DNA of 64,000 bases from assembly GCA_903813345.2 (NCBI GenBank), contig CAIIXF020000012.1, positions 21,774,184 to 21,838,183 on the forward strand, in the 5' to 3' direction. Of this stretch, positions 1 through 64,000 are shown piece by piece. The DNA is from Owenia fusiformis (lineage: Eukaryota; Annelida; Polychaeta; Sabellida; Oweniidae). The position numbers and the translations under genes were made by a program. Positions within the stretch are counted from its first letter, which is position 1. Each line of letters starts with the position of its first letter. A model generated the notes under the pieces. It ran no database searches and had not been told where the DNA came from. It was given only the letters and a program-made list of their open reading frames with translations.

Positions 1-1694
1 TGAGTTTTTGAAAAGACCCAATTTGAAGCCAGTCATCTACCTTGATAGCGCGCCTGCCCGCAGGTCACCATAAAGACCATGCAGCTATAGAGCTAGGTAT
101 TGAGGTTTAAAACCATGCACCATACTCCTCTGATCATGCAATATTTAATTTTTACTTATATTGAGAACGGAATGCTAAACAGTGCTGTAAGACCTTTAAA
201 GATAAGAATGACCTTCTCCAAATTGTCCAATCGACCCTGCGTAGCATGTCCTCAAATGGGTTCACTCATGTGTTTGGGAAATGGGTACATAGTACTACTC
301 TTGTACTGACCAAAGAGGAGCCTATTTTCACAGTAGAGGATACATAGGAATATCAAATGATGTAAAACAAATGTAATTCCCACCAGTTGTTGCATTTCAA
401 CTTTGAGATGGCATTTACAAAATGATATGGCATGTACAAAATGCTTAATGTCTCTGTAACTTTTTGCGTGGAATGTTGCCCCGGGTATTATGATGTCATG
501 TTACTATAGCAACCATAACTCTACCCAAATCTCATATATTTTGTCGAAACTTTGCAGTCTTAGTAACGTCACATGAAAGTACATTATGTAAAATTTTGAA
601 GATGATTGGTGCATATTTAAAAAATGCCAGCACCAGTCCTGTTACTTTTGGAACACCCTGTATATATGTAAAAATATCAAAATTGTCCGAAGCAGGCGTA
701 ACGTGCAGTAGACTGATTCAATAAAAGACAAGTCTCCGTTTGGAGAACGAAGTTCATCAGTCTACTCCGCAACAAAAACCAACTATTTCATAGTGTTTCT
801 ACATATACCCTCTACAATGGGTTATGTTACATTTTTTCAGTAACAGGGGCTTTCACTTAGAAAATGAGCAATTTAGCAAGATGCATTGACTTAACATGGA
901 GATTGACTTAACACGGGGATATCATCATTTTCTTAAGTCAACATAGATAATTATTTGGCTAACATTTTTTGTCACCCTGTACCTTCTATACATGTCACAT
1001 TATCTTTTCCAAGCATTAAACAGTGTTTTACTACTTGAAATGTGCAGATTTTTACAATTGCAGGCGTTTGCATCCTATTGGAACAACCTTTTTGACATTT
1101 TCAGAATTCTATATTCTCTTGTTAATCAAAAGTACTTAATTGTTTATCAAAATCAATTGATATTATATTTGAAATGTAGTTATGTGGTTAAACGTTTAAA
1201 GCAAGGCACCTGACGCGAACGAGCATCACACCCTAGAAAATTTTCAAAATGGCCACCAGAAAACAAGATGGCCACCCATAAGTTAATCATCTCTAGAACT
1301 TGATATTTCGAGAAAATTCAATGAGCGGTTCTCCTGAAATGGCGATGACAAGATTTATGGAAAACAAGTTTGAAGAGAAACGGTGCAGTATGAGACTCGT
1401 AATCCTTAATTCTCAAACATCTGGTAGGTCAAACATTCAAATTAAGGGTCGAAGTTTGAGCCGTGTGATTATGACAATATTTTGAACACGGCACTTTAAA
1501 TTGGTTTTAATTATTCCTTTTCCAAGAGTGCGTATAATTGTATAGTTCCTAAGCTTTTAATTTTGACCCTAGCATCTACTTGGCTAATTATCTCCATATA
1601 TTGACCTCACAAAATAGTGTATTTATTAATCTGTGTGCAAGTCATATTGCATCGTGCGTCTTTTGTCACTTCATAAATCAATATAAAAACTTAC
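1..1694. other. Non-coding stretch at left edge, probably intron or 3' flank of the TSP1 gene
   Basis: I see no exon with a TSP1 pattern and no convincing coding region here on either strand; the open frames are short and without family resemblance. The TSP1 exon that follows (1695-1877) has a good splice donor at its left end, so this stretch is most simply the beginning of a further intron, with more exons beyond the window. It contains one copy of a dispersed repeat at about 668-772. Confidence 0.5.
668..772 (+). repeat. Dispersed repeat, copy 1 of a family also at 4566-4675
   Basis: About 105 bp containing tgattcaataaaa followed by aagttcatcagt is repeated with roughly 85% identity by eye at 4566-4675, with a partial copy at 4737-4800. 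No coding potential. Family unknown; probably a short non-autonomous element. Confidence 0.6.
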
Positions 1695-1877
1695 CTTGAC
1701 ACATTTGTGTGTTACAAATAGTGGAATGGGTTTCAATTGAACTCCCTTGGCACATATGCTCGCCTCCTTTTGAAATGGAAGCGTACGTCCGATTGCGCGT
1801 TTTCACCACAAAGCCAGAACCGCATGTTTTACTACATGCTCCATGTGACCACAGGCTCCATTCGGCCCACGAACAAT
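1695..1877 (-). CDS. TSP1 domain exon 13 of the secreted TSP1 gene
   Basis: 61 codons, phase 1 at both ends: acceptor ...aaag then AT TGT, donor CAA G|gtaagt. The translation begins (D)CSWAEWSLWSHGACSKTCGSG, the classic TSP1 WxxW ladder and CSxTCGxG strand, and ends CNTQMCQ with the last two conserved cysteines. All six TSP1 cysteines are present. The donor implies at least one more exon to the left of the window. Confidence 0.85.
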
Positions 1878-2416
1878 CTTTAACAATCAGTTGTACAGGA
1901 CGTCAATGGTTATAAAGGTAAGAAAACACATGTCATTAAAGAAAATGTTGAGTGGCATGGTACCAAGAAAATAGTCTTCCTTTATGTAGGTTCTTTACTC
2001 GAGGACTACCGTTCCGTAGAAAACCCTACTTTCGAGGCCCAAATTTGCTCATGATGACACAATTTATATTTTATATAGGCCTATAGGGTCAGTAGGGAAT
2101 GCACGGTTAAGGAAACCAAAAAAAACTAAAAAACTACGAATGTAGGAAGCAATGAACAGTGTCGAAATATACAAATGTATACAAAATATACACACTAGGG
2201 ACATTATTACGAGAATATATCCATAAATGCATAGATGCTCTAAATTGTCCTTCTTTATTCCCTAATATATTAACCTCTGTACTGATATGTACTATCTATT
2301 GTTTAATTTATAATAGGCTAAATCATGATAATTTATTACATAATAAATAATTGGTTGCGCTGGTTACACGGACAATAGAGTATAACTTATGAACTTCTAT
2401 TAACTATTTAAGTTCA

Positions 2417-3157
2417 GGTCCTATCAATACATTTTGTTTAGTGCATAGCAATGTGAGCTCTAAAGGAAGCCATTGTTTAATGTCATTTAATACGGCACTT
2501 ACAATAGTACATTCATACAGAAGATGGCAAATCGTTTCAGGATTTGCTTTACAAAAAGTGCAAATGTTTGACTCTACGAGTCCACACATTTTTAGGTATG
2601 TATTAGTTGCTAAAAATCTGTGAAGGACTTTATAAGTGAAGGATGATAACTTAGGTTCATAGTTACTCAGTTTGTTAAGTTTATTTATCTTCTTCCAATC
2701 ATTTTGATTGAGTGACAAATTCAGATCTTTATTCCATCCTTCTATATATTTTGAATTCTTTTCTAAATTCTGAACAAATTCCCAGTATATTATTTTACTA
2801 ATCTTTGACTGAGTAAGGAACTTTTGTACGTGTGCTTTATTTCTTTCATAATCAGTGGTATTCTGATTATTCTCCATGACGTCTCTTTAGCCAAGATTTT
2901 GGAATAGTGTTTTTTAGACTCAAATAGTCTAAAAAATTAATATTACTGTGGAATTTGTCATTGAATTCTAAAAGCGTTAGAAGTCTTTTTGAATTATGAA
3001 ATACCTCCTGTAGTACAATTACTTCATTGTTAACCTTTGTATTTTGCAGTATATATTGAACATTTTGATTTTTGGTATGTTTCCCCCATGTATTACACAT
3101 AGCTTGTTCAGCTCTCAGTTTAGTATTATGTTCAGCTTCTTTTTCATGAGAAGACAA
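2417..3157 (-). pseudogene. LINE ORF2 C-terminal fragment (inverted segment, one frameshift)
   Basis: Two overlapping minus-strand frames (3157-2867 and 2877-2404) together read as the region after the reverse-transcriptase core of a non-LTR element. The zinc-knuckle segment CTFCKANPETICHLLYEC has the C-x2-C...H-x4-C spacing usual for the end of LINE ORF2. A frameshift near 2870 breaks the frame, and the final codons run into the target-site duplication, so this is a dead fragment. It lacks the polymerase YxDD region and any endonuclease. Confidence 0.75.
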
Positions 3158-3333
3158 TCATCTTAAATAATATGCTATGTATTTTTAAAAGGTATGTTTA
3201 TTTGTGCAAATATTCTATGCTAAAACCAACACTTAAAGGTTTTATAAGTAATGTGAAGGAATATTTTATTATGGACAAACGGGTTGGCAGAGGCGATAAG
3301 TGGAAAATCATGGAAACAAAATTAAACAAATGA
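3158..3333 (+). pseudogene. Last ~58 codons of LINE ORF2 (non-inverted segment)
   Basis: The plus-strand frame reads into KRYVYLCKYS, then FISNVKEYFIMDKRVGRGDKW, and a stop at 3331-3333. The basic, aromatic segment before the stop resembles the extreme C-terminus of L1-like ORF2 proteins. It is followed by about 180 bp of 3' UTR, AATAAA and poly(A). It continues the protein that is encoded on the opposite strand just to the left. Confidence 0.6.
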
Positions 3334-3508
3334 AACTGATGATTTTTTCCTTTAAATAAATAAAAAAAATGCCAATGGTATAACGTCTCTTAAGACGAAA
3401 TATTTAACCACTGTACTGTATTGTAAAATTGATAAATGTAGGATTACATGTAACTGTACTGTAATTGTTTTTTGCAATTGCTTTAACATGCTTATTCTTT
3501 GAAATAAA

Positions 3509-3550
<42 letters not shown>

Positions 3551-3836
3551 ATTTAAGTTCAACTAATGGTCCTACTTCTGCTAACGATCAGTCACAACAA
3601 CCTTTGTACAATGACTGTTAGTGACTGATGCTACTGATCAATCATCTGTGGGAATGAAAATGGTCAGAATCCATCCAAACGAAATTCGTATAGTAAAATT
3701 CAAATGAGTCTAAAATTACCCAGTAGTATTGAACACTCTTATCAAGCACATATCCCATGCATACAGACTATATATACCTAAAAACATTTTGGATTACCAA
3801 AAAGGTATGGTTGTTGTTTTTGATCTTTGAACTTAC

Positions 3837-4160
3837 AATGGTGTTGCAGCAAGCAACACTGTTGAATCTTCTCCTGAGCTGAATCACCGATGCATGTGTT
3901 TGGTTGTGTGTCATGATCTCCATAAGTCCTCTTGCTACGCTCAACACCCACACCTGCCGCATCTCGCACGATATCACCTTTCGCTTCTCGCCTTTTCCTG
4001 TATTGACAGGGAGAACACACTCTTGCTCGATTACAAGCCTGTAAACCAGTAATCGCGCATGGCCCATCGATTACACCTCCGATTGAACCCGTGTCTATAT
4101 TTGTATACCCTTTACATGGGCTAAAGCTCCAATCTGTCCACTCGCCCCAGATTCTACAAT
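3837..4160 (-). CDS. Divergent, enlarged TSP1-like exon 12
   Basis: 108 codons with a phase-1 acceptor (tttcag|AT TGT) and phase-1 donor (CAT T|gtaagt). It opens CRIWGEWTDWSFSPC, keeping the tryptophan ladder, but the CSxTCGxG strand is replaced by CKGYTN and the middle holds extra cysteines (CNRARVCSPC) and a basic stretch. It ends NTCIGDSAQEKIQQCC, similar to the ends of the other TSP1 exons. It is nearly twice the length of its neighbours (60-64 codons). Both splice sites are strong, so it is probably functional but structurally altered. Confidence 0.8.
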
Positions 4161-4319
4161 CTGAAATAAATCAAACAAACAAAACGTAACAAACAAATAA
4201 GCAGTTAAAAAATAAACAATAACAAAACCAACAAACAAATTGATAGAAGAACATTAGCAATATCTCTTACTACAACCATATGCGCTCTGCTATACAGGTA
4301 AGATGATTAGATATGTGGT

Positions 4320-4932
4320 CACATAGAGCGCACCCCCCCCCCCCATTACCGATAAAAAATAAAACCATAAGACAGAAAGGAGCTTTAAAATGCTTTTTTA
4401 TTTGAAGCTTCTGGCTCATTTTGAAGGAAGTTGTATATATTTTTTGTAAAGGACGATTCTCGGTTTGGAGAACGGTCTCCTGGGCTAATAATTTTTTTCA
4501 TGAAAAATACAGAAATATTACCCAAATTAAACTATGAATATTCAAAAGAGGACATTTAAATCTACAAGATGTAAAAATAACAAATTGGTCTGAAGCAGGG
4601 ATAACGCTCAATTAGACCGATTCAATAAAATACAAGTCCCGATTTGGGGAAAGAAGTTCATCAGTGTACTGCGCTCTAGAAATATTACCCAAATTAAATT
4701 ATGACTATTCAAAAGAAGACATTCAAATATATATTATGTAAAAATATCAAATTTGTCCGAAGCAGGGATAATGCTCATTTAGATTGATGAACTTCATTCT
4801 CCAAACCGAGAATAGTCCTTTCAAAACAAAACTTTTTTTTTTGCCTCGCTTTAGTCACGGCCGCTCCCCAACCCTGATCCAATTGTTTTGTCAATTGCAT
4901 CCCCCTGGCTGGAAGCCCGCTACGCCCCTGGG
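4320..4932. mobile_element. hAT-like MITE remnant with a nested dispersed repeat
   Basis: The segment holding gctttaaaatgcttttttat (near 4384) and the right end ...gctacgcccctgg match the element at 48204-48550, whose ends read cataggcgtagccag and ctggctacgcccctg. This terminal motif is common in hAT-type non-autonomous elements. The middle (about 4440-4800) is occupied by copies of the dispersed repeat seen at 668-772, partly inverted. The left boundary is unclear. It lies next to TSP1 exon 11, whose donor is 30 bp to its right. Confidence 0.5.
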
Positions 4933-4961
4933 TCGTATTATGAAAGGACAAACATTAGTAC

Positions 4962-5144
4962 CTGGGCAAATTCGTACATTACAACCACTTCTGACAGTTT
5001 CAAAAGAATTCCCTTCACACATGTACGCAGCTGCTATTGAGGAATATGAGTGCGTTCGTGTACGGGTTTTGGACATGTTGCCAGGACCACACGTAGTACT
5101 GCAGCCTCCAGCGGACCAAGCACCCCAGTTATTCCATGAACAAT
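4962..5144 (-). CDS. TSP1 domain exon 11
   Basis: 61 codons, phase 1 to 1: acceptor aatgtag|AT TGT, donor CCA G|gtacta. It reads CSWNNWGAWSAGGCSTTCGPG, then a basic strand (KTRTRTH), CEGNSFETVRSGC and CNVRICP. All conserved TSP1 landmarks are present. Long open frames seen on the plus strand here are antisense shadows. Confidence 0.85.
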
Positions 5145-6660
5145 CTACATTTACAAGTAAATAGCCTAATGAATTAGGAAAAGAAGTGGGTTCGAGCTAA
5201 TCATGCAGTATCACGGTGTTATAGCATGACAGATACGCCACCTCTGAAAACGAGGTTAGTCGTATACGATCACTGATTTATCCAATAAAATGGCCACGAT
5301 GAAACAGAAAGCTAAGGTAGGTGCATTATGTTCTACTACTGCGTATCAATAAAAGCATGGAAGATTTATGTAAGCGTCGCATTCGGTGATGCATTCAGTA
5401 ATGTTTATTTTGAACGTAGTCTTTGCAAATCGACGCCCATGGATAACATGAAATAAGCGAAAAACTGTCGAGTTTGAAATTCAAAACTTCATAAAATTTA
5501 GTAATTTGTTTCTTTTCTTCGTTAGGACATGCTCTACATTGCGCAACAACCTTGGTGTATATAAATGTAACCTACATACGATCATACAAAGCCAATTAAG
5601 CATTGTAAACCACTTAATATGTTCTACTCAAGCCATAATAATGTATTTTGAATTTGCGGATACGCCAAAAAATGATAGACAGTTACGCGAACCTCGTTCA
5701 TATATGTAAAACCGAATCATTTCATATCGCTTGTGATCCAAAATTGAAATGTTTTTCAACTGGATTTGAGTTTTGTAAGCTATAATAGATGAAATCGTAT
5801 TATTACCACCTTGCAGGGCCTGTTATAGGGGTTTTAGTACTAGTTGAGAAGGCATTTAAATTGCTATATTGACGTGAGCAATATTGTGTCGGGCGTTAAT
5901 GACTTTAGTCGGGCAATAATGATATTATTCGCCCGGCTATGTTTCCCGGGAAAAGTGATATCGTTCAGTGCGTAAGATTTTCTATTTCAAATTTGCTATT
6001 TCAGCCCTGGGCATTAACGGTGGTCCAATATTTCATATTGCCCGCAGAAATGACGTTATTGTACTATTATGAAGATGGTGACATAAACAGCTGAATATGA
6101 TTTGTAATAATGGTAATATATGTCTAATGTCACTTATGACATCATCAATTAATTTGGAGTTGTTTTCTTCCGTCGCCCGTTCGTTGTTACTAATTTCTTC
6201 CTTTGCCTCTTCATTACAATCATTTTCACTTTCATTGGCTTTCGCTATTTTTTCCTTGCCCTATAGAGGCTCAAGCAAGAGCGTCTCTTGCGAGTCCTGA
6301 AAACAAATATAGGCAGTTCACACATAGAGAGCTATCCATCTAGGGACCTTGACTTGACAGGAACTTGCATGTAACCGTCCGCTAACATCTAATGTAAAAC
6401 TAATACAATGCGTTGCTGTCCATAAAAAAGCATGCAATACATACGTATCTGTCTAACGACCTTGCGATTGAAACCTTATTATCTATAATATTTACCACAT
6501 TTCTGTTCTGCATATGTCATTTTATGGCTTGTTTATGCACAGTTTACGTACAGTTAGTATTTTGAGTGGCTCTGAGACACATATACTGAGAAAACACGAA
6601 AAAGGACTAAAAATTATGAACTTCGAAATCTCAGCTGGGTAGGTTTACAGCTTATATTCT
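5145..6660. other. Intron sequence between TSP1 exons 10 and 11, left part
   Basis: No exon recognised. Around 5876-6080 there is a repeat with gggcaataatg motifs, a short hairpin around cccggctatgtttcccggg, and the words gcagaaatgacgttatt and gtgcgtaagattttct. Related sequence (partly inverted) flanks the 4.9-kb insertion at 50160-50246 and 55141-55275, so this is a further copy of that hairpin repeat family. Confidence 0.45.
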
Positions 6661-6663
6661 GCT

Positions 6664-9480
6664 TCTTGTAGACCATTGCCTTATGTTGATTTTATATACT
6701 CACAGGGGCAGTCAAGCACATTATAAGACATCCGTGCCATTGCCTTAAGTTGATTTTATATACTCACAGGGACAGTCACGCACGTTACAAGATATGCGTG
6801 CCACTGCCTTATGTTGATTTTATATACTCACAGGGACAGTCACGCACGTTACAAGATATGCATGCCACTGCCTTATGTTGATTTTATATACTCACAGGGA
6901 CAGTCACGCACGTTACAAGATATGCGTGCCACTGCCTTATGTTGGTTTTATATACTCACAGGGACAGTCACGCACGTTACAAGACATGCGTGCCATTGCC
7001 TTATGTTGATTTATATACTCACAGGGACAGTCACGCACGTTACAAGACATGCGTGCCATTGCCTCATGTTGATTTTATATACTCACAGGGACAGTCACGC
7101 ACGTTGCGAGACATGTGTGCCATTGCCTTAAGTTGATTTTAAACACTCACAGGGACAGTCATGCACGTTACAAGACATGCATGCCATTGCTAAATGTTGA
7201 TTTTATATACTCACAGGGACAGTCAGGCACGTTACAAGACATGCGTGCCATTGCCTTATGTTGATTTTATATACTCTCAGGGACAGTCACGCACGTTACA
7301 AGATATGCGTACCATTGCCTTATGTTGATTTTGTATACTCACAGGGACAGTCACACACGGTACAAGACATGCGTGCCATTGCCTATTTGATTTTATATAC
7401 TCACAGGGACAGTTACGCACGTTATAAGACATGCGTACCATTGGCTTATGTTGATTTTGTATACTCACAGGGACAGTCACGCACGTTATAAGACATGCGT
7501 GCCATTACCTTATGTTGATTTATATACTCTCAGGGACAGTCACGCACGTTACAAGACATGCGTGCCATTGCCTTATGTTGATTTTATATACTCACAGGGA
7601 CAGCCACGCACGTTACAAGACATGCGTGCCATTGCCTTATGTTGATTTATATACTCACAGGGACAGTCACGCACGTTACAAGACATGCGTGCCATTGCCT
7701 TATGTTGATTTTATATACTCACGGGGACAGTCACGCACGTTCCAAGACATGCGTGCCATTGCCGTATGTTGATTTTATATACTCACAGGGACAGTCGTGC
7801 ACGTTACAAGACATGCGTGCCATTGCCTTATGTTGATTTATATACTCACAGGGACAGTCACGCACGTTACAAGACATGCGTGCCATTGCCTTAAGTTAAT
7901 TTTAAACACTCACAGGGACAGTCACGCACGTTACAAGACATGCGTGCCATTGCTAAATGTTGATTTTATATACTCACAGGGACAGTCAGGCATGTTACAA
8001 GATATGCGTGCCATTGCCTTATGTTGATTTTATATACTCACAGGGACAGTCACGTACGTTACAAGACATGCGTGCCATTGCCTTAAGTTGATTTTAAACA
8101 CTCACAGGGACAGTCACCCACGTTACAAGACATGCGTGCCATTGCTAAATGTTGTTTTTATAAACTCTCAGGGACAGTCACGCACGTTACAAGACATGCG
8201 CGCCATTGGCATGTGTTGGTTTAATATACTCACGGGGACAGTCAGGCATGTTACAAGATATGCGTGCCATTGCCTTATGTTGATTTTATATACTCACAGG
8301 GACAGTCACGTACGTTACAAGACATGCGTGCCATTGCCTTAAGTTGATTTTAAACACTCACAGGGACAGTCACCCACGTTACAAGACATGCGTGCCATTG
8401 CTAAATGTTGTTTTTATAAACTCTCAGGGACAGTCACGCACGTTACAAGACATGCGCGCCATTGGCATGTGTTGGTTTAATATACTCACGGGGACCGTGA
8501 CGTACGTTACAAGACATGCGTATCATTGCCTTATGTTGATTTTATACACGCACAGGGACAGTCACCCACGTTAAAGACATGCGTGCCATTGCCTTATGTT
8601 GATTTTATATACTCACAGGGGCAGTCAAGCACGATACAAGACATGCGCGCCATTGGTATATGTTGGTTTAATATACTCACAGGGACAGTGACGTACATTA
8701 CAAGACATGCGTATCATTGCCTTATGTTGATTTTATATACTCACAGGGACAGTCACGCACGTTATAAGACATGCGTGCCATTGCCTTATGTTGATTTTAT
8801 ATACTCACAGGGGCAGTCAAGCACATTATAAGACATGCGTGCCATTGCCTTAAGTTGATTTTATATACCCACATGGACAGTCACGCACGTTACAGGACAT
8901 GCGTGCCATTACCTTATGTTGATTTTATATACTCACAGGGACAGTCACACACGGTACAAGACATGCGTGCCATTGCCTATTTGATTTTATATACTCACAG
9001 GGACAGTCACGCACGTTATAAGACATGCGTACCATTGCCTTATGTTGATTTTGTATACTCACAGGGACAGTCACTCACGTTACAAGACATGCGTGCCATT
9101 GCCTTATGTTGATTTTATATACTCACAGGGACAGTCACGCACGTTATAAGACATGCGTGCCATTGCCTTATGTTGATTTTATATACTCACAGGGGCAGTC
9201 AAGCACGTTATAAGACATGCGTGCCATTGCCTTATGTTAATTTTGTATACTCACTGGGACAGTCACTCACGTTACAAGACATGCGTGCCATTGCCTTATG
9301 TTGATTTTATGTACTCTCAGGGACGGTCGTGCACGTTACATGCGTGCCATTGTACTCTCGGGGACAGTCGTGCACGTTACAAGACATGCGTGCCATTGCC
9401 TTATGTTGAATTTATGTACTCTCAGGGACAGTCAGGCACGTTACAACACATGCATGCCATTGGTATATGTTGATTTTATA
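6664..9480 (-). repeat. Minisatellite of ~44 x 64 bp derived from a TSP1 exon end plus its splice donor
   Basis: A 64-bp unit is repeated about 44 times. On the minus strand each unit reads TGTAACGTGCGTGACTGT then CCCTGTGAGTATATAAAATC. The adjoining real exon (9488-9667) ends TGTAACGTACGTGAATGT CCCT|gtgagtatataaaatc, so every unit contains the last TSP1 codons (CNVRDCP) and the splice donor. About 7 units have the donor mutated (gtgagt to gagagt); the rest keep it. Higher-order structure exists: the four-unit block starting near 8022 recurs 256 bp later at 8278. The array fills the intron immediately downstream of exon 10. Confidence 0.9.
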
Positions 9481-9487
9481 TACTCAC

Positions 9488-9667
9488 AGGGACATTCACG
9501 TACGTTACAAGAAAGTGAACTCGTTTCAATGGAATTGCCTGAGCACAGGTGCTCACCACCAGGGGAAGATGTTTGAGGTCGTCTTCGAGATTTAATCAAA
9601 AAACCAGGTCCACAAGTTTTATCGCATTTGCTGTACACCCATTGACTCCACATACCCCAAGTACAAT
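9488..9667 (-). CDS. TSP1 domain exon 10
   Basis: 60 codons, phase 1 to 1: acceptor ctttcag|AT TGT, donor CCC T|gtgagtat. It reads CTWGMWSQWVYSKCDKTCGPG, RRRPQTSS, CSGNSIETSSLSC and CNVRECP, a complete six-cysteine TSP1 domain. Its 3' end is the source of the adjoining 64-bp minisatellite, so this donor must be chosen over dozens of downstream copies. Confidence 0.85.
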
Positions 9668-9835
9668 CTGAAAGATTTGATGCTTGTATTATACTCTCCC
9701 AGTTCACTTTAAAATTATTATATTTTTCTACTCGTTATATCACTCGTCATATTTTCGTACTTTCTTCCAGTAACATTATTTGAAGTATATATATTACGTG
9801 GCACATGTTTATCTAACTTAAAAGAAATAGAGAAA

Positions 9836-11446
9836 AATGAAATTGGGAAGCTAGTTCAAAATCTCTTTAACAAGAACAATATGCAAAGGGGAAGTTAGTT
9901 CAGGATCTCTTTAATGACAAAAATAAACAATGGGGGAGTGAGTTCTGCATTTCTTTAATGACAACAATATCCGATGGGGAGGTTAGTTTAGCATCTCTTT
10001 AATGACAAAATATGCAATGGGAAAGCTAGTTCTGCGTCTCCTCAATAAAACCATACAATGGGAAAGTTTGTTCAGCATCTCTTTATAACAATCTGCAAGG
10101 AGGAAGCTAGTTCAGCATCTTTTTAATACCAATCTGCAATGGGGAAGTTAGTTCATGTGCAAAGGGGTAGTTTGTTGAGCATCTTTTTAATAACAATCTG
10201 CAATGGGGAAGTTAGTTCAGTATCTTTCCAATAAGAACCATGTGCAAAGGAGAAGTTAGTTCAGCATCTCTTTAATAAGAATCATATGCGAAGAGGAAGT
10301 TAGTTCAGCATCTATTTGATATCAATTTGCAATGGGGAAGCGTGTTCAGTATCTTTTCAATAAGGACCATGCGTAAATGAGAAGTTAGTTCAGCATCTCT
10401 TTAATAAGAATCATATGCAAAGGGGGAGTTAATTCAGCATCTCTTTAATAACAGTTTGCAATTGGGAAGTTAGTTGAGCATCTTTTGAATAAGATATGTA
10501 TGCAATGGGGAAGTTAGTTCAACATCTCTTTAATAGGAAGCATATGCAAAGGGGAAACTGGTTCAGCATATTTTTCATAAGAACAATGTGCAAAGGGGAA
10601 GTTAGTTCAGCCTCCTTTAATAATAACCATTTGCAATGGAGGAGTTAGTTCAGCATCTTTTGAATAAGATCTATATGCAATGGGGAAGTTAGTGCAGCAT
10701 CTCTTTAGTAAAAACCACATGCAAAGGGAAAGCATCTATTTGAAAACAATTTTCAATTGGGAAGTTGCATGTAGTTAAGCATCTCTTTATTAACAATCTG
10801 CAATGAAGAAGATGCTCAGGCATCTATTTAATAACAATTTGCAATGGGGAAGTTAGTTCAGCATCTTTTAAATAAGAGACCAAATGCAAGGGAAAGTTAG
10901 TTCGGCATTTTCTAAATAAGAACCATGTGCAAAGGGGAAGTTAGTTCAGCCTCTCTTTAATAACAATTTGCAATGGGGAAATTAGTTGAGCATCTCTTTA
11001 ATAACAATTTGCAGTCGGGAAGTTAGTTAAGCCTCTATTTAATAACACTTTGCAATGGGGAAGTTAGTTCAGCATCTTTTAAATAAGATCTATATGCAAA
11101 GGGGAAGTTAGTTCAGCATTTTTAAATAAAAACCATATGCAAAGGGGAGGTTGTTCAGCATCTCTTAAATAAGAACAATATGCAAAGGGGAAGTTAGTTC
11201 AGCATCTTTTAAATAAGATTTAAATGCAAAGGGGAAGTTAGTTCAGCATCTTTTAAATAAGATCTCTATGCAAAGGGGAAGTTAGTTCAGCATCTTTTAA
11301 ATAAGAACCATATGCAAAGGGGAAGTTAGTTCAGCATCTTTTAAATAAGAACCATATGCAAAGGGGAAGTTAGTTCAGCATCTTTTAAATAAGAACCATA
11401 TGCAATGGAGATGTTAGTTCAGCATCTGTTTAATAAGAACAATATG
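9836..11446. repeat. Minisatellite of ~36 x 43-46 bp filling the intron between TSP1 exons 9 and 10
   Basis: Units such as aggggaagttagttcagcat followed by cttttaaataagaaccatatgc repeat from about 9836 to 11446, with the most uniform copies at the right end. On the minus strand, units carrying tttaat present ATTAAA, a common variant polyadenylation hexamer. The array stops about 7 bp from the stop codon of exon 9, and its first ATTAAA (11429-11434) lies about 20 nt after that stop. Confidence 0.9.
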
Positions 11447-11452
11447 TAATCA

Positions 11453-11637
11453 CTAGCGCGGACACTCCTTGTTGTAGCATGTTTCCTGGTCTGACTGATT
11501 TGAACTTCCCTCACACGTATACCCAACTGGAGCTTGTAGTTTGGTTCTTGAGCGAGTTTTCTGTCGTAGCCCAGAACCACATGTCACCGAGCAACGGCCT
11601 TGTTGTGCCCAAGGGCCCCACGTGCTCCACCTACAGC
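11453..11637 (-). CDS. TSP1 domain exon 9, probable alternative last exon
   Basis: Phase-1 acceptor (tttacag|GC TGT). It reads CRWSTWGPWAQQGRCSVTCGSG, RQKTRSRTK, CEGSSNQSDQETC and CYNKECPR, then TAG. The domain is complete and 60 codons would end exactly where the other exons splice, but there the bases are C|GCTAGT, not GT. The only nearby GT (CGCTA|gtgatt) is in phase 2 and would create a stop. With an ATTAAA about 20 nt downstream it reads best as a terminal exon. A rare GC-AG intron is the alternative. Confidence 0.75.
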
Positions 11638-11656
11638 CTGTAAATCGCGTCTCTTA

Positions 11657-12090
11657 AGCCCGGTATACACCAATGCCCCATAGAGTCCCATCATGCCCCA
11701 TCGAATCCCAACTTGCCCCATTGAGCCCTATGAAGTCCCATCAGATCCCACGGAGTCCCATGAAGCAAGTCACGTAATACGTCAAATGATCGAAATCCCA
11801 CGTTGGCCCATGGAAAGAATGAGCATGTTCATTCTCGATGGGGCAAGATGGGACTCCGTGGGATTTTCCCCCATCTTGTCCCAACTTGCCCCATCAAGTC
11901 CCACCGAGTCCCACGTGGGACTTCATGGGACCTCGTGGGACTCGATGGGGCAAGATGGGGCAAAATCCGACGGAGTCCCATGGAGTCCCACGGACTTCAT
12001 GGGGCAAAATCCAAAAGGTCCCACGAGGTCCCACGCAATGTTAAGTCTATGGAGGTCCCAGCAATTTGCCCCATTTGTGTATACCGGGCT
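11657..12090. mobile_element. PIF/Harbinger-like MITE with TTA target duplication
   Basis: Inverted ends agcccggtatacacc... and ...gtgtataccgggct are flanked on both sides by TTA (11654-11656 and 12091-12093), the 3-bp duplication typical of PIF/Harbinger transposons. The 434-bp body consists almost wholly of degenerate repeats of TGGGAC/GTCCCA and TGGGGCA/TGCCCCA, many arranged as small palindromes such as agtcccacgtgggact. Open frames across it are artefacts of the repeat. Confidence 0.8.
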
Positions 12091-12321
12091 TTAGAAAATG
12101 TGGTAGGAGTAATGAAGGATTTGACAGGAAAAAAGATTTGATAGGAAAAAAGACTTTGATATATTTGATTAGAGATCGAAATTGCAATTGCTAAAGATGT
12201 TTCATAATAGAAAATAATAGAACAGCGAATATTCATTCTTTTTAAATATAGAAAACAAAAATGATACGTTGACATACTCATTCAATACATGTTTAACACG
12301 ACATATTGAATTCAGTTGTAC

Positions 12322-12495
12322 CTGTTGGGCATTCTTGAGTATTGCACCTCTCGGAGGTGGGAATGTTTTCAATTGTGTCTCCGATGCACGTTCCATAAAG
12401 TCTAATTCTTCTCCTTAACTGATACCTAGTTCCTGTACCGCAAGTCTTAGAACAAGCCCCGAGTTGCCATCGACTCCATGTACCCCATTTGCAGC
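12322..12495 (-). CDS. TSP1 domain exon 8
   Basis: 58 codons, phase 1 to 1: acceptor cattgtag|GC TGC, donor ACA G|gtacaa. It reads CKWGTWSRWQLGACSKTCGTG, a basic RRRIR strand, CIGDTIENIPTSERC and CNTQECPT. Nearly the same as exon 7, so the two arose by a recent exon duplication. Confidence 0.85.
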
Positions 12496-12850
12496 CTACA
12501 ATGAAAGGAAGCATGAAACGTGTCTAAATATATATTTGTAGGTTATCTGACTTATTTGATAATCATAAACCAGTTGTGAATTCCAATGCTCGAGGTTACA
12601 TATTCTTCATAATGAATCCCCGTAGATTGTTTAGTTCTTCAATCCACCAGTTGTTTTCGGGGTTTCATTCCGGAACGTATGAAGAGAAATAGATTTTGGT
12701 CAAAATCAAGAGCAATCAATTCATATTGAAATTGTACAGTATATACATGTTTTACACGGGACATATGAGACAAGAGAGCCAAACATCGTATTTCAGAATG
12801 TATACAACACATAGAATAAATGTATCTAGTATTTGCATAAATATACTTAC

Positions 12851-13042
12851 CAGCTGCACATTGTTGAGTATTACACCGTTCGGAAGTAGGTAGACTCTCT
12901 ATTGTTTCCCCGATACATGTTGCTGATATCCCAGTACCAACAAACAGTTTGATTCTTCTCCTGGACTTATATATGTTTCCCGTACCACAACTCTTAGAGC
13001 AAGCCCCGAGTTGCCATCGGCTCCACACTCCCCATCTGCAGC
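12851..13042 (-). CDS. TSP1 domain exon 7
   Basis: 64 codons, phase 1 to 1: acceptor atcgtag|GC TGC, donor GCT G|gtaagt. It reads CRWGVWSRWQLGACSKSCGTG, RRRIKLFVG, CIGETIESLPTSERC and CNTQQCAA. Very similar to exon 8 apart from a few extra residues (VGTGISA). Confidence 0.85.
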
Positions 13043-13233
13043 CTACGATTGAAATAATGTCGAGCAAGATTATCTTAGTCAATGTTGTTAATATGTTCAC
13101 TATGTTTAATAGATGAGTCGCGTTCACAAGCAAACCTACAGAACTTGAATGCATTTTTCACCTCACCGTGTTTTATAACCGAAAACCATTGTTATTTGAC
13201 TTCGTTTCCGACGAATAATATGTTGGAACATTT

Positions 13234-13712
13234 TCAGACTTTTGTGACAAGATCATTCGAGTAGCCGCATCTGGGACTAAGGATGTAATTACATGGAATT
13301 GAATCACAGGTGGACGATCCATCGTTTCTTGTTTGAGATTCTTTTTCAGTGCTGGGCTTTGGACAGTTATAACTACTTCGATTGCGATAACGAAATCTTG
13401 AACAAGTGAGTGGAATCTTTGGTGGTCCTCCACACGGCTTTTGTTTGTTACATTGGCCGCATTGCCATGGAGACCAATTAGACCAAACATCCCAAGTACA
13501 CTTAGTTGTTGGCTTCACGCAACGACAATCATTGAAGGCAAAAACTTTAAAGACTTCATCTTTGTTACATTTTTTCGTAAGAATTGTTGGAAATCCTGTG
13601 TGCTGACACGAGTACTGATTTCCTAAACCAGGCGTGTGCCATAGATCTCCTATACAACATTTAGTCGCAGGGTTGCCTCCATATCGAGGGTCTGATTTAG
13701 GGGGACACGAGG
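13234..13712 (-). CDS. Cysteine-rich segment plus first TSP1 domain (exon 6), ends in a stop
   Basis: The phase-1 acceptor (ttatag|CC TCG) joins exon 5 in frame. The first ~70 residues are cysteine-rich (CPPKSD, KCCIGDLW, YSCQH, KKCNK, NDCRC) and I do not recognise the fold. A TSP1 domain follows: CTWDVWSNWSPWQCGQC, RFRYRNRS, CDSIPC. About 19 residues later (...NDLVTKV) a TGA ends the frame at 13234. No acceptable phase-1 donor lies between the last cysteine and the stop. Exons 1-6 would encode 369 residues, a complete secreted protein. Downstream TSP1 exons would then be reached by skipping this exon. Confidence 0.75.
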
Positions 13713-13877
13713 CTATAAAATATAGCAAACGATTTCAGGCTGATACTCCTTACTTAACAAGAATATGCAGCATAACAATGTTGTTTATTCGAAAGTAACA
13801 CATTGTTAAAAGTCATAATTGTAGAAGTTTGCGAGATTGCAATTCTACACTTATGTTCATTATACTAATTTACGTAC

Positions 13878-14124
13878 TAGCTTTAACGTGACACTTTGTC
13901 ATGCAGGGTTGTAAGATTATCTTTTCCGGACCATCAAACTCTGCCAAACATGTTTTCCAGCATGAGGAATCAATGGAAAATCCCTGAAATGTGATATTCA
14001 CGCATTGGAAATCTACAGTTTTCCTATTTTCTTTAAAATCCTTTAAATCATGCATTGTTCGGGATTTCACCCACGGACGTAGAACCAGCTGGTTTTCTAT
14101 CGTAATTGTCATTTTTGGAGCAGA
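13878..14124 (-). CDS. Cysteine module 2, second half (exon 5)
   Basis: 247 nt, phase 0 to 1: acceptor aagtaag|TCT GCT, donor AAA GCT A|gtacgt. After about 45 residues without cysteine apart from FQC it reads CWKTC, 14 residues, CMTKC. This matches exon 3 (CWSDC, 16 residues, CVGKC), so exons 2+3 and 4+5 are two copies of one module. Family not recognised; extracellular by context. Confidence 0.7.
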
Positions 14125-14287
14125 CTTACTTGTTAATTTTACATATTTGAAAAGGAACCAATGGATCATTTAATAAGATTAGAAATAAATGCATATGTTG
14201 TATGTCCCGATTGCCCGTTAATTCTATTTATTTTGCTATCTTAATAGAACTGAATATAATATGTTACGTAAAAATCAACATACATAC

Positions 14288-14376
14288 CTTTTTTATCTCG
14301 CATACATTTTTACATTTTTTAACTTTAAATCTTTTACATATTTTTTGGCATGGACCATATCCAGTTCCCTTTGGCC
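14288..14376 (-). CDS. Cysteine module 2, first half (exon 4)
   Basis: 89 nt, phase 1 to 0: acceptor ttgcag|GG CCA, donor AAA AAG|gtatgt. It reads GPCQKICKRFKVKKCKNVC EIKK: CX3C, seven residues, CX3C. It is a clear paralog of exon 2 with the same length, phases and spacing, and is very lysine-rich. Confidence 0.75.
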
Positions 14377-14749
14377 CTGCAATAAATATGTTTTATTTTC
14401 ACAAAATACGAAATATTTGGTAGATATAGACGGCGTGAAATTCAGATTTTAAAAACATAATCACAGTTTGAGTAGCAATATCTTATATTAATAGTTGATC
14501 CACTATAAAATCGACGAGCAAACATGTATTCAAATTTGTGAAGCCACGAAATGAAAAGCCAAATTGCACATTCAATGACTTTCTAAATAATCTCGAGCTT
14601 GGCAATATAAAGGATTTACGTTTTGCTATTAGCGTTCAAATATGTAATGTTTTAAGCACGGGTAGTAATTAACACAAGAAATAGAAGATACAACATTTTC
14701 TCATTATACGCTATACATTTTTATAATTTCAATTTTGCAATACATGTAC

Positions 14750-14900
14750 CTTTATTCTTTAATTTCCTTCCATTAGTTCCACCTCTGTCTATTGGACTAG
14801 AACATTTGCCAACGCATTCAACTAGTGATTCCTGCTTATTCAACCATTCAAAGCTTGGCTCAGTACAATCGCTCCAACATTTATCGTTTAGTTTGTAACC
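14750..14900 (-). CDS. Cysteine module 1, second half (exon 3)
   Basis: 151 nt, phase 0 to 1: acceptor atcttag|GGT TAC, donor AAT AAA G|gtacat. It reads KCWSDC, then ECVGKC sixteen residues after the first pair, ending in a basic tail (GRKLKNK). Paired CX3C motifs suggest a disulphide-linked helical hairpin (inference). Confidence 0.75.
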
Positions 14901-15392
14901 CTAAGATAATGCGTTGAGATTGTGGTTACTCGAATAAGTTGAAAGGGTAAAAGAAAAAATACTTGATGACAAAACAAATTATTTCACTCCTTGTTTCCTA
15001 CAAATATATTTTTTGTTGAATCTTGAGTTTGAAATATGATTGTTTGAAATTCAAATAGATGGCAGTGGAGAGAGCTTTGCCATTCTGCTGTATATTGATT
15101 CAAAGACATTTTATAGTTAAAGGAGGACATGCATTCCATCGTATTTTGTGCAGTCTACCGTAAATATTTATTTTGTCATTATAAATCCGAAGATGTTTTG
15201 AATTAAATTCTAAACAAATATAGAACATTTATATGGAATTAAATCCCTACCTTCGTGAATGTCCGAATTCAATCCATCGCGACAAGAAGAGCGTTGTCTT
15301 TCCTCTTTAACTAATGTGGAGATCTTTTTTGTAAAAATCGATAATAATACATCATATTTTCAGCTTTTGCAAAGTATCGTAGACAATCTTAC

Positions 15393-15478
15393 CTTCTGTA
15401 TTTTACAATGACTCTTACATCCATCAATGTTCAGCCTCGCACAGAGAGTTTTGCAAGGAGCTCCGTGTATGTTCCGCG
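15393..15478 (-). CDS. Cysteine module 1, first half (exon 2)
   Basis: 86 nt, phase 1 to 0: acceptor cattcag|CG CGG, donor CAG AAG|gtaaga. It reads GAPCKTLCARLNIDGCKSHC KIQK: CX3C, seven residues, CX3C. It joins the signal-peptide exon in frame. Confidence 0.8.
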
Positions 15479-15948
15479 CTGAATGTCCAAGTATAAAAAC
15501 ATTTAGATCCAGATCCACAAAATTATGCCTTGATTTTGATACTCCTGAACTGAATTACATGTGCATTCTAGTAATTCGAATATGAGAGAAAATTAAAAAC
15601 ATATTTTTTGTTGTCTGATTAGGATGAAATGCACCCTATGGCTATCAATAATTCGATATTTACTGAACTCATGATGATAAAGATGATAATGGAATGTCTG
15701 ACTCAACATTGTTACGCGATAGAACATTTTCCCAGCATCATTTCATAACATAAGTATATCAAGTAAAATTACTGCTACCACTAAAAATCATTTAGAAATA
15801 TAACGTGCAACAATGATCACATCTCCTTTCAGAAAAATCAATCGAAATTGAAAATAATCAAGAAACTCCTTTTAAAAGTAGGCCTACATATAAGACTGGA
15901 TCCAAAATAAATTTCGAAAAGGGTTCAGTATGCGAGAAAATTACTCAC

Positions 15949-16006
15949 CTATCGAAAATAATAATAGAACATAGATTGCAATTCTTGTAAGCCCGAATGA
16001 TGACAT
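15949..16006 (-). CDS. Signal-peptide exon 1 of the TSP1 gene
   Basis: ATG at 16006 opens MSSFGLTRIAIYVLLLFSI, a short polar start then a hydrophobic core, typical of a secretory signal. The exon ends ATA G|gtgagt in phase 1, matching the acceptor of exon 2. Start chosen because it is the only ATG in frame before the donor. No TATA element is obvious upstream. Confidence 0.8.
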
Positions 16007-16435
16007 ATTAAAAATGATACTCGAACTGAAAATCTAAAAATTTCTCACTAATCAGTGACAAGAATAAATTGATGAATTTATATGTCGATTTGCTTCTATG
16101 TTTGATAATTTATGTAGCAATAAATTGTATGTACGATTAATAGACGCTAAAATGACTAATGCTGTGTTACTTTTACAGACAAGAGAAATGACGATATGAA
16201 TGCGTGTGGTAGTGACTGATGTGGGAAGACACTTATCAATTTGATTCTTTGCACATGTATTGTTTTATTGACTAGAACCAATAAACAGTTTTGTGATATA
16301 TGTGACATTAGATGATATATATAGTGAAAATGATGCACTCCCATCAAGAGTGATTAATTGTAAAGTATAACTTGGAGCATGCTTTACAATGCTGTTGTTA
16401 TTGTTAATTCTAAATAGGGGTCAATACGTTCTATT
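16007..16435. other. 5' flank of the TSP1 gene
   Basis: About 430 bp of AT-rich sequence between the start codon and a hairpin element. It presumably holds the 5' UTR and promoter, but I see no convincing core-promoter motif. Confidence 0.4.
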
Positions 16436-16707
16436 ATCGTATGATCTGTAAAATGAAGCCCTCTGATTGGTCAGTTCTTGTGCTGTACCAACCTGTATTG
16501 CTACAGAGATTGTCCCCGTTGATCATCTCCGTCGCTATACAGAAAATATTGATTAAAAACGTTATTGAATAATTTGAAGTGAAATACAGGATATATTCTG
16601 TTTCGATATTCTGTATTGGCACTCGACTTCGTCTCGTTCCAATACGGAATTCTCGAGCAGAATATATCCTGTATTGCACTTCAAATCATTCAATAACTTA
16701 TAATATT
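16436..16707 (-). mobile_element. Hairpin MITE, copy 1 (inverted relative to the copy at 46046-46366)
   Basis: Contains gaagtgaaatacaggatata and its inverted partner tatatcctgtattgcacttc around a centre with ctcgacttcgtctcg. The same arrangement, with the same flanking segment (gattggtcagttcttgtgct), occurs in reverse orientation at 46046-46366. The other copy has about 50 bp more in the arm. No coding capacity beyond a shadow frame shared by both copies. Confidence 0.75.
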
Positions 16708-16996
16708 ATAAAAATGTATATTACGTAAACCTTTGCGATTATAAATACAATCTTTAAACATTTATGTGTATTCTTATTGATTCCGTTCTTTCAGATTTGT
16801 GAACATTTTAACATTCCTTTGAAATTTGAAGGGCATTGTAAATATAAATTAATCGGACGATTCTTCATTGGCATGTCCCGATAATTACTCTGCATAAATA
16901 CGTACTATAAATGCTCATGCAAGTAGGCCCAGGTCTATGATTTATATTCCGTATGTTACCTTGATAAGTAAAGGGAAAACCATAAACATTTTACTA

Positions 16997-17517
16997 CAAT
17001 TCACTGTTCCACAACTAGTTACTTTGACGGAACGTCAATGTAACAAAATGGATGAATTTCCTGGTTACGAGTTTTTTGGTTTCTCGATTTAAACCTACTT
17101 ATAAGTCAAGTTGCAGATTATAATTTGGCACAAAGCCAGACAATACAGTCTAGTTTTAATAAGTTTCTTCGATTTGGAATTTGTTTTGTAAATGAAGTTG
17201 CAATTCATATATTTAGCCCCTCGCTTTTGTTACTTGAAGTCTGTTATATTACCAAAGCTACTTTGACGACTTACGTCAATGTAACAAAAGCGATGGTCTA
17301 AATGTATGAATTACAGCTTTATTTAAAAATCAAATTCCAAACCGAGAGCATTTCTAAAAGCTTGACTATTTTGTCTAACTTTGTGCCAAATGATAATCCG
17401 CAATATGACGTAAACGTAAGTTTAAATCGAGAAAACAAAAGACTCCTATCCAGGAAGTTTATCCATTTTGTAACATTGACGTTGCGTCAAAGTAACTAGT
17501 TGTGAAACAGTGAATTG
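16997..17517. mobile_element. Large hairpin (foldback) element, 521 bp
   Basis: The outer ends caattcactgttccacaact and agttgtgaaacagtgaattg are inverted repeats, and the complementarity continues through gttactttgac...gtcaatgtaacaaaa with only scattered mismatches for about 230 bp per arm. A copy of the inner motif (tttgacg...cgtcaatgtaacaaaa) also sits at the centre (17260-17290). No reading frame of interest. Confidence 0.75.
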
Positions 17518-18490
17518 AAATCATTATTATCCAAAATAATGAAGTTCTGTGTATATAGTGAAGCTCTCCGTCCATCACACACCATCTGCGCGTCCGTATA
17601 CTAGATATAGTAGACACATTTTCTTCATACTTCGAAAGATGATTTAAAAATATGTATATTTGTTGTGATACTCTCTAGAGCTGCGTGTTGGTGAATACGT
17701 AAAAATGAAGATGGTTTAATAATATTATTCAAATGAAGAGTAATTTAGTGATCGTGGTCGTGATCTCTTCAAAGTATACTTCTTCGATTTGAGTATAATA
17801 TAGCCATTCGTGATTCGTATATGGTTATATTATACTCAAATCAAATTAACGTATATCATATTGATATTGAGTTGTAAAGAGAGGTCGGTAAGGGCAAATA
17901 CTCCAAGCAAACTCTTCTAAATGCCTTAAAAAGGTTTTATGAGGATTATTAAATGCCATACCCCTATTTGCAATGTATTTAAGGTCATATCTGGAAAGAA
18001 GTACTGTGTGTAACCTTTTCCCGTTTCTGAGTTGAACCATGATACTTGGCAAATCAATGTAACCTTGGACACGCTTTAAAATGATATATGATAATACTAT
18101 GGGGACATTGGTGTATGTCTGCCTAGGGGAGGGGGCATACTTTTGGGACACCCACGTCAATCAGCAATTTAAAGCATAAATCCTTCAGTGGAGAACAATA
18201 GTGCAGGGGATGTTCTGACCCAAATAAATAAAAAATGCTTCAAATATGCACAATGGTGGAGAGAATAAAAGTCTATAATGAACAATCACCAAAAAAGTAT
18301 TCCATCACCATCAACTTCCGTTGCAGGCACGTTGTAGGCATTTGTAAGCATTTTAGTTTTCTAAACATCGGTGGTCAAATTGAAACAAAAATTAATAATG
18401 TCATTTGGTTGACTGTTGGCCACCATTTTGTATGCTATCAACATTGAAAGTTTTCTTTGAAACGAGCAATGGGTGAAAATTGCAATTAAA
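17518..18490. other. Intergenic, no gene recognised
   Basis: A short inverted pair gagtataatatagccat / atggttatattatactc lies at 17792-17840. A minus-strand frame (17846-18160, 104 codons) shows no recognisable domain and no splice context, so I do not call it. Confidence 0.4.
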
Positions 18491-18499
18491 AATCCCATT

Positions 18500-18905
18500 C
18501 AGGACCATTACAACGTTTCATCTCATAATTTGTTCATGGGCACAGCTCTAGCTCATCGAAACAGTTCTCAGTGTGCATTGCAATGTAGTCTATGTCTAAC
18601 AAGCCATGAAAATATAATGATACAGTGACCACACAAATAAATGAATCTGAAGAGAGCGACCGCCGCAAAGCTCTGTTTCAGAAAATTATTCTGCTCTACA
18701 TAGTCTCGAAAATCACTCCGCCATCTCTAGAAATTCTGTTTCTAACCAAACTTGGAAATGTTTCCTGATAGATAAGTACTTGCCCTATCGGGAATAAACA
18801 TAGATTCATTTAGCAAACACTAGATGGCGCTGCGACTGGCCAGAAAAGGAGAAAAGTTTTTTTATACAGGAAACCAAATAACCTACTCCGAACTATATTC
18901 AATTT
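18500..18905 (+). repeat. Direct duplication, copy 1 (~400 bp)
   Basis: Begins aggaccattacaacgtttca and contains aatcactccgccat and gccagaaaagga. A diverged copy in the same orientation is at 19286-19710. Function unknown; a SINE-like or MITE family is possible, but no tRNA-like head is visible. Confidence 0.6.
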
Positions 18906-19285
18906 GACTGGCTTACTATGGCATCATTGGGAAAAAAATTAAAATGATTGGTCAGATTCACGTTACCTTTTTGTAAACAAATAAGCCTTTCTGAATCAGC
19001 AGATCGTAGGGAAAGGGAAATGGAGGAACGTGTACAACATGTTTGTATACAATACTGCTATAACGTTTTACTGATCATGATAGGAATATCGAATAGTTTA
19101 ATAACGGTTCAAGTTATATAGGTATATTACTGCTGTTAAAAAATGTCTAATTTCTGTACATTACTCACTCTTTATTAATCTTTGTCTGATGTTTTTACTT
19201 TTTAATTATTTTGTATAAAATTGTGAATGTAACTCTCTTGTTATTAAGAGGCAAATAAATTATACATACAGTAGAAAATTTGATA

Positions 19286-19710
19286 GAGGACCATTATGAT
19301 ATTTCATCTCATAACTTGTTACCGGGCACAACTCTGGCTCAGAGAAACAGTTCCAGGTGTCTTTCAAGAGTCCTTTAGAGATTTAGCTTGCCATTACAAG
19401 ATTATGATACCGTGACCACATTGATTTTTAGCAAAATGAACTTGGAGAAAGCTATACTACTACCACAAAGCTACCTGTTTCAGAAAATTGTTCTGCTCTA
19501 CAAAGTCTCAAAAATCACTCCGCCATTTCTAGAAATTCTGTTTCTAGCCAATCTTGGGAATGTTTCTTGATAGATTAGAACTTACCCCATCGAGAAAAAA
19601 CTCTATTCCTTTATCAAACACTAGGTAGCACTGCGCTGGGCCAGAAAAGGACAAAAAGCGTATTTATGCAGGAAACCAAATTACAACTACTCTGGACTAC
19701 GTATTTTTAT
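19286..19710 (+). repeat. Direct duplication, copy 2
   Basis: Begins aggaccattatgatatttca and shares the same ordered blocks as 18500-18905, ending at caggaaaccaaatta. Divergence is moderate (roughly 15-20% by eye). Confidence 0.6.
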
Positions 19711-19794
19711 TTTGATAAAAAGTGCGGTAGCATCATGTTATCCAGTGCGACATTAACCATATGAGGGAGATAAATAGAGGATATCCTATGATTT

Positions 19795-19925
19795 ATGAGT
19801 GATATGATTTTTATCCACGAATGGATATGATACCTGCACGAGCGAGCGTAGCGAGAGAGTGCAGATATCAATATCCATGAGTGGATTAAAATCATATCAC
19901 GAGTAAATCATAGAATGTTATCTTT
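19795..19925. mobile_element. Hairpin element with gcgagcgtagcgag centre
   Basis: Left arm ctatgatttatgagtgatat pairs with right arm atatcacgagtaaatcatag, and the inner part gaatggatatgatacctgca pairs with tgcagatatcaatatccatg. The loop is cgagcgagcgtagcgagag. Same architecture as the other short hairpins in this window. Confidence 0.65.
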
Positions 19926-20544
19926 ATTCCATAGTTAAAGTCATCATCAGAATCGTCGGAAATTAAGTGATTTAATTCGAATTTTCCAAACAATCCGGCG
20001 ATGTTGACACTTAGCCTCGTTTTGAGTCTGAAGTAACAAAAAGCCATAAACCATGGAACCACTATGGAATAATATACATTTAAACATCTCGTTTATGTTT
20101 CATAAAGTGCTATACTGCAAACAAAAAAACAATTGTTTTTAAATTCATTTAATTTTAGCATAAGAAGTCAAATATATACAAATATCATCAAATGTACAAT
20201 GGGAAGCACTTCATGTGGTTCATTTTTACCCTGTCTATATTATTCATATGTTCATAGTGTATATGAACAAAAGGGTATCATTATCACAGTTCATAAATAT
20301 CATCAACTATGTCAATGACAGTGTTAGGTGGTATGGCTGAATAATAACTCACATCCAATCAACAATATAGCCATAACATCTAAAACGTGTAAGTTTAACT
20401 AATATCACTATCTTCAACTACTGGGTTCGAACCAGGAACCATAAATCTCTATGGTCTATTATAGTGAGCATATTTGCATATCCGTGTCGTATCCTATCCA
20501 GATTATTATCACTGTGTTATGTTATGTTTTTAATTTGGATATTT

Positions 20545-20682
20545 AATTCATATATAAATGGTTTAATCGTGTTAACATGTTGAGTCAGCAAGATCTTGAT
20601 TGCAGTTGGACTTAATTCATATATAAATGGTTTAATCGTGTTAACATGTTGAGTCAGCAAGATCGGGATTGCAGTTGGACTC
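20545..20682 (-). repeat. 69-bp tandem duplication across the nAChR stop codon and 3' UTR
   Basis: Two near-identical 69-bp copies (20545-20613 and 20614-20682). The right copy contains the last 13 codons, the TAA stop (20641-20643) and an ATTAAA on the sense strand (20631-20636). The left copy repeats the same sequence in the 3' UTR with its own stop-like and ATTAAA (20562-20567) sequences. Confidence 0.85.
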
Positions 20683-20823
20683 AAGTGAGATCGGTTCTCG
20701 GTCATCGTAAAGTGTCGGGGCTTGCAGAATGATCCCAAAAGTGCCAACAATACAAGCAGTTGTAAAAATCCAAAGGAAGAGTCTATCCAGCACTAAGGCC
20801 ACGTACTTCCAATCCTCCATAAT
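20641..20823 (-). CDS. nAChR alpha last exon: M4 segment and C-terminus
   Basis: Acceptor atttcag|ATT ATG in phase 0; 60 codons and TAA. It begins [20 protein letters not shown], the standard pre-M4 amphipathic region and M4, and continues [15 protein letters not shown] to the C-terminal tail ending ADSTC. The tail lies within the 69-bp duplication. Confidence 0.92.
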
Positions 20824-21046
20824 CTGAAATAGTCAAAAAGTCAAGATTTTTAAGTGTTGTCATAAGAATAACATATCATCTACTGTATAATATTATTAAC
20901 ATCATATTGTATCAAAACATATCAAATCGTACTTGTACTGTCTGATGTCATGCCCTATCATGTAAACATAACTTGATATCAAGCACTGTCATATCATACA
21001 TTATTCATCATCCTTTTTACCCATTCAAACCTTATTACGCAACTAC

Positions 21047-22043
21047 CTGATCATTTTCATCTTCTTCTTTTAAATGTGTAGCAATATAGTTCACTCCCTC
21101 TATTGCCTTGTTAATAGAAGGGTCTGGGTGCCTTAAACGCAACCCTGGCGCCGCGTTCATCTCTGCCTCTAAAACATCCATCTCGTCGGGTGTGTTGGCG
21201 AACGTGAAGTTGTCCCGCCTCATCTCATTGAAGGTGTCTCTAACCTCTATCCCATTACACGTACGTACCATCACTTTTGGTGCTTTGTTTTTTTCTAGGT
21301 TTGGTCTACGCATGATCAGTAGACGAGGAAGAATATTCAGGAAGACTTTTCTCACCCATGGAGACATAACATGCGTCGATGGTGCCCGGAAATGCACATT
21401 AAGTACGACTACAGTTACTATGATGCTGAGGGTGACTAGAATCATAGTGAAGAGTAAGTACTTGCCGATCAGTGGCACCACTAGAGATGTCGGTGGAATG
21501 ATCTCGGCAAGCAGCAGGAAGAATACAGTCAAGGAAAGAAGGATGGAGATACACAAAGTAATTTTCTCACCGCTGTTAGAAGGCAGATAGAATACTAATA
21601 CAGTGAGGAAGGAAATAGCAACACAAGGGATGATAAGATTCACAGTATAAAATAAGGTTTTGCGGCGCATCTCGACGGTAAATGTAATATCCGGGTATGG
21701 CTCAGAGCAACAGGGGTAGTATTTCTCCTTCCTTCTTGCGGGCACTGCCAGTAAGTCCCATTCAACACTACGGTAGTAATCCCTCAAGTCAACTCCTCTT
21801 TCCATCTGGTCTTCTTCCTCACCATCTTCATTCTTTCCTTGGCCAATATGCACCAGGTCAACCTGGTATCCATCATAAGTCCAGGAGCCAAACTTCATTT
21901 TGCATATTTGCTCGTCAAATGGGAAAAATTCTACGTTAATTTCACACGAGCTTTTATAGATGGCGGGTGGTTCCCATTTTACACGCCCTTGGGGGTACAG
22001 GGTAGCTTTAGTCATTAACGTGACTTCGTAATTACCATCTGCA
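21047..22043 (-). CDS. nAChR alpha main exon: Cys-loop, loop C, M1-M3 and cytoplasmic loop
   Basis: 997 nt, phase 2 to 0: acceptor tctttcag|T GCA, donor GAT CAG|gtagtt. Landmarks in order: [13 protein letters not shown]; the Cys-loop [15 protein letters not shown] (13 residues between cysteines); [14 protein letters not shown]; loop [12 protein letters not shown] with the vicinal cysteines of alpha subunits; M1 from [11 protein letters not shown]2 [20 protein letters not shown] with the glutamate that favours cations and no anion-type insertion; M3 [19 protein letters not shown]; then a fairly short cytoplasmic loop. Between the Cys-loop and loop C there is an acidic insertion ([12 protein letters not shown]) in the loop F region. 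Confidence 0.95.
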
Positions 22044-22293
22044 CTGAAAGAACATAATGGTGGGGCGCTATAAAACACAAAAATCATATGGAGAACCAGG
22101 CAAAAATACATTAACTCAAACCCAGAAGTGCTAGATTCACCACGTGTTAAGGTATAATGAAGTTCAATGATTTAGATGAATAAATTCTCATTAAAACGGT
22201 CGAACAAAAGAGTTGCGAGGACCTGTTGGTCTGTCAAAGAATAGGGTTTCAAAACGAGATCAAGGTACATCGAAATAAGGGGTGAACCAGATG

Positions 22294-22912
22294 GTAACTG
22301 GTCAACTCGTACCCAAGACAAGTCGTACCCAAGACAACTGGTACCCAAGACAACTCGTACCCAAGTATATATTTTGGACTGGGAATGTGAATAGATATAC
22401 ATATTATAATTGTAACATACTGTTCAGAATAGTTTAAAGTTTGAAGAAGAATTTTCGGAAGAAATTGATTTAATTTTGTGACATTTTGAGCTGAGTGTCA
22501 ATTTATATTGACTATTATTTTATATTGGTCACAGATTCAGGATGTTCGAGTGAAGAGACATATGTTTATTCCACATATTCATAATCATTTTTCAAAATAT
22601 TGTATGTTTATGAGTGTTTGGAACAAGTGTCAGATCTTATGTTGTAATTATATTTATTTGTATATATGTTTGACAAAAAAATGTTGTGAACAAGCGCTTC
22701 AAGCACTTCTTTTATTTAATAAAAAAAATGCTTAACTGATCCATTGAGAAAAAATGTCGTCTAAATTCAAAAAAATATTGAGGCTTATTTGATTCACATT
22801 ACAACCTGAAAGCATTACAAACTCAATTTTTTCCCCAATATGCACCCATTATACTGAAAATAATCTTGGGTACGAGTTGTCTTGGGTACCAGTTGTCTTG
22901 GGTACGAGTTGA
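22294..22912. mobile_element. MITE with inverted ends made of 18-bp repeats
   Basis: The left end carries about four copies of gtacccaagacaact (22297-22365) and the right end about three inverted copies (agttgtcttgggtac, 22866-22912). The inner 500 bp is AT-rich without coding signal. It lies in the nAChR intron just upstream of the main exon. Confidence 0.65.
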
Positions 22913-25297
22913 CTAGGAAGCATCCAGATGACCTGACATAGTTCCATTAAAAACAGAACGCAGAACGAGGAAATTTTCGTTTTTCACCGAGAGAGGTCGC
23001 ACCTCTTTTCAAGATGGCAGAAGGGGGACATTCTAAAGTAACATTCGGGTCTGGGCAAAGCCTGGATGTACCAATAGATGGATGAGCTTGAAATGGTTGA
23101 AATAAATTAAAAACACGCAGAAATTGCTGTTAAAACGAACATTTCCTTGTTGAATCGATTAACCCATAAGATTGTGGATTCAACTGCATCCTAAATTTGT
23201 CGGGAATTTATTGACGTAGATCATTTAATTGTGTAGGACGTGGAAAATTCTCCCATATTGTAATCATATGGACAACCTATTGGGATTGTCTAAGGACTAT
23301 TGTCCTGGCAAAAGATAATGTGACTCTAGGTTCTGGAATTGAGTTGGCCCCACAGTATACAACAAAAAATATTATGATTCTAGACTAATAATATTATTTT
23401 CTAGTGGTTTATAGAATTAACTGCAACATATTCGCCATTTGTAGTAATTCGTAACCTAAATATTCTATATGAAAACTAAACCTTGTGGAAACAGGGCAAC
23501 GGGTAATTGGAACAGAAAATCGAAAGCAAGGAATAAACTTTAACATGATGCACATCCCTTCAACCTGCGTACTGTAATTATTATAAGGGCGTCTGTTTAT
23601 TATGGGCAGAGTTGATTTGGGATGTTATTACTTATTCTACTCTGACTACATTTAAAGCAAAATCAAGAATGCCAACCAAATTTAAAATGAAGGAAATACA
23701 AAAGTAAATTAGAAATATTGATATACTTTATAAAAGAAATTAATAAAAATTCAATTAGACTATCGATGGCTACCACCTTTTTCAACATCAAAATTAATTT
23801 CGAGAAGAACGTAATTAATATACGATGACTTCATACGGTGAAAAAAATCTGTCACGAATTAAATTGTGCATTTCTCAAGAAATGCTCTTTTCTGAGTTTT
23901 CGTAAATCTTTTTTTCAAGTCATCGCATTTCCCACTGTTAATAAAGGGTAAAAAATAAGTGAGCAGTGGACGGATATAACAGAGAGTAAGGCACGAGACA
24001 ATGCTTGTACGATTGAAACGTGTCTTAAAGAGAAAAGAGGGCTGTTCAAGAAGATGTCTGGCAATTAGAACTTGCTTTGTGTATGTCCATCCTTATTTCA
24101 TGTTAATTAAGAAACGTAAAACAATATTCAATTAGTTGCCTTATGCTGTATCCAAATTCATGTAAAAGCTCTGAAATGTAAGGAATATCATAGTTAACTT
24201 TGGTCAGAGACATATGAATTTTATATGTCTCTGCTCTGGTGTATCTTCAATCTTCCAATTCATCCATCAACAGAAAGAAAAATTGCAATGTAATTCACAC
24301 AAATATTTCCTCTTGAATACCTAAGTGTGAATGGTAACTGAGATATAAACTTTTATAATGATTCATTTATTTGGACCACTTTGTATATTAAAGATGACAA
24401 CTCACATCTAGGACATGCGTAAAGGGTTGATTTGCCCTTTAAGCTTATGATGACGCCATTAGTAATATTCCCAACGTAACAAAAATGACCCTTCTATTAG
24501 ACATGAAATGACGTTAATACAAGATGAAAGCATATAATTGAATTTACAAGGCATAAGATTTAATTTGCGCAAATACAATCAGTGAAATACAATAGAATAA
24601 CAGCACTTTATACGAAGAACGTCTCCACTGACGCTAATAGACAGATCGTTCGTAGGTTAAAAGCAATGTTCTTTCAGTACCACCTCGTATACTATAATAT
24701 CTAGATCTACTATAGATCTGAAGTTGATGTGTTGTTTTCTGAAACACTTCCAGCCAACTTCCAGCCAATCCGAACACAGTATTTCATATAGGTGCAGTGC
24801 ATTGTATCACCAATCATCGCATCCAAGGTCACTCATTTTGTGGTTTGCAAGTTTATAACTTGACTCTACATACTGAAATTGATACTTTGCCAAATTGACC
24901 CTTGCAAAATTTTCATTGAAAATAGGTTCTTTTATTGAATTTGTATCTTTTAAGTGACATGGTAGAGAAGAAGCCAAATTTTGGAAAGCAACAACTTCAA
25001 GGAATGGTCATTCCACATTGCACTGAGACCAGGGCTTAAATCCTTGAATATTCTCCAATTCTCTTTTGATTTTTGAATTGGATTTTTGGAGATCGTCACT
25101 TTCCTGGGATAACTATAAAGCTTTCGAACAGATGTCCACAAGGCAGTTAAACATGACAAAATGTCCCCAATTTGTAAGTTATTGCAAATTGTTACAGATG
25201 CTCAGCTGCGAACGGAGTTGGAGACCAGAACAATAAAGATTCGGGAGCTATATTTTAGCAGGGGACCGATCGATACATGTAGGAGCGCAATATGAAC
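22913..25297. other. nAChR intron sequence
   Basis: AT-rich, no exon or named repeat recognised on either strand apart from scattered short inverted words. Confidence 0.45.
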
Positions 25298-25299
25298 TA

Positions 25300-25488
25300 G
25301 ACTCCCTCCATAAGTTTTCCAACCATAAGTTGACCAGTTAGCAAAGCCTGTTTTTGTCCAAACCATAGCAATTAAAGAAAAAGAACTGAATACAATATAG
25401 CCCAAGAAGGAATACTATAACAAAAAAAACAAACTTTAAATGACGTTATCTGATCGAAACGTCCAATTGCCAAACTTTTGGAGGGAGG
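25300..25488. mobile_element. Short degenerate TA-flanked MITE (same family as 42371-43245)
   Basis: Ends gactccctccataagttttcc and ccaaacttttggagggagg resemble the ends of the element at 42371-43245 and are flanked by TA. Internally deleted or diverged, 189 bp. A lone right end of the same family (gtcaaatttttggaggggag) is at about 37357-37378. Confidence 0.55.
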
Positions 25489-25716
25489 TATACTCGTTGT
25501 AAAGTAAAATGTTTGGTTACCAGATTTCTGAAGAGTGCGCATACACGTACGTGTAAGGGCAAATTATTTCCTTATCGTAGCACCACGTGTCCTTTGAGAC
25601 ATATTTCTGTAGAGGGTACTACAAGTTCGGGCATAATACTTACTTAATGTGTAGTACAATCACCTTTCAGCCAGGTTCCTGTAAAGGGCACATGTATGTA
25701 CGGGCTTAACACTTAC

Positions 25717-25826
25717 TTATTGTACAGAACGATATCTGGTAGCCATATTTCTGTAGATGGAACATACAATCTGTCCACTCCGCCATATTCCTTTGGATCC
25801 CAATGCAGTTTATAATCATCCCACTC
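25717..25826 (-). CDS. nAChR alpha exon: loop D/A region of the ligand-binding domain
   Basis: 110 nt, phase 0 to 2: acceptor attgcag|GAG TGG, donor AAT AA|gtaagt. It reads [20 protein letters not shown] then [13 protein letters not shown], the highly conserved segment before the Cys-loop, including the loop A aromatic region. Length and phases match the conserved 110-bp exon of the family. Confidence 0.95.
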
Positions 25827-25959
25827 CTGCAATAAAGTAGTCCGAGCACATATGAAGGTATAACATTAATTGTGTTTTTCTCATGTGGTTGCTTCTTCAA
25901 AGAATACATATCAAGATCATCATATTTTTGACTACTAGTATTTATCGGATATGGGCTAA

Positions 25960-26410
25960 CCCTACTATCACACCAGATTAGTTCTCACTGCGTTTTCGAA
26001 AACGGTTCTGCTGTGTACGAGAGGAATGGACGTACTAAGAACCGTTTAGTGTTTTTTTACAAACTGCATGTGCATACTCGAACGGGGTAGGTCCTCTAGA
26101 ACTTAAAGCAAGCTCATTTACGAGTAACAACGCACTTAAGACGAGCTTGACGTACTACGAACGGAACTGTCGTACTTCAATCCTAATATGGACGTTTTTA
26201 GAACGGGTTAAATTGTCCGAGGACGTATTGAGAACGAGGTAGAACTAATTGCAAACCGGTTTAAAGTGATTAAGGATGTATTAAAGACGGGAAGGTGAAT
26301 TAAAATTTTGAATCATTTCAAAATTCGATGGCGATCAGCTTTTGCAGCTTTTTGCAGCTTTTTGTGGGAATGGAAAGAACGGTTAAGAACTAGTATGTTG
26401 TGATAGGGGG
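25960..26410. mobile_element. PIF/Harbinger-like MITE, copy 1, TAA duplication
   Basis: Left end ccctactatcacaccagatt and right end aagaactagtatgttgtgat followed by aggggg, with TAA on both sides (25957-25959 and 26411-26413). It shares ends and internal gaacgg-rich blocks with the longer copy at 31571-32379. Lies in an nAChR intron. Confidence 0.75.
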
Positions 26411-26424
26411 TAAGGTAGTGTGTG

Positions 26425-26659
26425 CACTGGCGGATCCACGGGGTGGGCATGGGGCCTGGGCTCCCCCCCCCACCTAGGATGGGCCAGCAAAAATCTGTAA
26501 GGATTGGCCTTTTGAGAGCATTACTTGGCCGTTTTGGGCCTTATCTTTTAATCTTAGGTCGAATTATCAAAAAATGGGCCTTAAATGAAAATTTCAGGGC
26601 CCCCATTTTTTCCTGACTTGAAATGTCCCCTACCCCTGCTGCTTCTGGATTTGCCAGTG
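26425..26659. mobile_element. hAT-like MITE, 235 bp
   Basis: Ends cactggcggatccacgggg and gcttctggatttgccagtg are inverted repeats of a type common in hAT-family MITEs. I could not find an exact 8-bp target duplication, so the age or boundaries are uncertain. Confidence 0.6.
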
Positions 26660-26911
26660 ATGTGGTTCGGGGTTGGGTGAGGAGAAGGGGTGTGTCGATA
26701 TGAAACCAATAAGCATGTCACCGTTGATGATACCGCACTAGATGTGAGCAATTCACGTCATGGTCTGAGTTTCGCTCACAGTAAGTAAATATTTCTCATT
26801 GACTTAGAAACGTAACTGTTATAAACATACAATTAACCATCTCGAGTTACATGTATTGATGCATCAAGACAAATGTTAATTAAAATAAGAACAATGTTTT
26901 TACTTCCATAC

Positions 26912-26956
26912 CTGCCTTAACCAAACGTTGGTGGTCATGATCTGATTTTTCTCATC
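26912..26956 (-). CDS. nAChR alpha 45-bp exon
   Basis: Phase 0 at both ends: acceptor tttcag|GAT GAG, donor AGG CAG|gtatgg. It reads DEKNQIMTTNVWLRQ, the near-invariant mini-exon of nicotinic receptors (beta2 strand, loop D tryptophan). Confidence 0.95.
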
Positions 26957-28382
26957 CTGAAAATATAATAAAAGAAACATGATTTTGTATCAAATAATGA
27001 CCACATAAGTTATTACCTGAAACGACCAACTACATTTAGAATTATACAAAATACACGTGTTTATGCCAGTATATGAAACAAGATTATAAGACCTGAGGAA
27101 AAATACTGTTTATCTGCTTCTACGATGTAATTATTATGATAGTTTCAAGCATATGTTTAGACATATCATCTTGTTAGGATGTTACGGCATTTCTTAAACA
27201 AATAAAGACTACAAGAATTTTGTTACAACCAGATAGAGTATAACAGTATTCATACAAGAAAATATCGATTAACAATATACAACTTTGCTATTTGTTTTAT
27301 TTCCATACAGTAACATGTTCAAATGTTTGGCGCGTATGCTTCAGTTTTGTGGTCTGAAAACAGAAGAATAAAGTTTATGTTTTTCTTTTAATTGGTTAAA
27401 AGACCGAGAAAGGGATGAGGCTTGTTGGAAAATAATGAAGGAATAAAAACGAAAATGACTTGGAATGCCAAGATGGAGAGGGGAGAAACTAGGTAAATGA
27501 CATGGGATGACACCGGGACGAGAGGCTATACTTTACGTTGCTACTTTTTACACGTAAACGTTTCTCTTATCATCATCAAACTAAACAGGCAGTTACATAT
27601 ATAAAAAACGTGTTGAAGTCGATTTGTTTTTGCCTTGACTGCTCCAAAGATTCTTATGCTTGAAGCTGTATCACGTTACAGGTGCGAAAAGGTACGATTA
27701 TAAACCCAAAATTTTGAATTATTTTCCCACAGAAACGGAGCATTCTAAATAACGAAATATGAATCACCTTGATATCTAAAGTTCATAAAAGAATAAATAT
27801 TATTGTTTTTGAAATATGGTTTTACCAGAAGAGGGTAATCAGGATATGGAAAAGGAGGAATTAAAAAGATGCGCAATGAATAATCCCTGAACATTCTTCA
27901 CATTCTATTTCAATATAATGCCAAATAATTAATAAACGTCTTGTTTTAAGCATAAAAGCAGCATAAAATCTCTAACGTGTCTTTCCTTAACTTTATTATC
28001 TAACACGGCCGTCCTTTACATTTCAATTAGTGAAGAACAAAACAGCATATACATAAACTTTTGATAGTGATCGTATAATGGCAAAGACCGAAATTTAGTA
28101 GTAATTCCATGGAAATATATTTGAAATTGATAAAATGTGAAAACAAATATGCCAATAATATAGGTTATGAATCGGCTTCGGTAGGTTAACATTTAGATAT
28201 ACTGACATTTAACGATCGCGAATGAATCGAAATGATTTCTTTAGCTAAATAGTTGATAATATTTGAATATTAAAATGTAGTTCTATCTTGTTTTGCTTCT
28301 GATATATTGCCTCATTAGATTTTCTATAAAAAACTTGAGATGTCCATTGAATTAATATTTACTAACTAACGACTTTTCTTAC
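26957..28382. other. nAChR intron sequence
   Basis: AT-rich, no repeats or exons recognised. Confidence 0.45.
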
Positions 28383-28528
28383 TACGTCGATGACTTGGGA
28401 GAGTCTGAGCCCCAACTCCACCGTCAACGTGTTCGAATTGTTCAACACTGGTCGAATCAACTTATTGTAGCCGCTCTTCCTTAGTAAATCATCATATAGT
28501 CTTTTTGCATCTGGGTTACCCACACAAC
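28383..28528 (-). CDS. nAChR alpha exon B: alternative N-terminal helix exon
   Basis: 146 nt, phase 1 to 0: acceptor attttcag|GT TGT, donor GAC GTA|gtaaga. It reads [40 protein letters not shown] and SQVIDV, the N-terminal helix and first strand of the ligand-binding domain. It is a diverged duplicate of exon A, which lies 48 bp upstream. It has no start codon or signal sequence. Its phase-1 acceptor cannot follow exon A (phase 0) but fits the signal exon at 40375-40420, so A and B are expected to be mutually exclusive. Confidence 0.88.
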
Positions 28529-28576
28529 CTGAAAATAACCATTTTGAAAAATACTAATCAAAATGTCATCACGTAC

Positions 28577-28780
28577 CACGTCTATTAACTGGTCAAGTCT
28601 CAGTCCAAGACGAACTGTCAGCGTCTTCTTGTTGATCCCGACTGGGCGGATGAGTTTGTTGTAATTTCCATTTAAGATCAGATCGTCGTATAGCCTCCTC
28701 GCGTGATCATTTCCTCGACATGTTTCAAGCAATGTCGAAACGATCCAGACCGAAAGCAGAAAAACGGTCATATTCCACAT
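28577..28780 (-). CDS. nAChR alpha exon A: alternative first exon with its own signal peptide
   Basis: ATG at 28780 opens MWNMTVFLLSVWIVSTLLET, a signal peptide, then [40 protein letters not shown] and DQLIDV with donor GAC GTG|gtacgt in phase 0. A further in-frame ATG exists upstream at 28822 (MGTAGVKLQY...), but the second gives a better signal peptide. No acceptor is visible before the ATG, so exon A looks like a first exon with its own promoter. Confidence 0.85.
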
Positions 28781-30980
28781 TCTTTGATTTAGATATTGCA
28801 ACTTTACACCTGCAGTCCCCAAGAGCGGCGTATAACTCCTTACTAAATAAACGAAGGAAAACCCGGGAATGTTTTAATTAGACTCTCCTTTAATTACTCC
28901 ATGTTTGCTTATACCTGTATATTTGGTTCAAGTTTGTTTTTCTCATAGAATTTCTCACAAAAAGTTCAAGCGCAGATTGACGGCAACAACATGCTCTTGG
29001 CCTAATATGATATTTCCTCGAAACATGGACTATTAGTTATCTAGCCTGGCAGTTTGGAACAACTTGGAAACAACCTTTCATTCGCCAGGTAAAGTTATGA
29101 CAAATTGTCTAAGAGAAAGTAAATTTACTACTTCTTCGAGTAGCTAGTAAAGACATTAAAGCATGAACAGTAAGCTTATTTTTCAAAATCACATCTACCA
29201 AAACATAATTACATTTTATAACATATTTTTGTCCGTCCCAAGTAACGTCATTTTTCTTAAAGAAGTAAAACATGTGTTGCTATCCCACAACCTTTCTTTT
29301 TTACTTGATCTTTTGATTCCAAATAATATTAAGAATTCTTAAAATAAGAAATCATCATTTCCGAGTCTGTGTTTGACAATATATGGATATAGCTCATTTA
29401 TTTGTAGATTTTAACATCACATGCTGCTAGAAGATGGTTTACTAGATCCTTAAGTTTTGTTAAGACATATTCATTCATTTACGATAAGATGCAATTTTCA
29501 CAAAACATATAATGTCATCAATCAATTTTTACATGTTTTACATGTATGACACGAGAATAAAATTGAGGTAAGTTGAGGCATGAACTTAAAAAAAGCTCTA
29601 TAAAGAAATGTATGAGACAGCTGCCATAAAATAAGTAAAGTTGAAATAAATCCGCATAAATGGCTGTCTTTTTATCTCTACAGACAGCCTTTAATTCTTC
29701 AATAGAAAGGGAATGGAAACTCCCGTGGAGAAAAATGGGTTAATTCTTATAAACATAATTTGAGATTGATTTTTTCTTTGAAAATCCAAGTTCTGTTGGT
29801 ACTAATGCGACCATTAAGGATACATCTGTGAGTTTCTTGTATTATCTCAGACTGACAGGCCAGTTCGTATTGCCAAAGGTTCCTCGCCATGCAATAATCC
29901 CATCCAACCCAAAATAGCTTCATCACCGAATCATCCAAGATGGAGACAAGATGGTTTGAGAAGGCTATTTCATCAATGACACTTATATTACGAGAGTGAT
30001 TGAAGTTGATTGCATAGTATAAACGTAAAAAGTATGTTGCATTTGAACTTATTTGGTAGTCTTTCGATTGCATTAGGTTATCATCTAAAAGTTTCTTTTC
30101 GCAAATTGTAATGGCTGGTTGATTGATGGAAATGATTGTTCACAATATTATGTACAAAATGATTTCATTTCAATATACCATTTTCAGGTTTTAAGAGCTA
30201 TCTACATAACTTTACTGAGTTTTCCTGGAAGGGTATTTATAAAACATTATAAGCAGTAATATACACAGAAGATTATGACCTTTCACTCTCGGTTTAAATG
30301 TACGAGTTAAATGTATAATATGTAGATTAGAATATAAAAAAATGAAGTTGTATAATTTCTAAAATTTGTAAAATTTCTTCGACATTGAGAATTATACACT
30401 AATTCAATTTTTAACGTCGATGCAGTTTCGACGGGTTAAAGTGATACCAAAGCGCAAATTGACAGCTGCTGCGCATCTAAGATACGCTCTTTACTTCGCT
30501 ATTAATTTATCAGAGAGTACAAATATTTCCCTTCATGCGAAAATATCTTAGCAACAGAGATAATCGCATTAACAACATGCACGACTGTACAGCAGTGTTT
30601 GGATAGGTGGATACCAAACATTTCATGATGAGAACATTCTAAATAACACTTTTGCATTTGTATCAAAATATGTTAAAGACTCGTGTTTCAATCTGTATCT
30701 GTAAAAGGGCATTGTTTATCGGTATCGAATTGATACAGAGAAACAATATCCTTTAACGAAGACTGATATTGATACAGTCAAAGTGTTTGTTTCTGTTTAT
30801 ATTAGGTAAAAGGGTCATATTTGTCACAGTATCGGTACCAATCTGTCTTGAGGCCAAGTGTTCATTCTCTGTTAAAGGCTCGTTTTTGTATCCGAGTGTT
30901 TCTATCTTTGTTAAAGTATTGTGTTTGTAAAGGTCGGGCAATAAGTATTGCTAATTTTGCTCTAAACCTTTCTATTTCTA
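28781..30980. other. nAChR 5' intron / promoter region of isoform A
   Basis: No named repeat. A minus-strand open frame at 29747-30073 (108 codons, ends NLKLCL) has no recognised domain and I do not call it. The promoter of isoform A should lie just right of 28822; no clear TATA box. Confidence 0.4.
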
Positions 30981-31417
30981 TTATTCCAACCCGAACTCTG
31001 AGAGCCTTAGAGGATACAAAATTCCTTTAAACATGAGTAAAAGGTTTGAGAAATCTACATTCTATGCAGCAATTGAAGTTTGGAATAGTTTACCTGATGA
31101 TATAAGAAATTGTGAGCTAATTTCAATTTTCATACGTAGAATCAAGGCACACTTTTGACATTTCAATGGTACTAATTTCATAACTTATTGTAATGTGAAA
31201 AGAAAAAATGAAGTCTCATTTAACAGACTCAGAGTAGACCTTTATTTAAAAAGTCAGCTTTTAGCACATAATTTTAACAATGTGCCTTCACCAGAATGTG
31301 CCTGTGGTCGTCACTCTGAAAGACCAAAACACTTTTTTGCACAGTACCCTCTGTACATAAGCCCAAGATGTCAACATCTTAAACATCTCCATATGGCTGA
31401 TTGCTTAGTGCATTTCT
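30980..31417 (+). pseudogene. Non-LTR retrotransposon fragment (Jockey/CR1-like RT C-terminus)
   Basis: The plus strand reads FYAAIEVWNSLPDDIRN, a hallmark of the post-polymerase region of Jockey/CR1/I-type LINEs. After an in-frame stop it continues with FNRLRVDLYLKSQLL and the zinc knuckle CACGRHSERPKHFFAQYPLY. In-frame stops and missing upstream domains show it is a fossil. Confidence 0.75.
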
Positions 31418-31570
31418 AGACTGTAATTCTTTTGATAAATTAGACAAGCTTTTATATGGTTACCCTGATTTTGGTGATAATACGAATATATTAATAATCA
31501 ATCTTGATGTGTTATATCCTATAATTCTTGACTCGCTTTGATAATGTTTTATCTCGTCTTCGACTCGATA

Positions 31571-32379
31571 ACCCTACTATCACACCAAACTAGTTCTCAC
31601 TGCGTTCTCGAAAACGGGTTTCAACTGTGTAAAAACGGACTGGACCTACTAAGAACCGTTTGGGATCTATTTACAAACTTCATCGAGCGTACTCGAACGG
31701 GTAGGTCCTCTAGAACTCAGACAATGCTCAAAATGTTCTCGTGGTCGTCACGTTCTACAATTAGAACGAATGACAACGTACTAACGACGAGCTGGACGTA
31801 CTACGAACGGAACCGTCGTACTTCAATCCTACTAGGGACGTTTTAACAACGAGTTGAACTGTCTGCGGACGTGTTGAGAACGAGGTAGAACTAATTGCAA
31901 ACGTGTTTAAACTGATTAAGAACGTATTTAACACTGCTTATGAACGAGTTAGCAAAAATATAGCTATCACACCAAACAAGTTGCCACTGCGTTCTTCAAA
32001 ACTGGTTTTAAACTGTGTGCGAACGGAATGAGCGTAGCTGCAACTTTCTAAGGTCTATTTACGAACTTTATGAACGTTCTCAGACGGGAATGTGATTTTA
32101 GAATTTTGAATCGATTCAAAGTTCGATGACGACCATACCGTTCTGTAATCAGGTCATGTTGACCTTCTAGACTAAGGGACGCGTTCTACGACGTTGCACT
32201 CCGACGTGGTGCGACCTGAACGAACTGCGAACGAGATGGACGTATTGAAGACTGTTTAAGAACGAAAAAGCTAATTATTTCAGACATATTTCCCGACCAC
32301 AGCCAGATTGAGCCCGTTTGACGACGTTTTCGTAGGACTGGCAAGAACGGGTAAGAATTAGTTTGGTGTGATAGGGGGG
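31571..32379. mobile_element. PIF/Harbinger-like MITE, copy 2, 809 bp, TAA duplication
   Basis: Ends ccctactatcacaccaaact and agtttggtgtgatagggggg, flanked by TAA (31568-31570, 32380-32382). The inside is packed with gaacg/cgttc words. A second internal left-end-like block (ctatcacaccaaacaagttg, near 31966) suggests a nested or internally duplicated copy. Confidence 0.8.
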
Positions 32380-32382
32380 TAA

Positions 32383-33360
32383 AGAAGAATTATCAAATCT
32401 GATCAAGAATTGACGATCTTGCACAGGTCCCCATTCAAGAACGTCCATTTCTTTTACTGGACAGATTTTAGTCTATTATATACTAATACATGGGTGATAT
32501 GAAAACATTTTTGGCAAAAACGTTTTGGTTCGAGGCTTTTTGGCAAAACGTTCGGTTTAGATACGGTTTTGCTTCAAAAATGTGTAAAAGTGTGGTGGAA
32601 GTCTGCATAAACAAAGAAATATAGGGATCGAGTATACACTTTGAGTATATTTAAAAAATAGACATGACAAGGAATGATATGAGCCCAAAATGTTCTAAAA
32701 TCGAAACAATCTTACAACTACTCTTTGCTAAATCTGATACAACCTTCATCTCCTTGTTTTTCTTAAATCCCTTCCTTTATTCAAGAAACAAGGAGTTGAA
32801 GGTTGTACCAGATCTAGCAAAGAGTAGTAGTAATGACAATGATTGTTTCGATTTTAAAAGATTTTGTTTGTTATAGCTACTATAGTGTCATAGAAATCAA
32901 CTGAGACATACATGTAGGCTGGGTAAAGAAAATGTTTCCTTCGGGCCTAAAATCAACGGCCGAATTAAATTAATTACAAAGACCATCGTTATAATGGGAG
33001 GCTAGTAATGCATTAACTGCAGTGGTATGGTTACATAGGAAGACAAAGCCAAATGAGGGTGGTCAAGAAGAGGAATCCCTTCCAAATTATATTAGTATAG
33101 ACTTTGGTATAAATTATTTTTGTATGAAAATGAAAATTAGAATACAATAGAAAGGGGATTATTGTAAGCAGTAATATATTCACTATACTCTTCACTATAG
33201 TTTACAAGGGGAGAGTAAAAATGTGTTGTGTTCGGCAAATGTAGTAATAATCATTGAGATGTAAAATAAAGTTGGCGATCAATATCAGCCAGTGATCGCA
33301 TCATCATTACTCTATTTATCATCACCCAAGTCGTCTCATTGGACACATTTGTCATCATCA
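32383..33360. other. Non-coding, nAChR 5' intron
   Basis: Contains an inverted pair around 32690-32870 (aaatcgaaacaatcttacaa... and ...ttgtttcgattttaaaa, with ctctttgctaaatctgatac pairing with gtaccagatctagcaaagag), a hairpin element of about 175 bp. Otherwise nothing recognised. Confidence 0.5.
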
Positions 33361-33361
33361 T

Positions 33362-36300
33362 AATAACGTTCTAGTTAAATACATTTATGAATGAGGTGTG
33401 ACAAGGATAAGATGTTGTGTTGTAATAACGTTCTAGTTAAATACATTTATGAATGAGGCGTGACAAGGATAAGATGTTGTATTGTAAAAACGTTCTAGTT
33501 AAATACATTTATGAATGAGGTGTGACAATGATAAGATGTTGTATTGTAAAAACATTCTCGTTAAAAACCTTTATGAATGAGGTGTGACAAGGATAAGATG
33601 TTGTATTGTAATAACGTTCTAGTTAAATAAATTTATGAATGAGGCGTGACAAGGATAAGATGTTGTATTGTAAAGACGTTCTAGTTAAATACATTTATGA
33701 ATGAGGTGTGACAATGATAAGATGTTGTATTGTAAAAACATTCTCGTTAAAAACATTTATGAATGAGGTGTGACAAGGATAAGATGTTGTATTGTAATAA
33801 CGTTCTAGTTAAATACATTTATGAATGAGGTGTGTCAAGGATAAGATGTTGAATTGTAAAAACGTTCTCATTAAATACATTTATGAATGAGATATGACAA
33901 GGATAAGATGTTGTATTTTAAAACGTTCTAGTTAAATACATTTATAAATGAGGTGTGACAAGGATGATATGTTGCATTGTAAAAACGTTCTAGTTAAATA
34001 CATTTATGAATGAGATATGACAAGGAAAGATGTTGTATTTTAAAAACGTTCTAGTTAAATACATCCATGAATGAGTTGTGACAAGGATAAGATGTTGTAT
34101 TGTAATAACGTTCTCGTTAAATACATTTATGAATGAGGTGTGGCAAAGATAAGATGTTGTATTGTAATAACGTTCTAGTTAAATACATTTATGAATGAGG
34201 TGTGACAACGATAAGATGTTGTATTATAATAACGTTCTAGTTAAATACATTTATGAATGAGGTGTGGCAAGGATAAGATGTTGTATTGTAATAACGTTCT
34301 AGTTAAATACATTTATGAATGAGGTGTGACAACGATAAGATGTTGTATTGTAATAACGTTCTAGTTAAATACATCCATGAATGAGGTGTGACAACGATAA
34401 GATGTTGTATTGTAATAACGTTCTAGTTAAATACATTTATGAATGAGGTGTGACAACGATAAGATGTTGTATTGTAATAACGTTCTAGTTAAATACATCC
34501 ATGAATGAGGTGTGACAACGATAAGATGTTGTATTGTAATAACGTTCTAGTTAAATATATTCATGAATGAGCTGTGACAAGGATAAGATGTTGTATTGTT
34601 ATAACGTTCTAGTTAAATACATTTATGAATGAGGTGTGACAACGATAAGATGTTGTATTGTAATAACGTTCTAGTTAAATACATTTATGAATGAGGTGTG
34701 ACAAGGATAAGATGTTGTATTGTAAAACATTCTCGTTAAATACATTTATGAATGAGGTGTGCCAAGGATAAGATGTTGTATTGTAAAAACGTTCTAGTTG
34801 AATACATTTATGAATGAGGTGTGACAAGGATAAGATGTTGTATTGCAAAAACGTTCTAGTTAAATACAATTATGAATGAGGTGTGACAAGGATAAAATGT
34901 TGTATTTTAAAAACGTTCTAGTTAAATACATTTATGAATGAGATGTGACAAGGATAAGATGTTGTATTGAAAAAACTTTCTAGTTAAATACATTTATGAA
35001 TGAGGTGTGACAAGGATAAGATTTTGTATTGTAAAAACGTTCTAGTTAAATACATTATGAATGAGGTATGACAAGGATAAGATGTTGTATTGTAAAAACG
35101 TTCTGGTTAATACACTCATAATAAGATATGGCAACAATAAGATGTTGTATTGTAATAATGTTCTGGTTAATATATTTATGAATGATATATGACAAGGAAA
35201 AGATGTTGTATTGTAGAAACGTTCTAGTTAAATACATTTATGAATAAGTTACATTTATGAATGAGATATGACAAGGTTGAGATGTCATATTGTAATGACG
35301 TTCTGGTTAATACATTTATGAATTAGATATGACGAAAATGAGATGTCGTATTGTAAAAACGTTTTAGTTAATACATTTATGAATGAGATATGACAAGGAT
35401 AAGATGTCGTATTGTAATGACGTTCTGTTAATACATTTATGAATTAGATATGACGAAAATGAGATGTCGTATTGTAAAAACGTTTTAGTTAATACATTTA
35501 TGAATGAGAAATGACAAGGATAAGATGTCGTATTGTAATGACGTTCTGTTAGTACATTTATAAATTAGATATGACGAAAATGAGATGTCGTATTGTAAAA
35601 ACGTCTTAGTTAATACATTTATGAATGAGAAATGACAAGGATACGATGTCGTATTGTAATGACATTCTGTTAAGACATTTATGAATGAGATATGACGAAA
35701 ATGAGATGTCGTATTGTAAAAACGTTTTAGTTAATAAATTTATGAATGAGAAGTGACAAGGATAAGATGTCGTATTGTAATGACGTTCTGTTAATACATT
35801 TATGAATGAGATATGACGAAAATGAGATGTCGTGTTGTAAAAACGTTTTATGAATGAGATATTTAGAGGTTGTGTCACTATCGTGGCATATATGCCCGAG
35901 GGTCTCAGTGATATATGGCCCGACCTTGGGAGGGACTTTGATCTCTGAGAACCGAGGGCATATGTGCCACGATAGTGACAAAAACGATTTATAACATACC
36001 TATGCTGATGTAGACTGGTCAGAGAGTACCGTTTTCTTATAGAATTGACAAACAAATGGTTTGAGAATGATTGAAATGAGTTTAGAAAAATTGCTCGCGC
36101 AGTTTTATCTTCGATTGATTGGTTATGACGTCAGCGCATTGACCAATCAGAAAGTTAGCGGGCGCGGGCTTTTCAAAACTTATATTGGCCCGCTGTCTTG
36201 TGTACACTTTGCACTATACATCATCATAGGAATGTTATAAGACGAGGATATGATGTTGTATTGTAATAACGTTCTAGTTAAATACATTTATGAATGAGGT

Positions 36301-36690
36301 GTGACAAGGATAAGATGTTGTATTGTAAAACTTTTCTAGTTAAATACATTTATGAATGAGGTGTGACAAGGATAAAATTTTGTACTGTAAAAACGTTCTA
36401 GTTAAATACATTTATGAATGAGATATGACCAAGATACGTTGTCGAATTGTAAAAACGTTCTAGTTCATACATTTATGAATGAGATTTAACGAGGATAAGA
36501 TGTCGTATCGTAATAACATTCCAGTTTAATACATCTGTGAATGAGATATAGCGAGTATAAGATGTCGTATTGAAATAGCGTTCTAGATAAATGAGATATG
36601 ACAACGATAACATGTCGTATTGTAGAAACGTTCTAGTTATATGATTTATGAATACGATTTGACAAGGATACGATGTCGTGTTGAGTGAAA
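33362..36690. repeat. Large minisatellite, ~62-bp unit, ~47 copies, interrupted at ~35860-36235
   Basis: Units contain aatacatttatgaatgaggt, gataagatgttgtattgtaa and aacgttctagtt. The array is most homogeneous at about 34100-34700 (two alternating subtypes with catccatg or catttatg) and degrades to the right (gatgtcgtattg variants). It resumes at about 36236 after an insertion. Open frames on the minus strand are by-products. Confidence 0.9.
35873..35980. mobile_element. Hairpin element inside the minisatellite
   Basis: Left arm tgtcactatcgtggcatata (35873 on) pairs with right arm tatgtgccacgatagtgaca (ending 35980), about 40 bp per arm. It belongs to an insertion of about 370 bp (about 35860-36235) that also holds gattggttatgacgtcagcg, an unrelated GC-richer segment. 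Confidence 0.7.
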
Positions 36691-39600
36691 TTAAAGGCAA
36701 GTTTCAGCGATTGAAATAGAGAAACAATTGGCACGTCTTCATCTCTAAGACTCTGGAAGATTTGAAATAACAGGAACAGAAACAAACTGCTTCATCCGGA
36801 CTGACATATAGGCTTTATTAGTGGATATCTAAAATAGATCTATACCAGTTGTTAGTTCTTATCGAAACTATATTTTGAAAATGACATATTCAATTTGACA
36901 GAAGATTATTTAATACTTGAATTCAAGAATTCAAATAAGACCGATCGAGATCGGCTAGTCGACATTTGTAAATTGAAGGAATAGTTCCAATATGGTACCA
37001 CACAAACACATTTTAGCTTTTTACAAAACCAGATTGATTAATTTGAAAAATGTATATTCAGCTATATAGGATTGCACTCCCATCCTTTATATTATTTACT
37101 TACCTTATCGTAAACGTACATCGTGGATAATTATTAATAGGTGTTAATAGATGTTCTTATTTCCATTAGGAAATTGATATTCAACCTAACAAGGATCATC
37201 AACAGTCAGTCGTAATTTCCCATACTTGTTTTTCTGGCCTAACACCCTCTCCATAAGGTTGATAACACAGGTTCCCATCGAGTAGCTCATCAGGATTGAA
37301 TCTCACTTTTTTCAAATCAATTAAAACGTACGTGGTCCAAAAGAGGACTTCCCGTTGTCAAATTTTTGGAGGGGAGTGTCGTCATCAACTAAATGCTTCA
37401 AATCGCAAGGTGCAAATGAAACAAAATGTCCCAATTTGTCGAACGATTATTATATGATTTCCTAACAGTTGATTAAGACTTCATCAATAGACTTTGATGC
37501 GAGTTAAAATAATCCTGATTTACGTCATTAAATATTCAAAATTCAGTCAAAGTGATGTCATATTTGAAATCTACATGTAAAAGTACATCTAGCAAATTGG
37601 TTTCGAAAATTGTTAATCAACTTTGAAAATTTTTCTTTTTGAAAATGCGACTTCTAGTTCGATTCCCCATAGACTCCATGTTATAAAATCACAAAAATCA
37701 AAATAACTTTTCTTGTATTGGACAGATAACATTTTCCTTTACTGGACATATTAAAATTTGCATAACTATAAAATAGATAAGGGTGATATGAAAATTGAAC
37801 CACTTAAACAGATGAATATTTAAGTCAAATGGAATTTTCTACTACACCCACCATGCTATCTGACCCGAACGAGCCACCTGGTGATGAAACTGGTAACTAC
37901 CTACTCGCATCTAAGCTATCTAGAATCTGCTTCAACTAGGATTTTGCCTGATCAATTTGTTGATCAATATGGAAGACCCCATTGAGCATTGGCAATTCAA
38001 CCATGGGCTTTCAAGAGATTCAACTCATGAAATAAACTGATCTTTGTCGATGACTATAAAGGTATCATCAAATGTATGATGATCATATGAATGAGGGTGA
38101 TGATCCTCATACATGTACTAAATGTAAACCGGATTTTGAAGTAGCCTCTGTAAAGAAAAACGGTGCATTGTCCTTTATCAGTCATTACATTTTCAAAATT
38201 TTGTATAATATTACTAAACTCTTGGAGGCACATGGCATACATATTGTGAATAACTGGTATATTGGTGTATTCCTTTAAATGGACTAACAATTTAACTTCA
38301 TGTCTCAGAAGATCCCCCCCTTCTTGAGCACATTGTTGGAGGATTTCTCAAATATGACGTCAATTTATGATAAAAAGTCAAACTCACGATTTTTTGGAGT
38401 TGTTTTATTCAATCCTTTCTAACTTTTTATCATATTTACGAAATTCTTTGAAATTTTCTCCATTTGGTTAAAATATTCCTACATTATAGCTCTGAAAGTT
38501 TGGTATAATAAAAAAGAAAAGTAAAAAAGATATGATTGGTAAAGGACAATGCAAGTGAAATCATAATCATCCACAAAGTAAATAATTATCACGTAAAGTG
38601 TTATTGCATTTCACTTATAAAAGTCATGTTATCAAAGGTTCTACGGTGAAGGGGTGAATTCTGGGGGTGGGAGATAATCCCTCAAAAATGAACGTTGTAC
38701 CACTCTGCGAAACCGCTTATTAGTTGAGAGTCCTGGCTGGCCCAAGAGTATAATATTCAAATGAGGGTTTGGGGGAAAGCATTATAAGACAGTGTCGAAG
38801 TATCTCTTTATGCTTTGTCAGTCTTTAAATCAATAATTCCCTTGGCTGTGAATTGATCCTCCATCAACCACACTTAGACAACTAGCTATCATTCCATATT
38901 GACTATAAATAGAAATTAAAATTGAATTCTGTTAATAAGTAACATTGTGATGGGTTTAATGAAAGAGGTCATAAAACTATAGATAAAAAATGACATACAA
39001 ATTCAAATTCTTAGTTCGAATTCTTAGTTTAGTTACGTGTCGGGAATCAAGCTCTCCATATATGACCCTTTTAAGCCATCAATCAAACATATACTACGAG
39101 TAGCATTTGACAAATAGCTGGGATACTAAACCGGGTGATTTTATACCAAGGTTGTTCATTAATCCATTATCTCATGGGCCTAAGACATTTGATTAAACAC
39201 TATACAATACGATACCCTGAGGCACAGATAGTAACAAAGCTCTGATTAGGGTAAACTATTCAAAGTTTTCATTTTGCACGTGCATTTTGATACAATCTTC
39301 AATGACCCAAAATGTAGCCGCTGTGGAATTCTATGGTTGTTTGAAAACAGTTATTTATGAAGACATAAATTCTGTGACTGTTATTCAGATCGAATAGCTC
39401 AATTTCAATCGACCTAATTTGAGTGGGTAATCTTTACGAGGTTAAGGATTTAATTTTATGAATGAGTGTTGATGAAATTCTCTCTCAAAATAGACTATTG
39501 AAAAGGGTAACAGAATGAGAACCTAGACACATTCTGGCGATATGCATCAAGTTAGATATATTGGAACCACTGCAACTAATAGGGCCACAACTTAAATTCG

Positions 39601-40374
39601 ATTTCGGTTGATTTGAGTCTTAAAGCTGCTTGCAATCTATGACGAATCCAGTATTAAAACGAATTGACGCAGCGTTTCCATTAAGACCAGACCCAGCAGC
39701 AATATGTCCAATTACCACTTATTTCAGCTTATTCTTCGCAATTACTTTGACCATAACTTAGTAATAGCTAATGATAGACTATACATATACTTTAGGAGTA
39801 CCGATTTATGTTAATTTATATCAGAAAAAGCATTAATTCGCCTCATTTTATATACATTATTCTGAGTTTAAAATGACGGAACCATTGCAGAACTGATAAA
39901 ATATCTAAAACATATTTGCCTCATGCTGATGAACGAGTACAGTTGTGGCCTGTGGCAGATGCCAAACATTAACGCAGAACAATCGACAGGTTAAGACGAA
40001 ATATATTCGAAACAGCCGTCAATATTCTATTGATCCGAAATTAACACTGAATCAATCAGTGTTTTAATTGTATTATCTGCAAATCTGGCCATGCAAATTC
40101 ATTTAATAGAGAGAGATTGTAAAAGAATTAGGAGTTGTACCCGTCTAATGTTGGTAAATATCAATATCTCTATAAAAGCGGTTGCAATTGCAATGTGCAA
40201 GTCCAAAACCATTTAATGAATTCGTTCAATCGTATTATATTCAATCATATATTTCTAGGAACATCATAATGAAACACCCGAATTGTATCATGTGCTGCAC
40301 ATTATATTTATATATCTTTTCCTTCAATCTTTGTTTACTAGTGTACAGTATGTATTTATCAATGAATAAGTTAC
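36691..40374. other. Non-coding, between minisatellite and nAChR signal exon
   Basis: Only a lone end of the TA-flanked MITE family near 37320-37380 was recognised. No exon seen on either strand. Confidence 0.4.
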
Positions 40375-40420
40375 CTTGTACGATCATCAGAAGCACAGCT
40401 AAAACAGCATTTGACCTCAT
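40375..40420 (-). CDS. Candidate signal-peptide exon of nAChR isoform B
   Basis: ATG at 40420 reads MRSNAVLAVLLMIVQ then CAA G|gtaact, a signal peptide ending in phase 1 with a good donor. Exon B, 11.8 kb downstream, has the matching phase-1 acceptor and lacks a signal sequence; the join gives ...[11 protein letters not shown]. No other minus-strand signal exon with phase 1 was found between 28.8 and 40.4 kb. The link is inferred from phase and biology, not from a transcript. Confidence 0.6.
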
Positions 40421-42370
40421 CTCGTATTTGCACTACTTTGGGTATAATCCACCTAAAACGAATACAAAACCATAAACAAATCAAAATGTTGAACAATAGA
40501 ATAAAGTATATTATCACATTCGATCTTCCAAATGCTCCTGTTATTTAGTTTGTTTGATCAATCGGGATAAGGACCATGGTTTTAATCAAAGTCAAAATGG
40601 TCCAAATGTCATTTGTTTTACCTTCTCTGAGACGTGTTGATGCCTAGTCGAGTAAGAAGTTAATTAAATCAATGACATTCTAATAAAGTTTCAACTCAGC
40701 CAAGAATAAGAAACATAGGCAGGAGAATTTCCACAGGCAGTCGATTGCAGCATTGGGCGTTCAATAAGTTCTAGGTTTATTCTAAAATAAATTATTGTTT
40801 TATTTTTTACTCGTTACACATTTTAGCCTCATGTTAATTGTGCTGAATATATGATATATGACAGTTAGAATTACTATTTTTCTTGATGAAAGGAAAATTA
40901 ATATGGTAAAGCGGGTAAGAGACTTATACATATTATATAAATGGGATGATTCTATAAGATACAATAGTAGTACCTCGTGTACTGGGCTCACCTGGGGTTT
41001 TGATACAAGTGAATGATGGGTAAAATACCCGACAATGAAAAGTGCTGTCGATTTTTTAAAAAGTTATTTCATAGAAGCACCTTTACAGTGACATGTTTTT
41101 TTTACAAAGCAGGACACCTTAATTATTTATAAAACTACTAAATGGTCTAAAAGTGAATTTTCCGTCTAGTTTCAAAATGACCGCCGTTTTAGTCAAGTTT
41201 TGGACTGAACGAACTTATGCCAATCCCCGGGGATAGTCATAAAATGCTACTTATTTATTACATCTTTTACATTAAAATTAATCCATTAAAATGGAAATCA
41301 TATCGCCAGAGGCTTTAAAACGTGCCACTATAATTGACAAACAGACTTGACAGACTGATAGACGGACAGACGGACAAATGAACGATTGCAAAACACGTGG
41401 CATTCCAGAAGCAGGATTTAAGACGTAGCCACCTTTTTATAGCGCAACCATGAATAGTGACATTAAAGTCAAAGTTACAATAGGATTGCATCAAAAACCT
41501 GTCGAAGTTTGGATCTAAATTTTGTTACCTAAATACAAGAGTTCGGATGACAAATGCAATATAAATCGCCAAACAGAAAATACTATTAAGTAATCCAAAA
41601 GGGAGACTTCCGGTTAACAAACTTATGGCCGTTGTTAGGCCATGAGGAGTTCGGCATTTGTAAGGCCATGAGGAGTTCGGCATTTGTAAGGCCATGAGGA
41701 GTTCGGCATTTGTAAGAACCACACCACAAAACAATCAGGGACAAGATGATATTCAAGAGGGGGAAAAATATACACGAACGGAAAACGACTGGCCTGAACG
41801 TTATTCTATTTAAAATATGCATATGCATCATTAAATATCATATTACTCGTAAAATCGATGACGCTTCGTGTCAATCTGTAAAATGTTAAGATAGACGTGT
41901 AAATGGAAGAATGAGAAAAATGATTAATGATCTCTGAGTGCAGCTGCCAGATGTTTGTTATATACCAGAAAATGAAATAACACGATCATCACATTTAAAA
42001 GCATAATATAAAAAGAGAATTACTTTAGTGGTTGTCAGCTTAACTCTATGTGTTGGCAACACTTCTAATTGTATAGAAAGAATTCGAAATTCAAACAAAT
42101 TGATAACTTCATCAAAATTAGGAAGAATCAAATGAGATCGAACTTACGATTCGACAAACTCTGATTACGCATTGCATTGATGTAACTTATGATTAATACA
42201 CATCTTCAGGCGTTTAATACTTTATTTGAATTATCACATCGATAATTCTTTATATTTGCAATTGTTTGAACCTTTTTAATTCGATTAAAGGAGTAACAGT
42301 ATACTAAAAATGTGACTAAGTAGTGATAGTGAATTTACCTATTGTCTCACATTTGTGGGGTTTTAAAATA
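40421..42370. other. Non-coding region upstream of the nAChR gene
   Basis: No gene recognised. It holds a small tandem repeat at 41637-41716. Confidence 0.4.
41637..41716. repeat. 3 x 26-bp tandem repeat
   Basis: ggccatgaggagttcggcat followed by ttgtaa occurs three times with a period of 26 bp (41641, 41667, 41693), essentially without change. Confidence 0.9.
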
Positions 42371-43245
42371 CACTCCCCTCCATAAGTTTGGCAACCTTTT
42401 TCCCCCATTGAACTACGTGTTAAAGCCTCTTTACCTTTGAATTTTTATTTACTTAACCTGCGATGAAAATACTTATAGTATAGATGAAAACGTAATTTGA
42501 CTTTAATTCCAATACCTCCAAATTTTCTCAATTTTTTTCCTCAATTACAATAGGTCGAAAATTGATGATGAATTTGATGAATTTTTGAAAATCGACATTC
42601 CCATGTTAACCAATGGGAAATGGTAGGTTTGCCGCAAGTCATATGACAGAATATCCATCCATCCGAGTCCTTGCAAAAAATACGAGTTAGGCAGGTAATT
42701 GAATTTGCGAACTTTATTTAATAAAAAATTGATATGATTCTTCAGGTTCAACAAAGTTATGGGGCTTTAAAGTCAAAATTGTTTTTCAAAAAGCCTCTCC
42801 CATTGAAATAACACAGGAGGCGAAAAATAATTTTCAAAAATGACTTTGAAGCGCTGTAACTTTAATATTCATCAAATAAACTAAACACTTAGTGTTCAAA
42901 AAAGTTAGATAATTCAATTTTCTATATGAAAATATTTTTTGCTGAATCTTTTACTGAAAAGATATCCTGATTTCTGATTTGCCCTGAACCCTCCATTTCC
43001 CATTGGATTACATGAGAATGACGATTTTCAAAAATTCATCAAATTTATCATCAATTTTCGACCTATTGTAATTGAGGAAAAAAATTGAGAAAATTTGGAG
43101 GTATTGGAAATAAAGTCAAGTTACGTTTCCATCAATATCATAAGTTATTTCATCTCCGGTTAAGTAAATAAAAATTCAAACGTAAAGAGGATTTAACACG
43201 TAGTTCAATGGAGAAAAAAGGTTGCCAAACTTATGGAGGGGAGTG
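42371..43245. mobile_element. Tc1/mariner-like MITE, 875 bp, TA target, long inverted ends
   Basis: Ends cactcccctccataagtttg and caaacttatggaggggagtg are flanked by TA on both sides (42369-42370, 43246-43247). Inverted complementarity extends about 250 bp inward (e.g. gaattgatgatgaattt-type blocks near 42560 and 43045). No transposase frame. Confidence 0.8.
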
Positions 43246-44976
43246 TAGCTTTAAAATGAAAATAAAGAAAGGGACAATCATTTTCAAATTACCGTCACAG
43301 TAGCCACATTTCAATATTACATCAAAATAGGAGGAAATGTTTTTATTTCATTAGTTATGTATTATGAGAGTATAGTCTACCATAAGTCTACCATACATCA
43401 ATGTAGGAGGAAATACTACCATAAGTAATAACGTATTATGAGAAGATAGTCTACCATAACTAATGCATAAATTATTCCTCAAATTATGAACTATAATATA
43501 TTCATTATTACCTAATAATGTTTAAGTACTTTAAATGTGATTTCCGGTGTTTGCTCCTACATCAATGATGATAAAGTAAATTGTTTTAGCGACCACTTTG
43601 AACAAAATTAGGCTAATTGTAACACTCATTTTAATTGTTAAACATCACAGACCCAAATGTTGCATCAAAACGCGTCCGAACATAAAAATGGGAACAGCAG
43701 CATTAAAATAGCTGTATTACTTTCCTTTAAATATGAATTTTAAAGTAGATTGCCTTAAAATGAATGGGTCATCTGTTTCCATATATGGCACATAGACTAT
43801 AACTAGGAAATATATGAAGCATAAGAACAACATACACTCGTAGAGTGAATTGTGATACAAACCCATGTCCAAATTACTTACTTACTTGAAGTTGTCGAAA
43901 CAGGATTGTTTCTTATCGTTATTATTCCAATAGCGTTCTCCAATCTTAACTTCCAATCAGCCATGCAGCTTTTATTTTTTGTTAATCATGCTACACAATT
44001 AACATTCCCCGCCTATTAATTCACTTTAGAATCTAATAAGTTTCTCCGTTTCAACGACATTGACATTCCTCTTCGGACGTTGCATCGTTAGGTTTATCGT
44101 ATGCACTTTTGAAGTTTGTTTTATTAGCGACAATTAATCAACTGGGTGGAATATTATCTTCCCGTTTATTTTTTCTCAGAATTATTCCTATGAATAATTA
44201 GGTGTTTTTGTTCGCCTGCCCCTCTAAACGATTGTGTATTCCAGATTTTCCCGGGAAACTCGCATATTATTTCAGAACTTTAAAAATCAGTGTTACATAA
44301 GATTAGTGGCAATGAAGGCTGGAAATAACTTCAAGTATAAAGCCTCTTCTGTTGTCTGGGAATCCATCACATCGCGGGTTATTCATAAAATCTGTTACTT
44401 TTATCAATACAAGCTCGTTATCGATGGGCTGTTCCACAGCTGGACGTATATCCCCAGGAATATCTGTATCCTATTTTAAAATTCGTATGGCGTGATAATC
44501 CGATTCAATCTTACTGAAAATGAAGTATTTGAGCTCAGACTTATCAGAAAGGGTAAAACCAGGAAAACAAGTTACATATATTGAGGTTAACCATTCAATA
44601 TTGCGAATTGAGTTCAGAAATTAGAAATACCGTCCAATACTATTATTTAATAGGAGTGCATTAGAAAAGGGATTGCATAACACTCTGGGTGACTGATGAG
44701 AAAATATTCCAAATATCACATGAAGAGGTAAGGTATCCCACAATTCAAAGTCAGCACGTGATCTATTTTAACGTAACATTTTGGATTGGATCATATCTCT
44801 ATGCTCGACAGCGGTGTATTGATAATACCATCATCCGTGTTCGGTAATGGCATTAGCTAATCATATCAATTAAGAGAATACTGAATACGTACATTTAATT
44901 TGAAGACATACACAAAATAGCTTCAATATGGTCACCAGTCTATTAAAGGTTCAGTCAATTATAAACCAATCGAGGA
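43246..44976. other. Non-coding
   Basis: Includes short local repeats of ctaccataagt/tattatgagaa at 43365-43460. A plus-strand open frame (44234-44479) shows no family resemblance. Confidence 0.4.
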
Positions 44977-45480
44977 CATTGTGCCAGATCGGTGGACTGT
45001 CAATGTGATAGTCGAAGACAGGTTGGACAGACACGTAACAGACCCTGCCATTGTGCCAGATCGGTGGACTGTCAATGTGATAGTCGAAGACAGGTTGGAC
45101 AGACACGTAACAGACCCTGCCATTGTGCCAGATCGGTGGACTGTCAATGTGATAGTCGAAGACAGGTTGGACAGACACGTAACAGACCCTGCCATTGTGC
45201 CAGATCGGTGGACTGTCAATGTGATAGTCGAAGACAGGTTGGACAGACACGTAACAGACCCTGCCATTGTGCCAGATCGGTGGACTGTCAATGTGATAGT
45301 CGAAGACAGGTTGGACAGACACGTAACAGACCCTGCCATTGTGCCAGATCGGTGGACTGTCAATGTGATAGTCGAAGACAGGTTGGACAGACACGTAACA
45401 GACCCTGCCATTGTGCCAGATCGGTGGACTGTCAATTTGATAGTCGAAGACAGGTTGGACAGACACCAAACAGACCCTGC
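44977..45480. repeat. 7 x 72-bp near-perfect tandem repeat
   Basis: Unit starts cattgtgccagatcggtgga and ends cagaccctgc; copies begin at 44977, 45049, 45121, 45193, 45265, 45337 and 45409. Copies are almost identical except the last (caatttgatag, caccaaacag). Because 72 is a multiple of 3 and the unit lacks stops, four frames stay open for 170-200 codons. None has a start context, composition or flanks that argue for a gene. Confidence 0.92.
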
Positions 45481-45615
45481 CATACTCGTTTGATTCTTCA
45501 TACTTTGTTAATCCAAGATGGAACAGACCTGAATATTGTCCAGGAATATGTCGAATTAACATATTTAAAATGTCGACGAGTCAGTGGAGTGTCTTACATT
45601 GTTTAGATGTCAATA

Positions 45616-45773
45616 TTAAGCAAATATTTCATTCTATGGAGGGCAATACCTGTTCATCTTTCAATGATTTTTGCGGTATGTATTGCCCGCAGCCCGTAGG
45701 GCGAGGGAAATACATGATGCAAAAATCATTGAAAGTGCAACAGGTATTGCCCGAACATAGAATGAAATATTTG
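45616..45773. mobile_element. Hairpin element
   Basis: Arm caaatatttcattctatgga (45621) pairs with a right arm ending in aatgaaatatttg (45773), and the inner tcaatgatttttg with caaaaatcattga. The loop contains cccgcagcccgtagggcgag. Same style as the other short hairpins here. Confidence 0.7.
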
Positions 45774-46045
45774 TTTTATTATATAATTGCTAGACATTCC
45801 CTATGATCATTTATTTTAATCAATTAATATATCATTAATCCATAAGTGAACATAATTACGTACAAGTATCATTGAATGGTACACTTTATTTTCGTCCAGT
45901 GTAGTTGTCAGAATTCCCGGGCGGGCAATACGCCGGGCAATACGTCTTTTATTATCCTAAAATTGAGGGAGCTGTGAAATACGTTATGGTATTTTTGATC
46001 ACATGGTACTGACTCGACCAATCAAATCACACAATTTCTAGCAAT

Positions 46046-46366
46046 GATATAATAATATAAGTTATTGAATGATTTGAAGTGCAATACAGGATATATTCTG
46101 TTCGAGAAATTCCGTATTGGAACGAGACGAAGTCGAGTGCCAATACAGAATATCGAGACAGAATATATCCTGTATTGCACTTCAAATCATTCAATAACGT
46201 TTTTATCGTGTTATCCTCTGTATTGCTACTGAGATTGTCTCCTCCGTACCAATATTTTCTGTATTGCGACGGAGATGATCAACGCGGACAATCTCAGTAG
46301 CAATACAGATTGGTACAGCACAAGAACTGACCAATCAGAGGGTTTCATTTTACAGATCATACGATA
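46046..46366 (+). mobile_element. Hairpin MITE, copy 2 (inverted copy at 16436-16707)
   Basis: Arms gaagtgcaatacaggatata and tatatcctgtattgcacttc surround attggaacgagacgaagtcg, followed by a second inner hairpin (gatattgt...cggagatgatcaacgcgg) and agcacaagaactgaccaatc. See copy 1. Confidence 0.75.
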
Positions 46367-48203
46367 AAGTGTTATATATGTTCATGACATTAATTGGTAA
46401 TCAGGCGCAAAAAGTATATATTTTCATCCACATCATCATGTTGTGACTTACGACTTCATTTTTACACAATGGATTGTTTAATTATTACAGTTGATTTCAA
46501 GAAAACCACAAAAATGCATAACAAAATAAAATATGTTTCAAATTAGGTCACCGCATAAACCAATGTTTTATCGTGGCCTTGTGGGCATGGAGCACTCATC
46601 AATACCACATTAGATATAGGTTTTGTCCCCATGCATATTCTCACTGAAAAAATCGGTAAAGTACATATAGTGCCCGAGATGACGATATCTGAATGTATTT
46701 ATAGAAAGGCAAGTGTCGGTGTACGAAGAGTGCTAAGATAACTTATCGGCCATAATCAGGTCAGAAAGGTGAACTGTCGTCATTTCAAAACAAAATAATA
46801 AGAAACTTCCTATCAGATGAAATTTCTACAATCGATTAAATTGTGTGTATCCTACAGTCAAGGTACATGTATATCTGCCTCACAAATAAGCAAGCCGGAT
46901 GGAAGGGGGGGGGGGGGGGTACTGGTTAATTTTCTGTACTTGGATGCACCAGAGATTTAAAATATCCACCAAAATCTAGATTTTTCTCTCTGAAACAACT
47001 ATCCCTGTTTCAGAAACAAAATGACCAAATTAAACCTACTTTCGATAACTCACAGAAACGAATCTTAAGACTTAGAAAAGCGTCCAAAATTGTCCAAATA
47101 CGATTAAAAATGTAATCATGAATTTGGGAATGTGTCTTTTATTTGTCATTTGTGCGAGTTATTGGTGGTATGGTCTGCTTCCATGCATATTATGGGCTGC
47201 TTAATTTGTCGGCCCTTTTATGTTATTTTTGAAATGAATGAAACACTTTGCAGGATTAATTTTAAAAAGTTACTATCATAGTACAGTGCTTATATTAGTT
47301 TGGACGCCAGTCGATCACCAAGTTACTTTATAAAATTATTTGGATATAAATTATTGTGACTGAAGCACCTTCCGTGTGGCATATGGTATAAAACTTAGCG
47401 ATCTGGATTGGCAAATCAGATATGATTCAATAGAAACATTTACGTGCAATATGAGAAACTACGACGAATTAGTTTCCGTATGACGAATTTAATACTCGAC
47501 TGTCAAGATTTATGTTATCTTTTTAAATTACATTTTTGATGAAATCGCCCTTGTCTGAATGGCGCAATGTTGATAGAATACAATATGAAAATTGCTTATA
47601 TAAGATACATGAGAATCAGATGTGTGATTTACACTAAATACCATAACGCGTTGACCATGTTCTACGTCATTGACTTCTGGGGGTGGTTTCTTTTACTCTG
47701 TTCACTACAGTAATAAAGGCCTTCCTTTATAAAAAGGCTACGTTTTTAGGAGACCACATAAACCCGAAATAACTCGAATACAATCGGTTAGATCTTCAAG
47801 AGGAAACGTGTTAAGTGTTCCATGTTATGATACCATTACCGAAAACTGCATATAAATAATCGGGTCTCGCTTTATCTCTATTACAGGCGTTCAACTGAAC
47901 ATTTTATTCAGGAAGATAGTTTTAATTGCAAACTTCGGAACCATGATAAGTCTTTCAAATAACTCTCAAAAATGCAGGAGTCTTAGTCATTCATGAAAAT
48001 GTCTCTCTCTCTTCCAAACGCTTGCAACCAGAAATCCTCTTTGGACCACGTGCTATTTAATCATAGTCTGTGTTTGTGATATGAGAATTTAGAAACATAG
48101 TGCTAATCATACTACAGGAAAACAATTCAGCTTATGTTATAGTCATGCCATATGTTACTGTCCTCAGACAGGGGATTTTTCTTAGAAAAGCATATTTACA
48201 ATG
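46367..48203. other. Non-coding
   Basis: No gene or named repeat; a 17-base G run near 46903-46919. Confidence 0.4.
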
Positions 48204-48550
48204 CATAGGCGTAGCCAGGGGGTGTACCCCCTTCCTAACCAATAAAAATTGAACCATAGAAGAAAAGAGCTTTAAAATGCTTTTTTATTTGAAGCTTCTC
48301 CGCTCAATTTCGAAAAAAATTGCATCATTTTTTGTAGAATTCATAACAAATCTTAAAAATTCCCAATTTTTTGCCTTGCTTATGCCGATGGGCTCTACCA
48401 TCTGATAGAGCCCATGCTTATGCCATGATCGCATCCCCCGACTGAAAAGCGAAAATAATTTTGGCAATCGCACCCCCCCCCCTGACTTTAAACCGTAACA
48501 ATTGACGATCGCACCCCCCCCCCCCTGACTGAAAGCTGGCTACGCCCCTG
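48204..48550. mobile_element. hAT-like MITE
   Basis: Ends cataggcgtagccaggg and ctggctacgcccctg. Internal cgcaccccccc tracts and the block gctttaaaatgcttttttat are shared with 4320-4932. No exact 8-bp target duplication found by eye. Confidence 0.65.
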
Positions 48551-49590
48551 CAATGTATCCGGACATTAGCTATTTATCATGTTCATAAATCATATATCCT
48601 TTGGAAAAATCATTTGATATGACACTATATTGTAATTAAAGTTAGTGAACAAAACCTACCTTGCTGTCTTGTATTTCGTTTGGCCGTATAGTCCACTTTC
48701 ATAGTAGCATCAGTGGACTTATCTCGTCATTTAGGTAATCATGGCAGATTAACGTAATCAAGCGGTCCCCAAATGGTTAGTTGATCTCATATTATACAAT
48801 GTTTATTTAGTATTAACCACGATAATTGATTCACGAATAAGATACAAAAATTAGCACTTAGTCCCTTGGCTTACACAAATGCAGGAATAATTCCGGAGAT
48901 ATAAATCTAATCCCGGGAATCTAATAGATCGACATAAAGCTATATCCTTGCAGTGTATAATAAATGTGAATTACAAATTGCCATATAGTTTTATTCTATA
49001 GAAAACTCCAATAGTGTTCAATACTATTGGTAAAATAACATATTTGTCCGCGTAAACTGTTGATTTAAACTAGTAAAATACACAACTCTTTTCAGATGTT
49101 AATTCAGCATTGGATTTGGAGAAAGTGCGACAGTGGGCTTTCAATAGATGTCCATGGTGCGACCTTGCAAATTGATAAATATGCCAGTACAAAGACAAAG
49201 TTCCGAATGTGGAAGTAGGACCAAAACACAGTATGAAACGTGATAAAATGAAGAGCAACATCATTCATGTGGAAAGTAGATCCCCAATGTGCCGATTCTG
49301 ATATAAAATGAATAAACAATGCCAAGCACTCTACTCGCCACCTGCCTGAAATAATCAAAAAACAAAGGAGAGGTATCGATATGGAGAACTTAATTCAACA
49401 TTTCTCTGAAACCAGTAATCCAAAAAATATGAAAAATTAGACAGCAACAATGCAATAGTCATCTTTTCACCTGTACCAATTTTATTTGATAATTATTTAC
49501 CATTTTCTATAGGCCTATAATTTTTTTAGTTGATATATTCAGTGCACTAAGATGTTGATCCAGTAATAATAATAGTACAATAACGTCATT
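48551..49590. other. Non-coding
   Basis: A minus-strand ATG frame MKVDYTAKRNTRQQ ending at a phase-1 donor (about 48659-48702) was noted but is not signal-like and has no partner exon. Minus-strand frames at 49070-49358 are without recognised domains. Confidence 0.35.
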
Positions 49591-49594
49591 TCTA

Positions 49595-50163
49595 AGGGCA
49601 ATACATAAGGGTTATATACTGGGAGGTTTTGGATATAGGGTTTATCCCAAAGGAAATATGTGTATCTCCCGAGGGACCGCAGGGACCGAAGGAGATACAC
49701 ATATTTCCCGCGGGATAAACCCTGTATCCAAAACCGACCGCACATAACAGATGTATTTCATACCTACTGAGGTTCTAGGTACATCATACCTTACAAATAT
49801 CCAAAATTCCAAAACAAACTTAAGGTACTCGGCGTTTTTTGGTCTTAAAGTATGCGAGATTTTCAAAAAATTTGTAAAAAAAGAAATTTTGAAAAAATCG
49901 AAAGAAAATGTGAAAAATAATTTTGAAAAAAGTTGAAAAATGTGAGAAAAACAATTTGACAAAAATTCTAAAAAAATGTTGAAAAAAATGGTTGAAAAAA
50001 TGTTGAAAAAAAACATTTGAAAAAATTGTGAATTTTTTTTTTCAGGAGCGGGACCGGAATGGATACAGCGTGTATCCATCCCGGTCTGCTGTATCCATCC
50101 CGGTCCCTAGATACACTATATATTCCCGCTCGTTATGTACCTAGAACCTCAGTAGGTATGAAA
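49595..50163. mobile_element. Two adjoining hairpin elements
   Basis: The inner pair at 49632-49732: ggatatagggtttatcc with ggataaaccctgtatcc, and atatgtgtatctccc with ggagatacacatat. The outer pair: atttcatacctactgaggtt (49755) with aacctcagtaggtatgaaat (ending 50163), separated by an A-rich stretch with repeated gttgaaaaaatg words. Confidence 0.7.
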
Positions 50164-51148
50164 TACAGTGAAATATTGGACCGAGGGCCGAGGGCCGAAG
50201 GCCCTATATTTTACTATATTGCTCGCAGAAATGACGTTATTAGTATCAGGCCCGTAAGACACTTTTCTCCAAGGGGGGTGCGGTTTTAACTAAAGAGAAA
50301 ATAAAATTGTCAATTTTTTGCCGCGTAAATCAAATTGCGTAAGTCAAAGGGGGGGGGGGGTTCGGTTACTCCCTATATTTTGTAGTATTTTATTGTTTTC
50401 GTATTGTTTTTAGACTAAATATTTTATGAGAAAGGAGTTGGGTAAACAAGGCCATTTTAAGCCCCACCTGATTTTCAAGTTTTCTCTTTATTTTATTAAT
50501 CTATGTGATATATGTGTTTCAAAAATGTATGAAAATTTAGGTCAAGGTCATATTCCCCAGGTCAAGGTCAAATAAAAAAATTCATTATTTTCTACCATAA
50601 TATACCTTTTTGGTTAAAATATCACAAATATCTGTAGGAATTTAGTCTCATAGAGGTTGGAATTACAATATATAGTAAATTGGCAATTTGCCAATAATGA
50701 GATATTTATATTAATATATTCCGCCCTTCCAACGCAACACTGAAAGAGAACAAAAGTACCTAAAATAATGAAAATACTTTATTATTTTTAATTCATTTAA
50801 ATTCAGAATGTACATTTCATGATTTGACTCGTAAAGTAATGTTTATTTTTTATGAGAAATATGTCCTGCTTCCTGTTAGCGACATAGGGTATGCTAAAAA
50901 CCACACACTAAACACACACACTGTATATATTATAATTCAACATAATGATATTATTCAACATAATTTTAAAGCAACTACGTATTAAGTTTATTATCAATCA
51001 TTCTGATAATGTCTAGGAAACAGTAAGTACAGATAACGGAGATAATCACTTCTTGGAGATCACCTAAAAGGTGAAAAACATCTAAAATTCAACACATTTC
51101 ATCATTGGCTTGTTAATGAAATAACAATGAAACATTTTCTGATTAGTT

Positions 51149-51998
51149 TTACTCATCATCACTTGAACTACCTGATTCAGATGTTGTGCACATATAACCA
51201 CTTGATGTTTCAGGTATTTTAGCATCTAAAATTTTATAATGTCCTTGCAGAGGTTTTTCTTTGGCTTTGTAACCCTCGTGCCTAGCGAAGCCTATATACC
51301 AAATGACAGTGGTTATATGTGCACAACATCCGACCACCCTTGCCCCAGACTTACATTCACAGTACCACCCAGTTATTGGGTCTACTGAGTCTGGATTATA
51401 TTCAATATACAACGTGTATTGTTTGCTACCTGTATGCCTTGATTGAATTTTTGCTCTTAAGATGTCGGGCGCTGCTGCATTAATTGTTATATCATATTTC
51501 CCCTGTGTTAAATGATCGTTTGTGTATGATTTAGCTTGTTTAAGCTGATATACACCCATTGTTAACCCCCTTAAATAGTCTTCACTTAATCTTGGGAAAT
51601 CAGGCAGGGCATTATTAGCATCTATTTTCACCCAATACTTGCCCCTAAGACTTATAGTCCCATCCTCCCTCATTTTGTCTACTCTGAGTTTCAATGGGTT
51701 TTCACTGGTTTTACTAAGGTCGAACATTTTCTGTGCAAGCATGTCATCATCTGGTGAAGAAATATATAGATCTTTTCGGAAGGCATTGCATAGAGAACCA
51801 ACTATACAGACATCATCACCTATGTAAGGGACGCTATGGATGCTTACTACATTTCCCAAATATTTCCATGATTTTAATCGACTATTCACACTTTCGACAA
51901 CCCAACTTTGGCATTCTTGACTTGTGAAGCTAAATCTTCTGTAACCTTTCTCCGTTTTCTAGGAGAATTTACCTGCTTCCTACATATGCAGCATGAAT
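51149..51998 (-). pseudogene. Deleted Harbinger-type (DDE_Tnp_4) transposase fused to a SWIM zinc finger
   Basis: A 246-codon frame (51889-51149) begins MNSRLKSWKYLGNVV...PYIGDDVCIVGSLC, resembling the last part of DDE_Tnp_4 transposases, and extends upstream in frame as QECQSWVVESVNSRLK. It then carries a SWIM-type finger, WYCECKSGARVVGCCAH (CxC...CxH), and an acidic serine tail. Just upstream, in another frame, an ATG (about 51998) reads MAKCYSCCICRKQ, a plausible N-terminal zinc-binding start of the same protein. The catalytic core between them is missing, so the copy is an internally deleted derivative. The SWIM part itself is intact. Confidence 0.65.
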
Positions 51999-52062
51999 AG
52001 CATTTGGCCATTTTGAATAATCAGCAAAAATGGCAGGCAAAATTTTCTATAAAGCTCTAAAA

Positions 52063-52175
52063 TTCACATCGAGCATAATAAGTCTCCATCAAAATTATTC
52101 TTTGTATGCAACAATATAACATTTATGTAACTAAAGAAGCACTTATTAGAGTGGAGACTTGTTATGCTCTATGTG
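52063..52175. mobile_element. Small hairpin, possibly terminal repeats
   Basis: cacatcgagcataataagtc and gacttgttatgctctatgtg form inverted arms about 25 bp long separated by about 60 bp. They may be ends of a short MITE or a deleted parent element. Confidence 0.6.
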
Positions 52176-52559
52176 AAAACACTCAAAGGATTACCTCCAG
52201 TGAATAAAAATGTCACCCAGACTCAGCATTGAATGTCCTTTCAAAGCTTTACTTACCTCTAAACTGTACATATTGTTTAAATCAATTGTATGTATGGATC
52301 AAATAAATATATATTTACATAATCCTGGACAGATAAATCAAAAACATTCATTCAAAGCTGAGTAAATTGGAATTCATCAAGAGGGTTGCAAAATATGTGA
52401 ATTTTTTTCCTTCTTGCCCCCACCCTCTTTGAAGGTCTCCAGACACCGTAACAATTTTTTCTAAATTTTTTTAAAAATACTACCCAAAAATATAGACTTC
52501 AATCTATGCATTTCTGATGTTTTTTTCTCCTATTCTTAAAAAAAGTTTTTTCACACTTC

Positions 52560-55100
52560 AATTGGGGCACTCTCTGTTGCTAGTTTACCCAACTCCTTTG
52601 GAGAAACACTGGAATAGGGGGAGGGTGTAAGCTTACTAGAAGGGCATAAATGCCCAAGAACTTTTACCAGTTCAAGATCACATTTAGTGATTTCTGGACC
52701 CTTCCAAGGTGTTTTAATTGAAATAGAATCTATTGATAAGAAATTCAGATTTTTTTCAATCATTTTCTTCTTAGGGGGGCAGCAAGGAAAATTTCACTAA
52801 TTCAATTTGCTGTCTGGTTAATTCTGAGCACTTTTAATGTGTTTGAGTAAATGAATGCTTTAGTTTTTGGAGTGGGCTGCCAGAAATTTTTATGTTTTTA
52901 TGATTTCATTATGTCACTTGGTGACTTCTAGGCACTTTTAAAGTGTTTAAAATAACAAATGCAACTTCCAAACTTGTGAGGAGTGACCTACTCCCCTTAG
53001 AAAATTTTACACTTTTGAGATCCCATTTGGTGCTTTCTGGGCACTTTTAAAGTGAATGAGTCAATAAAAAGTGAATTTTTTTCAAATTCTTTTTGGGGAT
53101 GTCAAAGAGATTGAGAGGGTGAAGTGGGGTGGAGTGCCAGAGGGAGAGCGAGGGGTTGCCCCAAGAAACGATGACCATATCAAGGTGCCATTTGATGATG
53201 TCTGGGCACTTTAAAAATGTCTGAGACAATACATGAAATTCAAAGTTTTCTCAATTGTTTTGTGGGGGTGTGAGGGGTGGCCAACTCTTCCAGAAAATTT
53301 TACAATTTTAAGATGATATTTGGTGCTTCTGGGCACTTTTAAAGTGTATGAGTCAATCGAAAAAAAATTACATTTTTTTCAATTTTTGGGGGTGTCAAAG
53401 GGGATGCCAGAGGGGGAGGTGGGATTAGGGTGCCAGAGGGGGAGCAAGTGTTTGTCCCCCATATCTGCCCCCAGAAACATTGACCATATCAAAGTGCTAT
53501 TTGATGAAGTCTTGGCACTTTAAAAGTGTCTGAGACAATGCATGAAATAAATTCAGAATTTTTGTCAATTGTTTTGTGGGGGGGATGAGGGGTGGCCTGA
53601 TTCCCTGGAAAATTTTACAATTTTAAGATGCTATTTGGTGCTTCCTGGGCACTTTCGAAGTGTATGACAGGATAAAATTTTTTGAAAAAATCACAATATT
53701 TTGGGGGATGTCAAAGGGGGAGGGGGTGCCAGAGGGGGAGGTGGGGTGGGGATGCAAGAGGGCGAGTAAGTGTTAGTCTCCCAGAATCATTGACTATATC
53801 AAGGAGCTATTTGATGATGTCTGGGCACTTTACATGTGTCTGAGATGATATATAAAATAAATTCAGAACTTTTCAATTGTTTTTTTTGGGTGTGAAGGGT
53901 GGTCCACTCCCCCTAGAAAATTTTACAATTTTAAAACGCTATTTAGTGCTCTCTGGGCACTTTCAAAGTGTATGAGTTTATTAAAAATTGAGAAAATCTC
54001 AATTTTTTCAATTTTTTGGATGGGTGTCAAGGGGGCCGAGGGCACTTTTAAAGTGTATGAGTCAATCGAAAAAAAATTACATTTTTTCAATTTTTGGGGG
54101 TGTCAAAGGGGAGCCAGAGGGGGAGGTGGGATTAGGGTGCCAGAGGGGGAGCAAGTGTTTGTCCCCCATATCTGCCCCCAGAAACATTGACCATATCAAG
54201 GTGCTATTTGATGAAGTCTTGGCACTTTAAAAGTGTCTGAGACAATGCATGAAATAAATTCAGAATTTTTGTCAATTGTTTTGTGGTGGGGGGGGGGTGT
54301 GAGGGGTGGCCTACTTCCCTGGAAAATTTTACAATTTTAAGATGCTATTTGGTGCTTCCTGGGCACTTTCGAAGTGTATGACACGATAAAATTTTTTGAA
54401 AAAATCACAATATTTTGGGGGATGTCAAAGGGGAGGGGGTGTCAGAGGGGGAGGTGGGGTGGGGATGCAAGAGGGCAAGTAAGTGTTAGTCTCCAAGAAT
54501 CATTGACTATATCAAGGAGCTATTTGATGATGTCTGGGCACTTTACATGTGTCTGAGATGATATATAAAATAATTTCAGAACTTTTCAATTGTTTTTTTG
54601 GGGTGTGAGGGGTGGTCCACTCCCCCTAGAAAATTTTACAATTTTAAAACGCTATTTAGTGCTCTCTGGGCACTTTCAAAGTGTATGAGTTAATTAAAAA
54701 ATTGAGAAAATCACAATTTTTTCAATTTTTTGGATGGGTGTCAAGGGGGGCGAGGGTGCCAGAGGGGGAGGTGGGATGGGGATCCCGAAGGGGAGCAAGT
54801 GTTAGTCCCCCAGAAACATTGACTATATCAAGGAGCTATGTGATGATGTGTGGGCACTTGGGCACTTTAAAAGTGTCTGAGACAATACATAAAATAAATT
54901 CAGAACTTTTCCATTGTATTGAGGGGGGTGTGAGGGGTGGCCCACTCCCTCTAGAAAATTTTACAATTTTAAGATGTTATTTGATGCTTTCTGGGCACTT
55001 TAAAAGTGTATGAGATGATGAAAAAAAATTACAAAAAAGATTTTTTCAAATTTTTTTTTTTAATTTTTCAAATTTTTTTTGGGGGGGTGTCAAAGGGGGG
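52560..55100. repeat. Complex G-rich tandem repeats (~355-bp subunits, ~711-bp higher-order unit)
   Basis: Subunits share tctgggcactttaaaagtgt, gaaaattttacaattttaag and gccagagggggaggtggg. The blocks starting near 53333 and 54043 are near-identical at a spacing of about 711 bp, each containing two diverged subunits. The left part (52560-53290) is more diverged. Open frames (e.g. around 54000-55013) show only repeat-derived, low-complexity protein. Confidence 0.85.
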
Positions 55101-55140
55101 TGCGGTCGCACCCATCGCACCCCCCCATCTGACGGGCCTG

Positions 55141-55685
55141 AGTATTATTACCATCGTTAACGACCAGGTCTGAAACAGCAAGAAAATCTTACGCATTGAA
55201 CGATATCTAATTTTCCGAGGAAAATTGCCGGTCCGGAATATATTCTAGACCGGTCCATATGGACCACCACTATGACGTTACACATTTCTCAGGTCGATAT
55301 CAAGGAGGATTGGCTCCCAGAGTGCAACATCGATATTCTGTCCCATATATGGGCATGTCGTGATACAAAATTTGAATTCAAACAGCAACCATTTTGTTCA
55401 CTTCAGCATTTGAATCTTGAATTTTGGTCTTGTTTCCGAACGAAAAATTCCAAAACTCAGGAGAAATGATCGAGATATTGGTTCGAATCTTTTGGACTGT
55501 TTATTTTGAATTTATAGTTGGTTATAATTTCAGAAAATAACGACATTTCGACGATTTCATTGTTGGAAAATATCGAGTTTCGATCCTGGGAGCCAATCCT
55601 CCTTGGGTCGATATAGTAAAATGAATGCCTTCTAAACTAGCACTATCCCTTTCTAAAAAACATTTGGAATGACAAAAACAATGAA
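55141..55685. other. Repeat-derived non-coding sequence with an inverted pair
   Basis: Starts with the right flank of the 4.9-kb insertion (gaaaatcttacgcattgaac, matching 5876-6080). Further on, tcgatatcaaggaggattggctcccag (55293) is matched in inverse by ctgggagccaatcctcc at about 55587-55603, the ends of a roughly 315-bp hairpin-type element. Confidence 0.55.
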
Positions 55686-56259
55686 GTGAACGGTAATAAA
55701 TTAAGAACTTTCAGGCAATTTAAGTATGGAGTAGTAGCAGAAAGTTATGTAACTTGTTTCATCCCAAGACACCATCGAAGTGCATTGGCTAAACTGAGAA
55801 CTGGGACGCTACAACTTCGTATAGAAACTGGTAGATATGATGGTACTCCTCTGGACCAGAGAACTTGCAAACTCTGTGATTTGGATGAAGTTGAGAATGA
55901 AATTCATTTTCTGATAAAATGTCCACACTATAAGCTCCTAAGGGATACCTTCTATAGAGAGATTGTGCAAGAGCAATTGCCATATATAGACTTGAATAAT
56001 GCAAATTCACTTTTGACATTTATTAGCCTAATGCTTGCCAAGAAGATTCAAAAACCTCTAGCAGCTATACTATAAGCTCCTAAGGGATACCTTCTATAGA
56101 GAGATTGTGCAAGAGCAATAGCCATATATAGACTTGAATAGTGCAAATTCACTTTTGACATTTATTAGCCTAATGCTTGCCAAGAAGATTCAAAAACCTC
56201 TAGCAGCTCTTATTCATAATATGTATTCAAAAAGGCAATTTGACTATGGCAGATTATAG
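55686..56259 (+). pseudogene. LINE ORF2 C-terminal fragment with an internal ~138-bp duplication
   Basis: The plus strand reads FRQFKYGVVAESYVTCF, ALAKLRTGTLQLRIETGRYDG and the zinc knuckle CKLCDLDEVENEIHFLIKC PHY, typical of the end of L1/Tx1-like ORF2. The segment from ataagctcctaagggatacc (55931) is repeated directly at 56069, creating an early stop. The original end (YSKRQFDYG RL stop, ~56259) follows the second copy. Confidence 0.75.
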
Positions 56260-57860
56260 GAGTTACATTTGAGAAGTCCAGACTTGGTTAAAACTGATAC
56301 TTTTTAGAATTAAAGATATAACTGGGCAGCAGGTGTGTGTCCCCAATCTGTTATAGTCATTTTCCAGCACTTGACTACAAAATTTATTGTATCAATACAG
56401 TTTATTTATGCATGCATATTCATTTATTGTGATAATGGCCATTAATAGAAAATATTTGTCAAAGCATTTAAAGATGGCAGCACTTGAATACTACTCTATC
56501 TAAGAGTGCTCTATTAAGTCAACTTACTCTAGTCAATATTCAATTACAATTAGATATACATTTAATGGTGTCTCCTAAGCCGATGCCGGCTGGTGGGTTT
56601 TTTAAAAAAAGTATTTATTAATATGATATTGAATGTAGTTTTTAAACCTGTGACACAGAAATAAAATATTTTAAACTTTTAAACTAAACTTAACTAAAAC
56701 CCCTAGAACTGGCCCGGCAAGGTGGTAATAATAATTTATAGACGTTCGTTGAATCGATGTAATTGACAATGTTATTATTGCATTGTTGTATTGCTTTCAA
56801 TTTTTACTTCACTGCGCCCAGTATTCTCTATCTTTGCCTATAAGGTTTTTTGCCTACAATATTCTACAAACTGCTTGATGAATAACACTAAAAATAAATG
56901 TAAAATGTATTTTACGTTCAGATTATGGACATAAACCCATGTGCTCCATTTGCAACTTAACTGTACCCTGTTTCCCTTTTAAACTTGGTCGGTCACGTGG
57001 TAGTGTGGATTTGTCCATGAAACTAAACATCTGAGTTTCTAAATTCAGTGGAGAATTCTTTAAAGATATCGGGATGTTTTTCCATTTATTCGATGTAATA
57101 AATTGTTAAAAATGTGTAGACTTGCACAAGGATCGAACCACTAAACACCTGCCCATTCCTGGATTCATGCATGTGTACTAGGACTTATCTAATTGTAAAG
57201 AACAGCAAATCTCCAAACGCTTCCTGAACAATATCATTCCACGCCTCAAATAAGCACCCCCATGGCTCTGCACTGTACTGGGTTTAAGAACAACAGATGT
57301 GTTTCAAATATACATGGGCTTATATTAGTCTATTTTACATTCAGTGTAAAAAGTACATTTACAACAAAGCCTCTTTAAGGCTGTGTGACTTCTTTATCTA
57401 GATATATACAACTATTTACATGATTTAAAATTTTATTAATTTATGAAATGAAATGTATTTATACTCCAGAAATTTAAGAACAAATTGATAGAGAAATTGA
57501 TATTTCACAATTTCTATTTGAATTGAAACAATATTTGTCTTTTTACTTGTTGTTACCTATATCATATATATCTATACAATTTAATATATGGAAAGATGTC
57601 GGATAATAAAACATGGGGATGACCAGTTAAATCTCAATACACAACTCTGTGACAACTCTTTCTTTAAATACATGTATGGAGATCTTCCAAGGATATTTTC
57701 TCAATTGGGTAACACAATTCTCATTTTCATAGTTTTGTTAAAATTGGTAAGATAATTTTCAAATGTTTTCATGATTTTTCTTATTTTTGAGTATGTGCAA
57801 ATGGGTTTGAAGTGGACGTAAATTGGTTTTAAATTATGTTGAAATGAGTTTTCAAATGAG
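56260..57860. other. Non-coding, LINE 3' end and flank
   Basis: 56260-56670 is probably 3' UTR of the LINE fragment (aataaaatattttaaac near 56660). The rest shows nothing recognised. Confidence 0.4.
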
Positions 57861-57863
57861 TGC

Positions 57864-58325
57864 AAATGGGCTTTCAAGTGGTCGGAAATAGGTTTTCAAG
57901 TGAGTATTATGAGTTTTCAAGTGGATAGATACAATTTACAATTAGAACTTATATAGATTTCGAAGTGGGTATAAATAGGTTTTCAAGTGGGTAGAAATAG
58001 GTTTTCAAGTGGGTATAAATAGGTTTTCAAGTGGGTAGAAATAGGTTTTCAAGTGGGTATAAATAGGTTTTCAAGTGGGTAGAAATAGACTTTCAAGTAG
58101 TGGGTAGAAATAGGTTTTCAAGTGGGTAGAAATAGGTTTTCAAGTGGGTAGAAATAGACTTTCAAGTAGTGGGTAGAAATAGGTTTTCAAGTGGGTAAAA
58201 ATAGGTTTTCAAGTGGGTAAAAATAGGTTTTCACGTGGGTAGAAATAGGTTTTCAAGTAGTGGGTAGAAATAGGTTTTAAAGTGGCTACAAATTGGATTT
58301 CAAGTGAATGTACATAAGTTTTCAA
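57864..58325. repeat. ~22-bp minisatellite
   Basis: ttttcaagtgggtagaaat and the variant ...gggtataaat repeat about 20 times, with occasional insertion of agtg (caagtagtgggtag). Diverged copies extend leftward to about 57830. Confidence 0.85.
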
Positions 58326-58804
58326 GGGAGTGCAAGTCTATTTTTACACTCTCAATAATTTGGAGATGAGATAACTAGCAGCATGTATCACAGCATTGAC
58401 TTATGGACGGCATTGGTTGGGCTGATACTATTCACTACCCAACCTGAAATGTAACAATCATATTCCAAATAATATGCATTCTCATTTTAAAATGAACAAC
58501 TGAGGCCTCATCATCGGCCACTGGCGATACAGATTTGCAAGTGTGTTACACACAAATGCAGTTTTTATGGATGGTCCATGATAAGCCCCCTGGTTACATA
58601 GTTTCTTCAGATCTAATTAACATCAGTAGTTGCCACTACCAAGTAGATTCCTCCTTTCATTTGTTTCTATTAGTAAAACATTCCATAGTCTATTCCACCA
58701 TCAATCTTAGTTCACTGCTTCTGTATTAAATGAACTCAAGTCATTCTGCAATTTCATCCCATTTTGAGAAAATAAGAAGCAGCATCATTCTGGGTGAATG
58801 GTTA
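58326..58804. other. 3' flank of cysteine-rich gene A
   Basis: No repeat or exon recognised; presumably the 3' UTR and flank of the exon ending at 58805. Confidence 0.4.
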
Positions 58805-58915
58805 TCAGTCATCCTCCATTGGAATGTCATTCTTCAGTTTGATTTCAAAGCAGATGCAGTTTATCTTGTCACACTCTGGGCCGTTACATGCACAATTGCA
58901 GTTACAGTTACCACA
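58805..58915 (-). CDS. Terminal exon of small cysteine-rich protein A
   Basis: Acceptor attttgcag|TGT GGT; 36 codons and TGA. It reads CGNCNCNCACNGPECDK, then INCICFEIKLKND and an acidic end. The spacing CxxCxCxCxC-x4-C-x4-CxC is shared with two further exons at 61700-61969 and 63236-63349. Cysteine density suggests metal binding or a heavily cross-linked extracellular peptide; I do not recognise the family. Upstream exons were not identified; a short minus-strand open stretch at 59070-59225 after a cattttctag acceptor is a weak candidate. Confidence 0.65.
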   Translation of the reverse strand, partial: CGNCNCNCACNGPECDKINCICFEIKLKNDIPMEDD

Positions 58916-59440
58916 CTGCAAAATAAAAGCAATTCAACAAAATAAAATCAATCTAATGAATGCTATAAATACTGGTATCTTTATCTCTATCATTAAAAGT
59001 CGCCATCATTTATTTCAATTGCACAAGTAATTATCAAATGTACCATTATGTATTCATAATATTTTGATTTACATAGTTGTACGAATAACCCCTATTATCT
59101 GAATGCCATTAGAACAAGCCACATGTGTTTGGTGCTCAAGTTGTTTTGCATGGGAGTCAATATGATTATAAAGAAATGATGCCAAATGAGTGTTAACATT
59201 GAGAGGAGCACAGAAATGGAGATAACCTAGAAAATGGATACGTTAACATGATACATGTAAATTACAAATAAATAAATATAACATTCATTTTCTAATATCG
59301 AGAAATAAACATACAAATAAACAGTGAGCAAAACAATGACTAAAGCTTCCAACAACAACATTCACAACAAATAACCTAAAAGAAAATAGAAATATAGATA
59401 TGCAGTATCTTGTTTTTTCGTTTACTTGGCAACCACATAA
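58916..59440. other. Probable intron of cysteine-rich gene A
   Basis: Contains the weak exon candidate at 59070-59225 (minus strand, reading YLHFCAPLNVNTHLASFL and onward without a stop to 59076). The phases do not match the exon at 58805, so I do not call it. Confidence 0.35.
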
Positions 59441-59441
59441 T

Positions 59442-61390
59442 ATGAAAATGCTATGGGTAATGAGGAAGGGCTACGGTTATGAAAAATTCAGATGAAAATG
59501 CTTTGTATCCTATGAAAGGGCTGTAGATATGGGTCATATGAAAATGCTTTGTGTAATGGAAAGGGCTAAAGATATGGGTAAGTCATATAAAAATGCTTGA
59601 TGTAATGAGGAAGGGCTAAACATATGGCTAGGTCATATGAAAATGCTTGGTGTAATGAGGAAGGGCTTAAGATATGAGTAGATCATATGAAAATGCTTTG
59701 TGTAATGAGGAAGGGCTAAAGATATGGGTAGATCATATGAAAATGCTTTGTGTAAGGGAAAGGGCTAAAGATATGGGTAAGTCATATAAAAATGCTTGGG
59801 GTAATGGAAAGGGCTAAAGATATGGGTAGATCATATGAAAATGCTTGATGTAATGAGGAAGGGCTAAAGATTAAAGTCATATAAAAATGCTTGGTGTAAT
59901 GGAAAGGACTAAAGATATGGGTAAGTCATATGAAAATGCTTGGTGTAATGGAAAGGGCTAAAGATATGGGTAAGTCATATAAAAATGCTTGATGTAATGA
60001 GGAAGGGCTAAACATATGGCTAGGTCATATGAAAATGCTTGGTGTAATGAGGAAGGGCTTAAGATATGAGTAGATCATATGAAAATGCTTTGTGTAATGA
60101 GGAAGGGCTAAAGATATGGGTAGATCATATGAAAATGCTTTGTGTAAGGGAAAGGGCTAAAGATATGGGTAAGTCATATAAAAATGCTTGGGGTAATGGA
60201 AAGGGCTAAAGATATGGGTAGATCATATGAAAATGCTTGATGTAATGAGGAAGGGCTAAAGATTAAAGTCATATAAAAATGCTTGGTGTAATGGAAAGGA
60301 CTAAAGATATGGGTAAGTCATATGAAAATGCTTGGTGTAATGGAAAGGGCTAAAGATATGGGTAAGTCATATAAAAATGCTTGGTGTAATGGAAAGGGCT
60401 AAAGATATGGGTAAGTCATATGAAAATGCTTGGTGTAATTGAAAGGGCTAAAGATATGGGTAAGTCATATGAAAATGTTTTGCGTAATGGAAAGGGCTTA
60501 AGATATGGGTAAGTCATATGAAAATGATTTGAGGAATAAGCACCCCATGGAGACAGATCGCCTAAAACTACATTCGTATGATGTGAAACTCTACATTCAC
60601 CAGGAAAGTAGAAATGTTTAATGTCACCCATGATGCAAATTATTTTTTTATTGCCTAATAAATGATGAATGACAGTCATATTAAGTTCTATAAGTATGAG
60701 AAAAGCATTCCGTCTGGTTATTTCAAGGTAGCTCAATCGAAAAATTATGACAGTGATTGAAATGACGATATAAAGATAAAACCGCAAGGAAATATTTGTA
60801 GATTTCTTTGAAAAACTAAGAAATATACATCTTATATAAGGGGAATCTGACCTGCAGGCCTTACTTTTTATACATGTTTTTTTCTGTTTTGAAAAATATG
60901 ATATGTGGTGTATATTTCTTAGTTTTTCAAAGAAATCTACAAATATTTCATAACGGTTTTATCTTAACATCGTTATTTCTGCAACTGCCATCACTTTTCG
61001 AACGAGTTACCTTGAAATATCAAGACGTCATGCTATTCTCATACTAATAAAACTCAATGTAACTGTCCTTGACCATTAATTTAGCAGTAAAAAATTAATT
61101 TGCTTCATGGGTGACAAAATGTTTCTAGTTTCCTGGTGAATGTAGTCTCGCATCATACAAATGTAATTTTAGGCGATCTGTCTGCATGGGGTGAATAAGG
61201 AAGAGCTTAAGATATGGGTATGTCATATGAAAATACTTTGAGTAAGAGCTAACGATATGGGTAAGTCATATGAAAATGATTTGAGTAATGAGGAAAGGCT
61301 AAAGATATGAAGAAGTCATATTTGAAATGCTTTGAAAAATGAGGAAGGGCTGAATATATGAAAACACTTTGTGTTATGAGGAAGGCATAA
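59442..61390. repeat. ~47-bp minisatellite, interrupted by a hairpin transposon
   Basis: catatgaaaatgcttggtgt, aatggaaagggctaaagata and tgggtaagt repeat to 60540 and again at 61194-61390. A higher-order duplication of 392 bp is clear: the block at about 59550-59940 recurs at about 59942-60333, including the odd variant gggctaaagattaaagtc (59861 and 60253). Confidence 0.88.
60541..61193. mobile_element. 653-bp hairpin transposon in the minisatellite, 6-bp duplication aataag
   Basis: Ends caccccatggagacagatcg and cgatctgtctgcatggggtg, flanked by aataag at 60535-60540 and 61194-61199. The inverted arms extend about 300 bp inward, including gtagatttctttgaaaaact and its complement agtttttcaaagaaatctac, around a small unpaired centre. 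No transposase. Class unknown. Confidence 0.85.
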
Positions 61391-61699
61391 AAAGGATTGC
61401 TGGTGGACATCAACTTAAAAACAAGAAATGCTGAACTCAGGTATCTATCTTTGAACTGTTTGATTTAGAATGATGTAAGAGTTAATTTAGCAAAACTTGA
61501 TTTTATAAAGTCCGAAATTGTATGTACCTTATTAAGATGGACATTTATAGCTATTTTGGTGAAAGAAAAATCATGAACTTTTCTAGGATATTTCAAGAAA
61601 TCAAACAGTTCTGGATTAAACTCCATTTTATCATAAGGCATCTTATCCTAAGATTTACCCCATAGGATAGAAACTATACATAAGTTCAGGGATGTCGTT

Positions 61700-61969
61700 T
61701 TATGCAAGAGATGTTGAGCTTTCAATCAAAGGTAGACAACAGCTGGGAGTTGGGAAGTCAATGCAGATGCAATTGATCTCCTCGGGGCACTCTGGCTTTT
61801 TGCATCTAACTTTAGAGCAGGGATTAGAACATGGGCAGTTGCACTCTGCACATGGATTATCCCATGTACAGAAATCTGGTGGTTCACAATTGCAGCAACT
61901 TCTTGGAATTCTTGGTCTGGACTCAGCACTGCAACATGGACTGTGGTAGTGCCAGTGACGGGCTAGACA
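61700..61969 (-). CDS. Terminal exon of small cysteine-rich protein B
   Basis: Acceptor tttacag|TGT CTA; 89 codons and TAA. It reads CLARHWHYHSPCC, SCCNCEPPDFC, CAECNCPCSNPCSK, CKKPECPEEINCICIDF and ends ESSTSLA. The C-terminal part aligns with exons A and C (CxxCxCxC...INCxC), with a longer cysteine-rich N-terminal part. Plus-strand frames here are shadows. Confidence 0.7.
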   Translation of the reverse strand, partial: CLARHWHYHSPCCSAESRPRIPRSCCNCEPPDFCTWDNPCAECNCPCSNPCSKVRCKKPECPEEINCICIDFPTPSCCLPLIESSTSLA

Positions 61970-61984
61970 CTGTAAACAAATCAT

Positions 61985-62077
61985 TTATACAGTTTTCCTG
62001 CAAACCCAGTTATCGATTGAGCAAGAATTGTTAGGGACACAACATGGATTGTAGATGTGTCGGTGAAGAGCTAAACA
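61985..62077 (-). pseudogene. Duplicate exon start of cysteine-rich gene B (alternative or decayed)
   Basis: Acceptor tcttcag|TGT TTA. It reads CLALHRHIYNPCCVPNNSC and stops after 30 codons (VCRKTV). The start matches the exon at 61969 (CLARHWHYHSPCC), only 15 bp from that exon's acceptor. Too close for an intron between them, so it is an alternative exon or a decayed duplicate. Confidence 0.5.
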
Positions 62078-63235
62078 CTGAAGAAATACCATATTAACTA
62101 TAAAAAGCGCACATCACCAAAATTTCAGGAGAATTAAAGATTGACTAACCAGCAAATTATGAGATCAACATTCTATGAGAAAACGAGCCAGATTCATTAA
62201 TGTTTACCAAAATTAGACCACTTTTGATCTTACTTTATGATCACCCTGTACACCAAATTTTGCAGTATAATGCAAGAGGTCCTGAGTAATAAAATAATTG
62301 AATAAGTCAATCAACTTTGATTGTATGTGATCTCAAAGAGGATTTTAATTGGTCCACCACCCTCTATGATGATAGCTTTTAGTCTTATTTACCATTCTGA
62401 TATAGCAGTATCAGTGAAATGTTGGCTGGGTTTCTTTCAACTTATTTTAATAACCAGCCTTAGTTGGGCCATATTTCAAGATTGGGTGCCTATACACCAT
62501 CTCCTATGCCCTACAATCACTGGAGTATTGCATTAGGACTATTAGATGAGTGGTTATCAGGAGGTATCAGTTCAGGTACAAATGTACAATATGCAAATTA
62601 TATTTTTGCAACTTCAAGTTTCATTTGGTATATAAATTATGATTTTGGATAACAGAATTCTTAAAAAAGTGGCGTTTTTTACATTATTATTTTTGCATTA
62701 TTTCACAGATGATTGACAGATTTATCATGCAATAGCATTTCAGATAACAGATAGCAATACTGAATTTTGATTGATATTGAACTGATATTGCATGCCTTAT
62801 CTTACTATGTGTGAAATATATTTATATTGAATAGTGCATGAAGACTGTGAAATCTGCAATGGATAGTGCTGATGTACTGGAAATTCCCAATGCACAATTT
62901 GAAGGTATATATGAAGCAAAGTGCAAGGAATATCAGGATACATACACAGTGCATAATTGTCTGTAAGAAAAATTTACAATAGAATACACAGTGCAAAATT
63001 CATAGGAAACACAAAATACAATATATAAGGAATATAAAATACTTAAAGTTCACATTGCAAAATTTGCAATAATGATACCCCCATTAATGTGAGGGTGAGG
63101 GTGATTTGAAATCAACCCCACATCTATGGGGGTACAATGAATCATGCCAAATGCTCAATATGCAATGAAACCACCACACAAGCGACTGGGGTGGGAAATG
63201 CATAATTGATTTACCAATCAACCAATGAGCATTAG
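62078..63235. other. Non-coding between cysteine-rich genes B and C
   Basis: Contains a local repeat of gcaatatcaggatac/gtgcaaaatt words at 62830-63070. No exon recognised. Confidence 0.4.
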
Positions 63236-63349
63236 TCAGTATCTCTCCTCTGCTCCCATTGGTTGCTTCATGTTGATCTCACAACAACAGCAGTTGATAG
63301 TTTCACATGCTGGAGGCTGACACGCACATTTACAATCACAATTGCCGCA
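63236..63349 (-). CDS. Terminal exon of small cysteine-rich protein C
   Basis: Acceptor gtttag|TGC GGC; 37 codons and TGA. It reads CGNCDCKCACQPPACET then INCCCCEINMKQ. Same start (CGNC), same spacing and same INC block as exon A, so A and C are close paralogs. Upstream exons probably lie beyond 64000 or were missed. Confidence 0.65.
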   Translation of the reverse strand, partial: CGNCDCKCACQPPACETINCCCCEINMKQPMGAEERY

Positions 63350-64000
63350 CTAAACAAACAAATTCACAATTAATGATGGAAATATCATTGCAGTGCTCTT
63401 CCAAGCATTGAAGAATTGCTCTCAGCATCAATTTGAGATTCTCAAACTAACTTGCATCTACCTGAAAACCTATTTAGAAAACCTTGTTTTTTAGTGCAAT
63501 TGTTTTTGCTCCTTTCTACCAATTCTTGAGAATGAAATAAAATGCCTTTCCGAACCTTGTTGGAACAAAATAGCATGTACAACATGCTCAATAGAGAGAT
63601 TTCGCACATACGTAAAATACAACTTATAACGTATACTTATACTTATAAGAAGACATACAAGGTGTTTCATAATGTGGGTATTTCGTCAGGAAAGATCTTC
63701 TCGGACTGTAATAAATAAAGGTCAAAGGGATGCCTTTTGTACTTTCTTGAATTGTAGCATGTTTAGTTGATCCAAATGTGTTTGTCTAGAATAAAATAGG
63801 CTCATATATAGTATATACATATAGACCCATCTCTTCTCAAATTGACTTTTTGGAGATGCTCGTTATGAAACACCCTGTATGTCATTTGTTGAGCTACTGA
63901 ATGGGTCGTTTCCAGGAATTGCTAGAACCTACTGGTTTGATTGGTGTTTCAAATTGATGGTTAAAGTATTTGATTGGATACTGTTCCTACTCAGCCGATT
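63350..64000. other. Non-coding right edge with a short hairpin element
   Basis: gacatacaaggtgtttcata (63650) and atgaaacaccctgtatgtc (ending 63884) are inverted ends of a roughly 235-bp element; similar caccctgta ends occur singly at 652 and 62245. Nothing else recognised. Confidence 0.55.

What the first reader, a model, noticed from the sequence alone, without database searches (positions are those of the whole stretch)
6664..9488. A minisatellite that amplifies a TSP1 exon's last codons and splice donor ~44 times
Each 64-bp unit carries, on the gene's sense strand, the end of the TSP1 domain (CNVRDCP) plus CCCT|gtgagtat, matching the functional end of exon 10 directly beside it. Most units keep the donor. 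The intron therefore starts with one true donor followed by dozens of near-perfect decoys. They could compete for U1 snRNP, act as a splicing brake, or yield variant exon ends. The array evidently grew from an exon-intron boundary, an unusual origin for a minisatellite.
Basis: partly seen in the sequence, partly recalled or inferred. Interest (0 to 1): 0.82.

Follow-up and report, generated by a model that had tools for sequence, protein, structure and literature searches.

The report
Exon edge copied 44 times
In what is probably a marine worm, the last stretch of one gene segment and its cutting signal has been copied 44 times into the spacer that follows, and other genes of the same genome carry similar copies, so the cell must pick the right cutting signal among dozens of near-identical ones.

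Summary
On the minus strand, 44 tandem copies of about 64 bp (about 6673-9448) lie directly behind a TSP1 exon (9488-9667). Each unit carries 25 nt of exon end plus 39 nt of intron start; the exon-attached unit matches the array consensus at 58 of 64 positions. 37 of 44 intron copies keep GT, and 27 of 44 equal the true donor over 12 nt. Paralogous exons end at the homologous place, so the array grew from the exon edge.

It is not unique in kind: such boundary repeats are known from amphioxus as "mirages" (PMC3087553, PMC3902484, passages). In this genome, probably the annelid Owenia fusiformis, 19 of 24 other donor-bearing arrays sampled begin at an exon-like end, among them UGDH, INTS9, CTDNEP1, PPP2R5 and Caprin. 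My searches found no report of annelid mirages.

Best reading: near-neutral amplification of the boundary; the exon-attached donor is used and the copies leave with the intron. Any decoy use here would pass one in-frame stop. A splicing brake is not supported: donor columns are not significantly better kept than the rest. No RNA data were available.

The parts
9488..9667 (-). TSP1 exon (180 nt, begins and ends in phase 1) whose 3' end founded the array
   Evidence: (TSP_1 E 2.5e-5)
9482..9487 (-). true 5' splice site GTGAGT
   Evidence: inferred from the open frame and from paralogous exon ends, not from RNA
9449..9512 (-). exon-attached unit: 25 nt of exon plus 39 nt of intron; 58 of 64 positions as in the consensus
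6673..9448 (-). 44 intronic copies of the exon-intron boundary, the last one diverging at its end
9277..9445 (-). the three copies nearest the exon (u01-u03), all with GA in place of GT; the first copy with GT is u04, 233 nt from the true donor
9441..9443 (-). in-frame TAA met by read-through before any copy's donor
8000..8447 (-). block duplication inside the array: u17-u19 identical to u21-u23 (lag of 4 units)
12851..12875 (-). end of a paralogous TSP1-like exon, at the homologous place, followed by GTAAGT
4962..4983 (-). end of a paralogous TSP1 exon, CNVRICP, followed by GTACTA; no TRF array over 60 bp in the 3.2 kb around it
   Evidence: L009

Best explanation
A tandem duplication once spanned the boundary between a TSP1 exon and its intron (25 nt of exon, 39 nt of intron). 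Because the exon-attached copy kept its donor, the extra copies fell inside the intron and could grow to 44, by unequal exchange or slippage and by block duplication. The spliceosome uses the donor attached to the complete exon; the copies are removed with the intron and drift. It works like the 'mirages' of amphioxus genes, and is one of a class of such arrays in this annelid-like genome. Shown: anatomy, direction of origin, block duplication, the stop before all decoys, and recurrence at other exon ends. Inferred: which donor is used, neutrality, and the mutational mechanism.
For: Unit anatomy. Paralogous exons end in homologous codons; two of them (L005, L009) have no TRF array over 60 bp nearby. 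The exon-attached unit is more diverged from the copy consensus than the average copy (0.891 against 0.929; sixth most diverged of 45), as expected if it is not homogenised with the array. Block duplication. Donor columns not significantly better kept than others. The same anatomy at genes with homologs: Rieske_4, UGDH, INTS9, CTDNEP1, and Caprin-1_C, Kringle, Pkinase, B56 and a Pfam Il2rg-named family (PPP2R5 in the PDB). In UGDH the acceptor side shows it too: 7 copies of the exon start, only the 3'-most joined to the full exon. Amphioxus data are reported to suggest regular splicing at mirages (PMC3087553, passages).
Against: No transcript was available, so use of the true donor is unproven. 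The three nearest copies have all lost GT, which could be selection against close decoys (0.0026 if the 7 losses were placed at random); but some losses share descent, and in 9 of 11 arrays tabulated the first true copy keeps GT. The tests of neutrality are weak because copies are not independent. A neighbouring TSP1 exon (11457-11653) has a doubtful donor, so the gene may not be fully intact. 5 of 24 sampled donor arrays were not clearly at an exon end.
Confidence: 0.78

Rival explanations
1. The array is a functional splicing brake or U1 snRNP sink: 37 donors, most of them as strong as the true one, compete with it and slow or tune removal of this intron, or hold U1 along the intron and protect it from early cleavage.
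For: 27 of 44 copies match the true donor over 12 nt and have the same computed U1 duplex energy, -8.1 kcal/mol (U1 letters recalled). Any use of a decoy passes the same stop, which could couple decoy use to mRNA decay.
Against: Donor columns are not significantly better kept than the rest (P 0.16) and 7 of 44 have lost GT. The same class of array occurs in unrelated genes, as expected of a mutational habit rather than a gene-specific control. Amphioxus mirages are reported not to disturb splicing (passages).
Confidence: 0.1
2. Copies with live donors are slightly harmful and are purged near the exon, where they could compete; the array persists because distant decoys are ignored.
For: The three copies nearest the exon all carry GA; 0.0026 under random placement.
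Against: Partly shared descent of the GA copies. In 9 of the 11 arrays tabulated the first true copy keeps GT (exceptions: the window and UGDH).
Confidence: 0.2
3. A dispersed satellite inserted at, or converted, the exon end, so the exon was shaped by the repeat and not the repeat by the exon.
For: The region is rich in tandem repeats (50 TRF rows in the window).
Confidence: 0.03
4. The array is a misassembly, or its length is wrong.
For: Single assembly, no reads available.
Against: Units differ from each other (mean pairwise identity 0.87), with a block duplication in order; similar arrays recur at other loci.
Confidence: 0.04

Closest known systems
[quoted passage not shown]
   Same: Tandem units holding part of an exon plus its splice site plus part of the intron; many but not all copies keep the splice signals; 5' and 3' boundaries can both be affected; unit sizes from 10 to 160 bp (PMC3087553 and PMC3902484, passages).
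   Different: 44 copies here, against 6 and 3 units in the two BflGb6 haplotypes; probably another phylum (annelid-like, not cephalochordate); no RNA or population data here.
Human internal tandem repeats at exon-intron boundaries in segmental duplications (PMC2812944, passages)
   Same: Minisatellite-scale repeats at exon-intron boundaries of genes.
   Different: On average 4 copies of 30 bp; there linked to new introns and alternative transcripts in recent paralogs.
[quoted passage not shown]
   Same: Annelid; large intronic tandem arrays; exon copies missing from transcripts.
   Different: Monomers average about 180 bp; no exon-intron boundary inside the unit is described in the passages I saw.

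Membership tests
Mirage (boundary-spanning minisatellite) | Tandem repeat unit spans an exon-intron boundary | tested here: met
   25 nt exon + 39 nt intron in the 64-bp unit
Mirage (boundary-spanning minisatellite) | The boundary is that of a real coding exon | tested here: met
   TSP_1 E 2.5e-5; paralogous exon ends in register. Expression not tested
Mirage (boundary-spanning minisatellite) | Many, not all, copies keep the splice signal | tested here: met
   GT in 37 of 44 intron copies
Mirage (boundary-spanning minisatellite) | Copies do not disturb normal mRNA splicing | not testable with these tools
   No RNA data
Mirage (boundary-spanning minisatellite) | Length instability between alleles | not testable with these tools
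   One assembly; the block duplication u17-u19 = u21-u23 is indirect support
Mirage (boundary-spanning minisatellite) | Occurs in a cephalochordate, as in the papers seen (a habit of the taxa studied, not part of the definition) | tested here: inconclusive
   Taxon inferred as annelid from 12 large chromosomes and three hits to the annelid erythrocruorin linker family above cut-off; no GFP hit, but no control genome rang there
Functional splicing decoy or brake | Donor motif kept by selection better than the rest of the unit | tested here: inconclusive
   P 0.16, copies not independent

The most novel reading that the evidence does not exclude
In this annelid lineage exon boundaries are a preferred birthplace of minisatellites: a large set of genes, housekeeping genes among them, carry from a few to dozens of near-equal copies of their own donor or acceptor site, and the spliceosome still picks the exon-attached outermost one. 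Splice-site choice there would be set by attachment to the exon and by position rather than by the sequence of the site, and the arrays would be a standing source of new exon ends and introns.
Probability: 0.45. Interest if true: 0.75.

Novelty: new member of a known kind. Interest (0 to 1): 0.6.

Why it matters
Each such gene is a natural experiment on how a true splice site is told from identical neighbours. A genome that has made many of them makes two questions testable with RNA reads: whether tens of equal decoys cost anything, and whether boundary duplications feed the gain of new introns, as proposed for amphioxus globins (PMC3087553, passages).

Tried and rejected
Selection on the decoys: per-column divergence in the 44 copies gave no clear difference between donor, exon and remaining columns (P 0.16 for the donor, 0.68 for the exon part). 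Trend of divergence along the array: Spearman 0.24, P 0.11, not used. Rule 'nearest decoy is dead': true in the window and in UGDH only, 2 of 11 (the +18 'decoy' of L013 in that table is an artefact of the scan, its first true copy at +38 keeps GT), so dropped. Rule 'a stop precedes the first decoy': 8 of 11; in the second sample L045 and L050 stay open to the end of the fetched array and L046, L049 and L054 pass at least one copy, so it is not general.

Identification of the organism: no GFP family hit (no control genome rang), no COX1; a text search for the assembly size failed. The taxon rests on 12 large chromosomes, the erythrocruorin linker hits and likeness to the published Owenia fusiformis genome (12 chromosome-scale scaffolds, 505.8 Mb; PMC9977687, passages); the sizes differ by about 7 Mb. 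Inference, not proof.

Enrichment of donor motifs in arrays: 490 matches against 227 for the reversed motif, but matches cluster in few arrays and the printed lists are capped at the first 100 places. By distinct arrays in the stretch that both lists cover (C1 and C2 to 33.7 Mb) I count 14 against 6, suggestive only. The control arrays were chosen without the donor motif, so they could hardly pass the donor test; the Fisher values (which also count L051 as a success) are not used. Only one ORF each of 8 of the 14 control arrays was scanned by Pfam, so '2 beside exons' is a lower bound.

Dropped from the count of exon-like ends: in the first sample L014 (doubtful), L015, L017 and L022; in the second L051, whose exon ends 87 nt before the first clustered donor and resembles the unit only weakly. 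Acceptor arrays: 20 of 21 listed were fetched; an open frame of 48 aa or more follows the last copy in 6 of 20 (L069, L071, L072, L073, L077, L084). Pfam was asked for L069, L071, L072, L073, L077 and L081 and gave one weak match (L069, E 0.002). Acceptor arrays other than UGDH thus remain mostly unproven.

Full report
What is there. On the minus strand a TSP1 exon (9488-9667; Pfam TSP_1 E 2.5e-5) ends in CNVRECP plus one base and is followed by GTGAGTAT. From 9512 down to about 6673 the sequence is a 64-bp tandem array. Walked unit by unit it has 45 units: one attached to the exon and 44 in the intron. Each unit holds 25 nt of exon end and 39 nt of intron start; the exon-attached unit agrees with the consensus at 23 of 25 and 35 of 39 positions. 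The chance of 20 of 22 matches at one place is about 5e-10 under a simple base-composition model. GT is kept in 37 of 44 intron copies, and 27 of 44 equal the true donor over 12 nt, with the same computed U1 duplex energy.

Direction of origin. Other TSP1-like exons of the window end at the homologous place, for example TGTAATGTACGAATTTGCCCAG before GTACTA; two of them, L005 and L009, have no TRF array over 60 bp nearby. So the exon end is the older sequence and the array was copied from it.

How it evolved. Mean pairwise identity of the intron copies is 0.87. Units u17-u19 are identical to u21-u23, a block duplication. The exon-attached unit is the sixth most diverged of 45 from the copy consensus, as expected if it is held by coding selection and not homogenised. 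Column by column, the donor hexamer is not significantly better kept than the rest (P 0.16) and the T of GT has changed in 7 of 44. These are weak tests because copies are related.

What decoy use would do. Read-through from the exon gives CEYIKSTYTNGMHVL and then TAA at +44, before the first copy at +64. Thus the 44 copies, if used, would all give one and the same truncated end. The three nearest copies lack GT, so the nearest live decoy lies 233 nt away. Neither feature is general: a stop precedes the first copy in 8 of 11 arrays and the first copy keeps GT in 9 of 11; in L045 and L050 the unit is a multiple of 3 and the frame stays open as far as I fetched, so there decoy use could lengthen the protein.

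A class, not a singleton. A genome pattern search for three donor motifs in tandem gave 490 matches against 227 for the reversed motif (lists capped at 100 places). I fetched the 14 distinct arrays listed. In 10 of 14 an exon-like open frame ends at the first unit; four of these have homologs: a Rieske_4 protein, UGDH, INTS9 and CTDNEP1. As a replication I took the 10 further arrays listed for a narrower motif. In 9 of 10 an exon-like end is the first unit; L051 is doubtful. Five of the nine have a family match at E below 1e-3: Caprin-1_C, an Il2rg-named family and B56 above Pfam's cut-off, Kringle and Pkinase below it; the B56 exon matches PPP2R5 in the PDB. 'Exon-like' is my reading of open frames and acceptors, not an automatic call. 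Of 14 arrays found with the reversed motif, one is also a boundary array, again of a TSP1 exon (L058), and at least two lie beside exons without including them (DHO_dh, Aldedh).

Both sides of exons. In UGDH the exon is preceded by copies of its own start: 7 in all, of which only the 3'-most is joined to the full exon, the other six running into a stop. It is followed by 12 copies of its donor. So there, as in the donor arrays judged exon-like, the exon-side outermost unit is the coding one; for the donor arrays I looked at that end first and did not test systematically for coding at the far end. Acceptor arrays at large are uncertain: an open frame of 48 aa or more follows the last copy in 6 of 20 fetched, with one weak family match.

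Organism. Twelve large chromosomes, annelid erythrocruorin linker hits and genome size point to Owenia fusiformis (PMC9977687, passages). This is inference.

Known relatives. Amphioxus genes carry the same kind of structure, called mirages; the papers say that many but not all copies hold splice signals, that RT-PCR suggests regular splicing, and that length varies between haplotypes (PMC3087553, PMC3902484; passages). The first description (Adh locus, 2002) was not held. Owenia with minisatellite gave no paper; annelid with minisatellite, intron, tandem repeat and splice gave two, of which I saw passages of one, on earthworm metallothionein genes and only the listing of the other. Further searches named no annelid case in their listings beyond that paper; I did not open most of the papers listed.

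Verdict. The proposed brake is not supported, and variant ends are unlikely at this locus. The single array is a large new member of a known kind; its recurrence at other genes of an annelid-like genome is the more interesting result.

Noticed in passing
11457-11480 (minus strand): TSP1 exon at 11457-11653 ends TGTCCGC followed by GCTAGT: at the place where the sister exons have GT there is GC, and an in-frame TAG follows; the exon may use a weak GC donor, be skipped, or be dead.
   Followed up: partly
9837-11446: A second minisatellite (about 44 bp, some 37 copies by TRF) fills the intron just upstream, starting about 10 nt after the previous exon; its unit holds no evident exon sequence.
   Followed up: partly
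L025 (G000:C2:33702300-33706100): UGDH exon with 7 copies of its exon start upstream and 12 copies of its donor downstream; a further array (91 bp, 3 copies) at the end of the locus looks like the next exon's acceptor and start.
   Followed up: partly
L015 (G000:C1:13514500-13521000): 67-bp unit with an acceptor-like CCTCCCTACAG, six bases TCCAAG and a donor GTGAGT, about 43 copies: looks like an array of possible micro-exons.
   Followed up: no
L058 (G000:C1:60945929-60947707): Another TSP1 exon whose end and donor (ATGA then GTAAGT) begin an array of about 26 34-bp copies; found by the control motif.
   Followed up: partly
L045 and L050: Boundary arrays with units of 42 and 54 bp whose frame stays open through the whole fetched array, so decoy use could add in-frame repeats to the protein.
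   Followed up: partly
44977-45483: Seven 72-bp copies, 99% alike, open in several frames on both strands.
   Followed up: no
2407-2886 (minus strand): Fragment with a zf-RVT domain (zinc-binding in reverse transcriptase, E 7.2e-9) inside the TSP1 gene region, a likely retroelement remnant.
   Followed up: no
21038-22171 (minus strand): Neurotransmitter-gated ion channel, ligand-binding and membrane regions in one open frame.
   Followed up: no
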